From contig JAHJUE010000001.1 of the NCBI GenBank assembly GCA_018829205.1, positions 1-64,000 on the forward strand: a stretch of 64,000 nt of DNA, written 5' to 3'. Below are positions 1-64,000 of this stretch, in pieces; within the stretch, counting starts at the first letter, position 1; every line of letters starts with the position of its first letter. A program made the position numbers and the translations under genes. The notes beneath the pieces are model-generated. The model saw only the letters and a list, made by a program, of their open reading frames with translations, had not been told where the DNA came from and did no database searches. The stretch comes from Bacteroidota bacterium (GTDB lineage Bacteria; Bacteroidota; Ignavibacteria; Ignavibacteriales; Melioribacteraceae).

Positions 1-1
1 A

Positions 2-655
2 CCCAAAAGCTCAGGCAATTGGAGCGGGGTGTTAACCTACATGAGGTGGGAAGACCCTATACTGGGACTAAACAGTCGTGGGAATGTCGCGCCATATGAA
101 GTCGGATGCCAAGTAATATATACTCATATAGATAAAGACGGCAAAACTATAGAAAGCAACAAAGTCTTTAAGACTGCTTCTGGACTTTCTGGTTTAGCAC
201 AGAATCCGGTGCAGCCTCATAGTATATCCAGACAAGCTAGAAGCTGTGAGGATTGTCATAATAATCCCAAAGCTTTGGGGTTGGGGGACGGTCTTTTGGA
301 TCCATCTTCTCAAGGTTGGTCCTTTAATTTCCCTTTGGATAAAATTGTTGACGAACAAGGAAAACAACTCCAAGATAACGCACACGATGGAGCTAGACCT
401 TTTTCAAAAGAAGAAATCGATCGGATAAACAGATTGAATTTGTGTATAAGCTGTCATAGTGAAATGAAAGATGATCAATTATGGAAGAAAGTAACCGATA
501 TAAACGGATTTGCTAAAACTAATGAATTACACAAACAAATCCTTTCTAAAATTTTTAGGGAAAATGGTTATAATTTATTAGATAATGATTCTACAAATAC
601 AATTAATTCAAATGATTCTAACTCTGAATCAATAATTAAAAAAATGGAGAACTAA
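2..655 (+). CDS. Multihaem c-type cytochrome, C-terminal part (5' end outside window)
   Basis: The frame is open from the left edge, so the true start lies upstream and the 217 visible residues are only the C-terminal part. Two haem c attachment motifs are seen, CEDCH (bases 245-259) and CISCH (443-457), so the protein carries at least two haems and should be periplasmic. The last 40 residues are Asn/Ser-rich. The stop codon directly abuts the ATG of the porin gene, so the two are co-translated. By position it is the likely electron carrier for the molybdenum enzyme encoded two genes downstream; that is inference. I cannot assign it to a named cytochrome family. Confidence 0.85.
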   Translation, partial: PKSSGNWSGVLTYMRWEDPILGLNSRGNVAPYEVGCQVIYTHIDKDGKTIESNKVFKTASGLSGLAQNPVQPHSISRQARSCEDCHNNPKALGLGDGLLDPSSQGWSFNFPLDKIVDEQGKQLQDNAHDGARPFSKEEIDRINRLNLCISCHSEMKDDQLWKKVTDINGFAKTNELHKQILSKIFRENGYNLLDNDSTNTINSNDSNSESIIKKMEN

Positions 656-2014
656 ATGGAAAAATCTTTACCGAAAATGCTTGTGTTTATTTGTTTATTG
701 TTTTGTCAAGTAATACAAGCACAAGAAATGAAAGAAACAGAAACTAAGATTAATTTTAACGGGTTTATTAGATTAAGAATGACCCAAGAAAACAATTTTA
801 ATTCTTGGTACGGAAATTTTTCCGATAAAAGCGATAACTTTCTTGACGCGAGATCATATCTGTCAATGTCAGTTACACATGGTCCTGTAATGGGATTCAT
901 TTCATTAGATGTTGCCGGAAATGATTTTACTGATGGGGTTGAATGGGGATATCCAATTTATACTCCCGGCGTTGATGAAGGTCCAGGATTTCAAAACAAA
1001 TGGGATATTAACGTACGCCATCTGTATGTCCAATATAAAGGTCCTTTTATTGCTCAAATTGGTAGAATCCCAGCAGGTATAGGACATAATATAATTGCCC
1101 ATGTTAATAGAGATGCGTTACGACTGATATTTCCAATTCAAAAACAGAAATTAATATTAGTAGCAATTAAAGGGGCAAATGATCGTTTGACGCTTCCTGA
1201 ATCAATAACAACAAGAGCTAACGATGATGGCGCTGGAGATTTAAACGCATTTGTGGGAATATTTGCTTATGATTTTCCATCGTTATTAAATTCAAAAGGT
1301 CAGGTTTTCGCTGCCAAACAGCAAAACACAAGAGAAAATCCATTCTTACCTCAATATCCAGGAAAATTATTTTTAGGAATCACAAATGACGGAAAAATTG
1401 GACCTATCGACTATAATCTGGAGGCTGTTTCTTTAACTGGGGAAACTTCTGTTACACCAACATCAGTATTAAAAGACTATTCTGCTTACATGGCTTATTT
1501 AAAAGTAAAATATAATACTAGCGGTCTTTTTGCACCTAAAGCCGCTTTTGGAATGGGTTCAGGTGATGATAAATCCACTCCGAATGAGGTTGAAGATTTT
1601 CAAGCATTATTTTTAGATGAAGGCGGTCATAATTATACAAATATTTTTGCTGATGATATTCATGGTTTTAGATATACCGATCCCTTAAGTGTTAAATATG
1701 GCTCAGGTTTTGCAAACGTGACATGGTTTCAACTAGGAGTTGACGCAAAGTTATTAGAAAATAAACTAAATGTTGAAGCAACCTTTACAGCCTTAAAAGC
1801 AACAGACGCAAGAACAATTGGTAGCGGAATTTTAGGAACAAATACTGGAACAACCACATCAGATATTGGAACCGAAATAGACTTAAACTTTTCCTATAAA
1901 TTAAATGAAAAACTTGGCCTTGAATTGAGAGCAGGCCATTTTATGCCTGGAGATATTTTTGGTGACCAAAATAATGTAACAAAAATTGAATTATTCACAG
2001 AATTTACTTTTTAG
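656..2014 (+). CDS. Outer-membrane beta-barrel porin-like protein
   Basis: 452 residues. A signal peptide is visible (lysines at the start, hydrophobic core at about residues 8-21, then VIQAQE). The rest is alternating polar and aromatic strands, and the chain ends in ELFTEFTF with a C-terminal Phe, as in outer-membrane barrels. The length fits porin or alginate-export-type barrels, but the substrate cannot be read from sequence. It starts on the base after the cytochrome stop and ends 9 bases before the molybdenum-enzyme gene, so it belongs to that transcript. It may admit the substrate of the periplasmic enzyme, or hold the cytochrome in an outer-membrane electron conduit; the sequence does not decide between these. 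Confidence 0.75.
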   Translation: MEKSLPKMLVFICLLFCQVIQAQEMKETETKINFNGFIRLRMTQENNFNSWYGNFSDKSDNFLDARSYLSMSVTHGPVMGFISLDVAGNDFTDGVEWGYPIYTPGVDEGPGFQNKWDINVRHLYVQYKGPFIAQIGRIPAGIGHNIIAHVNRDALRLIFPIQKQKLILVAIKGANDRLTLPESITTRANDDGAGDLNAFVGIFAYDFPSLLNSKGQVFAAKQQNTRENPFLPQYPGKLFLGITNDGKIGPIDYNLEAVSLTGETSVTPTSVLKDYSAYMAYLKVKYNTSGLFAPKAAFGMGSGDDKSTPNEVEDFQALFLDEGGHNYTNIFADDIHGFRYTDPLSVKYGSGFANVTWFQLGVDAKLLENKLNVEATFTALKATDARTIGSGILGTNTGTTTSDIGTEIDLNFSYKLNEKLGLELRAGHFMPGDIFGDQNNVTKIELFTEFTF

Positions 2015-2023
2015 GAGCATAAA

Positions 2024-4843
2024 ATGAATAACAAACAAAACAGAAGAGATTTTTTAAAGAAGGCTGGTGTTGGTTCCTTGGGAATTATGTTGTCAGGTAA
2101 TTTGCTCTCTTTAAAAGCTTTTAGCCCAGTGATGGACGAAATGAAAAGCTATGATTATAAGGGTTGGGAAAACTTTTACCGCGACATGTGGAAATGGGAT
2201 AAAGTTACTCGAGGTACACATCTTCTTAATTGTACGGGTTCATGTCCTCATTTCGTTTACTCAAAGGATGGAGTGATAATCAGAGAAGAACAGTCCGGTG
2301 ATATGCCTCATTTAACAACAGTTCCTGAAAACAACCCTAGAGGATGCAATAAAGGCGCTTGTGCTGTAGATTACGTATATGGCCCCCATAGAGTAAAATA
2401 TCCTCTAATGAGAGTTGGAGAAAGAGGTGAAGGAAAATGGAAACGAATTAGTTGGGATGACGCTCTTACTAAAATTGCTGAAAAATGCTTGGATGAAGTT
2501 CAGAAAAATGGACCTGATACTGTAAGTGTATATTCACCTGTTCCGGCAGTATCTCCTGTTTCATTTTCTGCCGGACATAGATTCGCACATTTTTTTGGTG
2601 GACACACTTATACTTTTTTTGATTGGTACAGCGATCATCCAGCCGGACTTACAATGACAACAGGTTTACAAGGTGATATGGCTGAAACTTCTGATTTTTA
2701 TAATGCGAAGTATATCATCTTCTGGGGATCGAATTTTAATACTACCCGTATCCCTGACGCTCACTATGCTCAAGAAGCAAGATATAATGGAGCGAAAATT
2801 GTTAATATCTCTCCGGAATATAGTTCAACCTCTATACATGCGGATATTTGGGTCCATCCCAAACCTGGAACTGACGCTGCAATTGCATTAGCGATGGCAA
2901 ACGTTATTATTCGTGAAAAACTATATAAAGAAGACTATTTAAAAGAACAAACTGACATGCCAATGTTAGTAAGAACAGATAACAATAAATTTTTACGCGA
3001 AGCTGATATTCTTGACGGCGGAAGCGATGCAAAATTTTATACATGGGATACTAAATCAAAAATGCCAGTATTAATGAAGGGTTGCTGGGGTGAAGAGCCT
3101 GAGAAAAAAGCCCCTATTCAACCTGGTTTTATGGGAAGAAATACATTTACATTTCCCAATGGCACTTTAGATTTGGGCATGGTTGATCCTGCTCTTGAGG
3201 GAATTTTTGAAGTTGAGCTTAAAGACGGAAAGAAGATTAAGGTACGCCCTGTTTTCGAAATATTCAAAAAAATTATAGAAAATGACTACACTCCTGAAAA
3301 GGCTTCCAAAATCTCCGGAGTAAGCGCAAAAACTATTATAAATATGGCAAAAGATTATGCCACATTGTCCCCTGCCATGATTGTAACAGGCGGCGGAACA
3401 AATCATTGGTATTATTCAGATCAAATTTTCAGAGCGTTTTTGTTTGTAAATGCTCTTACTGGCAATACTGGAAAACAAGGCGGTGGTGTTAACCACTATG
3501 TTGGTGAATGGAAAATTACGCCCTTAATTGGCATGGCAAAACTTGCGTTTCCGAAATCTCCAAAGAAACACAGATTTGTAAATACTGCAATGTGGGTATA
3601 CAAACACGCGGAAATATACGAAGAACTAGCTGGAGAAAACCCTGATGCAAATAAATATTTTGATATGGCTTTATCTGAGAAAAACTATCCTATGTATCCA
3701 AGGAACGGTAAAGATCCTAAAGTATTTATTTGTTATAGAGGTAACTGGTTAAACAATGCAAAGGGGCTTCAGAATTGTATTGATAAGTTATGGCCGAAGT
3801 TAGATTTAATTGTAACGCTAAATTTTAGAATGGATTCGCAGGCTTTATACTCAGATATAGTATTACCAGCGGCACATTGGTATGAAAAACTTGATCTTAA
3901 TATGACAGGCGAACATTCTTTTATCCAGGTTACAGAACCCGCTATTACCCCAGTAGGTGAAGCTAAATCCGATTGGGAAATATTCATGATGCTTTCAAAG
4001 AAAATTTCAGAAGTATCAAAAAAACGCGGTGGTGTTAAATATAATGATAAACAATTTGATTGGGACAGGGCATATTGCAATTTTTATAATGATTTTGTTG
4101 ATAATGGCAATCTAGATAACGATGAAAAGGCTTGTAAATTTATTTTGGCAAACGCTCCACATACACAGGGAATAACCCTTGAACAATTGAGACGTTTCGG
4201 ACCGCAAAGATTCAAACAAAATTGGACTTCTAAAATGGAAGATAATGTTCCTTATAGTCCTTTTAAAAACTTTGTTGAACTAAAAAAACCTTACCCGACA
4301 ATGGTTGGAAGACAACAATATTATATTGACCATGATTGGTTCTTAGAGTTAGGAGAAGAATTACCAAAATTTAAAGCGCCTTTAGAGTTGGATGAATATC
4401 CTCTCAGTTTTAATACTCTCCATGGTAGACACGGAATTCATTCAACCTGGAAAGATAATATTTTAATGTTACGTTTACACAGAGGCGGTCCCTTGATTAC
4501 GATGTCGCCAAAAGATGCAGCTGACAGAAATCTTGAGGATAATGATGTAATAAAAGCATTTAACAAACATGGAAATTTTATATGCAGGGTTAAAATTGTG
4601 CCCGGAGCCCAAAATGGACATGTAAACGCTTTTTGTTTGTCTGAACTCTATACAAACGCTGTTGGCAATTCACAAAGCCCGCTTCCTGTTAGAATGAATC
4701 CAACTGCCTTAGCTGGTGGATATGGGCAATTTGTTTTTAAACCAAATTATTATGGCCCCGCTGGACATAATCGTGACGTTAGAGTAGAAGTTGTTAAATA
4801 CAACGGTAAATTAAATGATAGACTCGACAAAATGAAAATGTAA
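2024..4843 (+). CDS. Tat-exported NarG-like molybdopterin oxidoreductase, catalytic subunit (type II DMSO reductase family)
   Basis: 939 residues. The N-terminus holds a twin-arginine signal (NRRDFLKKAG), so the folded enzyme should be periplasmic. Cluster-binding residues H66-x3-C70-x3-C74-x33-C108 match the FS0 site of NarG-type enzymes, where His replaces the first Cys. The FDWYSD segment at residues 199-204 carries the Asp that ligates molybdenum in this family. The C-terminal molybdopterin-dinucleotide domain begins near residue 790. The length fits periplasmic members such as perchlorate, selenate or chlorate reductases and ethylbenzene dehydrogenase (about 910-980) better than cytoplasmic NarG (about 1,250). 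The substrate cannot be decided; NarG-like motifs around the Asp make an oxyanion likely. An AGGAG Shine-Dalgarno sequence precedes the ATG. Confidence 0.92.
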   Translation: MNNKQNRRDFLKKAGVGSLGIMLSGNLLSLKAFSPVMDEMKSYDYKGWENFYRDMWKWDKVTRGTHLLNCTGSCPHFVYSKDGVIIREEQSGDMPHLTTVPENNPRGCNKGACAVDYVYGPHRVKYPLMRVGERGEGKWKRISWDDALTKIAEKCLDEVQKNGPDTVSVYSPVPAVSPVSFSAGHRFAHFFGGHTYTFFDWYSDHPAGLTMTTGLQGDMAETSDFYNAKYIIFWGSNFNTTRIPDAHYAQEARYNGAKIVNISPEYSSTSIHADIWVHPKPGTDAAIALAMANVIIREKLYKEDYLKEQTDMPMLVRTDNNKFLREADILDGGSDAKFYTWDTKSKMPVLMKGCWGEEPEKKAPIQPGFMGRNTFTFPNGTLDLGMVDPALEGIFEVELKDGKKIKVRPVFEIFKKIIENDYTPEKASKISGVSAKTIINMAKDYATLSPAMIVTGGGTNHWYYSDQIFRAFLFVNALTGNTGKQGGGVNHYVGEWKITPLIGMAKLAFPKSPKKHRFVNTAMWVYKHAEIYEELAGENPDANKYFDMALSEKNYPMYPRNGKDPKVFICYRGNWLNNAKGLQNCIDKLWPKLDLIVTLNFRMDSQALYSDIVLPAAHWYEKLDLNMTGEHSFIQVTEPAITPVGEAKSDWEIFMMLSKKISEVSKKRGGVKYNDKQFDWDRAYCNFYNDFVDNGNLDNDEKACKFILANAPHTQGITLEQLRRFGPQRFKQNWTSKMEDNVPYSPFKNFVELKKPYPTMVGRQQYYIDHDWFLELGEELPKFKAPLELDEYPLSFNTLHGRHGIHSTWKDNILMLRLHRGGPLITMSPKDAADRNLEDNDVIKAFNKHGNFICRVKIVPGAQNGHVNAFCLSELYTNAVGNSQSPLPVRMNPTALAGGYGQFVFKPNYYGPAGHNRDVRVEVVKYNGKLNDRLDKMKM

Positions 4844-4907
4844 TAAGAGCTTTAATTGTGCTCATAATTAAAATAATGATTTTATTACCACAATGAGGTA
4901 AAACATA

Positions 4908-5915
4908 ATGGGACAAACAAAAAATAGTGAATTGAAGCGAATGCAACCAGATAAACAAATTGCATTTGTAACAGATTTAAATAAATGTATTGGCTGTCAA
5001 ACTTGTACTGTTGCATGCAAAAAAATGTGGACAAGTGGTGATGGACAAGATTTCGAGTATTGGATGAATGTTGAAACACACCCCGGAAAAGGATATCCTA
5101 AAGATTGGCAGAAAAAAGGCGGTGGGTTTAAAGACGGAAAATTGCAGATCGGACTTTTGCCGACTTTAGAAGATTACGGTATTCCTTTTCAATTTGATTA
5201 TACCGGCAGATTATTCGAGGGTAAACCTGGGCCAGTTACCCCTTCTCCTGAAGCAAAATGGGGACCAAACTGGGATGAAGATACTGGAGCTGGAATGTAT
5301 CCGAACACTTATTATTTTTATCTCCCAAGAATGTGTAACCATTGCACTGATCCTGCTTGTTTAACCGCTTGTCCATCTGTGGCCATATACAAAAGAAAAG
5401 AAGACGGAATTGTTGTTGTTAATCAAGATCTTTGTTCTGGTCAGCTCGAGTGCGTTAAGGCATGTCCATACGGGGCAATATTTTTCAATCCAACAACTAA
5501 AGTGGCCGAAAAATGTATAGGATGTTTTCCAATGCTGGAAAAAGGAAAAGCCCCGATATGCGTGGGCAGCTGCGTTGGAAGAGCAAGATTTGTTGGATAT
5601 CTTGATGATATGAACAGTGCAGTTGGTAAACTAATTCATAAATGGAAAGTTGCTTTACCTTTGCATAGTGAATTTGGCACGCAACCCAACGAGTATTTTA
5701 TTCCACCTGTAAGCCCTTACAAAGAATCTAAAGAAGGAGAAATTACTTCGGAAAGAAGAATCCCCGATTCGCTACTTAAAGAAATGTTCGGCCCAAGAGC
5801 CATTGAAGTACTCGACATTATAGAAATGGAAAGAGAAAAACGGCGCAAAGGTCAACGTTCAGAATTGATGGATTTACTTATTGCACATACAAACAGAGAA
5901 ATGATTAGCATCTAG
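4908..5915 (+). CDS. Four-cluster iron-sulphur beta subunit of the molybdenum enzyme (NarH/DdhB-like)
   Basis: 335 residues with four ferredoxin-type cysteine groups: C27-C30-C33-C37, then MCNHCTDPACLTACP, then C176/C182/C186, then CIGCFPMLEKGKAPICVGSC. This is the NarH/DdhB/EbdB beta-subunit layout, wiring the catalytic subunit to an electron partner. In the third group the position that is Trp in NarH and Cys in an ordinary 4Fe-4S motif is Gln179, so that cluster is likely 3Fe-4S as in NarH, or unusual. There is no signal peptide; such subunits are exported together with the Tat-tagged alpha subunit. No haem b gamma subunit follows, so electrons probably pass to the cytochrome c encoded upstream. 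Confidence 0.92.
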   Translation: MGQTKNSELKRMQPDKQIAFVTDLNKCIGCQTCTVACKKMWTSGDGQDFEYWMNVETHPGKGYPKDWQKKGGGFKDGKLQIGLLPTLEDYGIPFQFDYTGRLFEGKPGPVTPSPEAKWGPNWDEDTGAGMYPNTYYFYLPRMCNHCTDPACLTACPSVAIYKRKEDGIVVVNQDLCSGQLECVKACPYGAIFFNPTTKVAEKCIGCFPMLEKGKAPICVGSCVGRARFVGYLDDMNSAVGKLIHKWKVALPLHSEFGTQPNEYFIPPVSPYKESKEGEITSERRIPDSLLKEMFGPRAIEVLDIIEMEREKRRKGQRSELMDLLIAHTNREMISI

Positions 5916-5922
5916 TTTATTA

Positions 5923-5971
5923 AGAACCCGGGTTGTAGAATAACTTAATTCGGGTTCTAATTATTTTTTTT
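5923..5971 (+). terminator. Hairpin with T-rich tail between beta subunit and chaperone
   Basis: AGAACCCG (5923-5930) pairs with CGGGTTCT (5951-5958) around a 20-base loop and is followed by AATTA and a run of eight T. It may lower transcription of the chaperone and tatA genes relative to the structural subunits. The long loop makes it a moderate candidate. Confidence 0.5.
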
Positions 5972-5997
5972 AAGATTTTTATTAAGGAATTGGTTTT

Positions 5998-6645
5998 ATG
6001 ACAGATTTACAAGATGTTTTAAGGGGAAAATTTGAATTATATAGACTGTTGTCATTTGGTTTTTACTATCCATCAATCAAATTTTATAATGATTTAAAAG
6101 AAAAATCATACTATACATCTATTCAAGAATCTATTGAAAAAATTCAAATCAAAACTGAAAATTCTGATGATTTATATAAAATACTTACTTTAGATGGCAT
6201 TTCTTTCGAAGAATATGAATCGCAATTTATTCTTGATTTCGAAACAAACATGCCTCGTCCAAGTTGTTCCTTGCATGAACGACACTATTTAAAAACAACT
6301 AATCACGCTCAAACTCTGCTTGAATTAAAAGCTTTTTATAAAAATTTTGAACTATCAAAATCTGATGATTTTGATAGTATGGAAGACCATATAATCTTAG
6401 AACTAGAGTTTATGTATTTTATTACATTTAAAGAGTTACAGGCTATTCAAAACCGTCTCGATGACCAACCTTATAAAAAGTGTAAAAAGGACTTTCTAGA
6501 AAGACATTTAAAAAATTGGATACCAGAAATTGTTTCTAAAGCAAAGAAAAATGTCAAATCAAAATTTCACCGCAGTCTTTTGGAAATTACTTTAGAGCTT
6601 GTAGAAAATGATTTTTCTGAATCATTAAAATTTAATACTAATTAA
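5998..6645 (+). CDS. TorD/NarJ-like molybdoenzyme maturation chaperone
   Basis: 215 residues, predicted all-helical, with no signal peptide. The segment YESQFILDFETNMPRPSC, then LHERHYL, then a DDFDSMEDHIILELEFM segment follow the TorD/DmsD/NarJ pattern (a Y/E-x-x-F..P stretch followed by a D-H-I-x-x-E-L-E-F-M motif). Such chaperones bind the Tat signal of the catalytic subunit and hold it until cofactor insertion. The position directly after the alpha and beta genes supports this. AAGGA lies about 10 bases upstream of the ATG. The client is almost certainly the 939-residue alpha subunit. Confidence 0.8.
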   Translation: MTDLQDVLRGKFELYRLLSFGFYYPSIKFYNDLKEKSYYTSIQESIEKIQIKTENSDDLYKILTLDGISFEEYESQFILDFETNMPRPSCSLHERHYLKTTNHAQTLLELKAFYKNFELSKSDDFDSMEDHIILELEFMYFITFKELQAIQNRLDDQPYKKCKKDFLERHLKNWIPEIVSKAKKNVKSKFHRSLLEITLELVENDFSESLKFNTN

Positions 6646-6655
6646 AGGCAAACAA

Positions 6656-6847
6656 ATGTTTGGAACATTAGGTTTTACAGAAATACTGCTTATTGTAATT
6701 GCAATTATTGTCTTATTCGGGGCAAAGAAAATACCTGAATTTGCCAAAGGTATTGGCAGTGGAATCAAAGAGTTTAGAAATTCAATTAAAGATATTGAAA
6801 AGGATATCAATCTTGAAGATTCTAAACTAAAAAATATTTTAAAGTAA
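6656..6847 (+). CDS. tatA: TatA/E-type twin-arginine translocase protein
   Basis: 63 residues with the standard TatA plan: one short membrane helix (about residues 5-20), the FG hinge (F21-G22), then an amphipathic helix beginning KKIPEFAKGIGSGIKEF and a charged tail. TatA forms the pore-like part of the Tat system that exports folded cofactor-containing proteins. It lies 10 bases after the chaperone gene, so the cluster appears to bring its own export component for the Tat-tagged molybdenum enzyme. TatB is possible, but the short length and the IPE..KGIGSGI segment favour TatA. No tatC is in the window. Confidence 0.88.
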   Translation: MFGTLGFTEILLIVIAIIVLFGAKKIPEFAKGIGSGIKEFRNSIKDIEKDINLEDSKLKNILK

Positions 6848-6860
6848 TTTAAATATATAG

Positions 6861-6985
6861 TCGTCTCCGAGCTTATTGTTTAAGAGCAAACAACTATTAA
6901 CTCTAAGCCGAAAGGGTTTAATAAGAAATTATTATACCTCCCGAATCCTTAGTACAAAGGATGAATTGGAAAGGAGAAAAGGTAA
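6861..6985 (+). promoter_or_regulatory. Structured RNA leader resembling the Moco riboswitch aptamer
   Basis: Elements in order: TCTCC (6864-6868), a hairpin TTGTTT/AAACAA (6876-6893), GCCGAAAGG (6907-6915), ACCTCCCGAATCC (6936-6948), a hairpin closing with GGAT, then GGAAAGGAGA (6968-6977). TCTCC can pair with GGAGA (6973-6977) to close the domain. From memory, the CCTCCCG and GGAAAGG pair of elements is shared with the Escherichia coli moaA leader, the classic Moco riboswitch. TTAGAGTTA (6992-7000) is complementary over 9 bases to 6898-6906 inside the domain, giving an alternative fold before the terminator. No TPP, FMN, SAM or cobalamin box motif was seen. The ligand (molybdenum or tungsten cofactor) is inferred. 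Confidence 0.58.
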
Positions 6986-7017
6986 TTGTTGTTAGAGTTA
7001 TAGGCTTTAACAAACTT

Positions 7018-7046
7018 AAACCTCATCTCCGGATGAGGTTTTTTTG
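7018..7046 (+). terminator. Intrinsic terminator of the leader (attenuator)
   Basis: A perfect 10-base-pair stem, AAACCTCATC (7018-7027) with GATGAGGTTT (7032-7041), has a TCCG loop and a T run to 7045. It sits 28 bases before the ATG of the next gene and directly after the structured leader, so it is the natural expression platform. It also ends any read-through from tatA. Confidence 0.85.
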
Positions 7047-7073
7047 TTTGAAAAAGATTGTTGGCAAAAGAAA

Positions 7074-7679
7074 ATGATAAAACTCTTAAAAATAGAAAAA
7101 TTGTCTGAAGGCAATCTTGTAAATACCTCGGTATTTGGGGCTATCTGGGGACTCGCTGAAGTTTCGCTCGGATCGTTTCTGCACGCATCAAAGATTCCTT
7201 TCAGAGGGGCAATTATGTCTTTGGTTGCGGTCTTAATTTTGATTAGCGCAAGATCGGTTTTAAAATACAAAGGCTCCTTGATTTTACTTGGAGTAGTGAC
7301 GGCTACCTTTCGTCTCTTCCTCGGAGTAGGTTTTAATATCACTCCTTTTATTGCGATTTTCATGGAAGCACTAATAGCAGAGATTATAATTAACAGAATA
7401 GGATTTAATCGCTGGACATCAGTTCTTTCAGGAATATTGATTATGGTTTATTCGCTTTCGCACGGATTAATAATGCAGGCACTATTCTTAGGTGCCGATA
7501 TTTACAAGGTTTATTACGAGATGATTTTAAAAGTTACAAATATGATAAGCCTGCCCGAGAATGTCGTATTAGCCATCATTTTCTCGATCCCATTTCTCTA
7601 TATATTCATGGGGGCTATTGCGGGTTCTTTCGGATGGTCTGTAGGTAAACAAATTCAATTATTGATGGAGAAAGAATAA
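7074..7679 (+). CDS. Six-helix membrane protein, ECF-transporter S-component-like
   Basis: 201 residues from ATG 7074. An in-frame TTG at 7044 lies inside the terminator T run and is rejected as the start. About five to six hydrophobic helices are visible, with a GAIWGLAEVSLG segment early in the chain. Size and topology resemble substrate-binding S components of energy-coupling-factor transporters; I did not recognise a named family, so the call rests on pattern and context. It is the first gene after the riboswitch-like leader and overlaps the next gene by one base (TAATG). Proposed role: inner-membrane binding of the substrate that the TonB receptor of the same operon brings into the periplasm. 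Confidence 0.6.
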   Translation: MIKLLKIEKLSEGNLVNTSVFGAIWGLAEVSLGSFLHASKIPFRGAIMSLVAVLILISARSVLKYKGSLILLGVVTATFRLFLGVGFNITPFIAIFMEALIAEIIINRIGFNRWTSVLSGILIMVYSLSHGLIMQALFLGADIYKVYYEMILKVTNMISLPENVVLAIIFSIPFLYIFMGAIAGSFGWSVGKQIQLLMEKE

Positions 7680-8236
7680 TGAAATTTTTAATCCCGGTGA
7701 TTATTCTTACGGTGATAATACTTCCATCGGAATATGTTATTCCGTTTGGAATTGTTGTAATGATTGGTTATGCAATGATTGATTCTTCGCAACTTCATTT
7801 ATTTAAAAGAAAATCGCTTTATACTCTTTTCACGATTGTTGTGATAATTCAACCTATGATTTTAGGAAGCCCAACGAGCGAAGTATTTGGCGTTTCGTTT
7901 TCTGCCGAAGCATTGGTTCGCGGATTTGCTATGTTCATTAGAGCTCTGGTGATTATTTCATCGATTACGTACTTAAACCGAAACACAGAAAAAGAAAAAG
8001 TAAAAGAATTTTGGAAACGGCAAGGTATGGAAAATTTTGATGTTGTATTGGCAAAAGCTCAAGAAGTTTTACCGACGATAAAAATATCTTTTTCCGATTC
8101 AATTAAAGCTGTTAAAAAAGAAGGCACAGGAAAATCTTGGCTCAGAAGTCCGGCTGAATTACTTGCCAGATTAGTTGTACCCTTATTACATAAATCGAAT
8201 ACTGTTATTCCAGAAAAAAAAATTAAAGAGGCATGA
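7679..8236 (+). CDS. Short ECF-transporter T-component-like (CbiQ/EcfT-like) membrane protein
   Basis: 185 residues with about four membrane segments in the first 100 residues and a soluble, charged helical C-terminal part. The order (SAEALVRGFAMFIRALVIIS, then a LNRNTEKEKVKEFW helix, then AQEVLPTIKISFSDSIKA) follows the layout of EcfT/CbiQ proteins, where the cytoplasmic coupling helices contact the ATPases. It is shorter than typical EcfT (about 250), and I do not see the usual Ala-Arg-Gly coupling motifs, so it may be a divergent relative. It is translationally coupled to the preceding S-like gene and is followed one base later by the receptor gene. Confidence 0.5.
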   Translation: MKFLIPVIILTVIILPSEYVIPFGIVVMIGYAMIDSSQLHLFKRKSLYTLFTIVVIIQPMILGSPTSEVFGVSFSAEALVRGFAMFIRALVIISSITYLNRNTEKEKVKEFWKRQGMENFDVVLAKAQEVLPTIKISFSDSIKAVKKEGTGKSWLRSPAELLARLVVPLLHKSNTVIPEKKIKEA

Positions 8237-8237
8237 A

Positions 8238-10169
8238 ATGAAAAAGGTATTACTTTTTATAATAGCAACTGCAGTCCTTATTCATGCACAGGACACACTG
8301 AAGAATTATAACTTAGGTGAAATAGTTGTTACATCGGAGCAAAGCAACTTGGTAAAATCTTCATCAGTAATTGATATAAATAAAAATATGATCAATCAAA
8401 CAGATGGATATGATATTACCGAATCCTTAAAGTTTTACCCCGGTATATATATAACAAACACATCGAAAAATGAATCCAAAATATATATGCGGGGATATGA
8501 CCAAAGGCAAATAACCGTATTTCTAGACGGTGTTCCAATTTATGAACCATATTCCGGTTTAGTTGATCTAAGTAATCTGCCTAAAAACTCATTCGAAAAA
8601 ATAACTGTGTCTAGGGGAATGCCTTCTCTTGCATACGGTGCTAATTCTATGGGTGGAACCATAAACTTTATTACAAAAGACAGAATGGATAATAATGTTA
8701 CATTAAAAATTGAATCCGGCGCTCGACATTCAACTTCGGCTGGAGTTTACGGAGCTATCAACAAACTTTTCTATCAAGTTAATGCAGGTTATTCAAAATC
8801 AAACGGATTCCAAATTGCCGAGTCTCCGAATAGTTTCAAAAATGAGGACGGTGGAACACGGAATAACAGCGATTATAAAAACATCGGCGGAATGTTAAAA
8901 ATTGGTGTTAGCGATTTTTACAATATCGACCTCGCTTATTCAATAATGATTGTTAATAACGAAAAGGGTGTACCGACAGATGCTTATACCAGTCGACCGC
9001 GATATTGGCGTTATACAGAATGGAACAAGTCAATTAACAATTTAATGTTCAGTACCGGCATGGGATCATCACTTCGCGTTAAAGGAAACGTTTATTATGA
9101 AACTTACAAAAACGTTCTCGATTCATATGATAACGATACTTTTTCAACCCAGGATATGAAGTATGCATTTCGTTCAACTTACGACGATCACTCCTTCGGT
9201 ATTAATTTGCTTAGTGATCTTAAAGTGGTTGACTTGGGAATAACACGATTATCGTTTTCTTTGCGGAAGGATGTACACAAAGAGGAAGGTAATTTTAATC
9301 AAGGTTTCTCAAGTTACGAAGCGTCTCTGCTGAGTACTGGGTTAGAGCAGGATGTGAATATAACAGACAAGTTTTCTGCTGTACTTGGGATTGGCCTTGA
9401 TCGTCTTACCCCAATTTATGCCGACGGCAATAATCTTCGCGAAAATAGTTCGTCGGTTAATGCTTTTGCCGGATTGAGCTATAAAGTTAATCAAGATTTA
9501 TCTCTTCATATTAATGCCTCGAAGAAGAGCCGTTTCCCAACTTTGAAAGAGTTTTACAGTGAAACAGCCGGAAGAGATGTAGCAAATCCCGATTTAAACG
9601 TTGAACAAAGTATCGGCGGTGAATTTGGAATAGATTATAAAGTAAATAACGGCATTTTATTAAACAGCAACATTTTCTACAGTTCTATTGACGAATTAAT
9701 CAATCTCGGAATTTTAGATGATGGTTTAAGACAATATCAAAATATAGGTAAAGCTGTTATGAAAGGGGCGGAGTTTGGATTAAGTTTTAACATAGATGAC
9801 TTTTATATGAATTTCGCTTACACATATCTTTCGGCAAACAACGTTTCGGATGACGCACAAAGCGAGATATTAGAATATCGTCCCAAACAAGTGTTGTCAC
9901 TTGTTCCAAATTATCAATTCAGTTTTGGAGCTGAACTTCGTGCTGAGCTTTTTTTCGTTGGAGGCAAATACGGGGTAAATGCCGATTCGAGGGAATTTGT
10001 TAAAATGGATAATTACTTAGTCGCAAATATAAGAGCATCACATACACTTTTTGATAATTACACTTTGTTTTTCCGTGTTAATAATATTGGCAATATTTAT
10101 TATGAAACAGAATATGGTTTTCCGCAGCCAGGAAGAGAATTGTTTTTTGGGGTAAACTGTGAGTGGTAA
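8238..10169 (+). CDS. TonB-dependent outer-membrane receptor (BtuB-sized)
   Basis: 643 residues from ATG 8238; an earlier in-frame ATG at 8175 lies inside the preceding gene and would hide the signal peptide MKKVLLFIIATAVLIHAQ. A TonB-box-like region (LGEIVVTSEQ) is followed by a plug domain (residues about 30-150, with IYMRGYDQRQITVFLDG and SMGGTINFIT) and a 22-strand-type barrel ending PGRELFFGVNCEW. Such receptors import scarce, large ligands using TonB energy. The length is near that of BtuB (about 600). Its location in a riboswitch-led operon with S/T-like proteins suggests a specific cofactor or metal complex as ligand. Its last codons overlap the next gene by 11 bases. Confidence 0.92.
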   Translation: MKKVLLFIIATAVLIHAQDTLKNYNLGEIVVTSEQSNLVKSSSVIDINKNMINQTDGYDITESLKFYPGIYITNTSKNESKIYMRGYDQRQITVFLDGVPIYEPYSGLVDLSNLPKNSFEKITVSRGMPSLAYGANSMGGTINFITKDRMDNNVTLKIESGARHSTSAGVYGAINKLFYQVNAGYSKSNGFQIAESPNSFKNEDGGTRNNSDYKNIGGMLKIGVSDFYNIDLAYSIMIVNNEKGVPTDAYTSRPRYWRYTEWNKSINNLMFSTGMGSSLRVKGNVYYETYKNVLDSYDNDTFSTQDMKYAFRSTYDDHSFGINLLSDLKVVDLGITRLSFSLRKDVHKEEGNFNQGFSSYEASLLSTGLEQDVNITDKFSAVLGIGLDRLTPIYADGNNLRENSSSVNAFAGLSYKVNQDLSLHINASKKSRFPTLKEFYSETAGRDVANPDLNVEQSIGGEFGIDYKVNNGILLNSNIFYSSIDELINLGILDDGLRQYQNIGKAVMKGAEFGLSFNIDDFYMNFAYTYLSANNVSDDAQSEILEYRPKQVLSLVPNYQFSFGAELRAELFFVGGKYGVNADSREFVKMDNYLVANIRASHTLFDNYTLFFRVNNIGNIYYETEYGFPQPGRELFFGVNCEW

Positions 10170-10626
10170 GCAACTGAAAATTGAAATTATTTCCGGTGAG
10201 GTAAACTCCGGCAAAACCACAAGATTAATTCAAAAAATTAATGAGCTCAATAAACAAAACTACAGGATTGGTGGATTTATCTCACATTCTATTTATATGG
10301 GTAATACTAAATCAGGATATATGGTACAAGATTTATCAGAAAATAATTTTTATCACCTTATCCATAATCAGCAGTCAGAAATATTTACAATCAAACAAGG
10401 AAGATTTTTCTTCAATGAAAACTTATTCAAAGAACTTAACCTAAGAATTAAATTATTATTGGATTATGATTATTTGGTTATTGATGAAATTGGTCCGCTT
10501 GAGCTTAATAACAAAGGATTTTATGATGGTTTGATTTATTTATTAAATAATTATAAAAATAACCTGATATTAATTACGCGAAATAAATTGTTGATGGATG
10601 TAAAAAACCGCTTTGTTAAATTTTAA
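10159..10626 (+). CDS. THEP1-type (NTPase_1) P-loop nucleoside triphosphatase
   Basis: 155 residues, starting at GTG 10159 inside the receptor gene. Walker A is GEVNSGKTT (residues 13-21) and Walker B VIDEIGPLEL contains D109-E110; the DEIGPLEL sequence is characteristic of the THEP1 family. The family usually has 170-190 residues, so this copy is slightly short at the C-terminus. THEP1 proteins hydrolyse NTPs in vitro, but their role is poorly defined. Here it closes a transporter-like operon lacking an ordinary ABC ATPase. Either it energises or regulates the membrane components, or it handles the imported ligand; both are inference. Confidence 0.85.
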   Translation: MSGKQLKIEIISGEVNSGKTTRLIQKINELNKQNYRIGGFISHSIYMGNTKSGYMVQDLSENNFYHLIHNQQSEIFTIKQGRFFFNENLFKELNLRIKLLLDYDYLVIDEIGPLELNNKGFYDGLIYLLNNYKNNLILITRNKLLMDVKNRFVKF

Positions 10627-10758
10627 AGTTTTTATACTAAACAAATAATAATAATTCTAAAATGTTATAGAGGAAATCAAAGGAAGCGATACCTCTACAT
10701 GGATGTATTTAATGGCGGCGTTCAGTTTGTAAAGTTATAAAGTTCTTAAAGTAAAAAG

Positions 10759-10783
10759 GAAAGGCGGTGTATTGCCGCCTTTC
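10759..10783. terminator. GC-rich hairpin between convergent genes
   Basis: GAAAGGCGG (10759-10767) and CCGCCTTTC (10775-10783) form a perfect 9-base-pair stem with a 7-base loop between the end of the NTPase gene and the end of the DinB gene. There is no good T run on either side, so termination efficiency is uncertain. The rest of 10627-10796 shows nothing recognisable. Confidence 0.55.
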
Positions 10784-10796
10784 TATATAATGAAAA

Positions 10797-11354
10797 TCAT
10801 GAAATTATTTTCTTCACATTTTCCGCCTGCCATATATGCCGTCTCGCATGAGCCGCTAGAAACGGGAATAATTCTCCCAATTGATATTTCATAAATTTTG
10901 AAACGGGAGAAACTATAATTGTTTTTTTTATATCAACATTCTCGGAAGCGTGAATAAATTTTACCGCTTCTTCAATTCCCGCATTAAATTTATTTATTGT
11001 TTCCTGTTTTGATAATTTTTCATTAGAAACAAATTGTGCGAAAGTTTTCATTTTAAATTTATAAGGCGGCTCCATCATATTGGTAAACATTTTCATTAAA
11101 TACCTGGGTTTGTATAAATCGGGATTATTTATCGACGGATTTTGATTTTTTAATACAGCTTCGCTTATTAAATAATTATACTGATCCCATGTAGCATTTA
11201 AATGACTAATGCAATTACCCACCGACCAGCTTGTTTCGGAAGGTTTTGTATTAAACTGCTCCTCTGTTAATCCTTCTGTAATTTTATTTAAACTTTTTCC
11301 TAGCTCTTCAAATTGTTCCGCTAAATTTTTAAGATATAAATTCCGGATAGCCAT
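10797..11354 (-). CDS. DinB-superfamily protein
   Basis: 185 residues, helical. It has the DinB-type metal-binding triad: H51 (in NCISHLNATWDQY) and H169/H173 (in AAHARRHIWQ). Members are four-helix-bundle metalloproteins, some acting as thiol-dependent transferases; the substrate is unknown here. The SWSVGNCISHL stretch is the usual family signature region. Its start lies 7 bases after the PfpI-family gene, so the two are probably co-transcribed. No further function can be supported. Confidence 0.8.
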   Translation of the reverse strand: MAIRNLYLKNLAEQFEELGKSLNKITEGLTEEQFNTKPSETSWSVGNCISHLNATWDQYNYLISEAVLKNQNPSINNPDLYKPRYLMKMFTNMMEPPYKFKMKTFAQFVSNEKLSKQETINKFNAGIEEAVKFIHASENVDIKKTIIVSPVSKFMKYQLGELFPFLAAHARRHIWQAENVKKIIS

Positions 11355-11361
11355 ATAATAT

Positions 11362-11892
11362 TTATCCTTGTTGTGCTAATACGTTAATTATAGCTTTACA
11401 AAAATCAGGTAGATCATCGGGCCTTCTGCTTGTAACATGATTGCGGTCCGTTACAACCGGCTCATCAAACCATTCGGCTCCGGCATTAATTAAATCATCC
11501 TTTATACCGGGTGTTGAAGTTACTTTCAATCCTTTAACAATTCCTGCAGAAATGGGTATCCAGCCTGCGTGACAAATATGCGCTACAAGTTTACCTGAGT
11601 CATGGAACTGCTTTGTAAGCTCTTTTACTTTTTCATCCCTTCTTAATTTATCCGGTGCGAATCCGCCGGGAATTATCAGTCCGTCGAAATCAGATTCTCT
11701 TACACTGTTTATAGCAACATCGGATTTACACGGGTACCCGTTCTTGCCTTTGTAAATATTCCCCGATTCAGGCCCGGCGACAAAAACTTTTGCTCCTTCT
11801 TCTATCATACGCAGTTTCGGATACCATAATTCAAGATCTTCATATACATCATCCACAAACATTAATACTTTTTTGTTGTCGAGCTTTCCCAT
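11362..11892 (-). CDS. PfpI/DJ-1 superfamily protein (YhbO-like)
   Basis: 176 residues, the normal length for a PfpI-family protein. The nucleophile elbow AHICHAG places the reactive Cys at 107 next to His108; an early acidic region (VYEDLELWYP) supplies the partner Glu, and GLIIPGG is the conserved turn. Members act as glyoxalase or deglycase enzymes, or as proteases, under stress; which one cannot be told from sequence. It is cytoplasmic, with no signal peptide. It is first in a two-gene operon with the DinB protein, and a purine-rich stretch (AAAGGAAAGG) precedes the ATG. Confidence 0.88.
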   Translation of the reverse strand: MGKLDNKKVLMFVDDVYEDLELWYPKLRMIEEGAKVFVAGPESGNIYKGKNGYPCKSDVAINSVRESDFDGLIIPGGFAPDKLRRDEKVKELTKQFHDSGKLVAHICHAGWIPISAGIVKGLKVTSTPGIKDDLINAGAEWFDEPVVTDRNHVTSRRPDDLPDFCKAIINVLAQQG

Positions 11893-11993
11893 CGGTCTTC
11901 CTTTCCTTTTTATTAATTATTAATGGAACGCTGATCTTTATGATTAATTATGATCTTTTAAGAATATAATAATTACTATGCATTCAATACCGT

Positions 11994-13463
11994 TTATTCT
12001 AAATAGTGCTTAATAACATTTTCAATTGCGTGTTCACATACTTTGCAGAAAACATCGCAGCTTTTTGTAAACATAATACAATCAAGCATTGGACGGTACA
12101 AACCTTTCTGCATATAGCCTGCTCCTTCAAATGCGCCAACGACTCCTACATATTTACTATTATTTAAATACCCGGCCATTTTATCGGCGTGAGCTTTGTC
12201 GGCTTCGGCATAATCGTCTTCCGCTTTTTTAATTTCTGATTTTGATGCGCCTGTTCTTTTTAGTTCGGCGGTTCTATTATTCATTTCAGTTCTTTGTTTC
12301 TGCCATGCGTAATCCATCTCATCGTATTTTTGCTTTTCCCATGGAGTTGGAATTTCCGTTCCTTTTTTTATAAAGTCTTTCCATTTTATATTTGCGGGAT
12401 CAAGCAAGGCGGTAACATTTGGCTCGACCGGTTCCAAATCAACTTTATAAAAATTGTCATACGCAGTCGAAGAAGTATAATACTCATCTGCCAAACCGCT
12501 AAACGAGTGTCCGAATTCATGCACAAACAGATATTCGTTAAATTGATTGTCGGAAGTAAAGGTGCAGAAGAAATTATAAATGCCGCCTCCTCCGTACCGT
12601 TCGTGATTGCACATAATATAAATAGCGTCGTAAGGAACATGCGCAGCTATATCATGAACAGCTTTGTTGTCTTCGGTTAACAAATATCTTTCGGAACCGA
12701 GTGAATTAAACGTAGCGCCTAAAGCTGTGTTTTTATAAATTCCAGCTCTTGGTTCATCTACTCCGCTTTCTTCTGATGGTTTTAATACTCCGTAAATGTT
12801 AAAATGATCTTTCATTCTATTGTAAGGTTCATATTTAAAAAATGTATCGGTAAATTTCTCAACATCTGTTTTAAATTTCTGCTCTTCTTCTTTTGTGTAG
12901 CCTTCTCCCAAAATAACAATATCAACCTTTGAGTGAGGATCGCCGCTGTATAATGTTTTATAAATTTTTACCTCATCGTCCTTTACTGCGTCTTTAATAA
13001 CGCTTATGTCGCTAGGATTAATTTCGATAGAGAAAACTTCCGTTAATTCGTTTTTATCGTTTCGTTTATCCAGCGCGAATTTAAATTTAAACTTAGGATA
13101 CGGAATTACTGCAGATTCATGATAACTGCGCATATCTTTAATTCCGCTGATTTGGTATTCTTTAAAGTAACTGTCGAATCCTTTTGAATATATCAATTCA
13201 CCCGAAGCGGCATCGTAAATTTTATAATAATAAGCGCCGTTGTTAAAATTATCTGCTAAGTTTTTTCTGCTGCCGGCCCAAATGCCGTACTGATAAATAT
13301 GGTCGATTGTAATAATTTCTGTTTCGGCGTTACCGATATGGAAATAATCGATGCGCATTGTTTTGTCGATAAAATAATTGTCAAACCTTTCTGTGCCTTG
13401 CGCGAACGTCGCTAGCGGAATAATAATTAATAATAATACGGTAAATGTTTTTCTAATTGACAT
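11994..13463 (-). CDS. Secreted M64-family metallopeptidase (IgA-peptidase type)
   Basis: 489 residues with a signal peptide (hydrophobic residues about 7-20, ending TFAQG). The zinc motif H315-E316-F-G-H319-SFSGLADEYY is the M64 signature, with the third ligand in the DEYY region. An N-terminal beta-rich domain (about residues 22-160) matches the M64 N-terminal domain that precedes the catalytic part (KVDIVILGEGYTKEE onward). Three Cys near the C-terminus (CIMFTKSCDVFCKVC) may form disulphides. It is likely exported to the periplasm or cell surface. It is transcribed alone and divergently from the M23 peptidase gene. Confidence 0.88.
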   Translation of the reverse strand: MSIRKTFTVLLLIIIPLATFAQGTERFDNYFIDKTMRIDYFHIGNAETEIITIDHIYQYGIWAGSRKNLADNFNNGAYYYKIYDAASGELIYSKGFDSYFKEYQISGIKDMRSYHESAVIPYPKFKFKFALDKRNDKNELTEVFSIEINPSDISVIKDAVKDDEVKIYKTLYSGDPHSKVDIVILGEGYTKEEEQKFKTDVEKFTDTFFKYEPYNRMKDHFNIYGVLKPSEESGVDEPRAGIYKNTALGATFNSLGSERYLLTEDNKAVHDIAAHVPYDAIYIMCNHERYGGGGIYNFFCTFTSDNQFNEYLFVHEFGHSFSGLADEYYTSSTAYDNFYKVDLEPVEPNVTALLDPANIKWKDFIKKGTEIPTPWEKQKYDEMDYAWQKQRTEMNNRTAELKRTGASKSEIKKAEDDYAEADKAHADKMAGYLNNSKYVGVVGAFEGAGYMQKGLYRPMLDCIMFTKSCDVFCKVCEHAIENVIKHYLE

Positions 13464-13557
13464 GCTTTTCCCTTTTTGAAATTAGTGAGAAAATTGTATT
13501 ATTGAAACTTACTAAATAGATAATAAAATTATACACAAAAATTGATTGAGATTAATA

Positions 13558-14379
13558 ATGACACGATATCTTTTACTAATTTATTTAATCATAGGCTTTA
13601 TTACAAAAACATATTCTCAGGATGTAAAATTTTTCGGGGATTTTGTTCCAGGCAGCCTTGTCTTCGGTAAAGCTGAAAATGTTAAGGATGTTTGGCTCGA
13701 TAAAGAAAAAATTCAAGTTGACGGCAGCGGAAATTTTGTGTTTGGGTTTGACCGTGACGATAAAGGAAGTTTCTTGCTTAAAATCAAATTTGCCAATGGA
13801 AGAGTTTATCTTAAAAAAATAAATCTTCCCGAACGTAATTACCAAATTCAAAGAATTGAAAGAATGAATCCCGATAAAGTTGTTCCTCCTTCAAAAGACA
13901 ATGAAAAAATTGTAAAGGAAAGAGAAATTATTAGAAACGCCAGAAAGAGTATCGGAAAAATTGATACCGCTTATTATTCATCCGGATTTATAAAACCTGT
14001 TAAAACAAACAGACAAACTTCGGTATTCGGCAGTCAAAGAATTTTAAATGGCATTCCTAAAAATGCGCATAACGGTTTAGATTACGGTGCGCCTACTGGA
14101 ACCCCTGTTTACGCTATGGCTGACGGAATTGTGTTCCTGTCAGGCACGGATTTCTTTTATAACGGAACCTTTGTTTATTTGGATCACGGCCAGGGTTTAA
14201 ACAGTTTTTACCTTCATTTCAGCAAGTTGGATGTTAAAGATGGAGAGTTTGTAAAGAAAGGGCAAAAGATTGGCGAGATAGGAACATCGGGCAGATCAAC
14301 AGGACCTCATCTTCATTGGGGGGTTCAATGGTTTAACAAACGGGTTGATCCCGCTTTGCTTCTGAAAATTAATTTCTGA
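13558..14379 (+). CDS. Secreted M23-family peptidase (peptidoglycan endopeptidase-like)
   Basis: 273 residues from ATG 13558, giving a clean signal peptide (TRYLLLIYLIIGFITKTYSQ); an in-frame TTG 12 bases upstream is less likely. The C-terminal half is a LytM/M23 domain with H171, D175 and HLHW (H251, H253) as the zinc site. The N-terminal 110 residues are a small beta domain (FGDFVPGSLVFGKAE). M23 enzymes cut peptide cross-bridges or act as activators of amidases; all metal ligands are present, so it should be catalytically active. It is divergent from the M64 gene with a 94-base shared promoter region. Confidence 0.9.
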   Translation: MTRYLLLIYLIIGFITKTYSQDVKFFGDFVPGSLVFGKAENVKDVWLDKEKIQVDGSGNFVFGFDRDDKGSFLLKIKFANGRVYLKKINLPERNYQIQRIERMNPDKVVPPSKDNEKIVKEREIIRNARKSIGKIDTAYYSSGFIKPVKTNRQTSVFGSQRILNGIPKNAHNGLDYGAPTGTPVYAMADGIVFLSGTDFFYNGTFVYLDHGQGLNSFYLHFSKLDVKDGEFVKKGQKIGEIGTSGRSTGPHLHWGVQWFNKRVDPALLLKINF

Positions 14380-14578
14380 TCTTTTTAATGCAGTGTTCAA
14401 GTATTGAAACAGATTTTGGGTTTTTATTAATTGTAATTCCGAATAAAAGGATGAATTTGAGAATAATTTTAAACTAAAAAAAAGTAATACTATGCATTAA
14501 TAAAATAACTATGTTCTTTAACATTTTTATCTTTTGACTAAATCAATAAAGATATATTAAAATTTGAGCCGGGCGATA

Positions 14579-14860
14579 TCAAAAATGCTCTTCATCAATT
14601 ATTTCCGCATCCACAGTATTTTGATGCTCTTCTTTTTTAATTACTTCAATTGTAAAATTTGCGGCCATTCCCGCTAATGCGCCAACAGCTGCAAATATCG
14701 GAGCGCACACGGCTCCTATTACACCTATAGATACGGGTATTTCTATAAAGGTTCTGCCTTTATCGTCTTTAATAATTATTCTGCGGATATTTCCTTCGTG
14801 AATAAGCTCTTCAATCTTCTTTAATAATTCTTTCCCTTTTACTTTAAATTCGTTAATCAT
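14579..14860 (-). CDS. DUF4342-family small membrane-associated protein
   Basis: 93 residues. A charged N-terminal helix (ELLKKIEELIHEGN) and a short beta segment (IRRIIIKDDKGRTFIEIP) are followed by one hydrophobic stretch (about residues 43-72, rich in Ala/Gly/Val) and an acidic tail. This is the DUF4342 layout, a family of unknown function in Firmicutes and Bacteroidetes relatives. AAGGAG precedes the ATG. The 200 bases between the M23 gene and this gene are AT-rich with nothing recognisable. Confidence 0.75.
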   Translation of the reverse strand: MINEFKVKGKELLKKIEELIHEGNIRRIIIKDDKGRTFIEIPVSIGVIGAVCAPIFAAVGALAGMAANFTIEVIKKEEHQNTVDAEIIDEEHF

Positions 14861-14983
14861 TTCCGGCTCCTTTTAAATTGTTTCAAGTAATTAGATGTAA
14901 ATTAAGTAAGTTTGTTCCCTATCAATTATTAATATCCGGAAAATCATATATTAAACAATAATTTTATAAAAATCGGTAATTAT

Positions 14984-16237
14984 ATGAAAAGTAAAATTTA
15001 TAATTTTTTATTAGTTCTATTGCTGACGTTTATATTTGCGTGTACTGACGACGGTTTAGTTGATCCGCCGGCAGAAGAAATAAAATCCCGCGGCGATATT
15101 ATCAGTTCTAATTTATTATATGAATACAACATAGATTTTATAAGTTCATTCTTCAACGTACTGGCGGCACAGGCGGATACAAGTATCGATTTAAATCCTA
15201 TTTATTCGATAAAGGTTTATAAAATAGTATATGAAACAATTGACGCAAAAGGGAATTCTACCGAAGCTTCCGGTTCAATTTATATCCCTATAGGAATAAA
15301 CAATATTCCCATATTAAGCGCGCATCACGGCACACAAACAAACAGGAACAGGGTGGGTTCGGTCAGCCCCATCAACGCTCCCGAAGGTATTCTTGCCGGA
15401 ACAATGGGTTATTACGGAGTTGTGCCGGATTATTTAGGTTTAGGCGAATCGCAAATTTTGCATCCCTATCTTCATGAAAAATCATCGGCGACATGTGTAA
15501 TTGATTTACTAAGAGCAGCAAAAATATTCGCCGCTCAAAATAATATACAAATAAACGGACAGCTGTTTTTAGCCGGATATTCCGAAGGCGGTTTTGTAAC
15601 AATGGCCGCGCATAAAGAAATCGAAGCAAATTATTCCAATGAGTTTACAGTTACGGCATCGGCTCCGATGTCGGGTTCTTATGATTTGAACCTAACCGCA
15701 AAAACAATTATTGATAAAGAAATTTATAATGAGCCTTCCTTTCTTGCGTTTCTAATAGTTTCATATAATGAAATTTACGGGTGGAGCAGACTGCCTGAAA
15801 TATTTCAGAGTCAATATTCAAATATAGTAACCGGATTATTCTACGGTTCAAAAACAACCGATGAAATTAATGGATTTTTAACCGACAAGGTTTCGGATTT
15901 ATTTAAACCGGAGTTTGTTTCAAACTATCTTTCGGGAAACGATATGCAGTTAAACTCGGCTTTTTCCGAAAATTCCTTATTAAACTGGACCCCGATTGCG
16001 CCAATGAAATTATTTCACGGAACAGCCGACGAATTCGTTCCTTATGAAAATTCATTAATTGCAGTTCACGGATTTAATATGAGAGGAAGTACAAATATTG
16101 AATTAGTTTCAATTGAAGGAGGAACTCACGCCACAGCTGCAATACCAAGTTTAATAGGAGCCGCGGCGTGGTTTAATACTTTTAAAAATCAAAATTCGTC
16201 TCCAAAAATTTCTGAATTTATTTTATCTGCAAAATAA
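14984..16237 (+). CDS. Lipoprotein alpha/beta hydrolase (secretory lipase/esterase-like)
   Basis: 417 residues. A lipoprotein signal (MKSKIYNFLLVLLLTFIFAC) puts the mature protein on the envelope through Cys20. The fold elements are GYSEGG with the nucleophile S200, D349 (GTADEFVP) and H382 (GGTHATAA), a complete Ser-Asp-His triad. The segment LSAHHGTQTNR near residue 110 would form the oxyanion hole. The family resembles secretory lipases and acyl esterases, but substrate specificity cannot be read. It is transcribed alone. Confidence 0.88.
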   Translation: MKSKIYNFLLVLLLTFIFACTDDGLVDPPAEEIKSRGDIISSNLLYEYNIDFISSFFNVLAAQADTSIDLNPIYSIKVYKIVYETIDAKGNSTEASGSIYIPIGINNIPILSAHHGTQTNRNRVGSVSPINAPEGILAGTMGYYGVVPDYLGLGESQILHPYLHEKSSATCVIDLLRAAKIFAAQNNIQINGQLFLAGYSEGGFVTMAAHKEIEANYSNEFTVTASAPMSGSYDLNLTAKTIIDKEIYNEPSFLAFLIVSYNEIYGWSRLPEIFQSQYSNIVTGLFYGSKTTDEINGFLTDKVSDLFKPEFVSNYLSGNDMQLNSAFSENSLLNWTPIAPMKLFHGTADEFVPYENSLIAVHGFNMRGSTNIELVSIEGGTHATAAIPSLIGAAAWFNTFKNQNSSPKISEFILSAK

Positions 16238-16359
16238 TTTTAATAATAATATTGGATCGGCGAAACAAGAAGTATTAAAAATTAATTCAAAGGTATAAAA
16301 CATATAGTAAAAGATTACTGCATTATTTATTCTAAAAAATAAATTAGGATGAGGTATTT

Positions 16360-17190
16360 ATGCTCAACATAAATATGCTGAAGATTAATTCGGTTATGAA
16401 TCTTCTAAAAGAAAAATACGAATTGAATTACGGAATAATGGAACCGCAGTTCGGCAATATACTTGCGTGGTCCGGAAGCCTGGCTCTTGAAAATATCTCA
16501 AACTGCGACGCACTTTATCATAATGTTGATCATACAATTATGGTTACAATGGTCGGACAGGAAATCATTAAAGGAAAACATTTAAAAGAAGGAGGCGTAA
16601 CTCCCAACGACTGGCTTCATTATTCGCTGGCTCTTCTTTTTCACGATATCGGATATGTAAAAGGAATTTGCAGTAATGACACGCTTGACGAAGTTGACAG
16701 CGGTATTGACGGCAACATGATAAAGATTGATAAGGACGGCACTTCGGCCTCGCTTGCGCCTTATCATGTTGACAGAGGAAAATTATTTGTAAAAGAAAGA
16801 TTCCAATCACAGCCCTTAATTAATGCGGATATAATTTGCGAATATATTGAGATGACCAGGTTCCCTTGTCCAGAAGGAGATTTTTATAAAGATACAAAAT
16901 CATTGGCGGGATTAACTCGCGCCGCCGATTTTATCGGTCAGTTAGGCGATCCGTCACACTTTACAAAAATTCCGGCCCTCTATTATGAATTTGTTGAAAC
17001 AGGGGGAGATAAGAAATTTAATTATAAAAATCCCGGCGATGTAAGAAGAAGATTCGCAAAATTTTTCTGGGAAAGCGTAAGTCCCTTTATAGGAGATGCC
17101 TTGGATTACCTTGAAGTTACGCAGGAAGGCAAGGAGTGGATATCAAATCTTCATTCGCATGTTTTTGAAATTGAGCATTACAGGAAATAG
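16360..17190 (+). CDS. HD-domain metal-dependent phosphohydrolase-like protein
   Basis: 276 residues with no signal peptide. HD-type ligands are visible: His in YHNVDHTIMV, then H95-D96 in LLFHDIGYV, followed by LAGLTRAADFIGQLGD, whose Asp is a likely fourth ligand. The enzyme class covers nucleotide and phosphoester hydrolases; substrate unknown. The start at ATG 16360 is preceded by GGATGAGG. It stands alone between the lipoprotein hydrolase and a decayed transposase fragment. Confidence 0.75.
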   Translation: MLNINMLKINSVMNLLKEKYELNYGIMEPQFGNILAWSGSLALENISNCDALYHNVDHTIMVTMVGQEIIKGKHLKEGGVTPNDWLHYSLALLFHDIGYVKGICSNDTLDEVDSGIDGNMIKIDKDGTSASLAPYHVDRGKLFVKERFQSQPLINADIICEYIEMTRFPCPEGDFYKDTKSLAGLTRAADFIGQLGDPSHFTKIPALYYEFVETGGDKKFNYKNPGDVRRRFAKFFWESVSPFIGDALDYLEVTQEGKEWISNLHSHVFEIEHYRK

Positions 17191-17196
17191 AAATTT

Positions 17197-17322
17197 TTAA
17201 ATATCTAAATTGATTATGGTTTTTTCCAAATCCCATTTCAGGGGATTTTGCTCTATATATCTTCTGATGTTATATAATTCTTTTTCATTTCGAATTACTC
17301 TATACCTGATTTTGGATTTTGA
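17197..17322 (-). pseudogene. C-terminal remnant of a REP-associated tyrosine transposase (Y1_Tnp)
   Basis: On the minus strand a 41-codon stretch ends at a stop at 17197-17199 and reads RVIRNEKELYNIRRYIEQNP followed by LKWDLEK. This is the characteristic C-terminus of TnpA-REP/RAYT proteins (typically RNEKELNNIRxYIxxNPLKW). Upstream the frame is interrupted by a stop and no HUH or catalytic Tyr region is found, so only the tail survives. It marks an old insertion between the HD gene and the transglycosylase gene. Confidence 0.75.
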
Positions 17323-17580
17323 AGTTTTATTTTAATAGTCGCCGCTCGTTTTAATTGATTGATTAATTAATTTGCTCAATTCCATTTTTTTTCAGTGTTC
17401 TGGATTATTATAACAACCTTTTGGATTATATATATCCTATCCCAATAATTTTTCATTATAATAATAATTATATCTGCAGAACCCCTAATAAAATAATTAT
17501 TAATAAAGTTATTCATTGTATTTAATGAAAGAAATTTTAATATATACGGTTACTTAATAATAATTTATGAAAGATAGAAA
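17323..17580. other. AT-rich spacer, no gene seen
   Basis: Continues from the transposase remnant to the lytic transglycosylase gene. It is strongly AT-rich with runs such as TAATAATAATTA and no plausible coding frame. The last part must hold the promoter of the transglycosylase gene, but no clear motif could be assigned. Confidence 0.6.
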
Positions 17581-18522
17581 ATGAACAGTTCTAATAAAAA
17601 GAAGAAATTTTTAAAACCTTTTTTAATTATAACAGCCGTATTAATAAGCATCTCCTTTCTAAGTTTTAAAGTTGTTAGCGAAGGGTTAGTGGGAGATATT
17701 CAAGAATACTTTCCGCAAAGTTATAGAATCGTTTCGCCTGAGCTTCCGGAACAAATTTCATTCGCGGGGGAAGATGTTCCTCTCGATCAGTTTGAAGTAA
17801 AGGAAAAACTTGATAGAGAGCTGACAGTTGGCACTTACTGGCATTCGGCTATGATTTTTTATTTTAAAAGATCGAACCGGTGGTTTCCTGTTATTGAGCC
17901 GATATTAAAAAAGAACGGGATTCCGGACGACTTTAAATATATATCAGTTATTGAAAGCGATTTAACTCAGGCGGTTTCACCTGCAGGCGCAACCGGATTC
18001 TGGCAGTTTATGAAACCGGCCGCGCTTAAATACGGATTGGAAGTAAATGAATTTGTCGATGAACGTTATCATGTAGAAAAAGCTACCGAAGCGGCATGCA
18101 AATACTTAAAAGATTCTAAAGAAAAATTCGGAACATGGACACTGGCCGCGGCTTCGTACAATATGGGCAGATACGGCACAGATAATCAGCTCGAAAGACA
18201 AAAAGCGGATACTTATTATAATTTGGTATTAAGCGAAGAAACCACAAGATATGTTTTCCGCGCGCTCGCGGTAAAAACAATTATGAATAACCCCGCTAAA
18301 TACGGATTTCATGTAAATGCCGAAAGCCTTTATCCCGAACTTAATTATAAGATTGTTACCGTTGACAGCGAAATAAAACATTGGGCTGATTTTGCCGCTT
18401 CTAACGGAATAAATTACAAGACTTTAAAATATTTTAATCCCTGGTTAAGGGATAATTACCTGCCCAATAAATCAAAAAAGACTTACGAAATTAAAATACC
18501 GGTAGGAAGCGGAACCAAATAA
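17581..18522 (+). CDS. Membrane-anchored lytic transglycosylase, SLT domain (MltD-like)
   Basis: 313 residues. An N-terminal membrane or signal segment (about residues 13-29) follows a Lys-rich start. The SLT domain is at about residues 105-230: catalytic E125 in SVIESDLTQAVSPAGATGFW, then the GFWQFM and AAASYNMG motifs of family 1 transglycosylases. The C-terminal part (FAASNGINYKTLKYFNPWLR) resembles a single LysM-like module. The enzyme cleaves peptidoglycan glycan strands to 1,6-anhydromuramyl ends in the periplasm. It is transcribed alone; no operon partner is evident. Confidence 0.88.
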   Translation: MNSSNKKKKFLKPFLIITAVLISISFLSFKVVSEGLVGDIQEYFPQSYRIVSPELPEQISFAGEDVPLDQFEVKEKLDRELTVGTYWHSAMIFYFKRSNRWFPVIEPILKKNGIPDDFKYISVIESDLTQAVSPAGATGFWQFMKPAALKYGLEVNEFVDERYHVEKATEAACKYLKDSKEKFGTWTLAAASYNMGRYGTDNQLERQKADTYYNLVLSEETTRYVFRALAVKTIMNNPAKYGFHVNAESLYPELNYKIVTVDSEIKHWADFAASNGINYKTLKYFNPWLRDNYLPNKSKKTYEIKIPVGSGTK

Positions 18523-18565
18523 ATTATTGTTTTATTAGTATAAAAAATATTATCTTGATATAAAC

Positions 18566-18582
18566 ATACCGTCGGTCGGTAT
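18566..18582. promoter_or_regulatory. TetR-type operator upstream of the TetR gene
   Basis: Inverted repeat ATACCG-TCGGT-CGGTAT, 21 bases before the regulator ATG. It matches the ACCG/CGGT palindromes bound by many TetR-family repressors, so autoregulation of the two-gene operon is likely. Confidence 0.7.
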
Positions 18583-18602
18583 TTTTATATAATGTTTTTA
18601 AT

Positions 18603-19202
18603 ATGGCTGAAAATAAACCAAAAGACGAACGCATAAACGCAATAATTGAAGCCGCTGTCTCAGAATTCCTTTTAAAAGGATATGAGGGAACTTCAATTAA
18701 TTCAATAGCAAAAAGAGCCGGCTTGAGCAAGGGAGGGTTTTATCATCATTTTAAAAATAAAGACGACATCCTTCTGGCGGCAAATTACCGTTATATGGAA
18801 CCAATTACCGGAATGATGGAAAAGGCGAAAACGTATAACAATCCAATTGATGCGTTAAAAATCTTTATAAATGATTACTTAAGTTACTGGCCGGAACATA
18901 CGCGCGAACTGCAATTTACTTTCCTTTCAATTTATAAAATGATTCCTCAAAAAATAATGTGGAATGAAATTACGCAATACACTAAAAATATGACCTCTTT
19001 TTTGGAATCATTATTTATTAAAGGAATTATCTCTGGTAAATTTATTAAACATGATCCCAAAAGCAGGGCGATAACTTTGTTTTCGGCTCTCGACGGCATA
19101 ACGGCTTACCTTATTATGAATGAAAGTTTTTCCGTTCAAACCGCCGCGGAAAATTTTGAAAAAGTTTTTATATCCGACATTCTTAAACAAAAAAACATAT
19201 AA
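18603..19202 (+). CDS. TetR-family transcriptional regulator
   Basis: 199 residues. The N-terminal DNA-binding domain (about residues 9-60) has the typical helix-turn-helix NSIAKRAGLSKGGFYHHFKNK. The C-terminal ligand domain is not specific to a known subfamily. It is preceded by a well-formed palindromic operator and followed two bases later by the saccharopine-dehydrogenase-like gene, so it probably represses itself and that gene. The inducer is unknown. Confidence 0.9.
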   Translation: MAENKPKDERINAIIEAAVSEFLLKGYEGTSINSIAKRAGLSKGGFYHHFKNKDDILLAANYRYMEPITGMMEKAKTYNNPIDALKIFINDYLSYWPEHTRELQFTFLSIYKMIPQKIMWNEITQYTKNMTSFLESLFIKGIISGKFIKHDPKSRAITLFSALDGITAYLIMNESFSVQTAAENFEKVFISDILKQKNI

Positions 19203-19204
19203 AA

Positions 19205-20320
19205 ATGGAAAACACATTTTTAATTCTCGGCGGTTACGGAAACACCGGTTATTTAATCGCTAAATATTTATTAAAAGAAAACGATGTTAAAATAATTTTA
19301 GCAGGAAGAAATTTAAACAAAGCGAGAAACGCGGCGGACAGACTTAATGCAGAGATGAATTGCGAAAAAGTATCAGCGGAATTCGCTGACGCTTCGGATT
19401 ATTACTCCTTAGTTTCCGTGTTTCAAAAAAGCAGCTTTGTAATTAACGCATCGAGTACAATGGAGTTTGCCGGAACAGTAGCCCGCGCGTGTATTGACAC
19501 AAACAATAATTATTTAGATACTCAGCTTTCATCCGGAGAAAAAATCAATACACTCCGCTCTTTCGAAAAAGAGATCGATGAAAAAAATCTTTTATTTATT
19601 ACCGACGGTGGTTATCATCCCGGAATGGTCTCCGCGCTTGTAAGATACGCCGCGCCTAAATTTGAAAAACTTTATAAAGCAAATGTATACGCATATATGA
19701 ATATCGACTGGCGGAAGTATAATTTTTCAGAAGCTACATTAAATGAATTTATTGGCGAGATAAAAAATTATAATTATACTGTTTATAAAAACGCTAAATG
19801 GGTAAAAGCTGATTTCTCAAGGATTCCAAAATATAACTTCGGTGAAGAAATCGGCGAAGAACAATGCGCGGCAATGTTTATGGAAGAACTGAAGGAACTT
19901 CCGGATCTTTTCCCCTCATTAAATGAAACGGGCTTTTATATTGGCGGAATGGATTGGTTCACAAATTATATAACCTTTCCGTTGGGAATGATACTGTTTA
20001 AAATGGCGCCACGATTTGCAACAAAATTTATGGGAAGAATTTTTGAATTCGGAGTTAATAATTTTTGCAAACCGCCGTTTTTAGTAATGCTTGAAGTTGA
20101 TGCAGAAGGAATTATAGAAAACAAAACAGTTAAACATAAAGTTACAATCAGTCATAGCGACGGATACGAATTAACAGCCGCGCCCGTTGCCGCATGCCTG
20201 CACCAATATTTAAGGAAGTCTTTGCCTTCAAGCGGATTATTCCTTCAGGCAAATATTGTTGAACCAATTTCTTTTTTTAATTTTATAAAAAACACAGGGA
20301 TTAAGCTTAGTGAGACTTAG
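19205..20320 (+). CDS. Saccharopine-dehydrogenase-like NAD(P)-binding oxidoreductase
   Basis: 371 residues. A Rossmann start, FLILGGYGNTGYLIAKYLL (the GGxGxxG motif), then AGRNLNKA, places it in the saccharopine dehydrogenase NADP-binding superfamily. The C-terminal part lacks the lysine-pathway features and contains a hydrophobic stretch (about residues 255-275), as in trans-acting enoyl-reductase-like members of this superfamily. The substrate is unknown; these proteins often act on lipids or polyketide intermediates. It is co-transcribed with the TetR gene (2-base gap), which likely controls it. Confidence 0.8.
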   Translation: MENTFLILGGYGNTGYLIAKYLLKENDVKIILAGRNLNKARNAADRLNAEMNCEKVSAEFADASDYYSLVSVFQKSSFVINASSTMEFAGTVARACIDTNNNYLDTQLSSGEKINTLRSFEKEIDEKNLLFITDGGYHPGMVSALVRYAAPKFEKLYKANVYAYMNIDWRKYNFSEATLNEFIGEIKNYNYTVYKNAKWVKADFSRIPKYNFGEEIGEEQCAAMFMEELKELPDLFPSLNETGFYIGGMDWFTNYITFPLGMILFKMAPRFATKFMGRIFEFGVNNFCKPPFLVMLEVDAEGIIENKTVKHKVTISHSDGYELTAAPVAACLHQYLRKSLPSSGLFLQANIVEPISFFNFIKNTGIKLSET

Positions 20321-20364
20321 TTTTAATTTTTTTATAATTGTAATAATGATTCTTTAAGTCGATA

Positions 20365-20538
20365 ATGAAAAATAGAAAACCCGAGGCGCAAATCGGAGAG
20401 TACAAGGACAGCCCGGTTATTACTATATTTATTAACGATAATGATATTTTTAAATTTACTTTCGGAATCGGAAAAGCCGAAGCGATTATTAATTATCCGG
20501 ATGAAACAAAAAGTTTTAAAAACAAATCGATAAATTAG
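20365..20538 (+). CDS. Small hypothetical protein (57 aa)
   Basis: An ATG-to-TAG frame of 57 codons (MKNRKPEAQIGEYKDSPVIT start, ending KNKSIN) fills the space between the oxidoreductase and the HAD gene on the same strand. It has a mixed composition with a plausible beta segment (VITIFINDNDIFKFTFGIG) and no membrane helix. I do not recognise it. Coding is supported by position, strand and length filling the gap; it has no clear Shine-Dalgarno sequence. Confidence 0.5.
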   Translation: MKNRKPEAQIGEYKDSPVITIFINDNDIFKFTFGIGKAEAIINYPDETKSFKNKSIN

Positions 20539-20560
20539 AATACTAAAAGACGGCGGTAAT

Positions 20561-21208
20561 TTGACTGCAGAAATAATTTCACAAAAATACAAACACGTAA
20601 TCTGGGACTGGAACGGAACAATTCTTGACGACGTGAAACTCTGTACGGATATAATAAACGGAATTCTAACAAAAAGAAATTTACCTCCGCTTACTTTAGA
20701 AAAATACAAAGAGGTTTTTACGTTTCCCGTAATAGATTACTACAAAGCTGCGGGATTGGATATCTCCGGAAATAATTTTGAGATAATGAGTCATGAATTC
20801 ATAAACGAATATGAATCAAAAAAATTAAATTGTTCCATATTCAAAGGTAGCCTGGAAATACTTGAACTTTTCCGTAATAAAAATATTTCCCAGTCTGTCT
20901 TATCCGCTTATTCGCAGCATACTTTGGAAGAAACAATTAAATACTTTAATCTGGACGCTTATTTTATTAAGCTTGTCGGGTTAAATAATATTTTTGCCGC
21001 AAGTAAAACTGAAAACGGTAAAAAATGGATTAAAGAACTGAATATAAATCCATCGGAAGTTATTATGTTTGGGGATACGCTTCACGATTTTGAGGTTTCG
21101 AGAGAAATGGGCGTGGATTGTATTTTGTTTTCGGGCGGACATCAATCAAAAGAAGTACTTGCTTCTTCAGGCACAATGGTGTTTAATTCTCACTTAGAAC
21201 TATTGTAG
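20561..21208 (+). CDS. HAD-superfamily hydrolase (phosphoglycolate-phosphatase-like)
   Basis: 215 residues. HAD motif I is DWNGTILDD (residues 16-24, nucleophile D16), motif II is around LSAYSQHT, and motif IV is FGDTLHDFEVSREMG. The Trp in place of the usual Phe (DWNGT for DFDGT) is seen in a known PGP-like subgroup. The start must be TTG 20561, because no ATG or GTG occurs before motif I; GGCGG lies just upstream. It is a small-molecule phosphatase of unknown specificity, cytoplasmic. Confidence 0.85.
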   Translation: MTAEIISQKYKHVIWDWNGTILDDVKLCTDIINGILTKRNLPPLTLEKYKEVFTFPVIDYYKAAGLDISGNNFEIMSHEFINEYESKKLNCSIFKGSLEILELFRNKNISQSVLSAYSQHTLEETIKYFNLDAYFIKLVGLNNIFAASKTENGKKWIKELNINPSEVIMFGDTLHDFEVSREMGVDCILFSGGHQSKEVLASSGTMVFNSHLELL

Positions 21209-21301
21209 ATATAATTATATACTTACGTTTTGTTCTAAATAGTCTGTTTCAACTTTATTAAAAGCAATACGTCTAAAAATCACATTTTGCATAAAAAACA
21301 A

Positions 21302-21640
21302 ATGAAAACAGTATTGTTAAATACATTCAAATTTTTCAGACAAATCCCTTTAGAAGCTTATATGTGGGGTGCAGCGCTTATTTATTTGTTTTTAATTGAC
21401 CCGTATAAAACTCAGCATTATAGTTTATGCATGTTTAATAATTTAGGAATAGAATTTTGTCCCGGCTGCGGAATTGGAAGATCGATCGCAATGATTTTTC
21501 ACGGCGATTTTATTCATTCGTTTCAAATGCATCCGATCGGATTATTTGCATTAATAATAATATCGGCAAGAATATATAAACTGTTTAAAAACAGAAATAA
21601 CCATCAGCAAAAAACAAAGGGGTTAAAATGGCAAACGTAA
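21302..21640 (+). CDS. DUF2752-family membrane protein
   Basis: 112 residues from ATG 21302. The segment CMFNNLGIEFCPGCGIGRS holds the conserved CPGCG motif of DUF2752, followed by a membrane helix (HPIGLFALIIISARIY). An earlier hydrophobic segment (AYMWGAALIYLFLI) gives two helices. Function is unknown. Its end overlaps the start of the TM2 gene by 13 bases; the two families are commonly neighbours, so they form a small conserved unit. Confidence 0.8.
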   Translation: MKTVLLNTFKFFRQIPLEAYMWGAALIYLFLIDPYKTQHYSLCMFNNLGIEFCPGCGIGRSIAMIFHGDFIHSFQMHPIGLFALIIISARIYKLFKNRNNHQQKTKGLKWQT

Positions 21641-21981
21641 TGGATTTAATGCCTGAACTAATGGGTGATGAACAATTGTTCGTGTCCGGATTAATAAAAG
21701 AAATGGACGAAAGAAGTGCCCAGCAGTTTGCGAATGTTTACAGAACCAGAAGAAAAGATCCTCAGACTATTCTTTTATTGACCTTGGTTGGATTTTTAGG
21801 ATTTGCGGGAATTCAAAGATTTATATTAGATCAAATCGGTATGGGGATATTGTATTTGCTAACCGGAGGTCTCTGTTTAATAGGCACTATTATAGACTTG
21901 GTAAATTACAGAAGACTTGCTTTTGACTATAACAGAATTCAAGCGCATCAAGTCGCGTCGATGGTTAAAAACTCTATCTAA
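21628..21981 (+). CDS. TM2-domain membrane protein
   Basis: 117 residues. A TM2 domain lies at about residues 46-100: helix TILLLTLVGFLGFAGIQRF, a DQIGMGILYLLTGG turn-helix, then CLIGTIIDLVN. AAAGGGG precedes the ATG, which lies inside the end of the DUF2752 gene. TM2 proteins are small two-helix membrane proteins of uncertain function, often paired with DUF2752. Confidence 0.85.
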   Translation: MANVMDLMPELMGDEQLFVSGLIKEMDERSAQQFANVYRTRRKDPQTILLLTLVGFLGFAGIQRFILDQIGMGILYLLTGGLCLIGTIIDLVNYRRLAFDYNRIQAHQVASMVKNSI

Positions 21982-22004
21982 TTTATTAATATAAAAATAT
22001 TTCT

Positions 22005-22086
22005 CTCAGCGCCTTTGTTAACTACCGCCGCAACTTATCATTTGTCGGGGGCTTTATTATTTTTTATTTTCGGCAAAGGCGCAGAG
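22005..22086. repeat. Long-loop inverted repeat between convergent genes
   Basis: CTCAGCGCCTTTG (22005-22017) pairs with CAAAGGCGCAGAG (22074-22086) over 13 positions with one A-A mismatch and a 56-base loop. It lies between the TM2 and MarC genes, which converge. It may be a bidirectional terminator or a fossil repeat; a T-rich stretch follows on the plus strand. Confidence 0.5.
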
Positions 22087-22102
22087 ATTTATTTTTTGCA
22101 CT

Positions 22103-22747
22103 TTACTTCCCTTGTAAGAAGATATCCTGCAGAATGGGTTTTAATCCGCTGAACAGAAATTCAACTGCGATAACCATAACAATAAGCCCCATTATTCTCA
22201 TCAATACTTTGTTTCCGTTTTCACCGACAAAACTGATTATTTTTCTGCCGCTTAAAAGAAATAATAATGTTATCATCATAACAATTAATATTGCTCCGAA
22301 TACAACTAGTTTTTCTTCCCAATGCACCGCTTCATTGTATAAAACTATCGATACTGTCATTGCGCCGGGTCCGCATATAATCGGAATTGCAAGAGGAGTA
22401 ATCGCTATATCATTTACAAAATCACCGCTATTTTCATTATCCTGTTTCGTTCTAATTAATCTTGCCTGCAGCATATCGAATCCGGCCATAAAAAATATTA
22501 TGCCGCCGACTACTTTTAAACTGTTAACAGAAATAGCAAAAAAATTAAAAATAAACTTTCCTGCAAAAGCGAATAAAAATAGAGTAATAGTTGCTATAAG
22601 AACCGCTTTAAATGCCACCTTCCTTGCTTCGGCAGAGGAAAGATTGGATGTCATAGATGTATAAACCGGTATTGTCCCGAGCGGATTAACCATTGTAAAC
22701 AATGACGTAAAGGCTAGGAGAATAAAATCTGGCAATCCAGGCTGCAT
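22103..22747 (-). CDS. MarC-family integral membrane protein
   Basis: 214 residues with six predicted membrane helices. The MarC/UPF0056 hallmarks are seen: TMVNPLGTIPVY near the start, GFDMLQAR, and ITPLAIPIICGPGAMT in the middle. Physiological function is not established for the family. The gene is last in a minus-strand operon, 5 bases after the beta-propeller gene. Confidence 0.9.
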   Translation of the reverse strand: MQPGLPDFILLAFTSLFTMVNPLGTIPVYTSMTSNLSSAEARKVAFKAVLIATITLFLFAFAGKFIFNFFAISVNSLKVVGGIIFFMAGFDMLQARLIRTKQDNENSGDFVNDIAITPLAIPIICGPGAMTVSIVLYNEAVHWEEKLVVFGAILIVMMITLLFLLSGRKIISFVGENGNKVLMRIMGLIVMVIAVEFLFSGLKPILQDIFLQGK

Positions 22748-22752
22748 AATTT

Positions 22753-24042
22753 CTACTCTAATTTAGTTTTTAGAATTACAGGATTCTTCAGCTCATTATC
22801 AGGAGCGACCGATCCGTCATTTTTAAATAACGGCCATTGACTGTTTGCAATGTAATAAAATTCGCCGCCACTTAATACGCCGAGTGTAGGCTCAAAAAAA
22901 TATTCATTGTTAGCTTCAATAATTTCCCATGATAACACATTATTAAAACTATCACTCAAATTCATTTTTATAACCCGCTGCGGTTGAACTCCGTTTTGAA
23001 TCCCTATTAAACTGTTCTTATAAAAATATAATCCGTCAAGGCCAAGGTCGGTTAGGTCCTCCGGAATATTGATAGAATAAACATTCATGGATTCCAAATC
23101 AATTTTATAAAGCCCCGTAGCGTAATCGGCGGCAAATAAATATTTATAATCATTTGAAAAATCTATTCCCTGCAGCGACACAAAATTATCAGAAGATATA
23201 AGCAGTTCAATTTTGTCGCTTCCGTTTTTAATTATATAAATATTGTTAGAGCGGCTGTCGGATACATACACATCCCCGTTTGAATTAATCGTTAAATCTC
23301 CGAACAAATGATCGCCTTCATTAATTCTGTATTTATTTATAATCTCTTTTGTGTTTATGTCGAATTTAATAATTTCACCTATTCCATTCTGTTCTTCGTT
23401 ATAATTTTTCATTTGCGGAAGATAGCCGGTACATGCCCATAGTAATTTGTTAGCCTCGTCAACTTTAATTCCGAAAACTCCGCCGAAATCATTTTTTTGT
23501 GATTCTGCAAATATCTGAACCTCTCCGTTTTTAGATACCGAATAAATTTTTCTTTTATGAATGCTCCCTACAAAGAAGGTTTCAGTTAAGGGACTATAAG
23601 CTACACTTTCTGTTAATAAATCTTTTTCCGGAAGTGAAAATGCAAATTCGCTTTGCCCTTTATGTTCTTTTGAAGAATTTAATCTCTTAACAACATCTTT
23701 GAACTTTTCATTATTCCACAATGAAACAAAATCGGAATCATTTCCAGCGTCAAAATATAGATGCATATCCGCGATTTTGTTTAGGAAAAATATTGAACTG
23801 TCGGGTTTGTTCGTTAACGCGTATCCTATTGCCGTATTATATAATAACGTCGGATGATTTTTTCTTAGTCTAACAGCGTTTAAGGTTGAGGCAAGAAATC
23901 CATGGTAATCATTCGCTAAGTATTTTTGAATCGATTCTTTTCTTAATTCATTCGATCTTTTAAAATTTTCGGTTTGCGCTGATATTTCCGAAACTGTAAA
24001 AACAATTAATACAAGTACCGCAATGCTGATAATTTTTTTCAT
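22753..24042 (-). CDS. Secreted SMP-30/NHL-type beta-propeller protein with N-terminal helical region
   Basis: 429 residues. The signal peptide is MKKIISIAVLVLIVFTVSEI.. ending SAQ. Residues about 25-115 are helical with a TPR-like repeat (FLASTLNAVRLRKNHPTLLY). Residues about 130-429 contain repeated blades (GVFGIKVDEANKLLWACTG, NGDVYVSDSRSNNIYII, GIDFSNDYKYLFAADY) typical of SMP-30/gluconolactonase-like propellers. The ligand or substrate is unknown. Its ATG overlaps the decarboxylase stop (ATGA), so it is translationally coupled to a PLP decarboxylase. Confidence 0.75.
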   Translation of the reverse strand: MKKIISIAVLVLIVFTVSEISAQTENFKRSNELRKESIQKYLANDYHGFLASTLNAVRLRKNHPTLLYNTAIGYALTNKPDSSIFFLNKIADMHLYFDAGNDSDFVSLWNNEKFKDVVKRLNSSKEHKGQSEFAFSLPEKDLLTESVAYSPLTETFFVGSIHKRKIYSVSKNGEVQIFAESQKNDFGGVFGIKVDEANKLLWACTGYLPQMKNYNEEQNGIGEIIKFDINTKEIINKYRINEGDHLFGDLTINSNGDVYVSDSRSNNIYIIKNGSDKIELLISSDNFVSLQGIDFSNDYKYLFAADYATGLYKIDLESMNVYSINIPEDLTDLGLDGLYFYKNSLIGIQNGVQPQRVIKMNLSDSFNNVLSWEIIEANNEYFFEPTLGVLSGGEFYYIANSQWPLFKNDGSVAPDNELKNPVILKTKLE

Positions 24043-25502
24043 TCATTCCCCCCGGAATTTAATTGATTGTATTTATCTTTGATTACTTTAAAAGCGTTGA
24101 TAACTAATTCTTCATTCGATTTAATATGAGAAACGACAAGTCTAATTGTAAACCTTCCGTTTAGTTTTGTGTGTGATAAAAATATTATTCCTGTTTTATT
24201 AATTTCATTTAATAAATTTTCATTAAACTTATTAATATCCGTTTCAAAATTAGGAATGGCTCTAAAACAAACGGTACTTAAAGGCACTGGCGCAAGTCTT
24301 TCAAAAGCTGGATCATTATCAATCCATTGAGCGAAAAGTTTCCCAAGCCGCAGATGTTCCCTTAAAATATTAATAATTCCTTCGGTTCCGAAATACCTGA
24401 TTACAAACCATAATTTTAACGAACGGAATCTTCTTCCCAGCTGAATGCCGTAATCCATAAAATTAGTAACTTCATTGTCCTGTTCGGTTTTTAAGTATTC
24501 ATGAACAAGGCTGAAAGTACGTTTTACTATTTCTTTGTGAGGCGTAAAAAATGTGCTTATATCAATCGGCATAAACATCCATTTGTGGGGATTAACAACA
24601 AACGAATCGGCTTTTTCACATCCATTTAAAATATAATTATATTCGGGAACTATGGCCGCGCTGCCGGCATGCGAAGCGTCAATGTGAAGCCATAAATTAT
24701 GTCTTCGGCATATTTCGGATATTTCTTCAACTGGATCGATACTGGTTGTAGATGTTGTGCCAACGGTAGCCACGGTACAAAACGGAAGCCATCCTTCTTT
24801 AATATCTTTTATAATCGCTTCTTCAAGTTTGGAAGGAATCATTTTAAACTCTTCGTCGCATTCAATGATTTTAATGCACTCAATCCCCAAACCCAGTGTT
24901 ATTGCCCCTTTATCAATTGACGAATGCCCGTGTTCGGATTTATATAATCTTAATCTGGGAACTTCGCTTCTCCCGCTCATTCCTTTTGTGCGAATTTCGA
25001 GTTCCTGTTTAAATTCGCGAGCGGCCGCAATTGCATGCATGGTACTTGCCGATCCGCCGTCATAGATTATTCCCCAAAAATTTTCAGGAAGTTTCAGCAT
25101 TTGCCTAAGCCAGTCAACAACCACCTCTTCAAGCTCAGTTGCAGAAGGACATGATTTCCAATTCATTCCATTAATATTAAATGCGCCGCTTAAAAGTTCT
25201 GCCAGTATTCCCGGTCCGCTGGCCGAGGAATTAAAGTACGCCATAAATCCGGGATGGTTCCAATGAGTCATACCGGGCATAATTATATTATTAACATCCT
25301 TTAAAATATCCTGCATACTTTCATTATTAACTGGGGGAGATTTAGGAAGTTTATTTTTCACGTCACCCGGATTTATCTGCGCAAGCACAGGATAATCTTT
25401 CATGTTTGCCAAATAATCCGATATCCAATCAATAAACTGATATCCGAATTTCTTAAAATCTTCAACCGGCATATCGCCGCGAACGGTATTGTCATTTTCC
25501 AT
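24039..25502 (-). CDS. PLP-dependent group II amino-acid decarboxylase (aromatic-L-amino-acid type)
   Basis: 487 residues, the usual length for this family. The PLP lysine is K307 in NPHKWMF; the upstream HIDASHAGSAAIVPEY carries the conserved Asp and His-Ala that contact the cofactor. An early PGMTHWNHPGFMAYF segment matches the substrate-site loop of dopa/tryptophan decarboxylases. It converts an aromatic amino acid to the amine; which one is not decidable here. It is second in an operon after RidA (8-base gap) and overlaps the propeller gene. Confidence 0.9.
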   Translation of the reverse strand: MENDNTVRGDMPVEDFKKFGYQFIDWISDYLANMKDYPVLAQINPGDVKNKLPKSPPVNNESMQDILKDVNNIIMPGMTHWNHPGFMAYFNSSASGPGILAELLSGAFNINGMNWKSCPSATELEEVVVDWLRQMLKLPENFWGIIYDGGSASTMHAIAAAREFKQELEIRTKGMSGRSEVPRLRLYKSEHGHSSIDKGAITLGLGIECIKIIECDEEFKMIPSKLEEAIIKDIKEGWLPFCTVATVGTTSTTSIDPVEEISEICRRHNLWLHIDASHAGSAAIVPEYNYILNGCEKADSFVVNPHKWMFMPIDISTFFTPHKEIVKRTFSLVHEYLKTEQDNEVTNFMDYGIQLGRRFRSLKLWFVIRYFGTEGIINILREHLRLGKLFAQWIDNDPAFERLAPVPLSTVCFRAIPNFETDINKFNENLLNEINKTGIIFLSHTKLNGRFTIRLVVSHIKSNEELVINAFKVIKDKYNQLNSGGNE

Positions 25503-25510
25503 TTATTTTT

Positions 25511-25900
25511 CTATTTATTTATAACTGCGTCAACTTCAATTTCTATTAGTAGATTATTAACTATTCTGCTTATCTCAACAAGTGTCGCGGCGGGAAGTAT
25601 TTCGGAGAATACCTCGCCGTGCGCTTTCGTTACTTCTTCAAAATTATTTATGTCCGATACAAACATTCTTGTTCTAACAACATCCTTTAAAGAAGAGCCC
25701 GCTTGAATTAAGGCTTTTTCAATTTTCGAAAAAATAAATCGGGTTTGTTCGTAAGCGTTCCCTTCGCCGATTGTTTTTCCATTTTCATCTACGGCAACTG
25801 TGCCAGATACAAATATATGGTTCCCCGCTCTTACAGCCCTTGAATAGCCCGCTTTCTTTTCCCAAATTGTGCCCGATGAAATATTAATTCTTTCTTTCAT
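25511..25900 (-). CDS. ridA: RidA-family enamine/imine deaminase
   Basis: 129 residues. The RidA/YjgF motifs are present: GYSRAVRAGNHIFVSGTVAVD, then IFSKIEKALIQAGSSLKDVV with RTRMFV, the Arg being the conserved residue that contacts the enamine carboxylate. RidA removes reactive enamines released by PLP enzymes, which fits its place as first gene of an operon whose second gene is a PLP decarboxylase. Cytoplasmic, normally trimeric. The C-terminal E/V-x-x-x-A pattern differs slightly from archetypal RidA (VEIEVDAVIN). Confidence 0.85.
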   Translation of the reverse strand: MKERINISSGTIWEKKAGYSRAVRAGNHIFVSGTVAVDENGKTIGEGNAYEQTRFIFSKIEKALIQAGSSLKDVVRTRMFVSDINNFEEVTKAHGEVFSEILPAATLVEISRIVNNLLIEIEVDAVINK

Positions 25901-26133
25901 ATAATATTCGTTTTATGGTTTTAAGTAAAAAATAAAATTAAATATAATATTCAAATAAAACTTAACCACATAAAAATAACTTTTTAAAGCCTCTATTTTA
26001 ATAGATTCGAACAAGCTTCATTGTTTGCAATTGGCAAATTCTAGGTATAATTTTAAATATACAAATCTAATTATGTTCAGAGTAATTGCAAAAAACAATG
26101 TAATAAATAAGTTTGCACTTTTTGAGGAATAAG

Positions 26134-26898
26134 ATGGGCTTAAAATTTAAAATATTATCCGGTTTCGGAATACTGGCCTTTATGCTGCTTATTGCAGGCG
26201 TATGGTCAATAATTGAATTAAGGTCTATCGGAAAAACCGTAACGGATATTTTAGATGAGAATTATAAAAGTATATACGCGGCCAAATCAATGAAAGAAGC
26301 TTTGGAAAGAGAAGACAGCGCGATTCTTTTGCTGCTGCTCGGCAAAAAGGTAGATGCCGTAAATATACTTAATTCCGCTGATAGCCTTTTTAACTCGGCC
26401 TTTAATACTGCTAAAGCCAATATTACCCTTGAAGGGGAAACTCAGGCTGTAGATTCAATTAGTATACTTTATTCTAAATTCTCCTCCGGCTGGAATTCCT
26501 TACTTAATGATTACGATATAAATGTTTCCGATATTGATCTTTACATGAATGATCTGCATAAATTATTTTTAAGCGTAAGAAAAGCCGCAGATCGATTAAT
26601 AGATATGAATGACAAAGAAATGTACCGATTGGGGAAAGAAACTGAAAACCGTTCCCGTAGAGCAATAATGCCCGGAATTATTGCGATTATATCGGCGATT
26701 ATTTTTACTCTTTTGTTTAACTACTTTGTTAACAAATATATGATAAACCCGATCATTGAAATTACCGAAAGAATTAATAAGTTTACCACGAAACGTATTA
26801 ATTTTGATTATCATGCCGATACCAAGGATGAAATTTCAAAACTTGCGGATTCGGTTACAATTTTAGCGGCGCATGTAAATACCGATGAGAAACGCTGA
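26134..26898 (+). CDS. Two-helix membrane sensor with four-helix periplasmic domain and HAMP, no output domain
   Basis: 254 residues from ATG 26134. TM1 is at about residues 8-30, a periplasmic helical bundle of about 150 residues follows (MCP 4HB-like: YKSIYAAKSMKEALEREDSA), TM2 is at about residues 184-204 (PGIIAIISAIIFTLLFNYF), and a cytoplasmic HAMP domain (NPIIEITERINKFT ... DEISKLADSV) ends the protein. There is no kinase, methyl-accepting or cyclase domain after HAMP. Its TGA overlaps the ATG of trkH, suggesting that it acts on the TrkH channel; this is inference. A TATAAT at 26046-26051 may belong to the promoter. Confidence 0.8.
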   Translation: MGLKFKILSGFGILAFMLLIAGVWSIIELRSIGKTVTDILDENYKSIYAAKSMKEALEREDSAILLLLLGKKVDAVNILNSADSLFNSAFNTAKANITLEGETQAVDSISILYSKFSSGWNSLLNDYDINVSDIDLYMNDLHKLFLSVRKAADRLIDMNDKEMYRLGKETENRSRRAIMPGIIAIISAIIFTLLFNYFVNKYMINPIIEITERINKFTTKRINFDYHADTKDEISKLADSVTILAAHVNTDEKR

Positions 26899-28340
26899 TG
26901 AGACTATATGTAATTTTCCGTTATGTCGGTTTTGTTCTCCTGCTTATTGCTTTGTTTATGTTAATTTCCGCCGGAGTATCGCTTATCTACGAAGACAGCG
27001 GATTTTTTCCCCTTTTTTACAGCGCATTAATTGCGGCCCTTTTTGCTGTTTTCCCAATGATATTTGTTCCCCCAGTTGATGAAATAAACAATAACGAAGG
27101 GACTGTAATAGTAGTAGCAAGCTGGCTGTTGTCATGTATTGTCGGTATGCTTCCTTATATATTGTGGGACGGAGAATTTTCAATTACAAATTCGTTGTTT
27201 GAATCGGTATCGGGTTTTACAACTACCGGGGCTTCAATATTAAATAATATTGAAGGTATTCCGAAAGGATTACTGTTCTGGCGGGCATGCACTCATTGGA
27301 TAGGCGGAGTAGGAATTATAATTTTTATTTTAGCCGTGCTTCCTTCAATGGGCGTTGCCGGAATGATTTTATACAGAAGCGAAATGTCGCCTGCCGCAAT
27401 GCGTCAATTTAAAATGAGAACAAAAGACGCTACCGAAGTTCTGCTTTATGTTTATTTAGGCTTAACCGCAGCCGAAACAATCCTTTTAATGCTGTTCGGA
27501 ATGGACTGGTTCGATGCCGTAACACATTCATTTGCGACCATTGCAACCGGGGGATTTTCAACAAAGAATTTAAGTGTCGCTTCTTTTAACAGTCCGGCTA
27601 TTGAAATCATTATTATGTTTTTTATGATTGTCTCGGGAATGAATTTTGCCTTAATTTTTTTGGTAATAACCGGAAAATATAAAGAAGTTTCAACTTGGAG
27701 CGTGGTTAAATATTATCTGATAGCTAACTTTGCGGCCATTCTTTTAGTGGCGTTAAATATTTGGAATACAAATTACGAAAGCTTTATTGACGCGCTTAGA
27801 TATTCTTCATTTCAAATTTTATCGGTCGGCACATCAACAGGGTTTGCAAATGCCGATTCATCAATGTGGCCCGGATTTTCACAACTAATAATTATCTTTT
27901 TTACGCTTCAATGTGCAAGCGCGGGCTCAACCTCGGGCGGAATAAAAATTGACAGGATTCTGATTTTATATAAAGCAATTATCAGGAGATTAAGAATATT
28001 AAGACATCCTTCCGCAATCATTCCCGTAACATTGGATAGATTAAAAATTGAAGACAGCAATGTAGCGGCAGCGCTTCTATATATAATTTTTTATATCATG
28101 ATTGTATTTGTTTCAACGTTAATTTTAAGCCTGACAAATGTTGATATGCTTTCCGCTTTTTCAGGATCGGCCGCAATGATGGGTAATGTTGGTCCAGGAT
28201 TGTCGAAAGTGGGATCAATGGCAAATTATTCGAATATTCCTGAATTCGGCAAATGGGTGTTCTCTCTTGTTATGCTTTTAGGCCGTTTGGAAATTTACGG
28301 ATTGATAATTTTCTTATACCCCAAAACCTGGATTAAATAA
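26898..28340 (+). CDS. trkH: TrkH-type potassium transporter, membrane subunit
   Basis: 480 residues with about ten membrane helices in four M-P-M units. Selectivity-filter-like loops are seen: SGFTTTGASI, ATGGFSTKN, GTSTGFAN and GNVGPGLS, where the Gly lines the K+ pore. TrkH imports potassium and usually works with the NAD-binding cytoplasmic subunit TrkA, which is not encoded nearby. Here the upstream partner is instead a HAMP-domain protein whose stop overlaps this start (TGATG). Confidence 0.93.
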   Translation: MRLYVIFRYVGFVLLLIALFMLISAGVSLIYEDSGFFPLFYSALIAALFAVFPMIFVPPVDEINNNEGTVIVVASWLLSCIVGMLPYILWDGEFSITNSLFESVSGFTTTGASILNNIEGIPKGLLFWRACTHWIGGVGIIIFILAVLPSMGVAGMILYRSEMSPAAMRQFKMRTKDATEVLLYVYLGLTAAETILLMLFGMDWFDAVTHSFATIATGGFSTKNLSVASFNSPAIEIIIMFFMIVSGMNFALIFLVITGKYKEVSTWSVVKYYLIANFAAILLVALNIWNTNYESFIDALRYSSFQILSVGTSTGFANADSSMWPGFSQLIIIFFTLQCASAGSTSGGIKIDRILILYKAIIRRLRILRHPSAIIPVTLDRLKIEDSNVAAALLYIIFYIMIVFVSTLILSLTNVDMLSAFSGSAAMMGNVGPGLSKVGSMANYSNIPEFGKWVFSLVMLLGRLEIYGLIIFLYPKTWIK

Positions 28341-28422
28341 CTTATTTCCCCTGCTTGCATATTGTATTAAAGTTATCTTTTTTTCAAAAAGATGTTTATT
28401 TATGACATCCGCGATGCTTTTT

Positions 28423-28453
28423 TGTAACATTCTCTCCGGCTGCCTCGTCTTTA
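28423..28453 (+). promoter_or_regulatory. Probable ECF-sigma promoter (autoregulatory)
   Basis: TGTAACATT (28423-28431) and CGTCTTTA (28446-28453) are spaced like the -35 and -10 of ECF-sigma promoters, about 10 bases before the sigma-factor start. A TGTAAC/CGTCT pair is typical of autoregulated ECF operons. Confidence 0.6.
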
Positions 28454-28463
28454 GTATAGAAAT

Positions 28464-29000
28464 ATGAAAATGAAAACAACAAGATATCACTTTCTGCTAC
28501 AGCAGTACAAAAACAATGTTTACAGTTACGCAATGTACATGCTGAGAAACAAAATGGATGCGGAAGACGCCGCTCAGGAAGTTATGATACGAATTTGGGA
28601 TAACATAGATAAGTTTAATATACTTTCGGCAAAAGCTTGGATTATGAGAACAACACATAATCACTGCGTCGATATTTTAAGAAAAAGAAAAGCTACAACA
28701 TATAAAGAATACGGAATTGATGAAAGTTTTGAGGAAAATTTTGAGGACAAATCGGAAAGAAACGATCCCTTATTAAATACGCATAACAAAATGATGACAT
28801 CAAAAGTAAAAGAAATAATTGAACAATTACCAGAAAATCTAAAAAGTGTATTTGTTCTTTATGAGATAGAAGGATTAAAATACAAAGAGATAAGCAAAAC
28901 GCTTGATCTGCCTATAAATACAGTAAAGGTTTATTTATTGAGGGCAAGAAAAAAACTGCAGAAGGAATTAAGAAGTTATGAAACACAAGAAATTATATAA
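28464..29000 (+). CDS. ECF RNA polymerase sigma factor (sigma-70 family)
   Basis: 178 residues. Region 2 is at about residues 10-80, with MDAEDAAQEVMIRIWDNID and AWIMRTTHNHCVDILRKRK (core binding and -10 recognition). Region 4 is at about residues 118-172, with LPENLKSVFVLYEIEGLKY, KEISKTLDLPINTVKVYL and RARKKL (-35 helix-turn-helix). The likely autoregulated promoter lies just upstream. Its 3' end overlaps the next gene by 23 bases, and that product has the features of an anti-sigma protein. The inducing signal is unknown. Confidence 0.93.
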   Translation: MKMKTTRYHFLLQQYKNNVYSYAMYMLRNKMDAEDAAQEVMIRIWDNIDKFNILSAKAWIMRTTHNHCVDILRKRKATTYKEYGIDESFEENFEDKSERNDPLLNTHNKMMTSKVKEIIEQLPENLKSVFVLYEIEGLKYKEISKTLDLPINTVKVYLLRARKKLQKELRSYETQEII

Positions 29001-29577
29001 TATAAACGAAAAGCTGCATAATACAATAATTAATGCAGCTTACGGCGATTCGGGATTATTTGATACAATTAAAATTTTTCTTCTTCGGAAAATACACCCC
29101 GAAGTAAATATATTATTTAAAGAATACTGCGCTTCGGCAAAAACCGTTCATTCAATAAAATCGGTTTTAATGCCCGATGAATTATCCGAAAAAATCAAAT
29201 CAAAAACATGCGTTTTAGATACATCAAAAAACTCTTTCTTTTTTGATTTTTATAGTTTTGTTTTTTCGCGCCCGGTTGTTTCGGCGGCCGCAGCGGGAAT
29301 AATAGTAATAATTATAATTTCTTCCGCGTTTATAAAAAGACCGGATTTATCAAACATGGATGCCGGACAGGCTGGCTGGTATTCACAGGAAGAAATTGCG
29401 CTTGCAAATAAACAAGCAAGGCATGCATTAGCGATAATTGGTAAGGTTTTTAACCAAACTGAAAATACAATAAAAAACGATATTCTTGCTAAAAGGGTCG
29501 GTCAACCCATTAACAAAGGATTAAACGTTGTAAATGAATTATTTAACAAGGAGAATAAAAATGAAACTCTTAATTAA
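28978..29577 (+). CDS. Single-pass membrane protein, probable anti-sigma factor
   Basis: 199 residues with one membrane helix at about residues 96-118 (PVVSAAAAGIIVIIIISSAF). The N-terminal 90 residues are cytoplasmic and helical with one Cys; the C-terminal part is periplasmic, with an ALANKQARHALAIIGKVFNQ helix. This layout, and an overlap of 23 bases with the sigma gene, fits an anti-sigma factor, although no zinc-finger HxxxCxxC motif is seen. No family was recognised. Confidence 0.6.
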   Translation: MKHKKLYNINEKLHNTIINAAYGDSGLFDTIKIFLLRKIHPEVNILFKEYCASAKTVHSIKSVLMPDELSEKIKSKTCVLDTSKNSFFFDFYSFVFSRPVVSAAAAGIIVIIIISSAFIKRPDLSNMDAGQAGWYSQEEIALANKQARHALAIIGKVFNQTENTIKNDILAKRVGQPINKGLNVVNELFNKENKNETLN

Positions 29578-30130
29578 CATAACTGCGGCCATTTTCTTAT
29601 TATCGCTTTCGATAGTTTCGGCTCAGCAGGCAGATTTTTCAAATGAACCGGGATATATTGATTTCGGCGACGTTTCTGCTTTTGAAAATGAAGACGAATT
29701 CGTAGAAGTAATTTTAAATGAAAGGCTGCTTCGAATGGTTTCAAAAATTTCTAAAAGCGAGGATGAAGAACTTGCAAATCTTATAAGCGGATTAAAACTG
29801 ATAAAAGTAAATGTGTTAACCGTAAACAAAGTAAATAAAAAACTGGTTGACGAAAAAATCAAGTCGGTTGAAAAACAATTAAAGAGCAAAAATTGGGAAA
29901 GAATTGTTACCGCTAAAAGCAGGGGAGATAAAGCGCTTGTTTATATTAAAGCCGACAAAGACGATGATGTGGTTGGGCTTGCCGTTACCGCATTCGAAGA
30001 AAACGGTGATGTTGCCTTTGTTAATATTGTAGGGAAAATAAATCTGGAAACAATTGGAAGACTTTCAGAAAAATTCGACATCCCCTCGCTTGATGATATT
30101 GATCATGCTAAAAGAGAGAAAAAGAAATGA
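29561..30130 (+). CDS. Secreted DUF4252-family protein
   Basis: 189 residues from ATG 29561, preceded by AAGGAG; an upstream in-frame ATG at 29534 lies within the previous gene and would spoil the signal peptide. The signal peptide is MKLLINITAAIFLLSLSIVS followed by AQQ. The mature part follows the DUF4252 pattern (LISGLKLIKVNVLT, then KSKNWERIVTAKSRGDKALVY). Function is unknown; members occur in ECF-sigma operons. It overlaps the next gene by 4 bases. Confidence 0.75.
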   Translation: MKLLINITAAIFLLSLSIVSAQQADFSNEPGYIDFGDVSAFENEDEFVEVILNERLLRMVSKISKSEDEELANLISGLKLIKVNVLTVNKVNKKLVDEKIKSVEKQLKSKNWERIVTAKSRGDKALVYIKADKDDDVVGLAVTAFEENGDVAFVNIVGKINLETIGRLSEKFDIPSLDDIDHAKREKKK

Positions 30131-30681
30131 AACGTCCGCAAATTTTAATAATCGTTTTTTCTATTTTTAGCTTAATATTTTTTAACGGCTGTATCGGCGT
30201 TAATAAAGAATTTAAAGATTTAAGAAATATTGTTTTCTCTAATACCGATTATGATTTTAAGAAAGAAATAGAATTTTCCGTCGGACCTGCGGGAATGGCT
30301 TTAGCGGGTATGTTCGTCAGGTTTGCCGACGATGAAGAAGGACGAAACATAAGTGAAATGATTGGTGAAATTTCACGCGTGCAAATAGGAATATATAAGA
30401 ATATAAACCGTTTTAACAATGGTTCCGGATTTTCATTCTTAAAAGAAATTAATGACGAAATGAATACTAACGGATGGTACTATATAGTAAGGGCGGTTGA
30501 TCATAATGAACTGGCTGCCGTGTATATTAAAGATGATCAAAATGAAAATTTGCGCGAAGCTTTTATAATTGCTCTGAACGATGAAGAAATGGTTTTCGCA
30601 AATATTTACGGAGACTTAAACGGATTAGTGGAAACGGCTGTAAAACACAACGGTATTCATTTTGAAATGGCAAACAGATAA
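30127..30681 (+). CDS. DUF4252-like lipoprotein
   Basis: 184 residues with a lipoprotein signal (IIVFSIFSLIFFNGC), so anchored at Cys22. Its mature part (SEMIGEISRVQIGIYKNINR, then NTNGWYYIVRAVDHNELAAVYI) parallels the neighbouring DUF4252 protein, suggesting a diverged tandem duplicate. Its ATG overlaps the previous stop (ATGA). It is the last gene of the sigma operon and is followed by a strong terminator. Confidence 0.7.
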   Translation: MKRPQILIIVFSIFSLIFFNGCIGVNKEFKDLRNIVFSNTDYDFKKEIEFSVGPAGMALAGMFVRFADDEEGRNISEMIGEISRVQIGIYKNINRFNNGSGFSFLKEINDEMNTNGWYYIVRAVDHNELAAVYIKDDQNENLREAFIIALNDEEMVFANIYGDLNGLVETAVKHNGIHFEMANR

Positions 30682-30693
30682 TTAAAGATCAGT

Positions 30694-30735
30694 AATCCGG
30701 ATTTCTTTTCTAGAAAAAGAAGTCCGGATTTATTT
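30694..30735 (+). terminator. Intrinsic terminator after the sigma operon
   Basis: AATCCGGA-T-TTCTTTT pairs with AAAAGAA-G-TCCGGATT (30694-30708 with 30713-30730), one mismatch, followed by TATTT. It ends the ECF-sigma operon. Confidence 0.8.
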
Positions 30736-30831
30736 CACTTCGCTAAATTTAACCAAATTTATTTTTTAGAATTCACAACCTTTTACCTTTTAATAAGTCT
30801 AAAACATCAGGAAAAAAGATGGATTGGGGGA

Positions 30832-33492
30832 ATGAAAGCAAAATTTATTTTTATACTATTTATATTTTTACCGCTTTTGGCAGTACTTGCCAAAAAGAAA
30901 TCTGACGAAAACACTAAATTCGCTAAAGCTATAAAGATATCAGATTTAATCAAACTTGACGGAAAACTAAACGAAGCTGCATGGACAAAACCAGCCATTA
31001 ATGAATTTACGCAGAAAGATCCTTCGGAAGGTCAGCCCGCAACAGAAAATACAAATGTCTGGGTCGCATATGATGAGTCGGCGGTTTATATAGCCGCAAA
31101 ATTATACGATTCAAAACCTGAATTAATTGACGCAAGTTTGTCGCGCAGGGACAACTGGATTGAAAGCGATTGGTTTATATTTTATGTCGATTCATACAAC
31201 GACAAGAAAAACGGTTATTATTTTGCGGTAAATGCCGGAGGTTCTATTGTTGACGGCGTTTTATATAATGATTCCTGGAATGATGATTCTTGGGACGGCA
31301 TTTGGGAATCAAATGTAAAAATCGAAGATGACGGCTGGTCGCTCGAAATGAAAATACCTTTTAACCAGCTTCGCTTTCAAGAGTCCGATAATATTAAATG
31401 GGGAATAAACTTTGAAAGACAAATTAAACGTAACAATGAAAGCTCATATTATGTAATGGTGCCGAAAAATGAAAATGGTTTTGTATCTCGCTTTGCTGAG
31501 CTTGATGGATTAAACGGAATTAAACCAAAACAAAGATTTGAAATTCTCCCTTATATAGTACAAAAAGCACAATATCTCGATCATGATCCAAGCGACGCAT
31601 TTTATAAAAGTAATCAGTATAAAACTACGGTCGGCGCGGATTTTAAAATCGGCTTCGGAAGCAATCTTACTTTGGACGCAACATTAAATCCTGATTTCGG
31701 CCAGGTTGAAGTGGATCCAGCGGTTGTTAACCTTTCTGCATTTGAAACATACTTTGACGAAAAACGCCCCTTCTTTATCGAAGGCTCAAATACATTTTTA
31801 TTCGGTATAGGAGGAGCAAATAATAATTGGGGATTTAATTTCGGATGGCCGACAATGTTTTATTCAAGAAGAATAGGAAGAAGTCCCCAGGGTGAAATAC
31901 TTGATGAGTATGATGACTTTTCTGTCGATTCTCCAAACGAAACAAATATTTTAGGCGCCGCGAAATTGACAGGCAAAATAAATGAAACAACTACTTTGGG
32001 CCTTATTAGCGCGTTAACTCAAAAAACCAACGCACGAATTTTTACGGATAGAGGAGAAACATTAAATCAGGAAGTTGAACCATTCACTCATTACGGGGTT
32101 TTAAGAACACAAAAAGAATTCAACGGCGGAAATCAGTCGCTGGGATTTATGTTTACTTCGGTCAATAGGGATTTAAGCAATCAGAATTTGAGAGATGTGC
32201 TCGCAAAGGATGCTTATACATTCGGGTTGGACGGATGGACGTTTTTGGATGATGATCAAACATACGTATTAACAGGCGCATTTTCTGGTTCTTATACAAG
32301 CGGTTCAAAAGAATATCTTTTAAATCTTCAGGAAAGACCATACAGGTATTTTCAACGGCCTGATGCTTCTTTTGCCAGGATAGACAGTGGCCGTACATCG
32401 CTTTCGGGAGTGTACGGAAGATTAATGCTCAATAAACAAAAAGGAAATTTTTATATTAATTCCGGACTCGGTTTTGTTACCCCGGGATACGAACACAACG
32501 ATCTTGGTTTCCAGTTTAACGCCGATAAAATTAATGCGCATACCGTATTGGGATATAGATGGTTTGAACCCGACGGATTTTTTAGAAGCCATTGGTCATA
32601 TGTGGCTGCGTTCAGAAGTTATAATTTTGACGGTGATTTTGTTCACGGCGGATTCGGTACATTTAATTATTTCAAATTTATGAACTATTATAGTCTGCAG
32701 ATTAATGCATTCTATAATCCGGAAACAAGAAGCAACAGGCATACACGCGGCGGCCCAATTGCTCTTTATCCTTCAAATTATTATTTCGAAATGATTGCTG
32801 GCACCGATTCGAGAGAAGAATTAATCTTAGAATTTGGCGCCGAATACGCACGCGACCATATTGGCGGAAAATATTATTCAATTAGACCCAACTTGATTTG
32901 GAAACCCAGTTCGCAAATTTATTTCAGTTTCGGTCCGCAGTATTCAAGCAACAACGAAAGAATTCAATGGGTTGATAACATTGAAGATGATTTTGCGGTT
33001 AATACATTTAATAACCGATATGTTTTTGCCGAAATCGATCAGCAGACTCTATCTGCAAATATAAGAATGAATTGGACTTTTACGCCGACGCTTAGTCTGC
33101 AGGCATTCATTCAGCCTCTATTCGCAATAGGAAAATATAATAGATTTAAAGAACTATCCGAACCAGGATCTTTAAACTATAATGTGTATGATGAAAACAA
33201 TATTTCATATAACACTGATGATGAAGAGTATACAGTTGACCCCGACGGTAATGGCCCGGCAGGCAACATTACATTCGGGAATCCTGATTTTAATATAAAA
33301 TCGTTCCGCGCTAATGTAGTCCTTCGCTGGGAAATAGTTCCCGGATCAATTTTTTATTTTGCCTGGTCGCACGATCAAAACCATGACGAACATCCCGGTG
33401 ATTTTAATTTCAGCCGCGACTTTAAGGATTTATGGAGCGCACCGGCGAATGATATTTTCTTGGTTAAATTTTCTTATTGGGTGGATATGTAA
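30832..33492 (+). CDS. DUF5916 outer-membrane protein with N-terminal CBM9-like domain
   Basis: 886 residues with a signal peptide (hydrophobic residues about 5-19). Residues about 28-215 are a carbohydrate-binding-module-9-like sandwich (IKLDGKLNEAAWTKPA, then WVAYDESAVYIAAKLYD, then WSLEMKIPFNQLRF), and the rest is a long beta-barrel region beginning RFEILPYIVQKAQ with LTLDATLNPDFGQVEVDP, the DUF5916 signature. The barrel ends FSYWVDM. It is probably an outer-membrane protein with a ligand-binding domain; the ligand is unknown. It is transcribed alone between two terminators. Confidence 0.85.
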   Translation: MKAKFIFILFIFLPLLAVLAKKKSDENTKFAKAIKISDLIKLDGKLNEAAWTKPAINEFTQKDPSEGQPATENTNVWVAYDESAVYIAAKLYDSKPELIDASLSRRDNWIESDWFIFYVDSYNDKKNGYYFAVNAGGSIVDGVLYNDSWNDDSWDGIWESNVKIEDDGWSLEMKIPFNQLRFQESDNIKWGINFERQIKRNNESSYYVMVPKNENGFVSRFAELDGLNGIKPKQRFEILPYIVQKAQYLDHDPSDAFYKSNQYKTTVGADFKIGFGSNLTLDATLNPDFGQVEVDPAVVNLSAFETYFDEKRPFFIEGSNTFLFGIGGANNNWGFNFGWPTMFYSRRIGRSPQGEILDEYDDFSVDSPNETNILGAAKLTGKINETTTLGLISALTQKTNARIFTDRGETLNQEVEPFTHYGVLRTQKEFNGGNQSLGFMFTSVNRDLSNQNLRDVLAKDAYTFGLDGWTFLDDDQTYVLTGAFSGSYTSGSKEYLLNLQERPYRYFQRPDASFARIDSGRTSLSGVYGRLMLNKQKGNFYINSGLGFVTPGYEHNDLGFQFNADKINAHTVLGYRWFEPDGFFRSHWSYVAAFRSYNFDGDFVHGGFGTFNYFKFMNYYSLQINAFYNPETRSNRHTRGGPIALYPSNYYFEMIAGTDSREELILEFGAEYARDHIGGKYYSIRPNLIWKPSSQIYFSFGPQYSSNNERIQWVDNIEDDFAVNTFNNRYVFAEIDQQTLSANIRMNWTFTPTLSLQAFIQPLFAIGKYNRFKELSEPGSLNYNVYDENNISYNTDDEEYTVDPDGNGPAGNITFGNPDFNIKSFRANVVLRWEIVPGSIFYFAWSHDQNHDEHPGDFNFSRDFKDLWSAPANDIFLVKFSYWVDM

Positions 33493-33529
33493 GAGTAGTA
33501 ATCAGTAGTCAGAATTTAAAGAATAGTAG

Positions 33530-33554
33530 AAACCCCGTTTTGCGGGGTTTTTTT
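33530..33554 (+). terminator. Intrinsic terminator after the DUF5916 gene
   Basis: AAACCCCG and CGGGGTTT form an 8-base-pair stem with a TTTTG loop, followed by a T run to 33554. Confidence 0.9.
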
Positions 33555-33655
33555 ATAATTTTATATTTATTTCATTAAATAGAATATTAAATTAAAGAAA
33601 CGATCTTACATTTGTTTTTAATAATTTCTATTGAATAATAATTAATGGTAAACCC

Positions 33656-34423
33656 ATGCCCGACAGACCTTTTATCCTTGCAGAATCAAAATGGAAAACC
33701 GTAAAAGATACCGATTATAAAGTCGCCATTCTCCCGTGGGGAGCTACCGAAGCGCATAATTATCATTTGCCTTACGCAACTGACAATCTTCAAGCGGATT
33801 ATATTTCAATAGAATCGGCACGTAAAGCATGGGAAAAGGGCGCGAAGGTCGTTGTGCTTCCATGCGTTCCTTTCGGTGTAAATACTGGTCAGATTGAAAT
33901 TAAACTTTGCATCAATATGAATCCAAGCACACAGCTCGCGGTTTTAAAAGATGTTACTGATTCACTATGCCGACAGGGAATTTTTAAACTTGTTATTATT
34001 AATAGTCACGGCGGAAATAATTTCAGACAGCTGATTAGGGAAATTCAATTTCACAATCCTAAAATATTAATAACTGTAATTGATTGGTACAAAGCTCTCG
34101 ATAACAAAAAATATTTTGACGAACCCGGCGATCACGCGGGCGAAATGGAAACAAGCAATATGTTTGTAATAGCGCCGGAATTAGTAGCGCCTTTAAATGA
34201 AGCCGGTGAAGGTAAAGAAAAGAAATTTAATATTACAGGTCTGCGCGAAGGCTGGGTATGGACGGAACGCAAATGGAATAAAATAAGTGAGGATACCGGC
34301 GTAGGCAGCCCTCAAAAAGCAACCGCCGAAAAAGGAAAATTATTTTTGGAGGATTTAACGGATAACATAGCAAAATTTTTAGTTGAGTTTACGGAATGCG
34401 ATATAAATGATATTTACGAATAG
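33656..34423 (+). CDS. Creatininase-family amidohydrolase
   Basis: 255 residues, the usual length for the family. Metal-site motifs are present: GATEAHNYHLPYATD (E32, H34, D43 correspond to creatininase ligands) and INSHGGNN (H118), then HAGEMETSNM. The family includes creatinine amidohydrolase and the pterin and flavin ring-opening enzymes MftE and ArfB, so the substrate should be a cyclic amide; which one cannot be decided. Cytoplasmic, transcribed alone, and followed by a shared terminator. Confidence 0.9.
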   Translation: MPDRPFILAESKWKTVKDTDYKVAILPWGATEAHNYHLPYATDNLQADYISIESARKAWEKGAKVVVLPCVPFGVNTGQIEIKLCINMNPSTQLAVLKDVTDSLCRQGIFKLVIINSHGGNNFRQLIREIQFHNPKILITVIDWYKALDNKKYFDEPGDHAGEMETSNMFVIAPELVAPLNEAGEGKEKKFNITGLREGWVWTERKWNKISEDTGVGSPQKATAEKGKLFLEDLTDNIAKFLVEFTECDINDIYE

Positions 34424-34490
34424 TATTATAATAGGTTCTTGATACTGAAAGAAATATAAAATATTAGAATGATAAGATTAAATTAATTAA

Positions 34491-34521
34491 AAAAATGCCG
34501 GACATAACTCCGGCATTTTTT
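34491..34521. terminator. Bidirectional terminator between convergent genes
   Basis: AAAAATGCCGG (34491-34501) and CCGGCATTTTT (34510-34520) form an 11-base-pair stem flanked by A and T runs, so it works on both strands, for the creatininase gene and the PorV-like gene. Confidence 0.9.
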
Positions 34522-34536
34522 ATTTCAAATAATATT

Positions 34537-35547
34537 CTAGAACTTAATTCCGGCCGAGAAAAAGTGAGCTTCTTTTAATCTGCCGTAATCTTCATAAGCG
34601 TAATCAAATTTGAACGTAACATAATCTGCCAAACGGTAATTTAATCCGACGCCGAGCGTAAGACCTTTTTCGCTGTCCTTTTCAAACAAGGCGTTCCAGC
34701 CTGCTCTTATAAATACCATTTCGTTCCATGAGTATTCGGCGCCGGAATTAATGTACTCGGTATGGTCGTTTGGATGTATAGCATCGACCGCAATTGTTAA
34801 TCTTGAGCTTTCGAGTTTAATAATATCAGACGACAAACCGAATCTAAAAAGAAGAGGAAGATCAAACGCATCCAGTTCAAGATTTGAATTGATTAGATTA
34901 TCGCCGCTAGCGCCCGAAGGAGTAATAACCAGCGCGTCTCTTCCTTCTAATCTCATTTTAGTTCCGAAATTGGAAATACTCGATGCAATTCTTAATTCAT
35001 TTAATACCGGAATTCTGTAAACCGTTCCGATATCAATACCAAATCCGGTTGAGCTCATGTTATAAATTGACTCATTGATATATTTAACATTTACCCCTAT
35101 AGAAAAATTCTCCGTTAAATTTCTGGCGTAACTTAAACCAATAACAATTGAGCCGACGTCAAACATTTCGCCTGTTCCTTCAGGTTTTTCAATTGTTCTA
35201 ACCTTCATTTCGTCAATAGAAAGCACCGATACCGAAGCTCCTATAGTACCTACGCCTTCCAGATATGAAGCAAATGCAGCGTAATCAAAACCAATATCGG
35301 CATAAAGAGAAGTATGATTAAAATAAGCTTCGTTTGATTTTACGCTAGCCAATCCGCCGGGATTCCAGTACATAGCCGAGATGTCATTTGCAACCGCGGT
35401 ATATGCGCCTCCCATTCCAACGGCGCGCGCGCCAACGCCAATTTTTAAAACCTGTGCAGCCGTAGTTCCGGTTTTAACTGTCTGCGCGCTTAAAACAGAA
35501 ACAGCACCCGCTAAAATTATAAAAAATATTATTTTATATATCTTCAT
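34537..35547 (-). CDS. PorV/PorQ-family outer-membrane beta-barrel protein
   Basis: 336 residues from ATG 35547, which follows AGGAG; an in-frame ATG farther upstream overlaps the previous gene. A signal peptide (IYKIIFFIILAGAVSVLSAQ) precedes the family hallmark LKIGVGARAVGMGGAYTAVA with ISAMYWNPGG. The chain ends HFFSAGIKF. PorV is the shuttle of type IX secretion that delivers substrates to the attachment complex; close relatives form a larger family with variable roles. It is third in an operon with a TonB-dependent receptor and a large secreted protein. Confidence 0.88.
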   Translation of the reverse strand: MKIYKIIFFIILAGAVSVLSAQTVKTGTTAAQVLKIGVGARAVGMGGAYTAVANDISAMYWNPGGLASVKSNEAYFNHTSLYADIGFDYAAFASYLEGVGTIGASVSVLSIDEMKVRTIEKPEGTGEMFDVGSIVIGLSYARNLTENFSIGVNVKYINESIYNMSSTGFGIDIGTVYRIPVLNELRIASSISNFGTKMRLEGRDALVITPSGASGDNLINSNLELDAFDLPLLFRFGLSSDIIKLESSRLTIAVDAIHPNDHTEYINSGAEYSWNEMVFIRAGWNALFEKDSEKGLTLGVGLNYRLADYVTFKFDYAYEDYGRLKEAHFFSAGIKF

Positions 35548-35597
35548 GATGACTCCTGATATTTGACGGAATTTATTTTTCATTTTAATTTCTCCCG

Positions 35598-38500
35598 TCA
35601 TTTTATTAGAGCGAATTTGACTAGTTTTTCACCGATACCGGGCGCGTCTATATGGGCAATGTACAAACCATATGCAACGCTGAACCCGTCTTTATTAAGT
35701 AAATTCCAATATTCTCTTCCGTTTTCATAAGTCTCATTATGATTAAGCTGCGCTACTAATTCGCCGGTTAATGTAAAAATTCTTATTGTACATTCCTGCG
35801 GAAGATTTTCAAAATATATTCTTCTTTCACCGCGGCTTTGGCCCGAAAGTCTGTTTGCCGGTTCAAGATCATTTGCTGCTATATACGGGTTAGGCACTAC
35901 ATAAATATTATCGAGCCCGTTTTTTGCGCTTTCGTCATCAACAAAACCAGGCATAGTTTTAAGAGTATATACGTCCGAAGAATTAAACGGTCTTTGTGTA
36001 ATTATATGAAGAACGTCGCCGCTGCCGGGCACAATTGAATCGGCTGCAGTAGCCTGAGCGATTGTAATTCCCCATGTAAGCGTATCGGTAAGAACTCCTT
36101 CGGCACCGGGCTGGAATAAAATTATTTCATCACCGCGCGCCCATGCATTATCAATTGTTCCTTTTTCATTAAGCAGAACTTTAACCGGCTGCGGCACGCC
36201 CGATGTTACATCTTCTACTTTAAAGTTCGCGGGTATTTCAACAAGCTTTCCTCCTACAACCTTTACCACAGTGTAATCATTTGTATTAGAAAAAGTTATG
36301 TCATAATCTGCCGGATAAAGTTTTTTGCGGCTCGGAGAACCTACGGTTGAAAGCTTAACGGAAAAATCAATATCAACCGAGCCAGTCCAACCCGATTTTT
36401 CTTCATCGAAAGCTAACGCCGTAAAATCTTTTACTCGGAGATTTACTCCGTCGAACACAGGATTGGAATCTTCATAATTTAATGCGGTGCTTTGATAGAC
36501 AGGAGTATATCTGTATGAAATAATAAACTTGCTGTTGTTCGGCATTGTAGAGTTGTCGGTTCTTTTAATTTTTCCGCTTTCAAGTATCAGTTCATAATCG
36601 GTGCCGGAAGCATAAACTTTTCCGCTTTCATCTTTTACTGAAAGATTAGCATCGTTTATTAAATATTGATTGCCGAGAGTCGCGTATTTTGTATCAAATA
36701 AATAGAACTCTTCTTCAATTGAATTTAAACTTTCAACGGTATAATTTTTTTGGGGAATCTGAACGCCGTCTGCATTTAATACACTGTTAAATTTTAATGT
36801 GTATTCATTTTCTACAACATCAAGATCATTTAATATTTCAAAGGTTACCTGACCGTTTCCAATTCCTTCGTGTAATACATTTCCGCTCTGCACCGTAGGA
36901 GCGCTGTATCCGCTTGTACGGGGACCGGGAATAACCTGCACGGTGTTATCGTCAAATCTAAGTTCAGAAGTAATTGGGTCCAATGAAATTTTCTTTGTTG
37001 TTTCGGATGGGGGAATTCCCAAGGAATCACCGTGATCGTATGAAACAACGGCGTAATAATATGTCTGACCGTTTATTACATTATTGCTATCAACAAACGA
37101 ATGAATCAAACCCGTATTGTCGCCCACATAATAATTTATTCCTCTGTTCTGATAAGGAACGGGGTGGTATCCGAACCATTCGTTTTTCAAATCCCATTTA
37201 GCTTCGAATCCTTCAAGATCTTTTAACGGTTCATATAAAAACGCTGCGCCTCTTCCGTCGGTAACGGTTTTTATATCGCTGAAGTCAGGATCGGTACTTC
37301 TGTAAATTACATAACCTTCAAAATCTTTTCCCGTTATAGGATCAAGACTTTCTTCGGAAGATGTATCCCAATATAAAGTAACTTTTTTATCGCCGGGCAC
37401 TGCCGTTACTTTAGGCGGACTAGGCGGTTTAAAGAATCTGTAATTTTTATTATAGATTTCCTGAACCGTTTCCGCATTCACAAGCAGGTCGTTTAAGTCT
37501 TCGCCGAACAAAAACGCCATCGATATTCTTTTTGTTTCACCCTTTTTAAGTGAAATGTATCCGGATGAAAATATAAAAACTATATCGGTACTCTGCTGTA
37601 TTTCCCCGAAGTTTCCCGGAGTTGAGCGGAACCACATTGACTCATCGTTAGAGATTTTATCTTCATTCCATGTCCAGCTGTTAAAACTAGTTAAACCAAT
37701 TTGATCGGATTCATCAAGATCAGTAAACTCAAAATTAGGTTCACCCGGAGAAAGGGGATCGGCCGCGCCGTCTGTTCCTCTTTTACCGGCAGTCGGAATA
37801 CCGTCGCCTTCTCCCTGATCAAATGTATTCGGGATTCCGTCAATACCCAAATCATCAGTATCTACATTCCAGTCGCCGTCATTGTCAATTCCGTCGTCCT
37901 GTCTTTCATCAATCATTCCGTCGCCGTCGTTATCAATTCCGTCATCTGAATTTCCGGGACTTTCAAGGAATTTACATCCAAGATAACCTACGGGAAGTCC
38001 GCGGTCGCCTGTTCCGTCGGGATCCCAGAAATATACCATGCTTCTGGCGTAAACCGGAATGTTATCAACATTTACTTCTGGAGTTGAAAACGGCGGAACG
38101 AAAAATCCGTTATCATCGTCATTATCAACACCGCCCACATCTGGATCGCCGTAAACGCCGAAGAAAACACTGTCTAAATCTTTATCGCTTACATTTGTAA
38201 TTGAATAAACAAAAAAGATTGCGTTGGCGGCTAATGAGTTGCTCCATTGAAAAGCTCTGCCTTCAATTTGAAGACCTAAACCTTTTTTTGTTGTATCGTT
38301 AAGAAACGGATAATATTTAAATTCTTTATTATCCCTGTCGTCCATTACCCAGAAAGTTTCAAGGTCGGCGTTATTTTCTCCCTGAGTTAAAAGTCCCGGC
38401 CACACATATTCACCGAGTGTTTCGTTATACCAATTTCTCGGCCAGCTGTCGGGTTTGCCGTCGCGGTTCTGATCAACAGCGGGGTTCGATGCCATATAAG

Positions 38501-39047
38501 GCTGATCGGGATCCGCGTAACCCGGAAGCGGCTGCCACATCCATTTTTCGCCTGTCGGACTTTCTTCTCTTAGACCGTCATAATCATTTAAAGCGTCGGA
38601 GATGATATGTATTCTTTGATTCGGATTTTCGGCATGCGGAACCGAGGCCCCTACAATCGGATCAAATTGAAAGATGTATGGAAGATTATTCCAAACAAGA
38701 TTTGTTACCTCTCTTATTCCTCCGAGCCCGGGAGCTATACCACCGTAATTAAAAACTTCAACATTTATATTGTTGCCGTTCATAAAAAATGATTTGCGGT
38801 CTTCTATTCCGCTTGTTTTGGAAAGACCTCTTCTATATTTGCTGGAAGATGTTAATCCTTTTACCATTTCCGGTTTATCAGCAACCGAATTTTTTATTTT
38901 ATCAATTCGATTTCGGATTAGATTTTCAACCGCATCATATCCTTCGGCTTTTTTATATTTGTTTGACTGCGAAATAATATTCCCCGCCGAAATCAGAAAA
39001 AGTAATATTAAAAGAGGAAATATTTTTATTGTTATAATTTTTTTCAT
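35598..39047 (-). CDS. Large secreted multidomain protein with thrombospondin-3-like repeats and Por-type C-terminal region
   Basis: 1,149 residues with a signal peptide (residues about 1-26). Residues about 363-420 are rich in Asp/Asn/Gly repeats (DDGIDNDGDGMID, DDGIDNDGDWNVD), typical of calcium-binding type-3 repeats. A fibronectin-III-like stretch (PPSPPKVTAVPGDKKVTLYW) begins near residue 535. The C-terminus (NIYVVPNPYIAANDLE, then TIRIFTLTGELVAQL, ending KLVKFALIK) looks like a type IX sorting-type domain, here without the usual NPFNP motif. It lies between the TonB receptor and the PorV-like gene, so it is probably secreted by that machinery. Function is unknown. Confidence 0.8.
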   Translation of the reverse strand: MKKIITIKIFPLLILLFLISAGNIISQSNKYKKAEGYDAVENLIRNRIDKIKNSVADKPEMVKGLTSSSKYRRGLSKTSGIEDRKSFFMNGNNINVEVFNYGGIAPGLGGIREVTNLVWNNLPYIFQFDPIVGASVPHAENPNQRIHIISDALNDYDGLREESPTGEKWMWQPLPGYADPDQPYMASNPAVDQNRDGKPDSWPRNWYNETLGEYVWPGLLTQGENNADLETFWVMDDRDNKEFKYYPFLNDTTKKGLGLQIEGRAFQWSNSLAANAIFFVYSITNVSDKDLDSVFFGVYGDPDVGGVDNDDDNGFFVPPFSTPEVNVDNIPVYARSMVYFWDPDGTGDRGLPVGYLGCKFLESPGNSDDGIDNDGDGMIDERQDDGIDNDGDWNVDTDDLGIDGIPNTFDQGEGDGIPTAGKRGTDGAADPLSPGEPNFEFTDLDESDQIGLTSFNSWTWNEDKISNDESMWFRSTPGNFGEIQQSTDIVFIFSSGYISLKKGETKRISMAFLFGEDLNDLLVNAETVQEIYNKNYRFFKPPSPPKVTAVPGDKKVTLYWDTSSEESLDPITGKDFEGYVIYRSTDPDFSDIKTVTDGRGAAFLYEPLKDLEGFEAKWDLKNEWFGYHPVPYQNRGINYYVGDNTGLIHSFVDSNNVINGQTYYYAVVSYDHGDSLGIPPSETTKKISLDPITSELRFDDNTVQVIPGPRTSGYSAPTVQSGNVLHEGIGNGQVTFEILNDLDVVENEYTLKFNSVLNADGVQIPQKNYTVESLNSIEEEFYLFDTKYATLGNQYLINDANLSVKDESGKVYASGTDYELILESGKIKRTDNSTMPNNSKFIISYRYTPVYQSTALNYEDSNPVFDGVNLRVKDFTALAFDEEKSGWTGSVDIDFSVKLSTVGSPSRKKLYPADYDITFSNTNDYTVVKVVGGKLVEIPANFKVEDVTSGVPQPVKVLLNEKGTIDNAWARGDEIILFQPGAEGVLTDTLTWGITIAQATAADSIVPGSGDVLHIITQRPFNSSDVYTLKTMPGFVDDESAKNGLDNIYVVPNPYIAANDLEPANRLSGQSRGERRIYFENLPQECTIRIFTLTGELVAQLNHNETYENGREYWNLLNKDGFSVAYGLYIAHIDAPGIGEKLVKFALIK

Positions 39048-39072
39048 GATTTAATCTCCAATTACGCTTATA

Positions 39073-41838
39073 TCAAAATTCAAGTGACATACCAAATCTT
39101 ACTTCGCGGGGGGCCTGGTAATAATTAGGCCTGTTAAAATATTCCTGCGAAGAATGAGCTCCCGGAATTAAGGCGGCATATTCATCAACCTGTTTAGCCG
39201 GACCTTTAATTTGATCAAGCGAATATGTTGCTCTTCCGGTATTATCGTACACCAATCTTTCGTTAAGCGTATCGAACAAATTAAATACCTTAACAAATAA
39301 AGTAATTTCTATATTATTAAATTCGAACGATTTTTCAGCAAGCAGATCAACCGTGCTTTGCGAAGGTTTTCTTCCGCTGTTGGCGGTTAAAAATATCTGC
39401 CGCGTTGAAATTTCGGGAGTGTACGGAAGTCCCGATCCCAATCTCCCGACAAGCGTTACGTTCCAATCGGAAGGGCTTCCGAAAGAAACCGTAGCATTTA
39501 AAGTATGCGACTGATCCCATGCAAGTGGCACAGGAACTTTTTCCGTCTGCCGCCCCGAAGATAAATCAATAAAAAAATCATCGGCATCGGTGTCGTTTCC
39601 TTCCGCTACCTGAAAAGTATAATCCAGGGAAGCGCCGAGCATATCGCCGGGCGATCTTCTTTTGGTAAGCGAGAAAGTAATTCCTTTAATATTTCCGTAA
39701 TCCTTGTTTACATATTTTTCATAAGTTTTACTGCTGCTTACTCTAATTTCCTGAACCGCAAGTAGATCGCGCACATCTTTAAAATATCCTGTAATATTAA
39801 ACGCGAGATTATCCGTAAGCTGCTGCTGAAGACCAAGTTCATATGTAACCGTTTTCTCAGGATTCAAATTCGCGTTGCCGTATCTTGGAGTTCCGGATAT
39901 AGATTCAAAATTCGGATTATCGTATAAATATCTGAAAGGAGGTATCTGAAAAAAATGTCCGTATGAAAAATGTATTATTCCTTCGTCTGTAATGGGGAAT
40001 GAGATTCCTATTCTGGGGCTTATATTTGTTTTCGCTTCCGCTTTTGCAAGAAGGGAATTTTTATCAACCGCCGTAGGAATTGTTGCGTCGTTAGGAGTAG
40101 GATAAAAAATGTTTGTAGAATACTGCGCGTCGGAATCAAAATAATCAAATCTGACTCCCGCATTAATTATTATGCTTTCGAATTCCATTTTGTCCTGAAT
40201 ATACGCCGAGAACTCAAGAGGTTTTCTTGTGTACAAATCATGTACTGATGTTTCGGGCCCTAATATAGTAGGCGTTCTATAAAGCGTAGTATCGCGAAGC
40301 ACGTTAAATTCCTCAAAGTCCATATTAAATATTTTGCTTTGCAGACCAAGTTTAACTTCATGATTATTATTAAGCTGGCTTGTTATATCAAATTTAAGTT
40401 CAATGTTGTTTGATCTTTGATAATAATGTTCGTCGCGTGTGCCTCCCGACTGGAATGTAAGATCCGCAAGTTTATTTAATTTATGTTCAGGCTGATAGCG
40501 CGGATCGGCATGCAGACTGCTTAAATCCATACCCGGGCTGAAATCGACTTCATTTCCCGAAGCGTCAAGCAGCGGATAAAGATAACGTTTGAAATCATAA
40601 ATATTATACGCGCCTTTCAAGGAATAGAACGTGCTGTTGCTTACCGCGTGTCTGACTTCAATTGAGTTAATTAATCCCCATTCAAACTGATTATAGTTAG
40701 CGTCGGGGTTATACTTAAAGTCGTGAGAATACTGCTGGTACTTACTGTTTGAATAAACAATATCATAATTTATTTTCATTGTTGAGAAGGGCTTAAAAGT
40801 AAGCTTCGCCGTTCCGTTAAAATCCTTATTAAAGTTCATAGGAACTGCCTGGCCGTCGCCGGTGGAAACTATTGTAATATCTGAAGCGCTTCCGGGGGCA
40901 ACATAAACTGAATCCCATGGATTGTGCTGTCTTATACCGTATAAATATCCATCGTCATTATTATATCGTCCAGATAAGAAAAAAGAAAATTTATCATTCA
41001 GAAAAGGAACCGGACCGCTGAATGTAGCTTCGGTAACATAATTCGCGGCTGGTTTTACTTCATCAATATTCGCGAATATAGCGTCTCTGGATGTTATAAA
41101 ATCACCGGAATAAAATGCGAGATACCCTTTATATTTTTCTCCGCCTTCTTTTGTAATTGTGTTTACAATTCCGCTTAACGCGTTTCCGTATTCCGCGTTA
41201 AATGTTCCGCTTACAACCGAAAGTTCTTCAATCGCGTTGGTTGAAATTTGTACGCTTCTGCCGTTATCGAAAGGATTGGTTGCCGTAATACCGTTAACGG
41301 TATATGCTACTTCGCTTGATCTTCCGCCGCGGATATGAATCGCGTTATCGGCTCCCTTTACAATTCCTGCCTGCAAGGTTAATATTTGATCAATATCTTC
41401 AACGGGCAGACTTTCAATTTGTCCTGCATCAACAACGCTTTTGGATGAAGTTAAATCTTTCCTGATAAGCGGGGCCTTTGCCTGAACAACAATGGCTTCA
41501 AGCGCTACCTCTCCAACGGCCAGCTTAATATCTAGATTTGTGGTAAAATCGGAAGCTACTTTTACCCCTGTTGATTTTTGTTTTTGATATCCCACTCCCG
41601 AGGCAATTACATTATAAACTCCTGGCGGGATATTGTTAATGATAAAATGTCCGTCAACATCCGATGCCGCGCCGAGCGTTGTGCCTTCAAGAATAATATT
41701 GATTCCTATTAACGGTTCGCCCGAATCGGAATCGGTTACCTTGCCCGAAATTTTTCCGGTTGTTCCGGCGTATAAAATAGAAGGCATTAAAGAAAGGAGA
41801 ATTGACAGATAAATTAAAAACGGTAATTTTTTTTTCAT
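39073..41838 (-). CDS. TonB-dependent receptor with carboxypeptidase-like regulatory domain
   Basis: 921 residues from ATG 41838, preceded by GAGGTC; an in-frame ATG 63 bases upstream would bury the signal peptide. Order: signal peptide (about 1-24), a carboxypeptidase-D regulatory-like beta sandwich (GKISGKVTDSDSGEPLIGIN), a plug (VEDIDQILTLQAGIVKG, then IHIRGGRSSEVAYTVNGI) and a long barrel ending VRFGMSLEF. This resembles the receptors with an N-terminal regulatory domain common in Bacteroidetes relatives. Ligand unknown. First gene of an operon with the large secreted and PorV-like proteins. Confidence 0.9.
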   Translation of the reverse strand: MKKKLPFLIYLSILLSLMPSILYAGTTGKISGKVTDSDSGEPLIGINIILEGTTLGAASDVDGHFIINNIPPGVYNVIASGVGYQKQKSTGVKVASDFTTNLDIKLAVGEVALEAIVVQAKAPLIRKDLTSSKSVVDAGQIESLPVEDIDQILTLQAGIVKGADNAIHIRGGRSSEVAYTVNGITATNPFDNGRSVQISTNAIEELSVVSGTFNAEYGNALSGIVNTITKEGGEKYKGYLAFYSGDFITSRDAIFANIDEVKPAANYVTEATFSGPVPFLNDKFSFFLSGRYNNDDGYLYGIRQHNPWDSVYVAPGSASDITIVSTGDGQAVPMNFNKDFNGTAKLTFKPFSTMKINYDIVYSNSKYQQYSHDFKYNPDANYNQFEWGLINSIEVRHAVSNSTFYSLKGAYNIYDFKRYLYPLLDASGNEVDFSPGMDLSSLHADPRYQPEHKLNKLADLTFQSGGTRDEHYYQRSNNIELKFDITSQLNNNHEVKLGLQSKIFNMDFEEFNVLRDTTLYRTPTILGPETSVHDLYTRKPLEFSAYIQDKMEFESIIINAGVRFDYFDSDAQYSTNIFYPTPNDATIPTAVDKNSLLAKAEAKTNISPRIGISFPITDEGIIHFSYGHFFQIPPFRYLYDNPNFESISGTPRYGNANLNPEKTVTYELGLQQQLTDNLAFNITGYFKDVRDLLAVQEIRVSSSKTYEKYVNKDYGNIKGITFSLTKRRSPGDMLGASLDYTFQVAEGNDTDADDFFIDLSSGRQTEKVPVPLAWDQSHTLNATVSFGSPSDWNVTLVGRLGSGLPYTPEISTRQIFLTANSGRKPSQSTVDLLAEKSFEFNNIEITLFVKVFNLFDTLNERLVYDNTGRATYSLDQIKGPAKQVDEYAALIPGAHSSQEYFNRPNYYQAPREVRFGMSLEF

Positions 41839-41957
41839 TACGACCTCATAATTGCAAAAGTAATCTGCAAAAAAATAATTTTGTTTTTTTCGGATGTACA
41901 TAAACGCTGCATATTTTAGGTAAGGTTTATTTTAATAATCAAAACGGTATATAAACA

Positions 41958-41983
41958 AAAGGCTGAGCTTACGCCCAGCCTTT
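41958..41983 (-). terminator. Terminator after the FG-GAP gene
   Basis: On the minus strand AAAGGCTG pairs with CAGCCTTT around a 10-base loop and is followed by TGTTTATAT. It ends the transcript of the FG-GAP gene. Confidence 0.75.
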
Positions 41984-42000
41984 GAAAATATAAAAACAAT

Positions 42001-43641
42001 TTATTTAATTAATTGCATTTTTTTGGAAACCGCATAATCACCAGCTACTAATCGGTAAATATATGTTCCGCTTGCAAGATTTGAAGCGTTAAAAGTAACA
42101 TTATAAGAACCGGCAGTCATTATATCTTTATTTATAAGAGTCATAACTTCCTGACCTAAAACACTATATATTTTAAGTTCGACACGCATTTCCCGGGTTA
42201 ATCCAAATTTAATAGTTGTTGAAGGGTTGAACGGATTCGGATAATTCTGATCAAGATAAAACTCAGAAGGAATGTTTTGCTCAACTAACTCAACGCTTAC
42301 CGGAGTGTGTTTAAGACCAACAATCGCTATGTTGGCGGTAGTATCATTTGCAATACCTCTTGTATAACCTTGAGTATAAACTAACTCATCATCACTATCG
42401 CCGTCAATATTTCCGATTGCAACAACATCAATTTGACCGCCGGCGCCATCTGGCTCGGGAACCAGCATAGAATCGATAATAGATGTTATATAATTTGCCG
42501 GACTAGAAATATCTCCTCCCTGAAATTCAACACGCAGCATTGCATTGTTTGGAACGCTTGCCGGGCTGCCTCTTGTGCCGAATACAAAATCCCATTTGCC
42601 GTCATTGTCCAAATCGCCTTTTGCTGCGCCGTTAAGTGTAACAACATCAATGCTGTTGCCTATATCAATGGTTTGAAGTGTATCGCCGACTTGTTTTAAT
42701 ACAAATACTTTGGTTGGGCTGTCCCATCCGCCTAAAATAATTTCATCTGTTCCGTCGCCGTCAAGATCAGCAGTAACAGAACCTTTAAAGGAACCGTAGT
42801 TTTCGCCGACACCGGTTAAAGCCGGTGATGCAGCCCAGCTGCCGTTAGATTCTTTTACAGGGTAAACATCACCGTTGCTATTAAAAAGATAAATCGTGCT
42901 GCCGATAATACTGAAATCATATTTATTTCCGCTACTTGCTAAAGTAGCATCATTAACACCGCTTGCTTCAAGCGTCCATGTTTCTGTTCCGCCGCCTGCA
43001 TCAGGGATATCGTCTACCGAAAGGATTCCATAATGATAATCAGTGTTTCTATCGCAGAAAATTAATTCGTTGGTACCGTCACCGTCAATATCTTTAACTT
43101 CAAATTTTATTGGTCTGAGGTTTACGCCATCTCCGCTAACAATAGGTGTGCTTGCATTAGGTGTAAATCCGCCGAATCCGTCTCCGACACCCATATTATC
43201 ACTTCCGTCTCCTTGATATTCATATACCAAGATTCTAGGAAGTTCAGGATAGGGACTATAATTAACCGGTGCCCAGATTATTTCAGGTTTTCCATCTTTA
43301 TCTAAATCTCCCCATGTAAAAGCGGGCCATGTATTTTGCAATTCTAGAGGTGCGGTTGCATTCCAGACATTGTCCCAAGAAGAAGTGGATTCATTCCATT
43401 CAAACTTATAAACTCTTGGAACCAGTTCTCCGTCTCTATCTATAAAATTTGTATTACACGCATAAATTTCGGGCAGTCCGTCGCCATCAAAATCAACACC
43501 TGCAACAATGCCGCCAAATCCGCCGCCGCCGGTTTCATATTCAAGAGTTGGTATTTCGGATGTTCTCTGAAATACATCCTGTGCTAAAATTAGCGTCGAC
43601 GTTAAAAGCAGTACAAAAAACAAATTGAAAAAATGTTTCAT
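42001..43641 (-). CDS. Secreted FG-GAP/VCBS repeat protein with type IX sorting domain
   Basis: 546 residues with a signal peptide (hydrophobic residues about 6-19). At least six VCBS/FG-GAP-type repeats are visible (DFDGDGLPEIY, DLDKDGKPEII, DIDGDGTNELIF, DLDGDGTDEII, DLDNDGKWDFVFG, NIDGDSDDELVY), each with Ca-binding Asp spacing, predicting a beta-propeller. Residues about 455-546 are a C-terminal sorting domain (NYPNPFNPSTTIKF, ending KKMQLIK) that directs export by type IX secretion. A strong AGGAGG precedes the ATG. Likely a cell-surface adhesive or binding protein; ligand unknown. Confidence 0.88.
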   Translation of the reverse strand: MKHFFNLFFVLLLTSTLILAQDVFQRTSEIPTLEYETGGGGFGGIVAGVDFDGDGLPEIYACNTNFIDRDGELVPRVYKFEWNESTSSWDNVWNATAPLELQNTWPAFTWGDLDKDGKPEIIWAPVNYSPYPELPRILVYEYQGDGSDNMGVGDGFGGFTPNASTPIVSGDGVNLRPIKFEVKDIDGDGTNELIFCDRNTDYHYGILSVDDIPDAGGGTETWTLEASGVNDATLASSGNKYDFSIIGSTIYLFNSNGDVYPVKESNGSWAASPALTGVGENYGSFKGSVTADLDGDGTDEIILGGWDSPTKVFVLKQVGDTLQTIDIGNSIDVVTLNGAAKGDLDNDGKWDFVFGTRGSPASVPNNAMLRVEFQGGDISSPANYITSIIDSMLVPEPDGAGGQIDVVAIGNIDGDSDDELVYTQGYTRGIANDTTANIAIVGLKHTPVSVELVEQNIPSEFYLDQNYPNPFNPSTTIKFGLTREMRVELKIYSVLGQEVMTLINKDIMTAGSYNVTFNASNLASGTYIYRLVAGDYAVSKKMQLIK

Positions 43642-43969
43642 ACATCCTCCTGATTTAGTTAGTGTTATTTGTTGATAAGCGATAAAACCAAAATTAATAC
43701 TAAAAATTCTTTGCCCTCAGAGTTTGAAAATCTTTTTAATATTTATTTAGTACAAGTTTATTCGAGTCGGTGAGATTACACAATACATCAATACATAAAC
43801 AAAAAATATTTGCATTTTGAGTATTTAGAAGATATGCCGTAAAAAGAAGATAGTCAAAGGCATAATGTAATAAACTACATAAGTGGGTAGTTTTTACATA
43901 AATATATAATTCCGATTAATAAAAATGAATATTGATTCCTAAATATTGAATAGATTCTCAAAAAAAAAA
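43642..43969. other. Intergenic region, 328 bases, promoter side of the FG-GAP gene
   Basis: AT-rich with no plausible reading frame. It holds the AGGAGG ribosome site of the FG-GAP gene (minus strand) and must contain its promoter, but no clear -35/-10 pair was identified. It also contains the 3' end region of the M3 peptidase gene transcript, with a run of nine A before the stop. Confidence 0.5.
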
Positions 43970-45601
43970 TTAATTAACAAACTGCCTTGCATAATATTTT
44001 GGAGTTAATTCCTCACCGGTTGCTTTTTTTATCAATTCGCTCCAATGGTACATTGCGCCGTAAGAAAAGAACAAATGTTTTAAATACGCTCCAACATTTT
44101 TATTTTCGGCAAAACTTTGCGGCTGTGAAGAATCCGATTTAATAACTTTTTCGGTAATATAATAATACAATTGCGACGCAAGCAGTTCGCCAAGCATATA
44201 ATTATGATAATAAGCAGGATATAACGCAACGTGAATTTTAGATGCCCAGTCGGGTTCGTTCCTATATTCAGGTTTTTTTATCATTTGATATTTTTCAACA
44301 AGATTCCACCATAATTTATTTAAATCCTGACCGGGATTTTCGTACATGCTTTTTTCAAAACGGTACATTACCTGCACCCATCGAGAGAAAACAAGCTGTT
44401 CAAGCCGGAGTGAGTTGTAACAATCCTCGGAAATTTTTTCTTTTTCCTGATCGTTTATTCCTATTACATCTTTCAGCCATTGCGGGTTGCTGGCGAATCG
44501 TCCGAACAGCATAGCGATAGCTTCCGTAGTAAATATATGCGCATGTTCACGAATTGTCCAAGGAAGATTCATATTTACATATTTATCATAAACCGCGTGA
44601 CCGTATTCATGAAGCATTGTGCCCATCCAGCGGTAATTCGATTTTACATTGCAAAGTACTCTTACGTCCCCTTGTCTATCAATATTTGTGCAGTATGCGT
44701 GCTGGTATTTGCCTTCTTTTTCGAACAGATCGCTTTTTTCAATTAGGTCGTCGATATTTAAATCAATATCGTTATAATATTTAATAGTGGTTTCTACAAT
44801 ATCTTTATTTTTATAATATTTATCCAAATCTACTTTATATATACGCGGACCTTGCTGGAAGAATTTGTCCTGATAATGCCACGGCATAAGTTCGTTTTTG
44901 TTAATACTGTAGCGCTGAGATAAATATTCGTCAATTTCATCTTTAAGTTTTGCGAATGAGCCTCTTGTAAGTTCATCTAATTCGTCGAAAAGTTTTTCAA
45001 TATCATCAGCGTTTTGTTCGCTTAATTCAAGACTCATTTGATGGTAGTTGACAAAACCTAATTCCTTTGCCGCTTTATTGCGCAAGTGAACGAGCTGTTT
45101 TATATCGTCAGCAACAAGATTCCCGATTTGTTTGCTTGCCGTCCAATGCAGTTTTAACTCGTCGCTGTCGGTTGAATTTTCAAGCACCTCATCAATTTTG
45201 TTATCGGTTAATTTTTGTGCTTTTTCGTCGGGATTACTTTCAGGCAGACAGGCTCTAAATGTTGAAAACTTCTCTTCGACCTTTGTTGAAAGGTTTATGA
45301 TTTCTTCCTGAAGTTTTTCGTCGAATTGATGTCCGGCGTAAGTGTTGTAAATTATATCAAGCTGGCGTTTTAATATCTGTTCATTATTAATTTCTTCAGA
45401 ACCTTTAAATTCTTTAAGTTTTTCAAAGTCTTTTTTATCGGAAAATATTTTACTTAATTGAAGCTGAAGTTCGGATGCTTTTTTATAATCTTCCTCCTTG
45501 CCGCTAATTGAAGCGTTAAAATACGCCAGACTCGCTTCTTTTGATAAAACAACAACCTTGTTTTCGTATTCTACTAAAAAATTTATAAACATTTTTAACA
45601 T
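43970..45601 (-). CDS. M3-type zinc oligopeptidase
   Basis: 543 residues, mostly helical, with no signal peptide. Zinc motif H331-E332-YG-H335 in TMLHEYGHAVYD with E360 (TTEAIAMLFGR) as the third ligand. The spacing of 28 between the two Glu matches the M3 family (thimet oligopeptidase/oligoendopeptidase F) better than M2 or M32. The substrate should be short peptides. A two-hairpin leader lies between this gene and the GroES-like gene upstream. Confidence 0.82.
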   Translation of the reverse strand: MLKMFINFLVEYENKVVVLSKEASLAYFNASISGKEEDYKKASELQLQLSKIFSDKKDFEKLKEFKGSEEINNEQILKRQLDIIYNTYAGHQFDEKLQEEIINLSTKVEEKFSTFRACLPESNPDEKAQKLTDNKIDEVLENSTDSDELKLHWTASKQIGNLVADDIKQLVHLRNKAAKELGFVNYHQMSLELSEQNADDIEKLFDELDELTRGSFAKLKDEIDEYLSQRYSINKNELMPWHYQDKFFQQGPRIYKVDLDKYYKNKDIVETTIKYYNDIDLNIDDLIEKSDLFEKEGKYQHAYCTNIDRQGDVRVLCNVKSNYRWMGTMLHEYGHAVYDKYVNMNLPWTIREHAHIFTTEAIAMLFGRFASNPQWLKDVIGINDQEKEKISEDCYNSLRLEQLVFSRWVQVMYRFEKSMYENPGQDLNKLWWNLVEKYQMIKKPEYRNEPDWASKIHVALYPAYYHNYMLGELLASQLYYYITEKVIKSDSSQPQSFAENKNVGAYLKHLFFSYGAMYHWSELIKKATGEELTPKYYARQFVN

Positions 45602-45617
45602 AAGTTTTCCTTAAATA

Positions 45618-45668
45618 GAAACCCCGGAGGTTTTCCGCCGCAACGGGCAATAAACCAACGAGGTTTAT
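45618..45668 (-). other. Two-hairpin leader upstream of the M3 peptidase gene
   Basis: Two short hairpins sit in the 5' leader of the peptidase gene: ATAAACC/GGTTTAT (45650-45668) and AAACC/GGTTT (45619-45633), with the same AAACC/GGTTT core and a GC-rich linker. No known RNA family is recognised. It could also stabilise the end of the GroES-like transcript. Confidence 0.35.
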
Positions 45669-45718
45669 GTTTTTAATTTATCATAACTGTAATAAATGGC
45701 TTACCGTAGCGCAATTTT

Positions 45719-46081
45719 TTATGTTAATAGATCTTCATCCCGTAAAATTAATAAAATTGAATTCTGCGAAATTATTACGTGTTTCTGCTTGTCAAGTTCA
45801 AGTTCAACGGCATCTTTGCGCAGGAACAAAACAAAGTCGCCTTCTTTTGCCTGAAGGGGAATATACTTTGCTTTTTCGTTTTCTTTCCACGGTTCGTCGT
45901 CATCAATCGGCGCGGGTATAGCGTAGCCCGGCCCGACTTTAATTACATATCCGCCCTGAACTTTTTCTTTCTGCGCCACTCCCGGCGGAAGGTATAATCC
46001 GCTGTTGGTTTTCTGCAAATCATCTTCGGGTCTTATTAATATTCTATCTCCCACTACTATTATTTTTCTAGTATCAACCAT
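45719..46081 (-). CDS. GroES-like co-chaperonin-fold protein (no adjacent groEL)
   Basis: 120 residues from ATG 46081, preceded by GGAG; an in-frame ATG 8 codons upstream is less likely. GroES-like features: VGDRILIRPED at the start, a GLYLPPGVAQKEKVQGG segment where the mobile loop lies, VIKVGPG, and EGDFVLF. It is longer than GroES (about 96) because of an acidic insertion (PIDDDEPWKENEKAKYI). No groEL follows, so this is probably a paralogue with another or modified role rather than the main co-chaperonin. Confidence 0.8.
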   Translation of the reverse strand: MVDTRKIIVVGDRILIRPEDDLQKTNSGLYLPPGVAQKEKVQGGYVIKVGPGYAIPAPIDDDEPWKENEKAKYIPLQAKEGDFVLFLRKDAVELELDKQKHVIISQNSILLILRDEDLLT

Positions 46082-46429
46082 CCTTACATCTCCTAAATTC
46101 TTCAATACAAAAATATAAAATATGTCTAACTTTTTCTTTGTAAGAATAATACAAAGATTTAACGAATGTAATTATTAAAACAAATTTATAATTGTAAGTT
46201 TATAATATCTATTTAGTTATGTATCACAAACCCGTTTTTTGCTGAATTAGTTTCTGACTTCTTACTTCCTCAAATTTTTTAACTAACAATTAACAAGAAA
46301 TACTTCAAAAAAAGTCAAAATATCCGTAAATTTACATTCTAAAAATGATAAACAATGATGACCAAATATTGTAAAGTCGTTTTATACAACCGAATAAACA
46401 TTTCAAACAAAAAATAGAGGTAAAACATT
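46082..46429. other. Divergent intergenic region, 348 bases
   Basis: Lies between the GroES-like gene (minus) and the peroxiredoxin gene (plus), so it holds both promoters. It is very AT-rich. A direct repeat TTTATAAT occurs twice near 46190-46206, somewhat like half of a PerR-type site, but too weak and too far from the peroxiredoxin gene to call. No coding frame was seen. Confidence 0.5.
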
Positions 46430-46966
46430 ATGTTATCACTTGGTCAAAAATTCCCTGAATTCAAAAAGCTTGCTTGCGTTTCAACTGATATGGGAAGAGA
46501 ATTTTCTGAAATTCAATCCGAAGCGCATATTAAAGAAGGTAAATGGATGGTTATGTTCTGGTATCCGAAAGATTTTACTTTTGTATGCCCGACTGAAATA
46601 GCCGAATTCAACAAAAAATACGATGAATTCAAAAAAAGAAATACTATTCTTTACGGAGCTTCAACCGATTCGGAATTTGTTCACCTTGCCTGGAGAAATG
46701 ATCATAAGGACTTGAAAAATCTGCAATTTCCGTTAATTGCCGACACATCAAAATCGCTAGCCGAAGAATTAGGAATATTAACCGCAGATGAAAAAGTAGC
46801 ATATCGTGTAACTTATATTGTGGATCCCGAAGGAAAAATAAGATGGATCAACGCGAACGATCTTTCTGTAGGAAGAAATATTAATGAGGTTATACGCGCG
46901 CTCGACGCGCTTCAATCCGGCGCATTAACGCCATGCAACTGGGAACCGGGACAAAAAACATTATAA
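46430..46966 (+). CDS. Peroxiredoxin (AhpC/Prx1-type, two-cysteine)
   Basis: 178 residues. Peroxidatic C53 lies in FTFVCPTEIAEF and the resolving C169 in LTPCNWEPGQ. The TFVCPTE motif and its spacing are typical of AhpC-type peroxiredoxins, which reduce peroxides with electrons from a thioredoxin or AhpF-like partner; no such partner gene is adjacent. Cytoplasmic. AGAGG precedes the ATG. It is transcribed alone and followed by a long hairpin. Confidence 0.93.
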   Translation: MLSLGQKFPEFKKLACVSTDMGREFSEIQSEAHIKEGKWMVMFWYPKDFTFVCPTEIAEFNKKYDEFKKRNTILYGASTDSEFVHLAWRNDHKDLKNLQFPLIADTSKSLAEELGILTADEKVAYRVTYIVDPEGKIRWINANDLSVGRNINEVIRALDALQSGALTPCNWEPGQKTL

Positions 46967-46979
46967 ATTAATAATATTC

Positions 46980-47010
46980 GCAGCACAGATTAGCAATTAA
47001 TCTGTGCTGC
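46980..47010. terminator. Thirteen-base-pair hairpin after the peroxiredoxin gene
   Basis: GCAGCACAGATTA (46980-46992) and TAATCTGTGCTGC (46998-47010) form a perfect stem with a GCAAT loop between the peroxiredoxin and methyltransferase genes. It lacks a T run, so it may be an mRNA 3'-end stabiliser rather than a terminator. Confidence 0.55.
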
Positions 47011-47027
47011 AAAAATTGAGAGATTAA

Positions 47028-47624
47028 ATGCAGGAAATGTGGAATCAAAGATATTCTGAAAAAGATTTTGTTTACGGAAAAGAACCTAACCAATTTTTTA
47101 AAGAACAAATAGAAAAATTAATTCCAGGCAAAATTCTTTTACTTGGAGAAGGGGACGGAAGAAATTCCGTATTCGCGGCAAAACTCGGCTGGCAAGTGGA
47201 TGCTTTTGATTTCAGCGAAACTGCTAAACAGAAAGCCCTTAAATTTGCGGAATCCGAAAATGTGAGTATAAATTATGAAATAGCCGATTTACAGACAGCC
47301 GAATTAAAAGAAAACTTTTACGACGCTGTTGGAATTATATATTTACACCTTCCTGAAGAAATTCGAGAAATTGTTAATGCAAAAGCTCAAAAATCATTAA
47401 TAAAAAATGGATTTTTAATTTTTGAAGCTTATGAAAAGGATCAAATTAAAAACACTTCCGGCGGACCGAAGGATGTAGATTTGCTTTATTCTCTCGAAGA
47501 TATTTTTACCGACTTTCAAGATCTGGAAATACAAAAATTTAACAAAGAAAATGTTTTTCTCAACGAAGGACCTCTTCATACAGGCGTTGCTTCTATAATT
47601 CGTTTTGCTGGAAAAAAAGAATAA
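47028..47624 (+). CDS. SAM-dependent methyltransferase (TehB/class I)
   Basis: 198 residues. It begins with WNQRYSEKDFVYGKEPNQF, the usual start of TehB/methyltransferase-12-like proteins, followed by SAM motif I LLGEGDGRNSVFAAKLGW and the acidic motif DAFDFSETA. The rest is a standard Rossmann-type class I domain. The substrate is unknown; relatives methylate small thiols, tellurite or other metabolites. Cytoplasmic; only a hairpin separates it from the peroxiredoxin gene. Confidence 0.85.
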   Translation: MQEMWNQRYSEKDFVYGKEPNQFFKEQIEKLIPGKILLLGEGDGRNSVFAAKLGWQVDAFDFSETAKQKALKFAESENVSINYEIADLQTAELKENFYDAVGIIYLHLPEEIREIVNAKAQKSLIKNGFLIFEAYEKDQIKNTSGGPKDVDLLYSLEDIFTDFQDLEIQKFNKENVFLNEGPLHTGVASIIRFAGKKE

Positions 47625-47676
47625 GTTCGTTTTTAATCTAAAAACAAACATAACAAGAAATAATTAAGAAACTTTG

Positions 47677-47715
47677 GAAACTATTATTGACAAAATAGTT
47701 TCTTTGTTGTAAATT
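47677..47715 (+). promoter_or_regulatory. Promoter with overlapping TetR-type operator
   Basis: Inverted repeat GAAACTATT (47677-47685) and AATAGTTTC (47694-47702) surrounds a TTGACA (47687-47692); a TAAATT at 47710-47715 gives 17-base spacing. A second GAAAC/GTTTC pair follows nearby (47717-47746). A repressor bound here would block the -35 region of the TetR/efflux operon. Confidence 0.65.
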
Positions 47716-47750
47716 GGAAACTCAAAAAACAAAAATGGTTTCTGGGGTAA

Positions 47751-48362
47751 ATGGAAGAGAAAGAAAAAATATTGTATTTCGCCGGGCAAAAATTTGAACA
47801 ATCCGGTTTCTATAAGACCACAATGGACGAAATAGCGAAAGAACTGAAAATCAGCAAAAAAACAATCTATAAACATTTTCCTAAAAAAGAAGATCTAGTC
47901 CGCGGTGTAATCGATACTTTGAGATTTTCTATTGAAGCAAACATACGTGAAATTGTTGAAAGACAGGATAACGCAGTAATTAAGTTGTACAAAATCAGCA
48001 GTTTAATTGCCGGCCGAGTTTCAAAGATTAGTGATGTTTGGCTGAATGACCTGCGCTTTCACGGTAGAGAACTCTGGATTGAAATGGATAATTTCAGAAA
48101 AGTAGTAATTCAAAAGAATCTTGAACTTATTGTGAATCAGGGGAAAAAAGAGGGACTAATAGTTGATAAGCCAAACGTAATAATTCTTACAATAATTATC
48201 TCATCGATTCAAGCGGTTGTTAATCCGGAATTTATACTAAATAATAATATATCTATTAAAAATGCTGTGCTTCACACCCTGGATGTTGTTTTCTCCGGAA
48301 TACTTACAAAGCAGGGCAGAAAGATATTTAAAGAATTTAAATCGGGAAAACAAAATGAATAA
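47751..48362 (+). CDS. TetR-family regulator of the efflux operon
   Basis: 203 residues. The N-terminal DNA-binding domain (about residues 4-55) has the helix-turn-helix TMDEIAKELKISKKTIYKHF. The C-terminal domain (FSIEANIREIVERQDNAVIK onward) is a ligand-binding helical bundle. The operator overlaps its own promoter. Its last codons overlap the membrane-fusion gene by 8 bases, so it should control the downstream ABC efflux operon. The inducing compound is unknown. Confidence 0.9.
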   Translation: MEEKEKILYFAGQKFEQSGFYKTTMDEIAKELKISKKTIYKHFPKKEDLVRGVIDTLRFSIEANIREIVERQDNAVIKLYKISSLIAGRVSKISDVWLNDLRFHGRELWIEMDNFRKVVIQKNLELIVNQGKKEGLIVDKPNVIILTIIISSIQAVVNPEFILNNNISIKNAVLHTLDVVFSGILTKQGRKIFKEFKSGKQNE

Positions 48363-49326
48363 AACAATTTATTATATCTCTTCAATAATTTTTATTCTCT
48401 TTAACGCCTGCGGCGGAAACGGAAATGAAAATTATATTGAGGAATCGGGCACAATTGAAACAACTAACGCTGTAATAAGTTCGCAAGTAGTCGGCCAAGT
48501 TGAAAAAATAATTTTTGACGAAGGCGCATTTGTTAAAGCCGGAGATACTGTATTAATCATAAATTATGAAAGTTATGCGCTTCAGCTTAAACAAGCCGAG
48601 GCAGCGCGCGATTTGGCAAAAGCACAACTTGATTTATTAATAAACGGCGCGCGTATAGAGGATATAAATCTTGCCGAAGAACAATTCAAACAAGCAAAAT
48701 TTAATTTTGATCTGGCACAAAAAGATAAAGAACGGTATAAAAGTTTATACGATTCTTTATCCATCACAAAAAAACAATTTGATGATATTTCAACACGCTT
48801 TGATATCGCACAGTCGCAATTAAACAGCGCTAAAGAAAATTTAACAAAAATTAAAAATATTGCGCGGCCCGAAGAAGTTAGACAGGCCCGTTCCAATTAT
48901 GAAAAAGCTGAAGCCGGAACAGCGTTGATTCAGAAATCTATAAATGATTGTTTTGTAACGGCTCCGTTTAACGGAGCAATAGTTAAATCGTTTGTTGAAA
49001 AAGGCGAAATGCTTTCAATGTTATCAAGCCTTTTTAAAATTTCAGATTTATCAAAAGTCGAATTGGTCATCTATGTTTCCGAAGAAGATTTGGGGAAAAT
49101 ACGGCTAGGACAAAAAGCAGACGTTACAACGGATTCATATAAAGATAAAACATATGAAGGTACTGTAATATTCATTTCACCCGAAGCTGAGTTTACTCCT
49201 AAAAATATTCAAACAAAAGATGAAAGAACAAAACTAGTTTTTGCAGTGAAAATTGAAATTCCAAATCCCGATTTTGAACTAAAAGCCGGTATGCCTGCGG
49301 ATGCTGTTATTAAATTAAAAGATTGA
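48355..49326 (+). CDS. HlyD-type membrane fusion lipoprotein
   Basis: 323 residues from ATG 48355, inside the end of the TetR gene; a longer frame starts earlier but would hide the lipoprotein signal (IIFILFNACGG, Cys19). Order: biotinyl-lipoyl-like half (VVGQVEKIIFDEGAFVKAGD), a long coiled-coil hairpin (about residues 75-175, AARDLAKAQLDLL to IKNIARPEEVRQARSNY), then the second lipoyl half (NDCFVTAPFNGAIVKSFVEK) and beta-barrel. It links inner-membrane ABC permeases with the TolC-like channel. It is followed by an inserted four-helix-bundle element. Confidence 0.92.
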   Translation: MNKTIYYISSIIFILFNACGGNGNENYIEESGTIETTNAVISSQVVGQVEKIIFDEGAFVKAGDTVLIINYESYALQLKQAEAARDLAKAQLDLLINGARIEDINLAEEQFKQAKFNFDLAQKDKERYKSLYDSLSITKKQFDDISTRFDIAQSQLNSAKENLTKIKNIARPEEVRQARSNYEKAEAGTALIQKSINDCFVTAPFNGAIVKSFVEKGEMLSMLSSLFKISDLSKVELVIYVSEEDLGKIRLGQKADVTTDSYKDKTYEGTVIFISPEAEFTPKNIQTKDERTKLVFAVKIEIPNPDFELKAGMPADAVIKLKD

Positions 49327-49329
49327 AAG

Positions 49330-49758
49330 ATTACAAATTGCAAAATTGACAAGAATAAAAAATGAATTACAAACAATTTGAAGATTTGCCTGTTTGGCAG
49401 GAATCAAGAAATCTTGTAAAAGAAATTTATGAATTAACATTAACTACTCCTTTGCAAAAAGATTTTGGATTCAAAGATCAAATACAAAGAGCTGCAATTT
49501 CAATAATGAATAACATTGCAGAAGGATTTGAAAGAGATAATAATTCCGAATTTATTCGTTTCCTTTATTTCGCAAAAGGTTCGGCTGGAGAGGTTAGAAA
49601 TATGTTATACATAGCAAAAGATTTGAAATACATTAATGATGAAACATTTGATAATCTGCACAATCTATCGTCAGCAATAATAAAACAAATAGCAAACTTT
49701 ATTAAATATCTCAAAACAAAAAAATAATTTTGGAATTTGAAATCTTGCAATCTGTAAT
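49330..49758 (+). mobile_element. Small element: four-helix-bundle gene bounded by 18-base inverted repeats
   Basis: ATTACAAATTGCAAAATT (49330-49347) and the reverse complement of AATCTTGCAATCTGTAAT (49741-49758) match at 16 of 18 positions and flank exactly one gene. The right repeat lies within the 5' coding end of the next ATPase gene. No target-site duplication was seen. No transposase is encoded, so mobility would need a helper. Confidence 0.6.
49362..49727 (+). CDS. Four-helix-bundle protein (S23/IVP family), copy 1
   Basis: 121 residues, all-helical. Family motifs: DLPVWQESRNLVKEIYEL, then KDQIQRAAISIMNNIAEGF, then IRFLYFAKGSAGEVRNML and YIAKDLKYI. This family is known from intervening sequences in 23S rRNA genes and shares its fold with the Avd protein of diversity-generating retroelements; its biochemical role is unclear. 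Here it is inserted between the membrane-fusion and ATPase genes of an efflux operon and flanked by inverted repeats. Confidence 0.88.
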   Translation: MNYKQFEDLPVWQESRNLVKEIYELTLTTPLQKDFGFKDQIQRAAISIMNNIAEGFERDNNSEFIRFLYFAKGSAGEVRNMLYIAKDLKYINDETFDNLHNLSSAIIKQIANFIKYLKTKK

Positions 49759-50659
49759 AAAAATAATCGAACTTCATAAATCATACGGAACAATAAAAGC
49801 CGTTAACGGAATTTCTTTGTCCGTAAATAAAGGCGAAATGTTTGGACTTGTGGGTCCCGACGGAGCCGGCAAAACAACAACTATTAGAATAATGTGCGGA
49901 TTAATAAATCCGGATGAAGGCACTGTTTTATTGCTTGATAAAAATATTGTAAAAGAAAAAAAATCAATTCAAAAAAGCATCGGCTATCTTTCGCAAAAAT
50001 TCAGTCTTTACGGAGATTTAACGGTTGATGAAAACATAGAGTTTTTTGCAGACATTCATAATGTAAAAGATTTTAAGACGCGGCGAGATGAGCTGCTTGA
50101 CTTTACAAGATTAAAACCTTTCCGCGACAGACTCGCGGACAAACTATCCGGCGGAATGAAACAGAAACTAGCACTTGCATGCAGTCTAATCCACAAACCT
50201 AAAATATTATTTTTAGATGAACCTACAACCGGAGTCGATCCTGTTTCGCGAAGAGATTTCTGGAAAATACTTTCCAATTTAATGAAGGAAGGAATTACGA
50301 TAATAATGACAACTCCTTACCTCGACGAAGCGGAAAGATGTAATCGAGTTGCTATGATGAACAAAGGCGAAATTATCGCTTTTGATACTCCGAAAAACAT
50401 AAAAGCATCAATCGGAAAAGTAGTGGTTGAAATTGTCTGTTCACCGATACGTAAAGCATATAAATCAATAAAAGAAAATACAGTTTACGATACGCAGTTA
50501 TTCGGCGACAGAATAAATGTAGTAATAAATAATTTTGAAAAGGAATTCCCCGAAATAGAAAATTTATTAATTGAAACCGGAATAAATATTTATGACAAAA
50601 GAGTTGTAACGCCGACTCTTGAAAATGTTTTTATTTATTTAATAAAGGAAGCGAGCTAA
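49730..50659 (+). CDS. ABC-2-type exporter ATPase 1 (YbhF/CcmA-like)
   Basis: 309 residues. Walker A GPDGAGKTTTIR, signature LSGGMKQKLAL, Walker B ILFLDEPTTGV. No ATG precedes the nucleotide-binding domain; the start is probably TTG 49730 or TTG 49745, and the 5' end overlaps the right inverted repeat of the inserted element, so the native start was probably lost. The C-terminal domain (PTLENVFIYLIKEAS) is usual for multidrug ABC-2 ATPases. With ATPase 2 it corresponds to the two halves of YbhF. Confidence 0.9.
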   Translation: MEFEILQSVIKIIELHKSYGTIKAVNGISLSVNKGEMFGLVGPDGAGKTTTIRIMCGLINPDEGTVLLLDKNIVKEKKSIQKSIGYLSQKFSLYGDLTVDENIEFFADIHNVKDFKTRRDELLDFTRLKPFRDRLADKLSGGMKQKLALACSLIHKPKILFLDEPTTGVDPVSRRDFWKILSNLMKEGITIIMTTPYLDEAERCNRVAMMNKGEIIAFDTPKNIKASIGKVVVEIVCSPIRKAYKSIKENTVYDTQLFGDRINVVINNFEKEFPEIENLLIETGINIYDKRVVTPTLENVFIYLIKEAS

Positions 50660-50663
50660 AAGT

Positions 50664-50745
50664 ACGTCATCCAAGCTTTTTTAGGGAATCTAAAAAATAA
50701 CGTAACGGATTCCGGGCAATCCGCCGACGCGGATGCCGGAATGAC
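50664..50745. repeat. Palindromic intergenic repeat between ATPase 1 and TolC-like genes
   Basis: An outer pair GTCATCC (50666-50672) and GGAATGAC (50738-50745) encloses a near-perfect GC-rich hairpin: ATTCCGG-GCA-ATCCGC (50709-50724) with GCGGAT-GC-CGGAAT (50729-50742) around CGAC. The composition contrasts with the AT-rich surroundings. It looks like a REP/MITE-type dispersed repeat; only one copy is in the window. Confidence 0.65.
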
Positions 50746-50765
50746 AATAAAACAATGGTAACAAA

Positions 50766-52079
50766 ATGAAAAAACTAATTCTATTAAACATGCTCTTAAC
50801 TATTTCGCTCTTTGCTCAAAGTAATACGCTTACACTTGAACAAAGTTTGGAAATAGGTTTAAAGAACAGCAAAAAACTAAAAATTTCACACTCAAAAGTT
50901 GTCGGCGCAAATGCAAAAATAAAAGAGGCAGGTTCTGCTATGCTGCCCAAACTCTCTCTCAGCGCAAATTATACCAGGCTCAGCGAGGTTGATCCATTTC
51001 AAGTCGTTGTGCCTTTTTCTCCAGTGCCGATTAAAATTCAGGATGCGGTTCTTAATAATTACAATCTTGGTTTAACAATTCAGCAGCCATTGTTTACCGG
51101 CTTTAAATTAAATTCGCTAAAAAACGCGGCTGAATATAACAGCACAGCACAAGAAATAGAACACACAAAAGAAATAAACGAAGAAGCTTTTAACATACAA
51201 TCCGCTTTCTGGAAATTATATAAATCACAAAAAATGCTGAGACTTATTGATGAAAATCTTTCTGCTATTGAAAAACACTTAAACGACACAAAAAACTTTT
51301 TAGATAACGGGCTTGTAACAAAAAATGATTTTTTAAAAATCGAAGTCCAGTATTCTAACCTAAAGTTGAGAAAAATTGACGCCGAGAATAATGTAAATTT
51401 AGCGCGTGTAAGTTTTAATAAAATTCTTGGAATTAAATTAAGTGAATCAACCGACATTATTGTAAATGAGCGTGAGCCTCTATTGGCAAACTTCAAATAT
51501 GATAATCTTTTAATCGAAGCTTTTGAAAATCGCGGCGAGTTAAAATCTCTTAATTATAGAATTCAATCCGGTGAAGAATATGTAACCGCGGCTAACTCGG
51601 GCTGGTTCCCGTCTGTTTATCTATTCGGTCATTTATACTACAACAGACCAAATCAAAGAATAATGCCGCTAAAAGATGAGTTTAATAATACCTGGGATTT
51701 AGGCGTTTCACTTAATTGGGATTTATGGGATTGGGGAAATACTTCTTCAAAAACAATTCAATCCGAACAATTATTGCTGCAGACCCGAACAGCTTACGAG
51801 CAGTTAAAAGAAGGAATTGAAACCGAGGTTTATCACAATTATTTAAAACTAATAAGTGAAAATAAAAAGGTAGAAGTAAGTAAGTTAACAGTAGCCTCAG
51901 CAAAAGAAAATTACAGAATCACAAAAGAAAAATATTTACAGCAATTGGCTACAAGCGCGGATTTAATTGACGCCGAAACGGATCTTTTAAACGCGCAGAC
52001 ATTACTTACAAATTCACTTATAGATTTTGAGCTGGCAAAAATCAGTTTGGAAAAATCGGTTGGAAGAAAAATTTATTAG
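50766..52079 (+). CDS. TolC-family outer-membrane efflux channel
   Basis: 437 residues with a signal peptide (KKLILLNMLLTISLFAQ). Two repeated outer-membrane-efflux-protein halves are seen, each with long coiled helices (LTLEQSLEIGLKNSKKLKIS, then QTRTAYEQLKEGIETEVYH) and LNWDLWDWG strand regions. It forms the outer-membrane duct of the tripartite pump whose inner parts are encoded around it. It is second in order after ATPase 1, separated by a palindromic repeat. Confidence 0.92.
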   Translation: MKKLILLNMLLTISLFAQSNTLTLEQSLEIGLKNSKKLKISHSKVVGANAKIKEAGSAMLPKLSLSANYTRLSEVDPFQVVVPFSPVPIKIQDAVLNNYNLGLTIQQPLFTGFKLNSLKNAAEYNSTAQEIEHTKEINEEAFNIQSAFWKLYKSQKMLRLIDENLSAIEKHLNDTKNFLDNGLVTKNDFLKIEVQYSNLKLRKIDAENNVNLARVSFNKILGIKLSESTDIIVNEREPLLANFKYDNLLIEAFENRGELKSLNYRIQSGEEYVTAANSGWFPSVYLFGHLYYNRPNQRIMPLKDEFNNTWDLGVSLNWDLWDWGNTSSKTIQSEQLLLQTRTAYEQLKEGIETEVYHNYLKLISENKKVEVSKLTVASAKENYRITKEKYLQQLATSADLIDAETDLLNAQTLLTNSLIDFELAKISLEKSVGRKIY

Positions 52080-52080
52080 T

Positions 52081-52116
52081 AGATAGGAGATAGGAGATAG
52101 GAGATAGGAGACAGAA
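52081..52116 (+). repeat. Tandem heptamer AGATAGG and shared element end motif
   Basis: Four exact copies of AGATAGG (52081-52108) run into GGAGACAGAA (52107-52116). TAGGAGACAGAA (52105-52116) has an 11-of-12 inverted match at 52483-52494 (TTCTGTCTTCTA), so the two bracket the second four-helix-bundle gene. GGAGACAGAA recurs at 54565-54574 before the third copy. Confidence 0.7.
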
Positions 52117-52118
52117 TA

Positions 52119-52481
52119 ATTAATAAAACAAAAACATTTTCTGAATTAATTGTTTGGCAAAAGGCGCAACAATTAACTCTTAATATTTATAAAATGACAG
52201 AAGATTTTCCTAAGAAAGAAATATATGGCTTAACATCGCAAATGCGAAGGTCGGCAGTTTCGATTCCGGCGAATATTGCTGAAGGATACAGAAAAAGAGG
52301 GAAGCTGGACAAAGCAAGGTTTTTCAATATATCACAAGGATCGTTAGAAGAGTTAAAATACTATTTAATTTTGGCAAAAGATTTAGACTATATCGAAGAA
52401 AATTTATTGGAGGATTTGACAACCGAAGTAGGGAAATTATTAAATTCATATATGAAAGCTATTCTAAATTCTAACTCCTGA
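52119..52481 (+). CDS. Four-helix-bundle protein (S23/IVP family), copy 2, non-standard or lost start
   Basis: The homologous chain runs from KTFSELIVWQKAQQLTLNIY through TSQMRRSAVSIPANIAEGY and QGSLEELKYYLILAKDLDYI to a TGA at 52479-52481, about 120 residues. The first ATG (52194) lies after the conserved SELIVWQKAQQL helix; upstream, only ATT (52119) or ATA (52116) could start the full-length protein before an in-frame TAG at 52098-52100. So either a rare start codon is used or the protein is shortened. It is bounded by an imperfect inverted repeat and lies between the TolC-like and ATPase 2 genes. Confidence 0.75.
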   Translation: MNKTKTFSELIVWQKAQQLTLNIYKMTEDFPKKEIYGLTSQMRRSAVSIPANIAEGYRKRGKLDKARFFNISQGSLEELKYYLILAKDLDYIEENLLEDLTTEVGKLLNSYMKAILNSNS

Positions 52482-52498
52482 CTTCTGTCTTCTAAAAA

Positions 52499-53431
52499 AT
52501 GAAAAGTATCGAAGTAAATAATCTCACAAAAAAATTCGGAAGCTTTATATCCGTTGATAATATCTCGTTTAATGTAAAGCAGGGTGAAATATTCGGATTT
52601 CTCGGCGCTAACGGAGCGGGAAAATCGACAACTATTAGAATGCTTTGCGGAATACTTGAACCAACTTTAGGTGACGCGCTTGTAAGCGGATATAGTGTTA
52701 TGAGAGAACCCGACAAAGTAAAACAAAATATTGGGTATATGTCGCAGCGTTTTTCGCTATATAATGATTTAACCGTAGAAGAGAATATAAATTTTTTCGG
52801 AGGCGTTTACGGGCTAGAAGGAAAAAAGTTTTTAGAAAGAAAGAAGTGGGTATTAAACATTGCCAACTTAAACGGCAAGGAAAAACTATTAACCGGCTCA
52901 CTGCCCGGCGGTATTAAACAAAGACTGGCTTTGGGAACGGCGGTTATTCATCGTCCCGCAATAGTTTTTCTTGACGAACCGACAAGCGGCGTTGATCCAA
53001 TTTCCCGAAGAGGATTCTGGGAATTAATTAATGATCTTTCCGACAACGGAACTACTGTTTTCGTAACAACTCATTATTTGGAAGAGGCGGAATTCTGCAA
53101 TAATATATTATTAATTGATGCAGGAATATTAATTGCGGAAGGCAATTCAAAAGAATTAAAAACAAAGTATTTATCCGGCTCCATATTAGAAATTGAGTGT
53201 GAACGACTCGTTGACGCGCTTGATATTTTACAAAAGCAGGATTTTGTTGACGAGACATCCATCTTCGGCAATAACATTCATATTAATATAAATGATAAAT
53301 ATAAAAATGAAGATGCGATAAAAAATATTTTAACCGAACAGAACTCAATTGAAGTTTTTAAAATAAATAAAATTATTCCAACTCTAGAAGACGTGTTTAT
53401 TCATTTATTGGAGAAAAATAAAAAACAATGA
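52499..53431 (+). CDS. ABC-2-type exporter ATPase 2
   Basis: 310 residues. Walker A GANGAGKSTTIR, signature LPGGIKQRLAL (LSGGQ with Pro at the second position), Walker B IVFLDEPTSGV with HYLEEAE H-loop. The ATG lies five bases after the inverted repeat end of the second four-helix element and has no Shine-Dalgarno sequence, so the insertion probably replaced it. Together with ATPase 1 it provides the two nucleotide-binding units for the following permeases; it overlaps permease 1 by 4 bases. Confidence 0.92.
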   Translation: MKSIEVNNLTKKFGSFISVDNISFNVKQGEIFGFLGANGAGKSTTIRMLCGILEPTLGDALVSGYSVMREPDKVKQNIGYMSQRFSLYNDLTVEENINFFGGVYGLEGKKFLERKKWVLNIANLNGKEKLLTGSLPGGIKQRLALGTAVIHRPAIVFLDEPTSGVDPISRRGFWELINDLSDNGTTVFVTTHYLEEAEFCNNILLIDAGILIAEGNSKELKTKYLSGSILEIECERLVDALDILQKQDFVDETSIFGNNIHININDKYKNEDAIKNILTEQNSIEVFKINKIIPTLEDVFIHLLEKNKKQ

Positions 53432-54558
53432 ACGCGCGTACAAGAGCAATAGCTAAAAAAGAGATAAAACAGCTTCTGCGCGATAAACGTATGATGTTTG
53501 TTCTATTATTTTTCCCCGTATTTTTATTGGCCATTTTCGGGTATGCGGTTAACTTCGACGTAAAACATATTCAGCTCGCCTATTATGATATGGATAAATC
53601 AGATATAAGCCGTGAGTTTATAAATTCTCTTTCAAGTTCCGAGTACTTTGATATCGTAAAAATAATTGAGCAAAACAATGAAATAAAGACAACTCTTGAT
53701 GAAAAAGACGCCCAGTGTGTTTTGGTAATTCCAAAAGATTTTTCGAAAGATTTATATGGAAAAAATGAGGAAGCGAAAGTTCAGTTTTTGATTGACGGCG
53801 TTGACGGCAACACAGCCGCGATAATAAAAAACTATGTAACGTCAGCAACTCAAACTTTTAACGCTGATTTTCAGAAAGAAATTTTAGCCGGTAACGGAGT
53901 TAAGCCGTATACCCCTGTTTCTTTACAACCCGTATTTATGTTTAATCCGGAATTGCAGTCCGCTAAGTTTTTAATTCCCGGTTTAATTGCTATGATACTG
54001 ATAATTACATCGGTTGTAAGTGTTTCGCTTTCTTTAGTGCGCGAAAAAGAAAGAGGAACAATAGAACAAATTAATGTTTCTTCCTTAAATACGTTTGAAC
54101 TGCTTATCGGTAAAGCAATGCCGTATATAATAATTGCTTTGATTGATGCCGTGTTTATTTTAATAGCCGGATATTTTCTTTTTGATGTAACCGTAAGCGG
54201 AAGTTATCTGCTTCTATTTATAAGCACATTAATTTTTATAATCGCATCCACAAGTTTGGGAATACTTATTTCCGTAATGGCGGAATCTCAGCAAGTTGCG
54301 TTTACCGTTGCTACGTTTGCTTCGCTTCTGCCTTCTTTAATCTTATCCGGATTTATTTTTCCAATAGAAGGCATGCCGGTTGTAATTCAGATTCTTACCA
54401 ATATTACTCCCGCAAAGTTTTATATAGTATGCCTGCGCGCTGTTATGCTCCGCGGAGTAGGACTGGAAGCCTTTTGGCAGCAGCTTGTTTATTTAACAAT
54501 GTTTATAATTTTCTTTTTGAGTTTGGCAACGTTGCTCAGAAGGAAGAAAAGTAATTAG
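53428..54558 (+). CDS. ABC-2-type efflux permease 1 (YbhS/YbhR-like)
   Basis: 376 residues. One membrane helix near the start (FVLLFFPVFLLAIFGYAVNF), a periplasmic domain of about 140 residues, then five helices from about residue 177 (FLIPGLIAMILIITSVVSV), with LVREKERGTIEQINVSSL, the typical cytoplasmic coupling segment. It pairs with permease 2. The ATG overlaps the ATPase 2 stop (ATGA). Confidence 0.92.
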   Translation: MNARTRAIAKKEIKQLLRDKRMMFVLLFFPVFLLAIFGYAVNFDVKHIQLAYYDMDKSDISREFINSLSSSEYFDIVKIIEQNNEIKTTLDEKDAQCVLVIPKDFSKDLYGKNEEAKVQFLIDGVDGNTAAIIKNYVTSATQTFNADFQKEILAGNGVKPYTPVSLQPVFMFNPELQSAKFLIPGLIAMILIITSVVSVSLSLVREKERGTIEQINVSSLNTFELLIGKAMPYIIIALIDAVFILIAGYFLFDVTVSGSYLLLFISTLIFIIASTSLGILISVMAESQQVAFTVATFASLLPSLILSGFIFPIEGMPVVIQILTNITPAKFYIVCLRAVMLRGVGLEAFWQQLVYLTMFIIFFLSLATLLRRKKSN

Positions 54559-54624
54559 GAATTCGGAGACAGAAGATAGTGGGATGCTTAATAATTCTTA
54601 TTAAAAAAAACCAAACGTGTTTGT

Positions 54625-54891
54625 ATGAAAAAGGCAAAAAACTTTACGGATTTGATGGTTTGGCAAAAAGCCAATCAATTTGTTTTAACTGTTTTAAAAT
54701 CAAGTGAAAGTATTATGGAATCGGAAACATGCGGATTAACTTCGCAAATAAGACGCGCCGCTGTTTCAATTGCCGTAAATATTGCGGAAGGATTCAAAAA
54801 GAAATACGCTTTAGATAAAATAAGATTCATGAATATCTCCCATATTCTATCACCTAAACAGAGTGAGTTATGCGAACTATTTTACACATAA
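54625..54891 (+). pseudogene. Truncated four-helix-bundle protein (S23/IVP family), copy 3
   Basis: The first 72 residues match the family (DLMVWQKANQFVLTVLKSSE, then TSQIRRAAVSIAVNIAEGFK, then LDKIRFMNIS). The last 16 (HILSPKQSELCELFYT) are unrelated, and the QGSLEELKYYL helix and everything beyond it are missing. The frame then runs into the start of permease 2 and overlaps it by 22 bases. A GGAGACAGAA motif shared with copy 2 lies upstream (54565-54574). This looks like an element whose right end was deleted. Confidence 0.78.
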
Positions 54892-56000
54892 TAAAAAAAG
54901 AGTTTCTGCAATTTAAACGCGATCCGAAAATGTTTGCGATGATTTTAGTTGCGCCGGTTGTTCAATTAATATTTCTGGGTTATGCCGCAAATCTTGACGT
55001 AGAAAAAGTTCATACCGCTATTTTTGATCAGGACAAATCGGAAACAAGCAGAAATTACATAGAAAAATTTCAGGGGTCCGGTTACTTTTCTTTCGATTAT
55101 TATGTAGATAATTATGATGAGCTGCAGGATAAAATTGATAACGGAAAAATTATTCTCGGATTGGTAATTAAAAAAGGATTTGAAGAAAAAATAATCAGAA
55201 GAGAGACTGCTAGTCTGCAGGCAATTTTCGACGGTTCGGACGGAAATACCGCCTCAATTGCAGCAGGATATGTGCAGTCCGTTACTGCGGATTTTTCGAA
55301 AAATATTATATCCGATTATTTAGATAAATCGGGAAGAAAAATAAAACCCGCGGGATCAGTTACTGCCGAAACTAGAGTATGGTATAACCCGGAGTTAAAA
55401 ACACGCATGTTTATGGTTCCCGGAATTGTAGGATTGTTATTAATGATAATTACTTTAATATTAACCTCGCTCGCGATTGTAAAAGAAAAAGAAATAGGAA
55501 CACTTGAGCAATTAATTGTTACCCCCATTAAACCTATTCAATTAATAATGGGTAAATTAATTCCGTTTGCAATTCTCGGTTTTGTATCGGTTATAATTAT
55601 TATTAATGCGATGGCTGTTATTTTTAATATCACCGTCAGAGGAAATATACTTTTATTATTCACCAGTACCTTTATTTATATACTTTCTACTTTGGGGCTT
55701 GGACTATTCGTTTCTACAATTTCAAAAACACAGCAGCAGGCTATGATGCTCGCTATATTCGTTGTAATGATGCCCATGGTTTATCTTTCCGGCTTCGCAT
55801 TTCCGATTGAAAACATGCCTGAATTAATTCAGTACACGACTTATATAATTCCGCTTAGGTATTTTATGACAATCATTCGCGGAATAATATTAAAAGGGGT
55901 CGGCATAGCGGAGTTGTGGCCCAATTTGTTGGCTTTGTTCTTTATAGGCACAAGTATTCTTGTTTTAAGCGCGCTTAGATTTAAGAAGAGATTGGAATAA
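54870..56000 (+). CDS. ABC-2-type efflux permease 2 (YbhR-like)
   Basis: 376 residues, parallel to permease 1: helix at about residues 20-40 (MFAMILVAPVVQLIFLGYAA), periplasmic domain, then five helices from about residue 177 (MFMVPGIVGLLLMIITLILT) with IVKEKEIGTLEQLIVTPI. The two permeases form the export channel of the tripartite pump, which by family should export drug-like or hydrophobic compounds. It is the last gene of the operon, with only six bases before the convergent protease gene. Confidence 0.92.
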   Translation: MRTILHIIKKEFLQFKRDPKMFAMILVAPVVQLIFLGYAANLDVEKVHTAIFDQDKSETSRNYIEKFQGSGYFSFDYYVDNYDELQDKIDNGKIILGLVIKKGFEEKIIRRETASLQAIFDGSDGNTASIAAGYVQSVTADFSKNIISDYLDKSGRKIKPAGSVTAETRVWYNPELKTRMFMVPGIVGLLLMIITLILTSLAIVKEKEIGTLEQLIVTPIKPIQLIMGKLIPFAILGFVSVIIIINAMAVIFNITVRGNILLLFTSTFIYILSTLGLGLFVSTISKTQQQAMMLAIFVVMMPMVYLSGFAFPIENMPELIQYTTYIIPLRYFMTIIRGIILKGVGIAELWPNLLALFFIGTSILVLSALRFKKRLE

Positions 56001-56006
56001 ATAATT

Positions 56007-57014
56007 TTATTTGCCGGCTGCCCGGCTGTTGAGTTCAATAAACTCCGCGATAATTTCAATAGGTATTACACGTGTTACACCGTACTTCATGGTTTTTTGT
56101 TGATCAACAAAAACCTCGCCTTTGTAGGGAAGCGCAGGATTAAAACTTTTGTTTCCGCTTTGTTGAGCTGGACGCAGAACAAATTCTGAATCAGCCGGAA
56201 TTGAACGCACCAAACCAACCAGCTCAAAATTAGGTACTCCGTCGCGAATCGCCAAAACTATTCCTCCGCTGAAGCCGCGGTTAAAAACTGCGTCAATTAA
56301 AAATGTTCCGCTGCCGTCCAAATTGGGACTGCTTACAATACCTTTTGAAATCATTTTTTGTCCAAGCGGATATCCGAACGCATAAACAAACGAACCCCAC
56401 TCAAGCTCCTTGGCTTTTCCTTTGGGATATTCAAGCGCAGGAAAATTATAGTTTTTGTTTGCCGGATAATTTTTTCCAATAAGAGCCAAATCGTTTTTTT
56501 TATCGATTGAAATTATTTCTACTTTTCCTCCTTCGGGAAAATCGGGAATAAAGTTCGATTGATCTGCTTTTATCGAGATCGATTCTATAAATAAAGTATT
56601 GTTCCCCGATTCATTTAAGAAATATGTAATTATTGTGTCTGGAAAGTCAATTATATGCGCGCACGTAAGCAGCACAACTTGATCTATTGTTGAACTTATT
56701 ATTGTCGCCGTACCGGATGCGGGCTGATGGTAATTTGTTTTTTTATAAGCTTTATTAATTACATTTTTTTGAGAAAGGTCTGAAACAGTTATTTTACTGC
56801 TTTCATCAAAAAAATAACTTGTGTAAAACACAAGTACGTTTATCATTTTTATAGAATGACTTATTTCTTCGAGCTGTTTTGAACTGCTTTTATAAGGGAA
56901 CTCGCTGTCATATTTGCCGTCGTTTAATGTGGGGTATGCAGTTTCGTATATTTTTGAAGTTGAAGAACAAGATGCAAAAACAAAAATAAATAATACTATG
57001 AATATTGTTTTCAC
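56007..57014 (-). CDS. Trypsin-like serine protease lipoprotein
   Basis: 335 residues with a lipoprotein signal (FIVLFIFVFASC, Cys16). The triad is seen as H120 (LLTCAHIID), D175 (KKNDLALIG) and S249 (RGFSGGIV), in the S1 order. No PDZ domain follows, so it is not a DegP type. Insertions between the triad elements are unlike common S1C proteases; the exact subfamily was not recognised. Membrane-anchored and transcribed alone on the minus strand. Confidence 0.8.
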   Translation of the reverse strand: MKTIFIVLFIFVFASCSSTSKIYETAYPTLNDGKYDSEFPYKSSSKQLEEISHSIKMINVLVFYTSYFFDESSKITVSDLSQKNVINKAYKKTNYHQPASGTATIISSTIDQVVLLTCAHIIDFPDTIITYFLNESGNNTLFIESISIKADQSNFIPDFPEGGKVEIISIDKKNDLALIGKNYPANKNYNFPALEYPKGKAKELEWGSFVYAFGYPLGQKMISKGIVSSPNLDGSGTFLIDAVFNRGFSGGIVLAIRDGVPNFELVGLVRSIPADSEFVLRPAQQSGNKSFNPALPYKGEVFVDQQKTMKYGVTRVIPIEIIAEFIELNSRAAGK

Positions 57015-57211
57015 GTTTTCCCCTTATTTGGGTTTAATGATTGTTAATACAGTTTTATATTTATTGGACAAATTACTCTAATTAAAATTTAAAAATACGG
57101 CTTATTTCAAAAAAAGAAGAAGTACATATTTGGGTTATTTTCATTTCGGTTTCATTCCATTAAAATGGCTTTATCACATAAATCATTTATCAAAACAAAT
57201 AAGGAACCTAT

Positions 57212-59023
57212 ATGTTGACGATTAAAAATATAAAATTGTTCCTTGCCGCGGAAATATTGTTTGTAATAAATATATATGCTCAATCCTTTACACAAGTTAC
57301 CGATATCACCAACCCAATTGTAACAGCATCGGCTCCGGCCGGTTATGTTGGAATAAGCTGGATTGATTACGATAACGACAATAATCTCGACTTATTCATT
57401 AACAACAATATATTATTTAAAAATTCCGGCGGCGGAAATTTTACCAAGATTTCAACTGATATCGGTTCAGGTCAGATTCTTGGAACGGGTAATGCAGGAA
57501 ACAGCTGGGCGGATTTTGATAACGACGGCGATCTTGATGTTTACATTTGCAGCTCCACGTCATTTTTATATAGAAACGACGGCGGAAATATTTTCACAAA
57601 GATCACAACCGGGGAAATCGGAAACGGATCTGCAAATCGCGGCTGGGCTTGCGCATGGGGCGACTATGACAGCGACGGCTTTGTTGATTTGGTTATAACT
57701 CACCCGGCGGGATTTGTCGGACTGCCTGCCTTGAATAACAATTTATTAAAAAATGATAGAACCGGAAACTTCACCAGAATAACATCAACCGATGTAACAA
57801 AAGAGTTTCAACCTTTTACGGTTGCTTCCTGGTCAGATTATGATAATGACAATGATCTGGATTTATTTATAGGTACCGGTCCGGCAAACGGCGTTTCTGC
57901 TGCCGACTTTATTTTTCAAAACGAGCTTGCCGAAACCGGAAATGCAAATCTTAAGAAAATTAATTCGGGTCCACTGGCAACAACATTGCGTGACGGGCAG
58001 GTTTGGAATTGGATTGATTACGACAATGACGGCGATCTCGATGTTTATATAACTAATTGGGGGGGGGCTCACTTTCCGGCAGGTTTACCAAATGATTTAT
58101 ATAGAAATGACGGCGGCACATTTGCGAAAATTACAAACCAAACAATTGCGCTCGATAGAAAAGTTTCGCTGGCTTCAATTTGGGAAGATTTTGATAATGA
58201 CGGTGATTTGGATTGTTACGTAGCAAATGATGTTAATGGATTGGACTCTTATTACAGAAATGCCGGAAACGGTACATTCGGGTCAATTGTTAATCTCAGC
58301 ATTTTATCCTCACAGAGTAAAAGATCTGCTTCGGCCGGCGACTATGATAATGACGGCAGGGTTGATCTTGTAACAATTGGACCGTCTTCAATTTCTTTAT
58401 TCCATAACGATACCGAAAACTCAAATAACTGGATTAGTTTTTCGCTTGAAGGGAAAGTCTCAAACCGATCGGCAATCGGCGCCAAAATAAGAGTTAAGGC
58501 TAATATCGGAGGAAATTCATATTGGCAGATGAGAGAAATTTCTGCCCAAAATAGTTTTAATTCTCAAAATGATTTACGCGCGCATTTCGGTCTTGGTGAT
58601 GCTATCCAAATAGATTCGATAAAGGTAGAGTGGCCTTCGGGAAATATAGATATTGAAGTTAATATTGCCGCAAATAATTTCTATAAATTTACCGAGGGTG
58701 AGGGTGTCGGGTCTGCAACAAACACAAATGATAACGAAATAATTGCTCCTTCCGGGTTTTCGCTCGCACAAAATTATCCCAATCCATTTAATCCGTCCAC
58801 GACAATAACATTTTCGATTCCTCTTGGTTCGTCAAATCTGAATGTTTTATTGGTTGTGTATGATATTCTTGGAAATAAAATAGCCGTTTTACAAGATGAG
58901 CAAAAATCTCAAGGTACATATAATGTAAAATTTGATTCCGGAAATTTAAGCAGCGGAGTTTATTTAATTAAATTTACAGCCGGACGATTCAGTCAAACCA
59001 GAAAGATGGTGCTGCTGCGCTGA
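57212..59023 (+). CDS. Secreted FG-GAP/ASPIC-UnbV protein with type IX sorting domain
   Basis: 603 residues with a signal peptide (residues about 1-22, ending IYAQ). Seven VCBS-type repeats are visible (DYDNDNNLDLFI, DFDNDGDLDVYI, DYDSDGFVDLVI, DYDNDNDLDLFIG, DYDNDGDLDVYI, DFDNDGDLDCYV, DYDNDGRVDLVT). An ASPIC/UnbV domain (RSAIGAKIRVKANIGG, then LRAHFGLGDAIQIDSIKVEW) covers about 405-500. The C-terminal type IX sorting domain begins NYPNPFNPSTTITF and ends RKMVLLR. Surface-exposed or secreted; ligand unknown. Confidence 0.9.
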   Translation: MLTIKNIKLFLAAEILFVINIYAQSFTQVTDITNPIVTASAPAGYVGISWIDYDNDNNLDLFINNNILFKNSGGGNFTKISTDIGSGQILGTGNAGNSWADFDNDGDLDVYICSSTSFLYRNDGGNIFTKITTGEIGNGSANRGWACAWGDYDSDGFVDLVITHPAGFVGLPALNNNLLKNDRTGNFTRITSTDVTKEFQPFTVASWSDYDNDNDLDLFIGTGPANGVSAADFIFQNELAETGNANLKKINSGPLATTLRDGQVWNWIDYDNDGDLDVYITNWGGAHFPAGLPNDLYRNDGGTFAKITNQTIALDRKVSLASIWEDFDNDGDLDCYVANDVNGLDSYYRNAGNGTFGSIVNLSILSSQSKRSASAGDYDNDGRVDLVTIGPSSISLFHNDTENSNNWISFSLEGKVSNRSAIGAKIRVKANIGGNSYWQMREISAQNSFNSQNDLRAHFGLGDAIQIDSIKVEWPSGNIDIEVNIAANNFYKFTEGEGVGSATNTNDNEIIAPSGFSLAQNYPNPFNPSTTITFSIPLGSSNLNVLLVVYDILGNKIAVLQDEQKSQGTYNVKFDSGNLSSGVYLIKFTAGRFSQTRKMVLLR

Positions 59024-59042
59024 TATATGTTTTTATGATAGA

Positions 59043-59079
59043 GCAGCGGGCTAATGAGAACATACTGCGCGCCCGCTGC
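59043..59079. terminator. GC-rich hairpin between convergent genes
   Basis: GCAGCGGGC (59043-59051) and GCCCGCTGC (59071-59079) form a perfect 9-base-pair stem between the UnbV gene and the convergent permease gene. No strong T run follows, so it is a candidate bidirectional terminator. Confidence 0.6.
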
Positions 59080-59113
59080 ATTAAATTATCTTGTTACTTT
59101 AAAAGTAAACATA

Positions 59114-61732
59114 TCATTCATATTTTAATGCTTCAACCGGGTTGGAATATGCCGCTTTTACCGATTGAAAACTTACCGTTATAAGTGTGATTATTAAAGC
59201 TGCTAATCCGGCAGCGGCAAACATCCACCATTCAATACTTACTCTATAAGCAAAACCCTGCAGCCAGCCGTTCATAAAATACCAAGCTACAGGCCATGCT
59301 ATTAAATTCGCAAACAATACATTTATCGTAAATTCTTTCGAAATAATTGTCAATATATTTGAAACCGACGCTCCTAAAACTTTTCTTACTCCTATCTCTT
59401 TTGTTTTTTGAATTGTAACAAATGAAACCAACCCTATTAACCCGAGACAGCCGATTAAAATTGCAAGCACTGCAAATACTTTAATTATATTAAAAAAGTT
59501 TTCTTCAACACTGTAAAGATTGTTTATATATTCTTCCAAGTAATTAAAATTAAATGTGTAGTCGGGAAATAGATCCTCCCATGCCGATTTCATATAATCA
59601 ATCACGGCTTTATCGTCCAGCGTTTTTATTTTAACCTGCGCCTGCATAAAAAATTTCTGATACATATTTGATAGCGCAACGGATTTTATTTCACTTTGCA
59701 GAGATGCGGTATGAAAATCTTTTACAACACCCTGAACTTGACCGACAACCCGGCTGAATTTAAATTTTTGACCGACTGCTTTTTCGGGATCCGTAATGCC
59801 AAGTTTCTTCATCATCGTTTCATTAATTACGAATTTATAAACTGTATCTCCTTCACCGTGCTCTTTAAACGGTTCGCCGGCTAATAATTTTAAGCCGAAT
59901 GTTTTAATATAATTTTCATCTACGGGTTTCAGCCATACATTAAATCTTTCTTCTCCTTCTTCAGGAATTTTAGAAAAGAATGTATTTACGACCAAATCCG
60001 ACAAGGGCGCGCCTCCGGATAATGATACATCCGAAATATTTGTGTTTTGAAGAAGTTTGTTTTTATACACCTTAAATTTAGATACATCATTTATATCCGG
60101 CAGATCAACAGTTACTATTTTCTGTTTGTTAAATCCAAGATCCTTGTTTTTAACGTATTCCAATTGATATGAAACTATAATAGTGCTTACAATTAATATC
60201 TGCGAAATTACAAATTGAAATACTACCAATCCGTTTCTAAGAGAAAAAACACCTGTTTTTTTACCAGTAATTTTATTTCGAAATGCTTCAATTGGATTAA
60301 AACGGGACAAAATTATTGACGGATAGAATCCTGTTAATAGGTTAACAATTATAAAAACTCCGAGCAAATAAAAACCTATTTCCCAACTATCGAATAAACT
60401 AAGCTCGGAATTATTACCCAGGTAATTTCCGGCATATGGCATAAGAAGATTCGCAAGTAAAACTGAAATTAAAAAAGAACACAGCGTATAAACAAAGGTC
60501 TCCCCCATAAATTGTCGGAATAATTGATTTCTGTTTGCGCCAATTACTTTTCGCATTCCGACTTCTTTCGCTCTTTTTATTGACTGCGCAATTGATAGAT
60601 TTATAAAATTTATACTCGCAATTAATAGCGTAAGCAATCCTACAATTGAAAATATTACTATCGTCTCCATGCTGGTTGTATAATTTAAACTGTCTGCGCC
60701 GTATTCCGTATTAACATGAATCTCTTTCAGCGGCTGAAAAACATATTTGCTTCGTTCTACAATTTCCGGAGGAAAATTCTTTTTCATAAATTCAGGAAGC
60801 TGTTTTTCTATTGACTCTATATTTGTGTTTTCCGGAAGTAAAATATATGTGCGGCTGCCCGAATGCAGTTGTCCCCAGCTATCTAAATCAATTCCCGCGA
60901 ATTCATTTGTTAACGCATAAATTGAAGCGAACATTTGAACAGGCAGACTTGAATTCTGTGGAGGATCTTTAATAACTCCGGCGACATTAAAAACAAGCTG
61001 TTTGTTCAAAGTAAATGTTTTACCCAAAGGAGATTCATCACCAAATAGTTTATTTGCCGTCGTTTCTGTTAGTACCGCATCACCCGGATTTTTAAACATG
61101 CCATCCGGACTGCCAAGTACAAACTCATAATCAAAAACATTGAAAAAACTTGTGTCTGCAAAAATTATATCATCCTGGGAAAATGTTTTTTCATCAACCT
61201 CCAGCTGAACTCCGGTCTGCACAAAAACATGCGTAACAGCTTCAAGCTGAGGGAAGTCATTCCGGATTGTATTTGCCAGAGGAAAACGAGTGCATGATTC
61301 TTTTGAAATTCCGTCGGGTGTTTTTGAATTACTATTTATTCTATAAATTTGATCGGCTTTGGAATGAAATGAATCGAAACTTAATTCGTATTTAACAAAA
61401 AGAAATATTATTAAGCAGCATGTTAAACCAATTGACAGTCCGAAGATATTTATAAAAGAATAAACCTTATTCTTTATAATATTTCTATACGCAATTTTTA
61501 TATAACTTTTTAGCATAGATAAACTCCAAAATAAATTGTCCGTTAAAATAGGAGGGAGTGAAATAATTACTTGAAACAGAAGCCATGTTTCAGCCGCAAA
61601 TTTTCCATTTTTTGTTTTTTTATTTAAATAAACTTCTTCAAGATCGCCGGATAAAAAATAGAAATCATAATTATCCATAAATGATTTTAAAAGAAGACGT
61701 GTAAACCACCATATTTTAGAATTTCCACTCAT
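59114..61732 (-). CDS. MacB/FtsX-type ABC permease with N-terminal permease prefix domain
   Basis: 872 residues. The first 85 (FTRLLLKSFMDNYDFYFLSG, then EEVYLNKKTKNGKFAAETW) are the 'permease prefix' region of Bacteroidetes-type proteins that pair with a PadR regulator. Two FtsX-like permease domains follow, each with a long periplasmic MacB-type domain and the AIKRAKEVGMRKVIGANR and TKEIGVRKVLGASVSNIL motifs next to membrane helices; it ends SNPVEALKYE. It is a membrane partner of an ABC exporter, but no ATPase gene is adjacent. It overlaps the PadR gene (TAATG-type junction at 61732). Confidence 0.88.
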   Translation of the reverse strand: MSGNSKIWWFTRLLLKSFMDNYDFYFLSGDLEEVYLNKKTKNGKFAAETWLLFQVIISLPPILTDNLFWSLSMLKSYIKIAYRNIIKNKVYSFINIFGLSIGLTCCLIIFLFVKYELSFDSFHSKADQIYRINSNSKTPDGISKESCTRFPLANTIRNDFPQLEAVTHVFVQTGVQLEVDEKTFSQDDIIFADTSFFNVFDYEFVLGSPDGMFKNPGDAVLTETTANKLFGDESPLGKTFTLNKQLVFNVAGVIKDPPQNSSLPVQMFASIYALTNEFAGIDLDSWGQLHSGSRTYILLPENTNIESIEKQLPEFMKKNFPPEIVERSKYVFQPLKEIHVNTEYGADSLNYTTSMETIVIFSIVGLLTLLIASINFINLSIAQSIKRAKEVGMRKVIGANRNQLFRQFMGETFVYTLCSFLISVLLANLLMPYAGNYLGNNSELSLFDSWEIGFYLLGVFIIVNLLTGFYPSIILSRFNPIEAFRNKITGKKTGVFSLRNGLVVFQFVISQILIVSTIIVSYQLEYVKNKDLGFNKQKIVTVDLPDINDVSKFKVYKNKLLQNTNISDVSLSGGAPLSDLVVNTFFSKIPEEGEERFNVWLKPVDENYIKTFGLKLLAGEPFKEHGEGDTVYKFVINETMMKKLGITDPEKAVGQKFKFSRVVGQVQGVVKDFHTASLQSEIKSVALSNMYQKFFMQAQVKIKTLDDKAVIDYMKSAWEDLFPDYTFNFNYLEEYINNLYSVEENFFNIIKVFAVLAILIGCLGLIGLVSFVTIQKTKEIGVRKVLGASVSNILTIISKEFTINVLFANLIAWPVAWYFMNGWLQGFAYRVSIEWWMFAAAGLAALIITLITVSFQSVKAAYSNPVEALKYE

Positions 61733-62073
61733 TAATTAAGCTCTGAAAAATTAACCCACATTGCGCTGTTTACTTTTTCGATTTCTTTAAGAGCGGCAAC
61801 GCCTACTTTGGTAATTTCGTAAAACTTTATTGCTTTGCCGCCGCGTTTGGCTGTTGCTTCGCCGACATAATGTTTTATTAATTCCGCGTGTTCCAACCTG
61901 CGCAGCAAAACATGAAGCGTTCCGAATGAAAGTGAATTAGCGGCCTGTTTTTCCAAATATTCCTGAATTGTGACCAGGTATGCGTTTTCTTTTAAATTAA
62001 GAATTGCGAGAAGAACAAACTCTTCTAGTTTGGTTAAAGTCTTCAATTTTGCCCCTTTTCCTATTTCTTTCAA
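61732..62073 (-). CDS. PadR-family transcriptional regulator
   Basis: 113 residues. Winged-helix PadR fold: LEEFVLLAILNLKENAYLVT, then SFGTLHVLLRRLEHAELI recognition helix, then KAIKFYEITKVGVAAL wing. These small regulators commonly sense drugs or antimicrobial peptides and control neighbouring export genes. It lies directly before the prefix-domain permease with a one-base overlap and after the second permease gene, so it should regulate one or both. The operator was not identified in the 132 bases upstream. Confidence 0.9.
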   Translation of the reverse strand: MKEIGKGAKLKTLTKLEEFVLLAILNLKENAYLVTIQEYLEKQAANSLSFGTLHVLLRRLEHAELIKHYVGEATAKRGGKAIKFYEITKVGVAALKEIEKVNSAMWVNFSELN

Positions 62074-62205
62074 ATATACAAACTAATAGACGTGCATTTC
62101 TTTCGAAAGTTCAAAGAAATGGATAAATTTTTACGGAGAGATATTTTCACGAATGAAAACCCGGAGAAACTTATTAATACCCCGGTAAAAATTTGTGAAT
62201 TTTTG

Positions 62206-64000
62206 TTATTCGTTTTTAATCGATTCGGCGGGATTTGAGCGCGCGGTTTTAAATGATATTAAACAAACCGTTAAAAGCGCACACACTGAAACAATTACTG
62301 CTGCAAAAAGAAAATAAATTATCCCTATCTCAACTTTATAAGCAAAACCCGTAAGCCAGTTATTTAAATAAAAATACGCCACAGGCCAGGCAATTATGTT
62401 TGCAACAATTGTAAACATAATATACTCATGTGAAACAAGGAACAAAATATTTGAAACCGATGCCCCGAGTATTTTTCTTACGGCAATTTCTTTTTTCTTT
62501 TTTGTTACGCTAAAAAATACCAACCCGAATAAACCGAGAAGTGCAACAAATATTGAAAGGATTGAAAAAACATTAATTAAGTTCAGAAAGATATTTTCAG
62601 ATTGGTAAAGTTTATTAATGTTTTCATCAAGAAAAAAGAAATCAAAGGGAAGGTCAGGCACAATGTTTTTCCATTCCTTTTCCAGAGAACTTATTGTAGA
62701 ATTTAAATTTCCTTTTGCTGTTTTTACAAAAATATATTCAGTTAAATCAGTGAAAAACATTACAAGCGGTTGAATTTCATTATGCAGGGATGCAAAGTGA
62801 AAATCTTTTACAACCCCGACAATTCTTCCCGTAAGCAGATTTGAAACACGGAGTTGTTTTCCTATCGGGTCATGCCAGCCGAGAATTTTGGCGGCCTTTT
62901 CATTAATTACAATTCCTTCAGTCGAGTCCGATGCAATATCCGCCGAGAGCGGCCTTCCATTAATAAATTTTATATCAAGCGTTTCAAAGAAGTTAAAATT
63001 GACTCCGTAAGTATTCATCGGAATCCCGACATCACCGGTCATGCCTTCGGGGAAAACAGGTCCGCTACCGTTATCGCCGTCTAAAATATTTCCTGTAGAA
63101 CTTATATTTATTACAAACGCATTGTTATTATAAGATTCCGAAATTAGTTTTACGTTCTGGCCGGAATTATCTCTCGGAAGTCTCAATACAAGAATTTGTT
63201 CTTGATCAAAACCAAGGTTTTTTTCCGAGATATATTCCATCTGTTTTGAAATTATGAAACTTGTTATTATAAGAAATATAGCTATGGAAAATTGAAATGT
63301 TATAATCAATTTTCGTACTGTTGATTTTGACCCTGAAAAGCTGTTGGTGTTTCTAAATATTTTTATCGGATTAAATGCCGCTACAATAAACGAGTGATAA
63401 AGTCCAGCAAGAAAACCGACGGCAAGCGCAAACAAAAAATAGATGGGAGAATATAGAAGAAAATCATCGGCAAGCTCAAAAAAATTGATGCCAATAAAAT
63501 TTAGCTTTGATTCAATAATTGTCTGCACAATAAGAACAGAAAACAGCATACTCAAAAGAGAAACCAAAATTGATTCTCCTATAAGCTGATAAAAAATTGA
63601 TTTCCTGTCTGCGCCTATTACTTTCCGCATCGCTATTTCTTTTAGCCTGTTTGTAGATCTAGCGGTTGCAATATTAATAAAATTAAAACATGCTATTCCC
63701 AACAAAAGAAATGAGATTATAATTAACCCGATAACTTTCGACCATTCCCCTTTTCTGTCTCTATGGTATTTGTACTCGCCGAGATAAATATCCTTAAGCG
63801 GTTGAAGCTTTATAAAAAATCTTTCTTTTGAGCTTGCGCTTAAGTTGCTTTTTAATATTTGAAGACATTGTTCTTCTATTTTATTTATATCCGCGCCGCT
63901 TTGAATTAATAAATACGTAGGGAATGAAATCCAGCCCCAGTCCTGCAGTGTTACGGGATAACCGGTAGGAACAGCAAATGTGTTGAATGAAATTAAGTAA
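62206..64000 (-). CDS. MacB/FtsX-type ABC permease, 3' part (start outside window)
   Basis: The minus-strand frame is open to the right edge (reading NTFAVPTGYPVTLQDWGW), so the visible 597 residues lack the start and probably the first membrane helix and prefix domain. It contains the end of a periplasmic MacB domain, an FtsX domain (STNRLKEIAMRKVIGADR), a second periplasmic domain (LGFDQEQILVLRLPRDN onward), then a second FtsX domain (KKKEIAVRKILGASVSNIL) ending SNPAESIKNE. It is parallel to the 872-residue permease two genes downstream. Confidence 0.9.
   Translation of the reverse strand, partial: YLISFNTFAVPTGYPVTLQDWGWISFPTYLLIQSGADINKIEEQCLQILKSNLSASSKERFFIKLQPLKDIYLGEYKYHRDRKGEWSKVIGLIIISFLLLGIACFNFINIATARSTNRLKEIAMRKVIGADRKSIFYQLIGESILVSLLSMLFSVLIVQTIIESKLNFIGINFFELADDFLLYSPIYFLFALAVGFLAGLYHSFIVAAFNPIKIFRNTNSFSGSKSTVRKLIITFQFSIAIFLIITSFIISKQMEYISEKNLGFDQEQILVLRLPRDNSGQNVKLISESYNNNAFVINISSTGNILDGDNGSGPVFPEGMTGDVGIPMNTYGVNFNFFETLDIKFINGRPLSADIASDSTEGIVINEKAAKILGWHDPIGKQLRVSNLLTGRIVGVVKDFHFASLHNEIQPLVMFFTDLTEYIFVKTAKGNLNSTISSLEKEWKNIVPDLPFDFFFLDENINKLYQSENIFLNLINVFSILSIFVALLGLFGLVFFSVTKKKKEIAVRKILGASVSNILFLVSHEYIMFTIVANIIAWPVAYFYLNNWLTGFAYKVEIGIIYFLFAAVIVSVCALLTVCLISFKTARSNPAESIKNE

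Follow-up and report, generated by a model that had tools for sequence, protein, structure and literature searches.

A riboswitch-linked operon in an Ignavibacteria genome as a candidate envelope-spanning importer of molybdenum cofactor

Molybdenum cofactor (Moco) is generally regarded as a cofactor that each user cell makes itself. The locus described here raises the question of how a bacterium obtains Moco when, judging from its genome sequence, it seems to use a molybdenum-type enzyme yet to be without the genes that make the cofactor, and of what the operon next to that enzyme carries. The DNA studied is positions 1–64,000 of contig JAHJUE010000001.1 (assembly GCA_018829205.1) from a Bacteroidota bacterium (Ignavibacteria, Melioribacteraceae). 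This 64 kb stretch is referred to as the window, and the genome that holds it has a completeness of 99.95%.

All features of the locus lie on the + strand. A leader with a terminator is followed by the genes for two membrane proteins, S (7074–7679, 201 aa) and T (7679–8236, 185 aa), a TonB-dependent outer-membrane receptor (8238–10169) and a THEP1-family P-loop NTPase (10159–10626, 155 aa). S and T have one base in common (position 7679), T and the receptor are separated by a 1-base gap, and the receptor overlaps THEP1, which starts with GTG, by 11 bases; the tight coupling of four genes behind a structured leader and terminator, as described in the initial annotation, is thus confirmed. Upstream lies the presumed consumer of the cofactor, a type II DMSO-reductase-family enzyme, consisting of an alpha subunit (2024–4843; TIGR03479 1172.3 bits, cut-off 984.75) and an iron-sulfur beta subunit (4908–5915; TIGR03478 over cut-off), followed by a TorD-like chaperone (5998–6645; PF02613 3e-17; TIGR03482 129.4 bits, below 152.3) and an adjoining TatA (6656–6847; PF02416 4.5e-16; TIGR01411 over cut-off). 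The N-terminus of the alpha subunit contains RRDFLK, judged Tat-like by eye.

The leader contains an aptamer of the Moco/Tuco riboswitch family (6853–6992; covariance model RF01055, 53.1 bits against a gathering threshold of 36, E 7.2e-10 for the window). This is the sole gathering-level match within the 64 kb window, and the other families listed at a permissive threshold fall far short of their own cut-offs. The leader is therefore of the Moco class, as had been proposed from the letters, and not of another riboswitch class such as cobalamin. A terminator-like hairpin (7018–7041; 10-pair stem plus a T run; fold of 7005–7050, −18.6 kcal/mol) stands 5′ of the S start at 7074 and is the presumed expression platform. 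Folding of 6853–7010 in search of an antiterminator broke P1 and established no single switch. The P3 columns are deleted in the window aptamer and in each of the 13 aligned aptamers that are linked to S, and the P3-lacking form of RF01055 is tied to tungsten cofactor in a passage of PMC2408646; the metal may thus be either molybdenum or tungsten. P3 was dropped as a means of separating synthesis from uptake leaders, as three leaders 5′ of moa operons (L003, L004, L013) also lack it; P3 is present in L006 and a P3-like insert in L015, in an alignment that left out five further moa-type leaders. An S match of E ≤ 1.5e-38 defines 14 close-S genomes, the window genome included; RF01055 lies just 5′ of S in 13 of them (in L087, 5′ of CMD-S).

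The S protein is predicted to have six helices and the fold of an ECF S component. Its model (pLDDT 90.1) superposes on 5edl with Z 14.8 (166 residues aligned, rmsd 3.3), and the structures listed at Z ≥ 8.0 number 18: two pMMO subunits (Z 12), one NosDFY and 15 that we take to be ECF S components, some of them identified from terse entry titles. A profile of S (30 rows) has no sequence match among solved structures up to E 10, so the fold assignment rests on structure comparison; Foldseek gives nothing at E ≤ 0.001 for the S model, though ECF S components head its list. Pfam yields sub-threshold matches only for both S and T. For T, six of the seven aligned members match the CbiQ profile TIGR02454 (best 1.8e-6; T of the window, 22.5 bits of a cut-off of 111.8) and one of the seven matches PF02361, while sequence searches of the PDB return chance matches only. 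T was modelled only inside an S-T-THEP1 fusion, for which no EcfT chain is in the VIA-align list; the Foldseek matches of this fused model other than those to THEP1 were discarded as not usable. The S/T nature given to the two membrane proteins is supported, for S as an ECF S-component fold in a predicted structure and for T as a distant likeness to CbiQ in weak profile matches. An uptake role under Moco control is supported as well.

The receptor has both a barrel (PF00593, 2.6e-25) and a plug (PF07715, 8e-18), each over its cut-off. BtuB is its best NCBIfam match and nearest solved relative in the PDB. Grouping with BtuB had been named as a sign against the uptake proposal, and here the outcome is divided: the score against the BtuB equivalog TIGR01779 (138.6 bits) lies far below the cut-off of 599.7, but the nearest solved receptor is indeed BtuB.

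What the operon carries is best approached through what the cells that have it can make. All 14 close-S genomes contain PF01568, the molybdopterin-dinucleotide-binding domain, and a MobA-like match (E ≤ 2.4e-17), whereas profile searches find neither MoaA nor MoaC in 12 of them, and MoeA is also absent in ten. The window genome has no MoaA, MoaC or MoeA match, every first-look candidate for these families having been scored, and six relatives with moa operons, searched as controls, match all three families in every case. The MobA matches are everywhere under the NCBIfam cut-off, including those in the control moa operons. Two close-S genomes (G027 and G177) also possess the synthesis pathway, and two others (G002 and G094) have kept MoeA and MobA while MoaA and MoaC are absent. 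MoaE gave no match in 13 of the close-S genomes and was dropped as a pathway marker: it is absent in four of eight moaA-positive genomes compared, which implies that pathway enzymes in this clade can be replaced or very divergent.

The same relationship was sought across the class, represented by genomes sampled evenly from a larger set; at most eight first-look candidates per genome were scored for S, so that a few S genes may have escaped detection. Among 283 PF01568-positive genomes from 30 families, strong moaA matches are depleted in genomes with a member of the wider S family (Mantel-Haenszel OR 0.081, CMH p 5e-11), in a test that is stratified by family and ignores relatedness inside each. 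The strong category leaves aside 12 genomes whose moaA matches fall between E 1e-12 and 1e-3, and with these added the stratified OR is 0.129 (p 1.4e-8). In family f7, five of six S-positive genomes have strong moaA. The counts and Fisher test that follow cover 282 of the 283 PF01568-positive genomes. PF01568, which presumably may also mark proteins other than Moco enzymes, is present in 101 of 113 S-positive genomes, contrary to the possibility, named earlier as damaging, that S occurs mainly in genomes without molybdoenzymes. Strong moaA is found in 22 of the 113, and 75 of 181 S-negative, PF01568-positive genomes are without it. For close S alone (13 genomes, E < 1e-38), the association with moaA absence is modest (Fisher p 0.043 for strong matches, 0.021 for any), because many S-negative genomes also lack moaA.

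From these absences, and from the MobA-like gene that is present, finished cofactor is favoured among the three substrates first suggested (Moco, a pterin intermediate, or molybdate/tungstate); a cell without MoaA, MoaC and MoeA would have no known way to use molybdate or early pterin precursors. The operon thus probably imports finished molybdenum (or tungsten) cofactor across the whole envelope, and we infer its substrate, the direction of transport, the role of THEP1 and how the leader switches expression on and off as follows. The cofactor would cross the outer membrane via the TonB receptor and be bound by S, which together with T would carry it across the inner membrane, with THEP1 supplying or gating the energy. 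A MobA-like enzyme, encoded elsewhere, would then add GMP, giving the dinucleotide form for the neighbouring DMSO-reductase-family enzyme. When abundant, the cofactor would be bound by the RF01055 aptamer and the downstream terminator would halt transcription, i.e., feedback. Free Moco is unstable in air, which counts against the import of finished cofactor.

Of the alternatives, import of an intermediate, either cPMP or metal-free molybdopterin, survives best and is nevertheless unlikely: metal-free molybdopterin would fit G002 and G094, with their MoeA and MobA, but ten of the 14 close-S genomes, including that of the window, have no MoeA and hence no known metal-insertion enzyme. Import of cPMP would also need MPT synthase; the failure to find MoaE in 13 of 14 genomes is a weak argument here, since moaA-positive genomes miss MoaE too. 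Import of molybdate or tungstate, with the cofactor then made inside, is quite improbable. Moco riboswitches are known 5′ of molybdate transporters (in a passage of PMC2408646), and the molybdate-transporter search, which used ModB, found none over cut-off in the window genome (best 41.2 of 182.6 bits; three of 38 genomes were over it, and sub-cut-off matches were taken as other ABC permeases); against this, S is predicted to fold like the ECF proteins that bind vitamins, and the lack of MoaA, MoaC and MoeA in the window genome and nine more close-S genomes leaves no known metal-inserting enzymes. Least probable of all is that the operon carries an unrelated micronutrient (e.g. a corrinoid) with the riboswitch only coupling uptake to molybdoenzyme demand, as might be read from the BtuB matches of the receptor, the likeness of T to the cobalt-transporter protein CbiQ, weak matches of five S members to PF09819 (ABC_cobalt) and the many S places without a molybdenum-related neighbour, but which sits poorly with RF01055 rather than a cobalamin riboswitch 5′ of S in nearly all close-S genomes and with the tie of S to moaA absence and to MobA.

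Those places belong to 87 that were read, a subset of all S matches (93 rows minus three THEP1 genes scored as S and three lone S paralogues). No MobA, MoeA or molybdoenzyme match lies within 8 kb of 49 of them (a raw count without a random-locus baseline), so the wider S family may have other substrates. In L085, L087 and L088, MobA lies further along the same gene run as S; in other relatives MobA stands beside S-T fusions, some of which adjoin molybdoenzyme genes.

The THEP1 gene product scores 66.6 bits against 23.9 for PF03266 (E 3.2e-18), and its alignment shows a GxxxxGK P-loop and DEIGPLEL (the DEIG motif). The aligned family matches 1ye8 at 2.4e-13, and the modelled THEP1 domain of a fusion superposes on 1ye8 with Z 17.2 (165 residues, rmsd 2.9). 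Relatives carry S-T-THEP1 as fusion proteins, and THEP1 is found at at least 60 of the 87 S places, with L085 and L088 having THEP1 beyond that tally. There is no ABC ATPase in the operon. TIGR04520, the ECF ATPase, has no match over cut-off in 42 genomes (control: three of 14 known genomes over cut-off); in the window genome the best EcfA match, among 46 of 85 first-look candidates scored, is 173.6 of 315 bits, and a divergent or shared ABC ATPase may serve S and T. We infer that THEP1 is the driving NTPase. That S-T-THEP1 forms a distinct importer class, in which RecA-like THEP1 instead of an ABC ATPase pair drives an ECF-like S-T and whose riboswitch-linked branch carries intact Mo/W cofactor, is put forward tentatively.

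No bacterial Moco importer is described in the literature found, nor was anything relevant found that joins THEP1 to ECF or Moco. In the portions available, PMC12282271 offers as speculation a role for some T11SS proteins in the uptake of cobalamin or molybdopterin, PMC3423039 has Moco uptake in a model regarded as unrealistic, PMC13315312 notes in a fungal genome, citing another paper, “molybdenum cofactor transporters” that may derive from bacteria, PMC11879881 restates the nematode Moco case, and PMC13119186 is a cobalt ECF paper. Riboswitch-controlled envelope import of ready-made Moco would, if confirmed, be new. It would bear on the question, raised in a passage of PMC9793310, of how Moco crosses membranes; Moco would be shareable within microbial communities, many Ignavibacteria would be cofactor auxotrophs living on Moco released by neighbours, control by Moco riboswitches would extend to cofactor uptake, and THEP1 would gain a first, testable physiological role.

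Known systems resemble the operon in part. Like the Moco/Tuco regulons it has an RF01055 aptamer with a terminator, but the regulons in the available part of PMC2408646 comprise synthesis genes, molybdate transporters and molybdoenzymes, whereas this is a candidate cofactor-uptake operon. With ECF vitamin transporters it shares the six-helix S fold predicted here and control by a cofactor riboswitch, and its T may be distantly CbiQ-like; a passage of PMC3766115 reports such control for vitamin ECF systems, and Moco is not among the coenzyme-uptake categories printed there (B12, thiamin, riboflavin, queuosine and folate). The operon differs in having a THEP1 NTPase and a TonB receptor, no ABC ATPase, and a proposed substrate that is new. 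As in BtuB and other TonB vitamin receptor systems, a TonB-dependent receptor lies beside an inner-membrane uptake system, but the receptor is below the BtuB cut-off, BtuCDF-like genes are absent from the operon and the riboswitch is of the Moco and not the cobalamin class. Finally, THEP1 shares PF03266 and the fold of 1ye8 with the NTPases of A. aeolicus (aq_1292) and human (HCR-NTPase). For the A. aeolicus protein, an NTPase with a single domain, the abstract of PMC1079890 gives the in vivo function as unknown, whereas the family here is genetically tied to a transporter and, in relatives, fused to it.

The operon (7074-10626, forward strand) has the layout described in the initial annotation, an aptamer and a terminator followed by four genes, the gene junctions being one shared base, a 1-base gap and an 11-base overlap. 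The leader class proposed there is likewise upheld by a match to RF01055 of 53.1 bits (gathering threshold 36), the sole RNA match at gathering level across the 64 kb window. Upstream of the leader lies a type II DMSO-reductase-family operon with a TorD-like chaperone and TatA. The first gene before this enzyme cluster (29-655, perhaps cut by the window edge) encodes a multihaem cytochrome-like protein, closest, below cut-off, to ExtM of selenite/tellurite reduction operons.

The first gene product, S, gave nothing over cut-off in a Pfam profile search. Its AlphaFold model (pLDDT 90.1) has six long helices, and in structure comparison 166 residues superpose on 5edl, an ECF S component (Z 14.8, rmsd 3.3). 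Fifteen of the 18 entries at Z ≥8.0 are ECF S components, some of them presumably so from their titles; the others are two methane-monooxygenase subunits (Z 12), which counsel caution over helical bundles, and one NosDFY. Residues W25, E29, G45 and G140 are invariant among 30 relatives. Of seven T proteins (the second product), six are recognised by the CbiQ T-component model, the best at 1.8e-6; that of the window reaches 22.5 bits against a cut-off of 111.8. The closest solved structure to the TonB-dependent receptor is BtuB, with a score far below the BtuB cut-off, and THEP1 matches PF03266 at 3.2e-18. Lone S paralogues without T (L093 9762-10352, L081 18888-19469, L095 8582-9274) adjoin cytochrome and nap genes, in genomes which also carry an S-T operon.

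RF01055 occurs at E ≤0.001 in 14 of 38 relatives, 13 over cut-off. It lies upstream of S-T-receptor genes in five (the window's own genome, G002, G011, G027 and G033), while in the remaining nine, as well as at another G027 site, it precedes a moaA-bearing operon; all ten of these loci have MoaA. The second gene 3′ of RF01055 in eight of these ten moa operons (L032 and seven of the other nine: L023-L026, L029, L033, L034) encodes a short, single-domain chromate-transporter-family protein (L032 8683-9207, PF02417 2.9e-44), a candidate molybdate/tungstate transporter. Carboxymuconolactone-decarboxylase-family genes (L032 8327-8686, by PF02627; L087 9162-9491, L098 9658-9969 and L111 9739-10056, by similarity) are tied to moa operons (8/10), and also to S-T-THEP1 or MoeA-MobA genes.

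The S family was found in 113 of 391 genomes searched of the class, 14 of them, the window's included, at E ≤1.5e-38 (close-S genomes), and in 39 of 395 sampled genomes of the phylum, 33 of the 39 belonging to this class. RF01055 stands just 5′ of S in 13/14 close-S genomes, the exception being G283, where it was not found at gathering level by the close S. At these 14 loci, T follows S in 12 (L087 has a membrane gene instead), a TonB receptor is present in 13, THEP1 in nine and MobA in the same gene run in three. Among 87 S loci examined, THEP1 is fused or nearby at no fewer than 60, a TonB receptor is found no more than 1.5 kb away at 23, and a MobA/MoeA or molybdoenzyme match lies within 8 kb at 38 (raw count), none being found within that distance at 49. 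S and T are fused in proteins of 312-405 residues (THEP1 nearby in 24/39), and S, T and THEP1 in those of about 580 residues, PF03266 being profile-tested in two (about residues 400-567) and the rest assigned by alignment. Arrangements include a nar-like operon, S-T and MobA (L116); MobA, fusion and receptor (L167); receptor, S-T, THEP1 and MobA (L195); and S-T-THEP1 amid xanthine-dehydrogenase-type genes (L149).

MoaA and MoaC were not found in the same 12 of the 14 close-S genomes, nor MoeA in 10, by searches that were positive in 11/14 known control genomes and 6/6 moa-operon relatives; all 14 have PF01568 and a MobA-like gene. In the window's genome this gene, which Pfam classes as a MobA-like NTP transferase, shares 42% identity across 200 residues with MobA of the G027 moa operon; a further mobA-like gene of G027 is broken into two short frames (G027:C15:21323-21858). 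Across 283 PF01568 genomes of the class, the S family and strong moaA (leaving out genomes with E between 1e-12 and 1e-3) tend to exclude one another inside families (Mantel-Haenszel OR 0.081, p 5e-11; 0.129 once weak moaA matches are counted); unstratified, strong moaA occurs in 20/101 S-positive versus 106/181 S-negative genomes. To the contrary, strong moaA is present in 22/113 S-positive genomes, about 75 PF01568-positive genomes of the class have neither S family nor strong moaA, and genomes with S <1e-38 taken alone give a modest association (2/13 versus 124/269, p 0.043). MoaE was not matched in G013, G015, G027 and G031, which have moaA and moaC; a replacement or a strongly diverged form may serve as their MPT synthase.

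Import of molybdate or of a precursor would require enzymes that were not found. Close-S genomes G002 and G094 carry MoeA and MobA without MoaA/MoaC (L111 7934-9717, L112 7026-8833), and there metal insertion could still be possible. On the favoured reading, import of finished cofactor, the receptor, S-T and THEP1 would bring it in, MobA would convert it to the dinucleotide, the enzyme encoded next door would use that form, and the aptamer would close a feedback loop.

EcfA (TIGR04520) gave nothing over cut-off in any of 42 genomes (in the window's genome, with 46/85 first-look candidates scored, the best reached 173.6 bits, cut-off 315). Because of this and the S-T-THEP1 fusions, THEP1 is the likeliest motor or gate; its weak structural likeness to the MobB adaptor (Z 6.8) makes a role in receiving the cofactor possible. 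THEP1 is not adjacent in 5/14 close-S operons, and in three of those genomes (G002, G146, G283) it stands beside a second S-T gene. In an Elusimicrobial cluster (L020 4941-8880), THEP1 occurs together with a double ABC ATPase, S and a membrane protein at the T position, which suggests that THEP1 does not have to stand in for the ATPase everywhere; the adjoining gene presumably resembles AnmK.

The neighbouring enzymes belong to families usually regarded as molybdenum enzymes. P3, the aptamer hairpin, is absent from 13/13 S-linked aptamers, and PMC2408646 links the P3-lacking form to tungsten cofactor. The metal may be either Mo or W, P3 loss pointing to W and the neighbouring enzyme families to Mo.

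A search of the open-access literature found no account of Moco transport, Moco uptake or Moco auxotrophy in bacteria; C. elegans takes up dietary Moco by mechanisms given as unknown in PMC9793310. The operon is most aptly classed as a new form of riboswitch-controlled ECF-type uptake: it is like such systems in its riboswitch control, but differs in its energy module, which is atypical, and in its proposed substrate, which is new.
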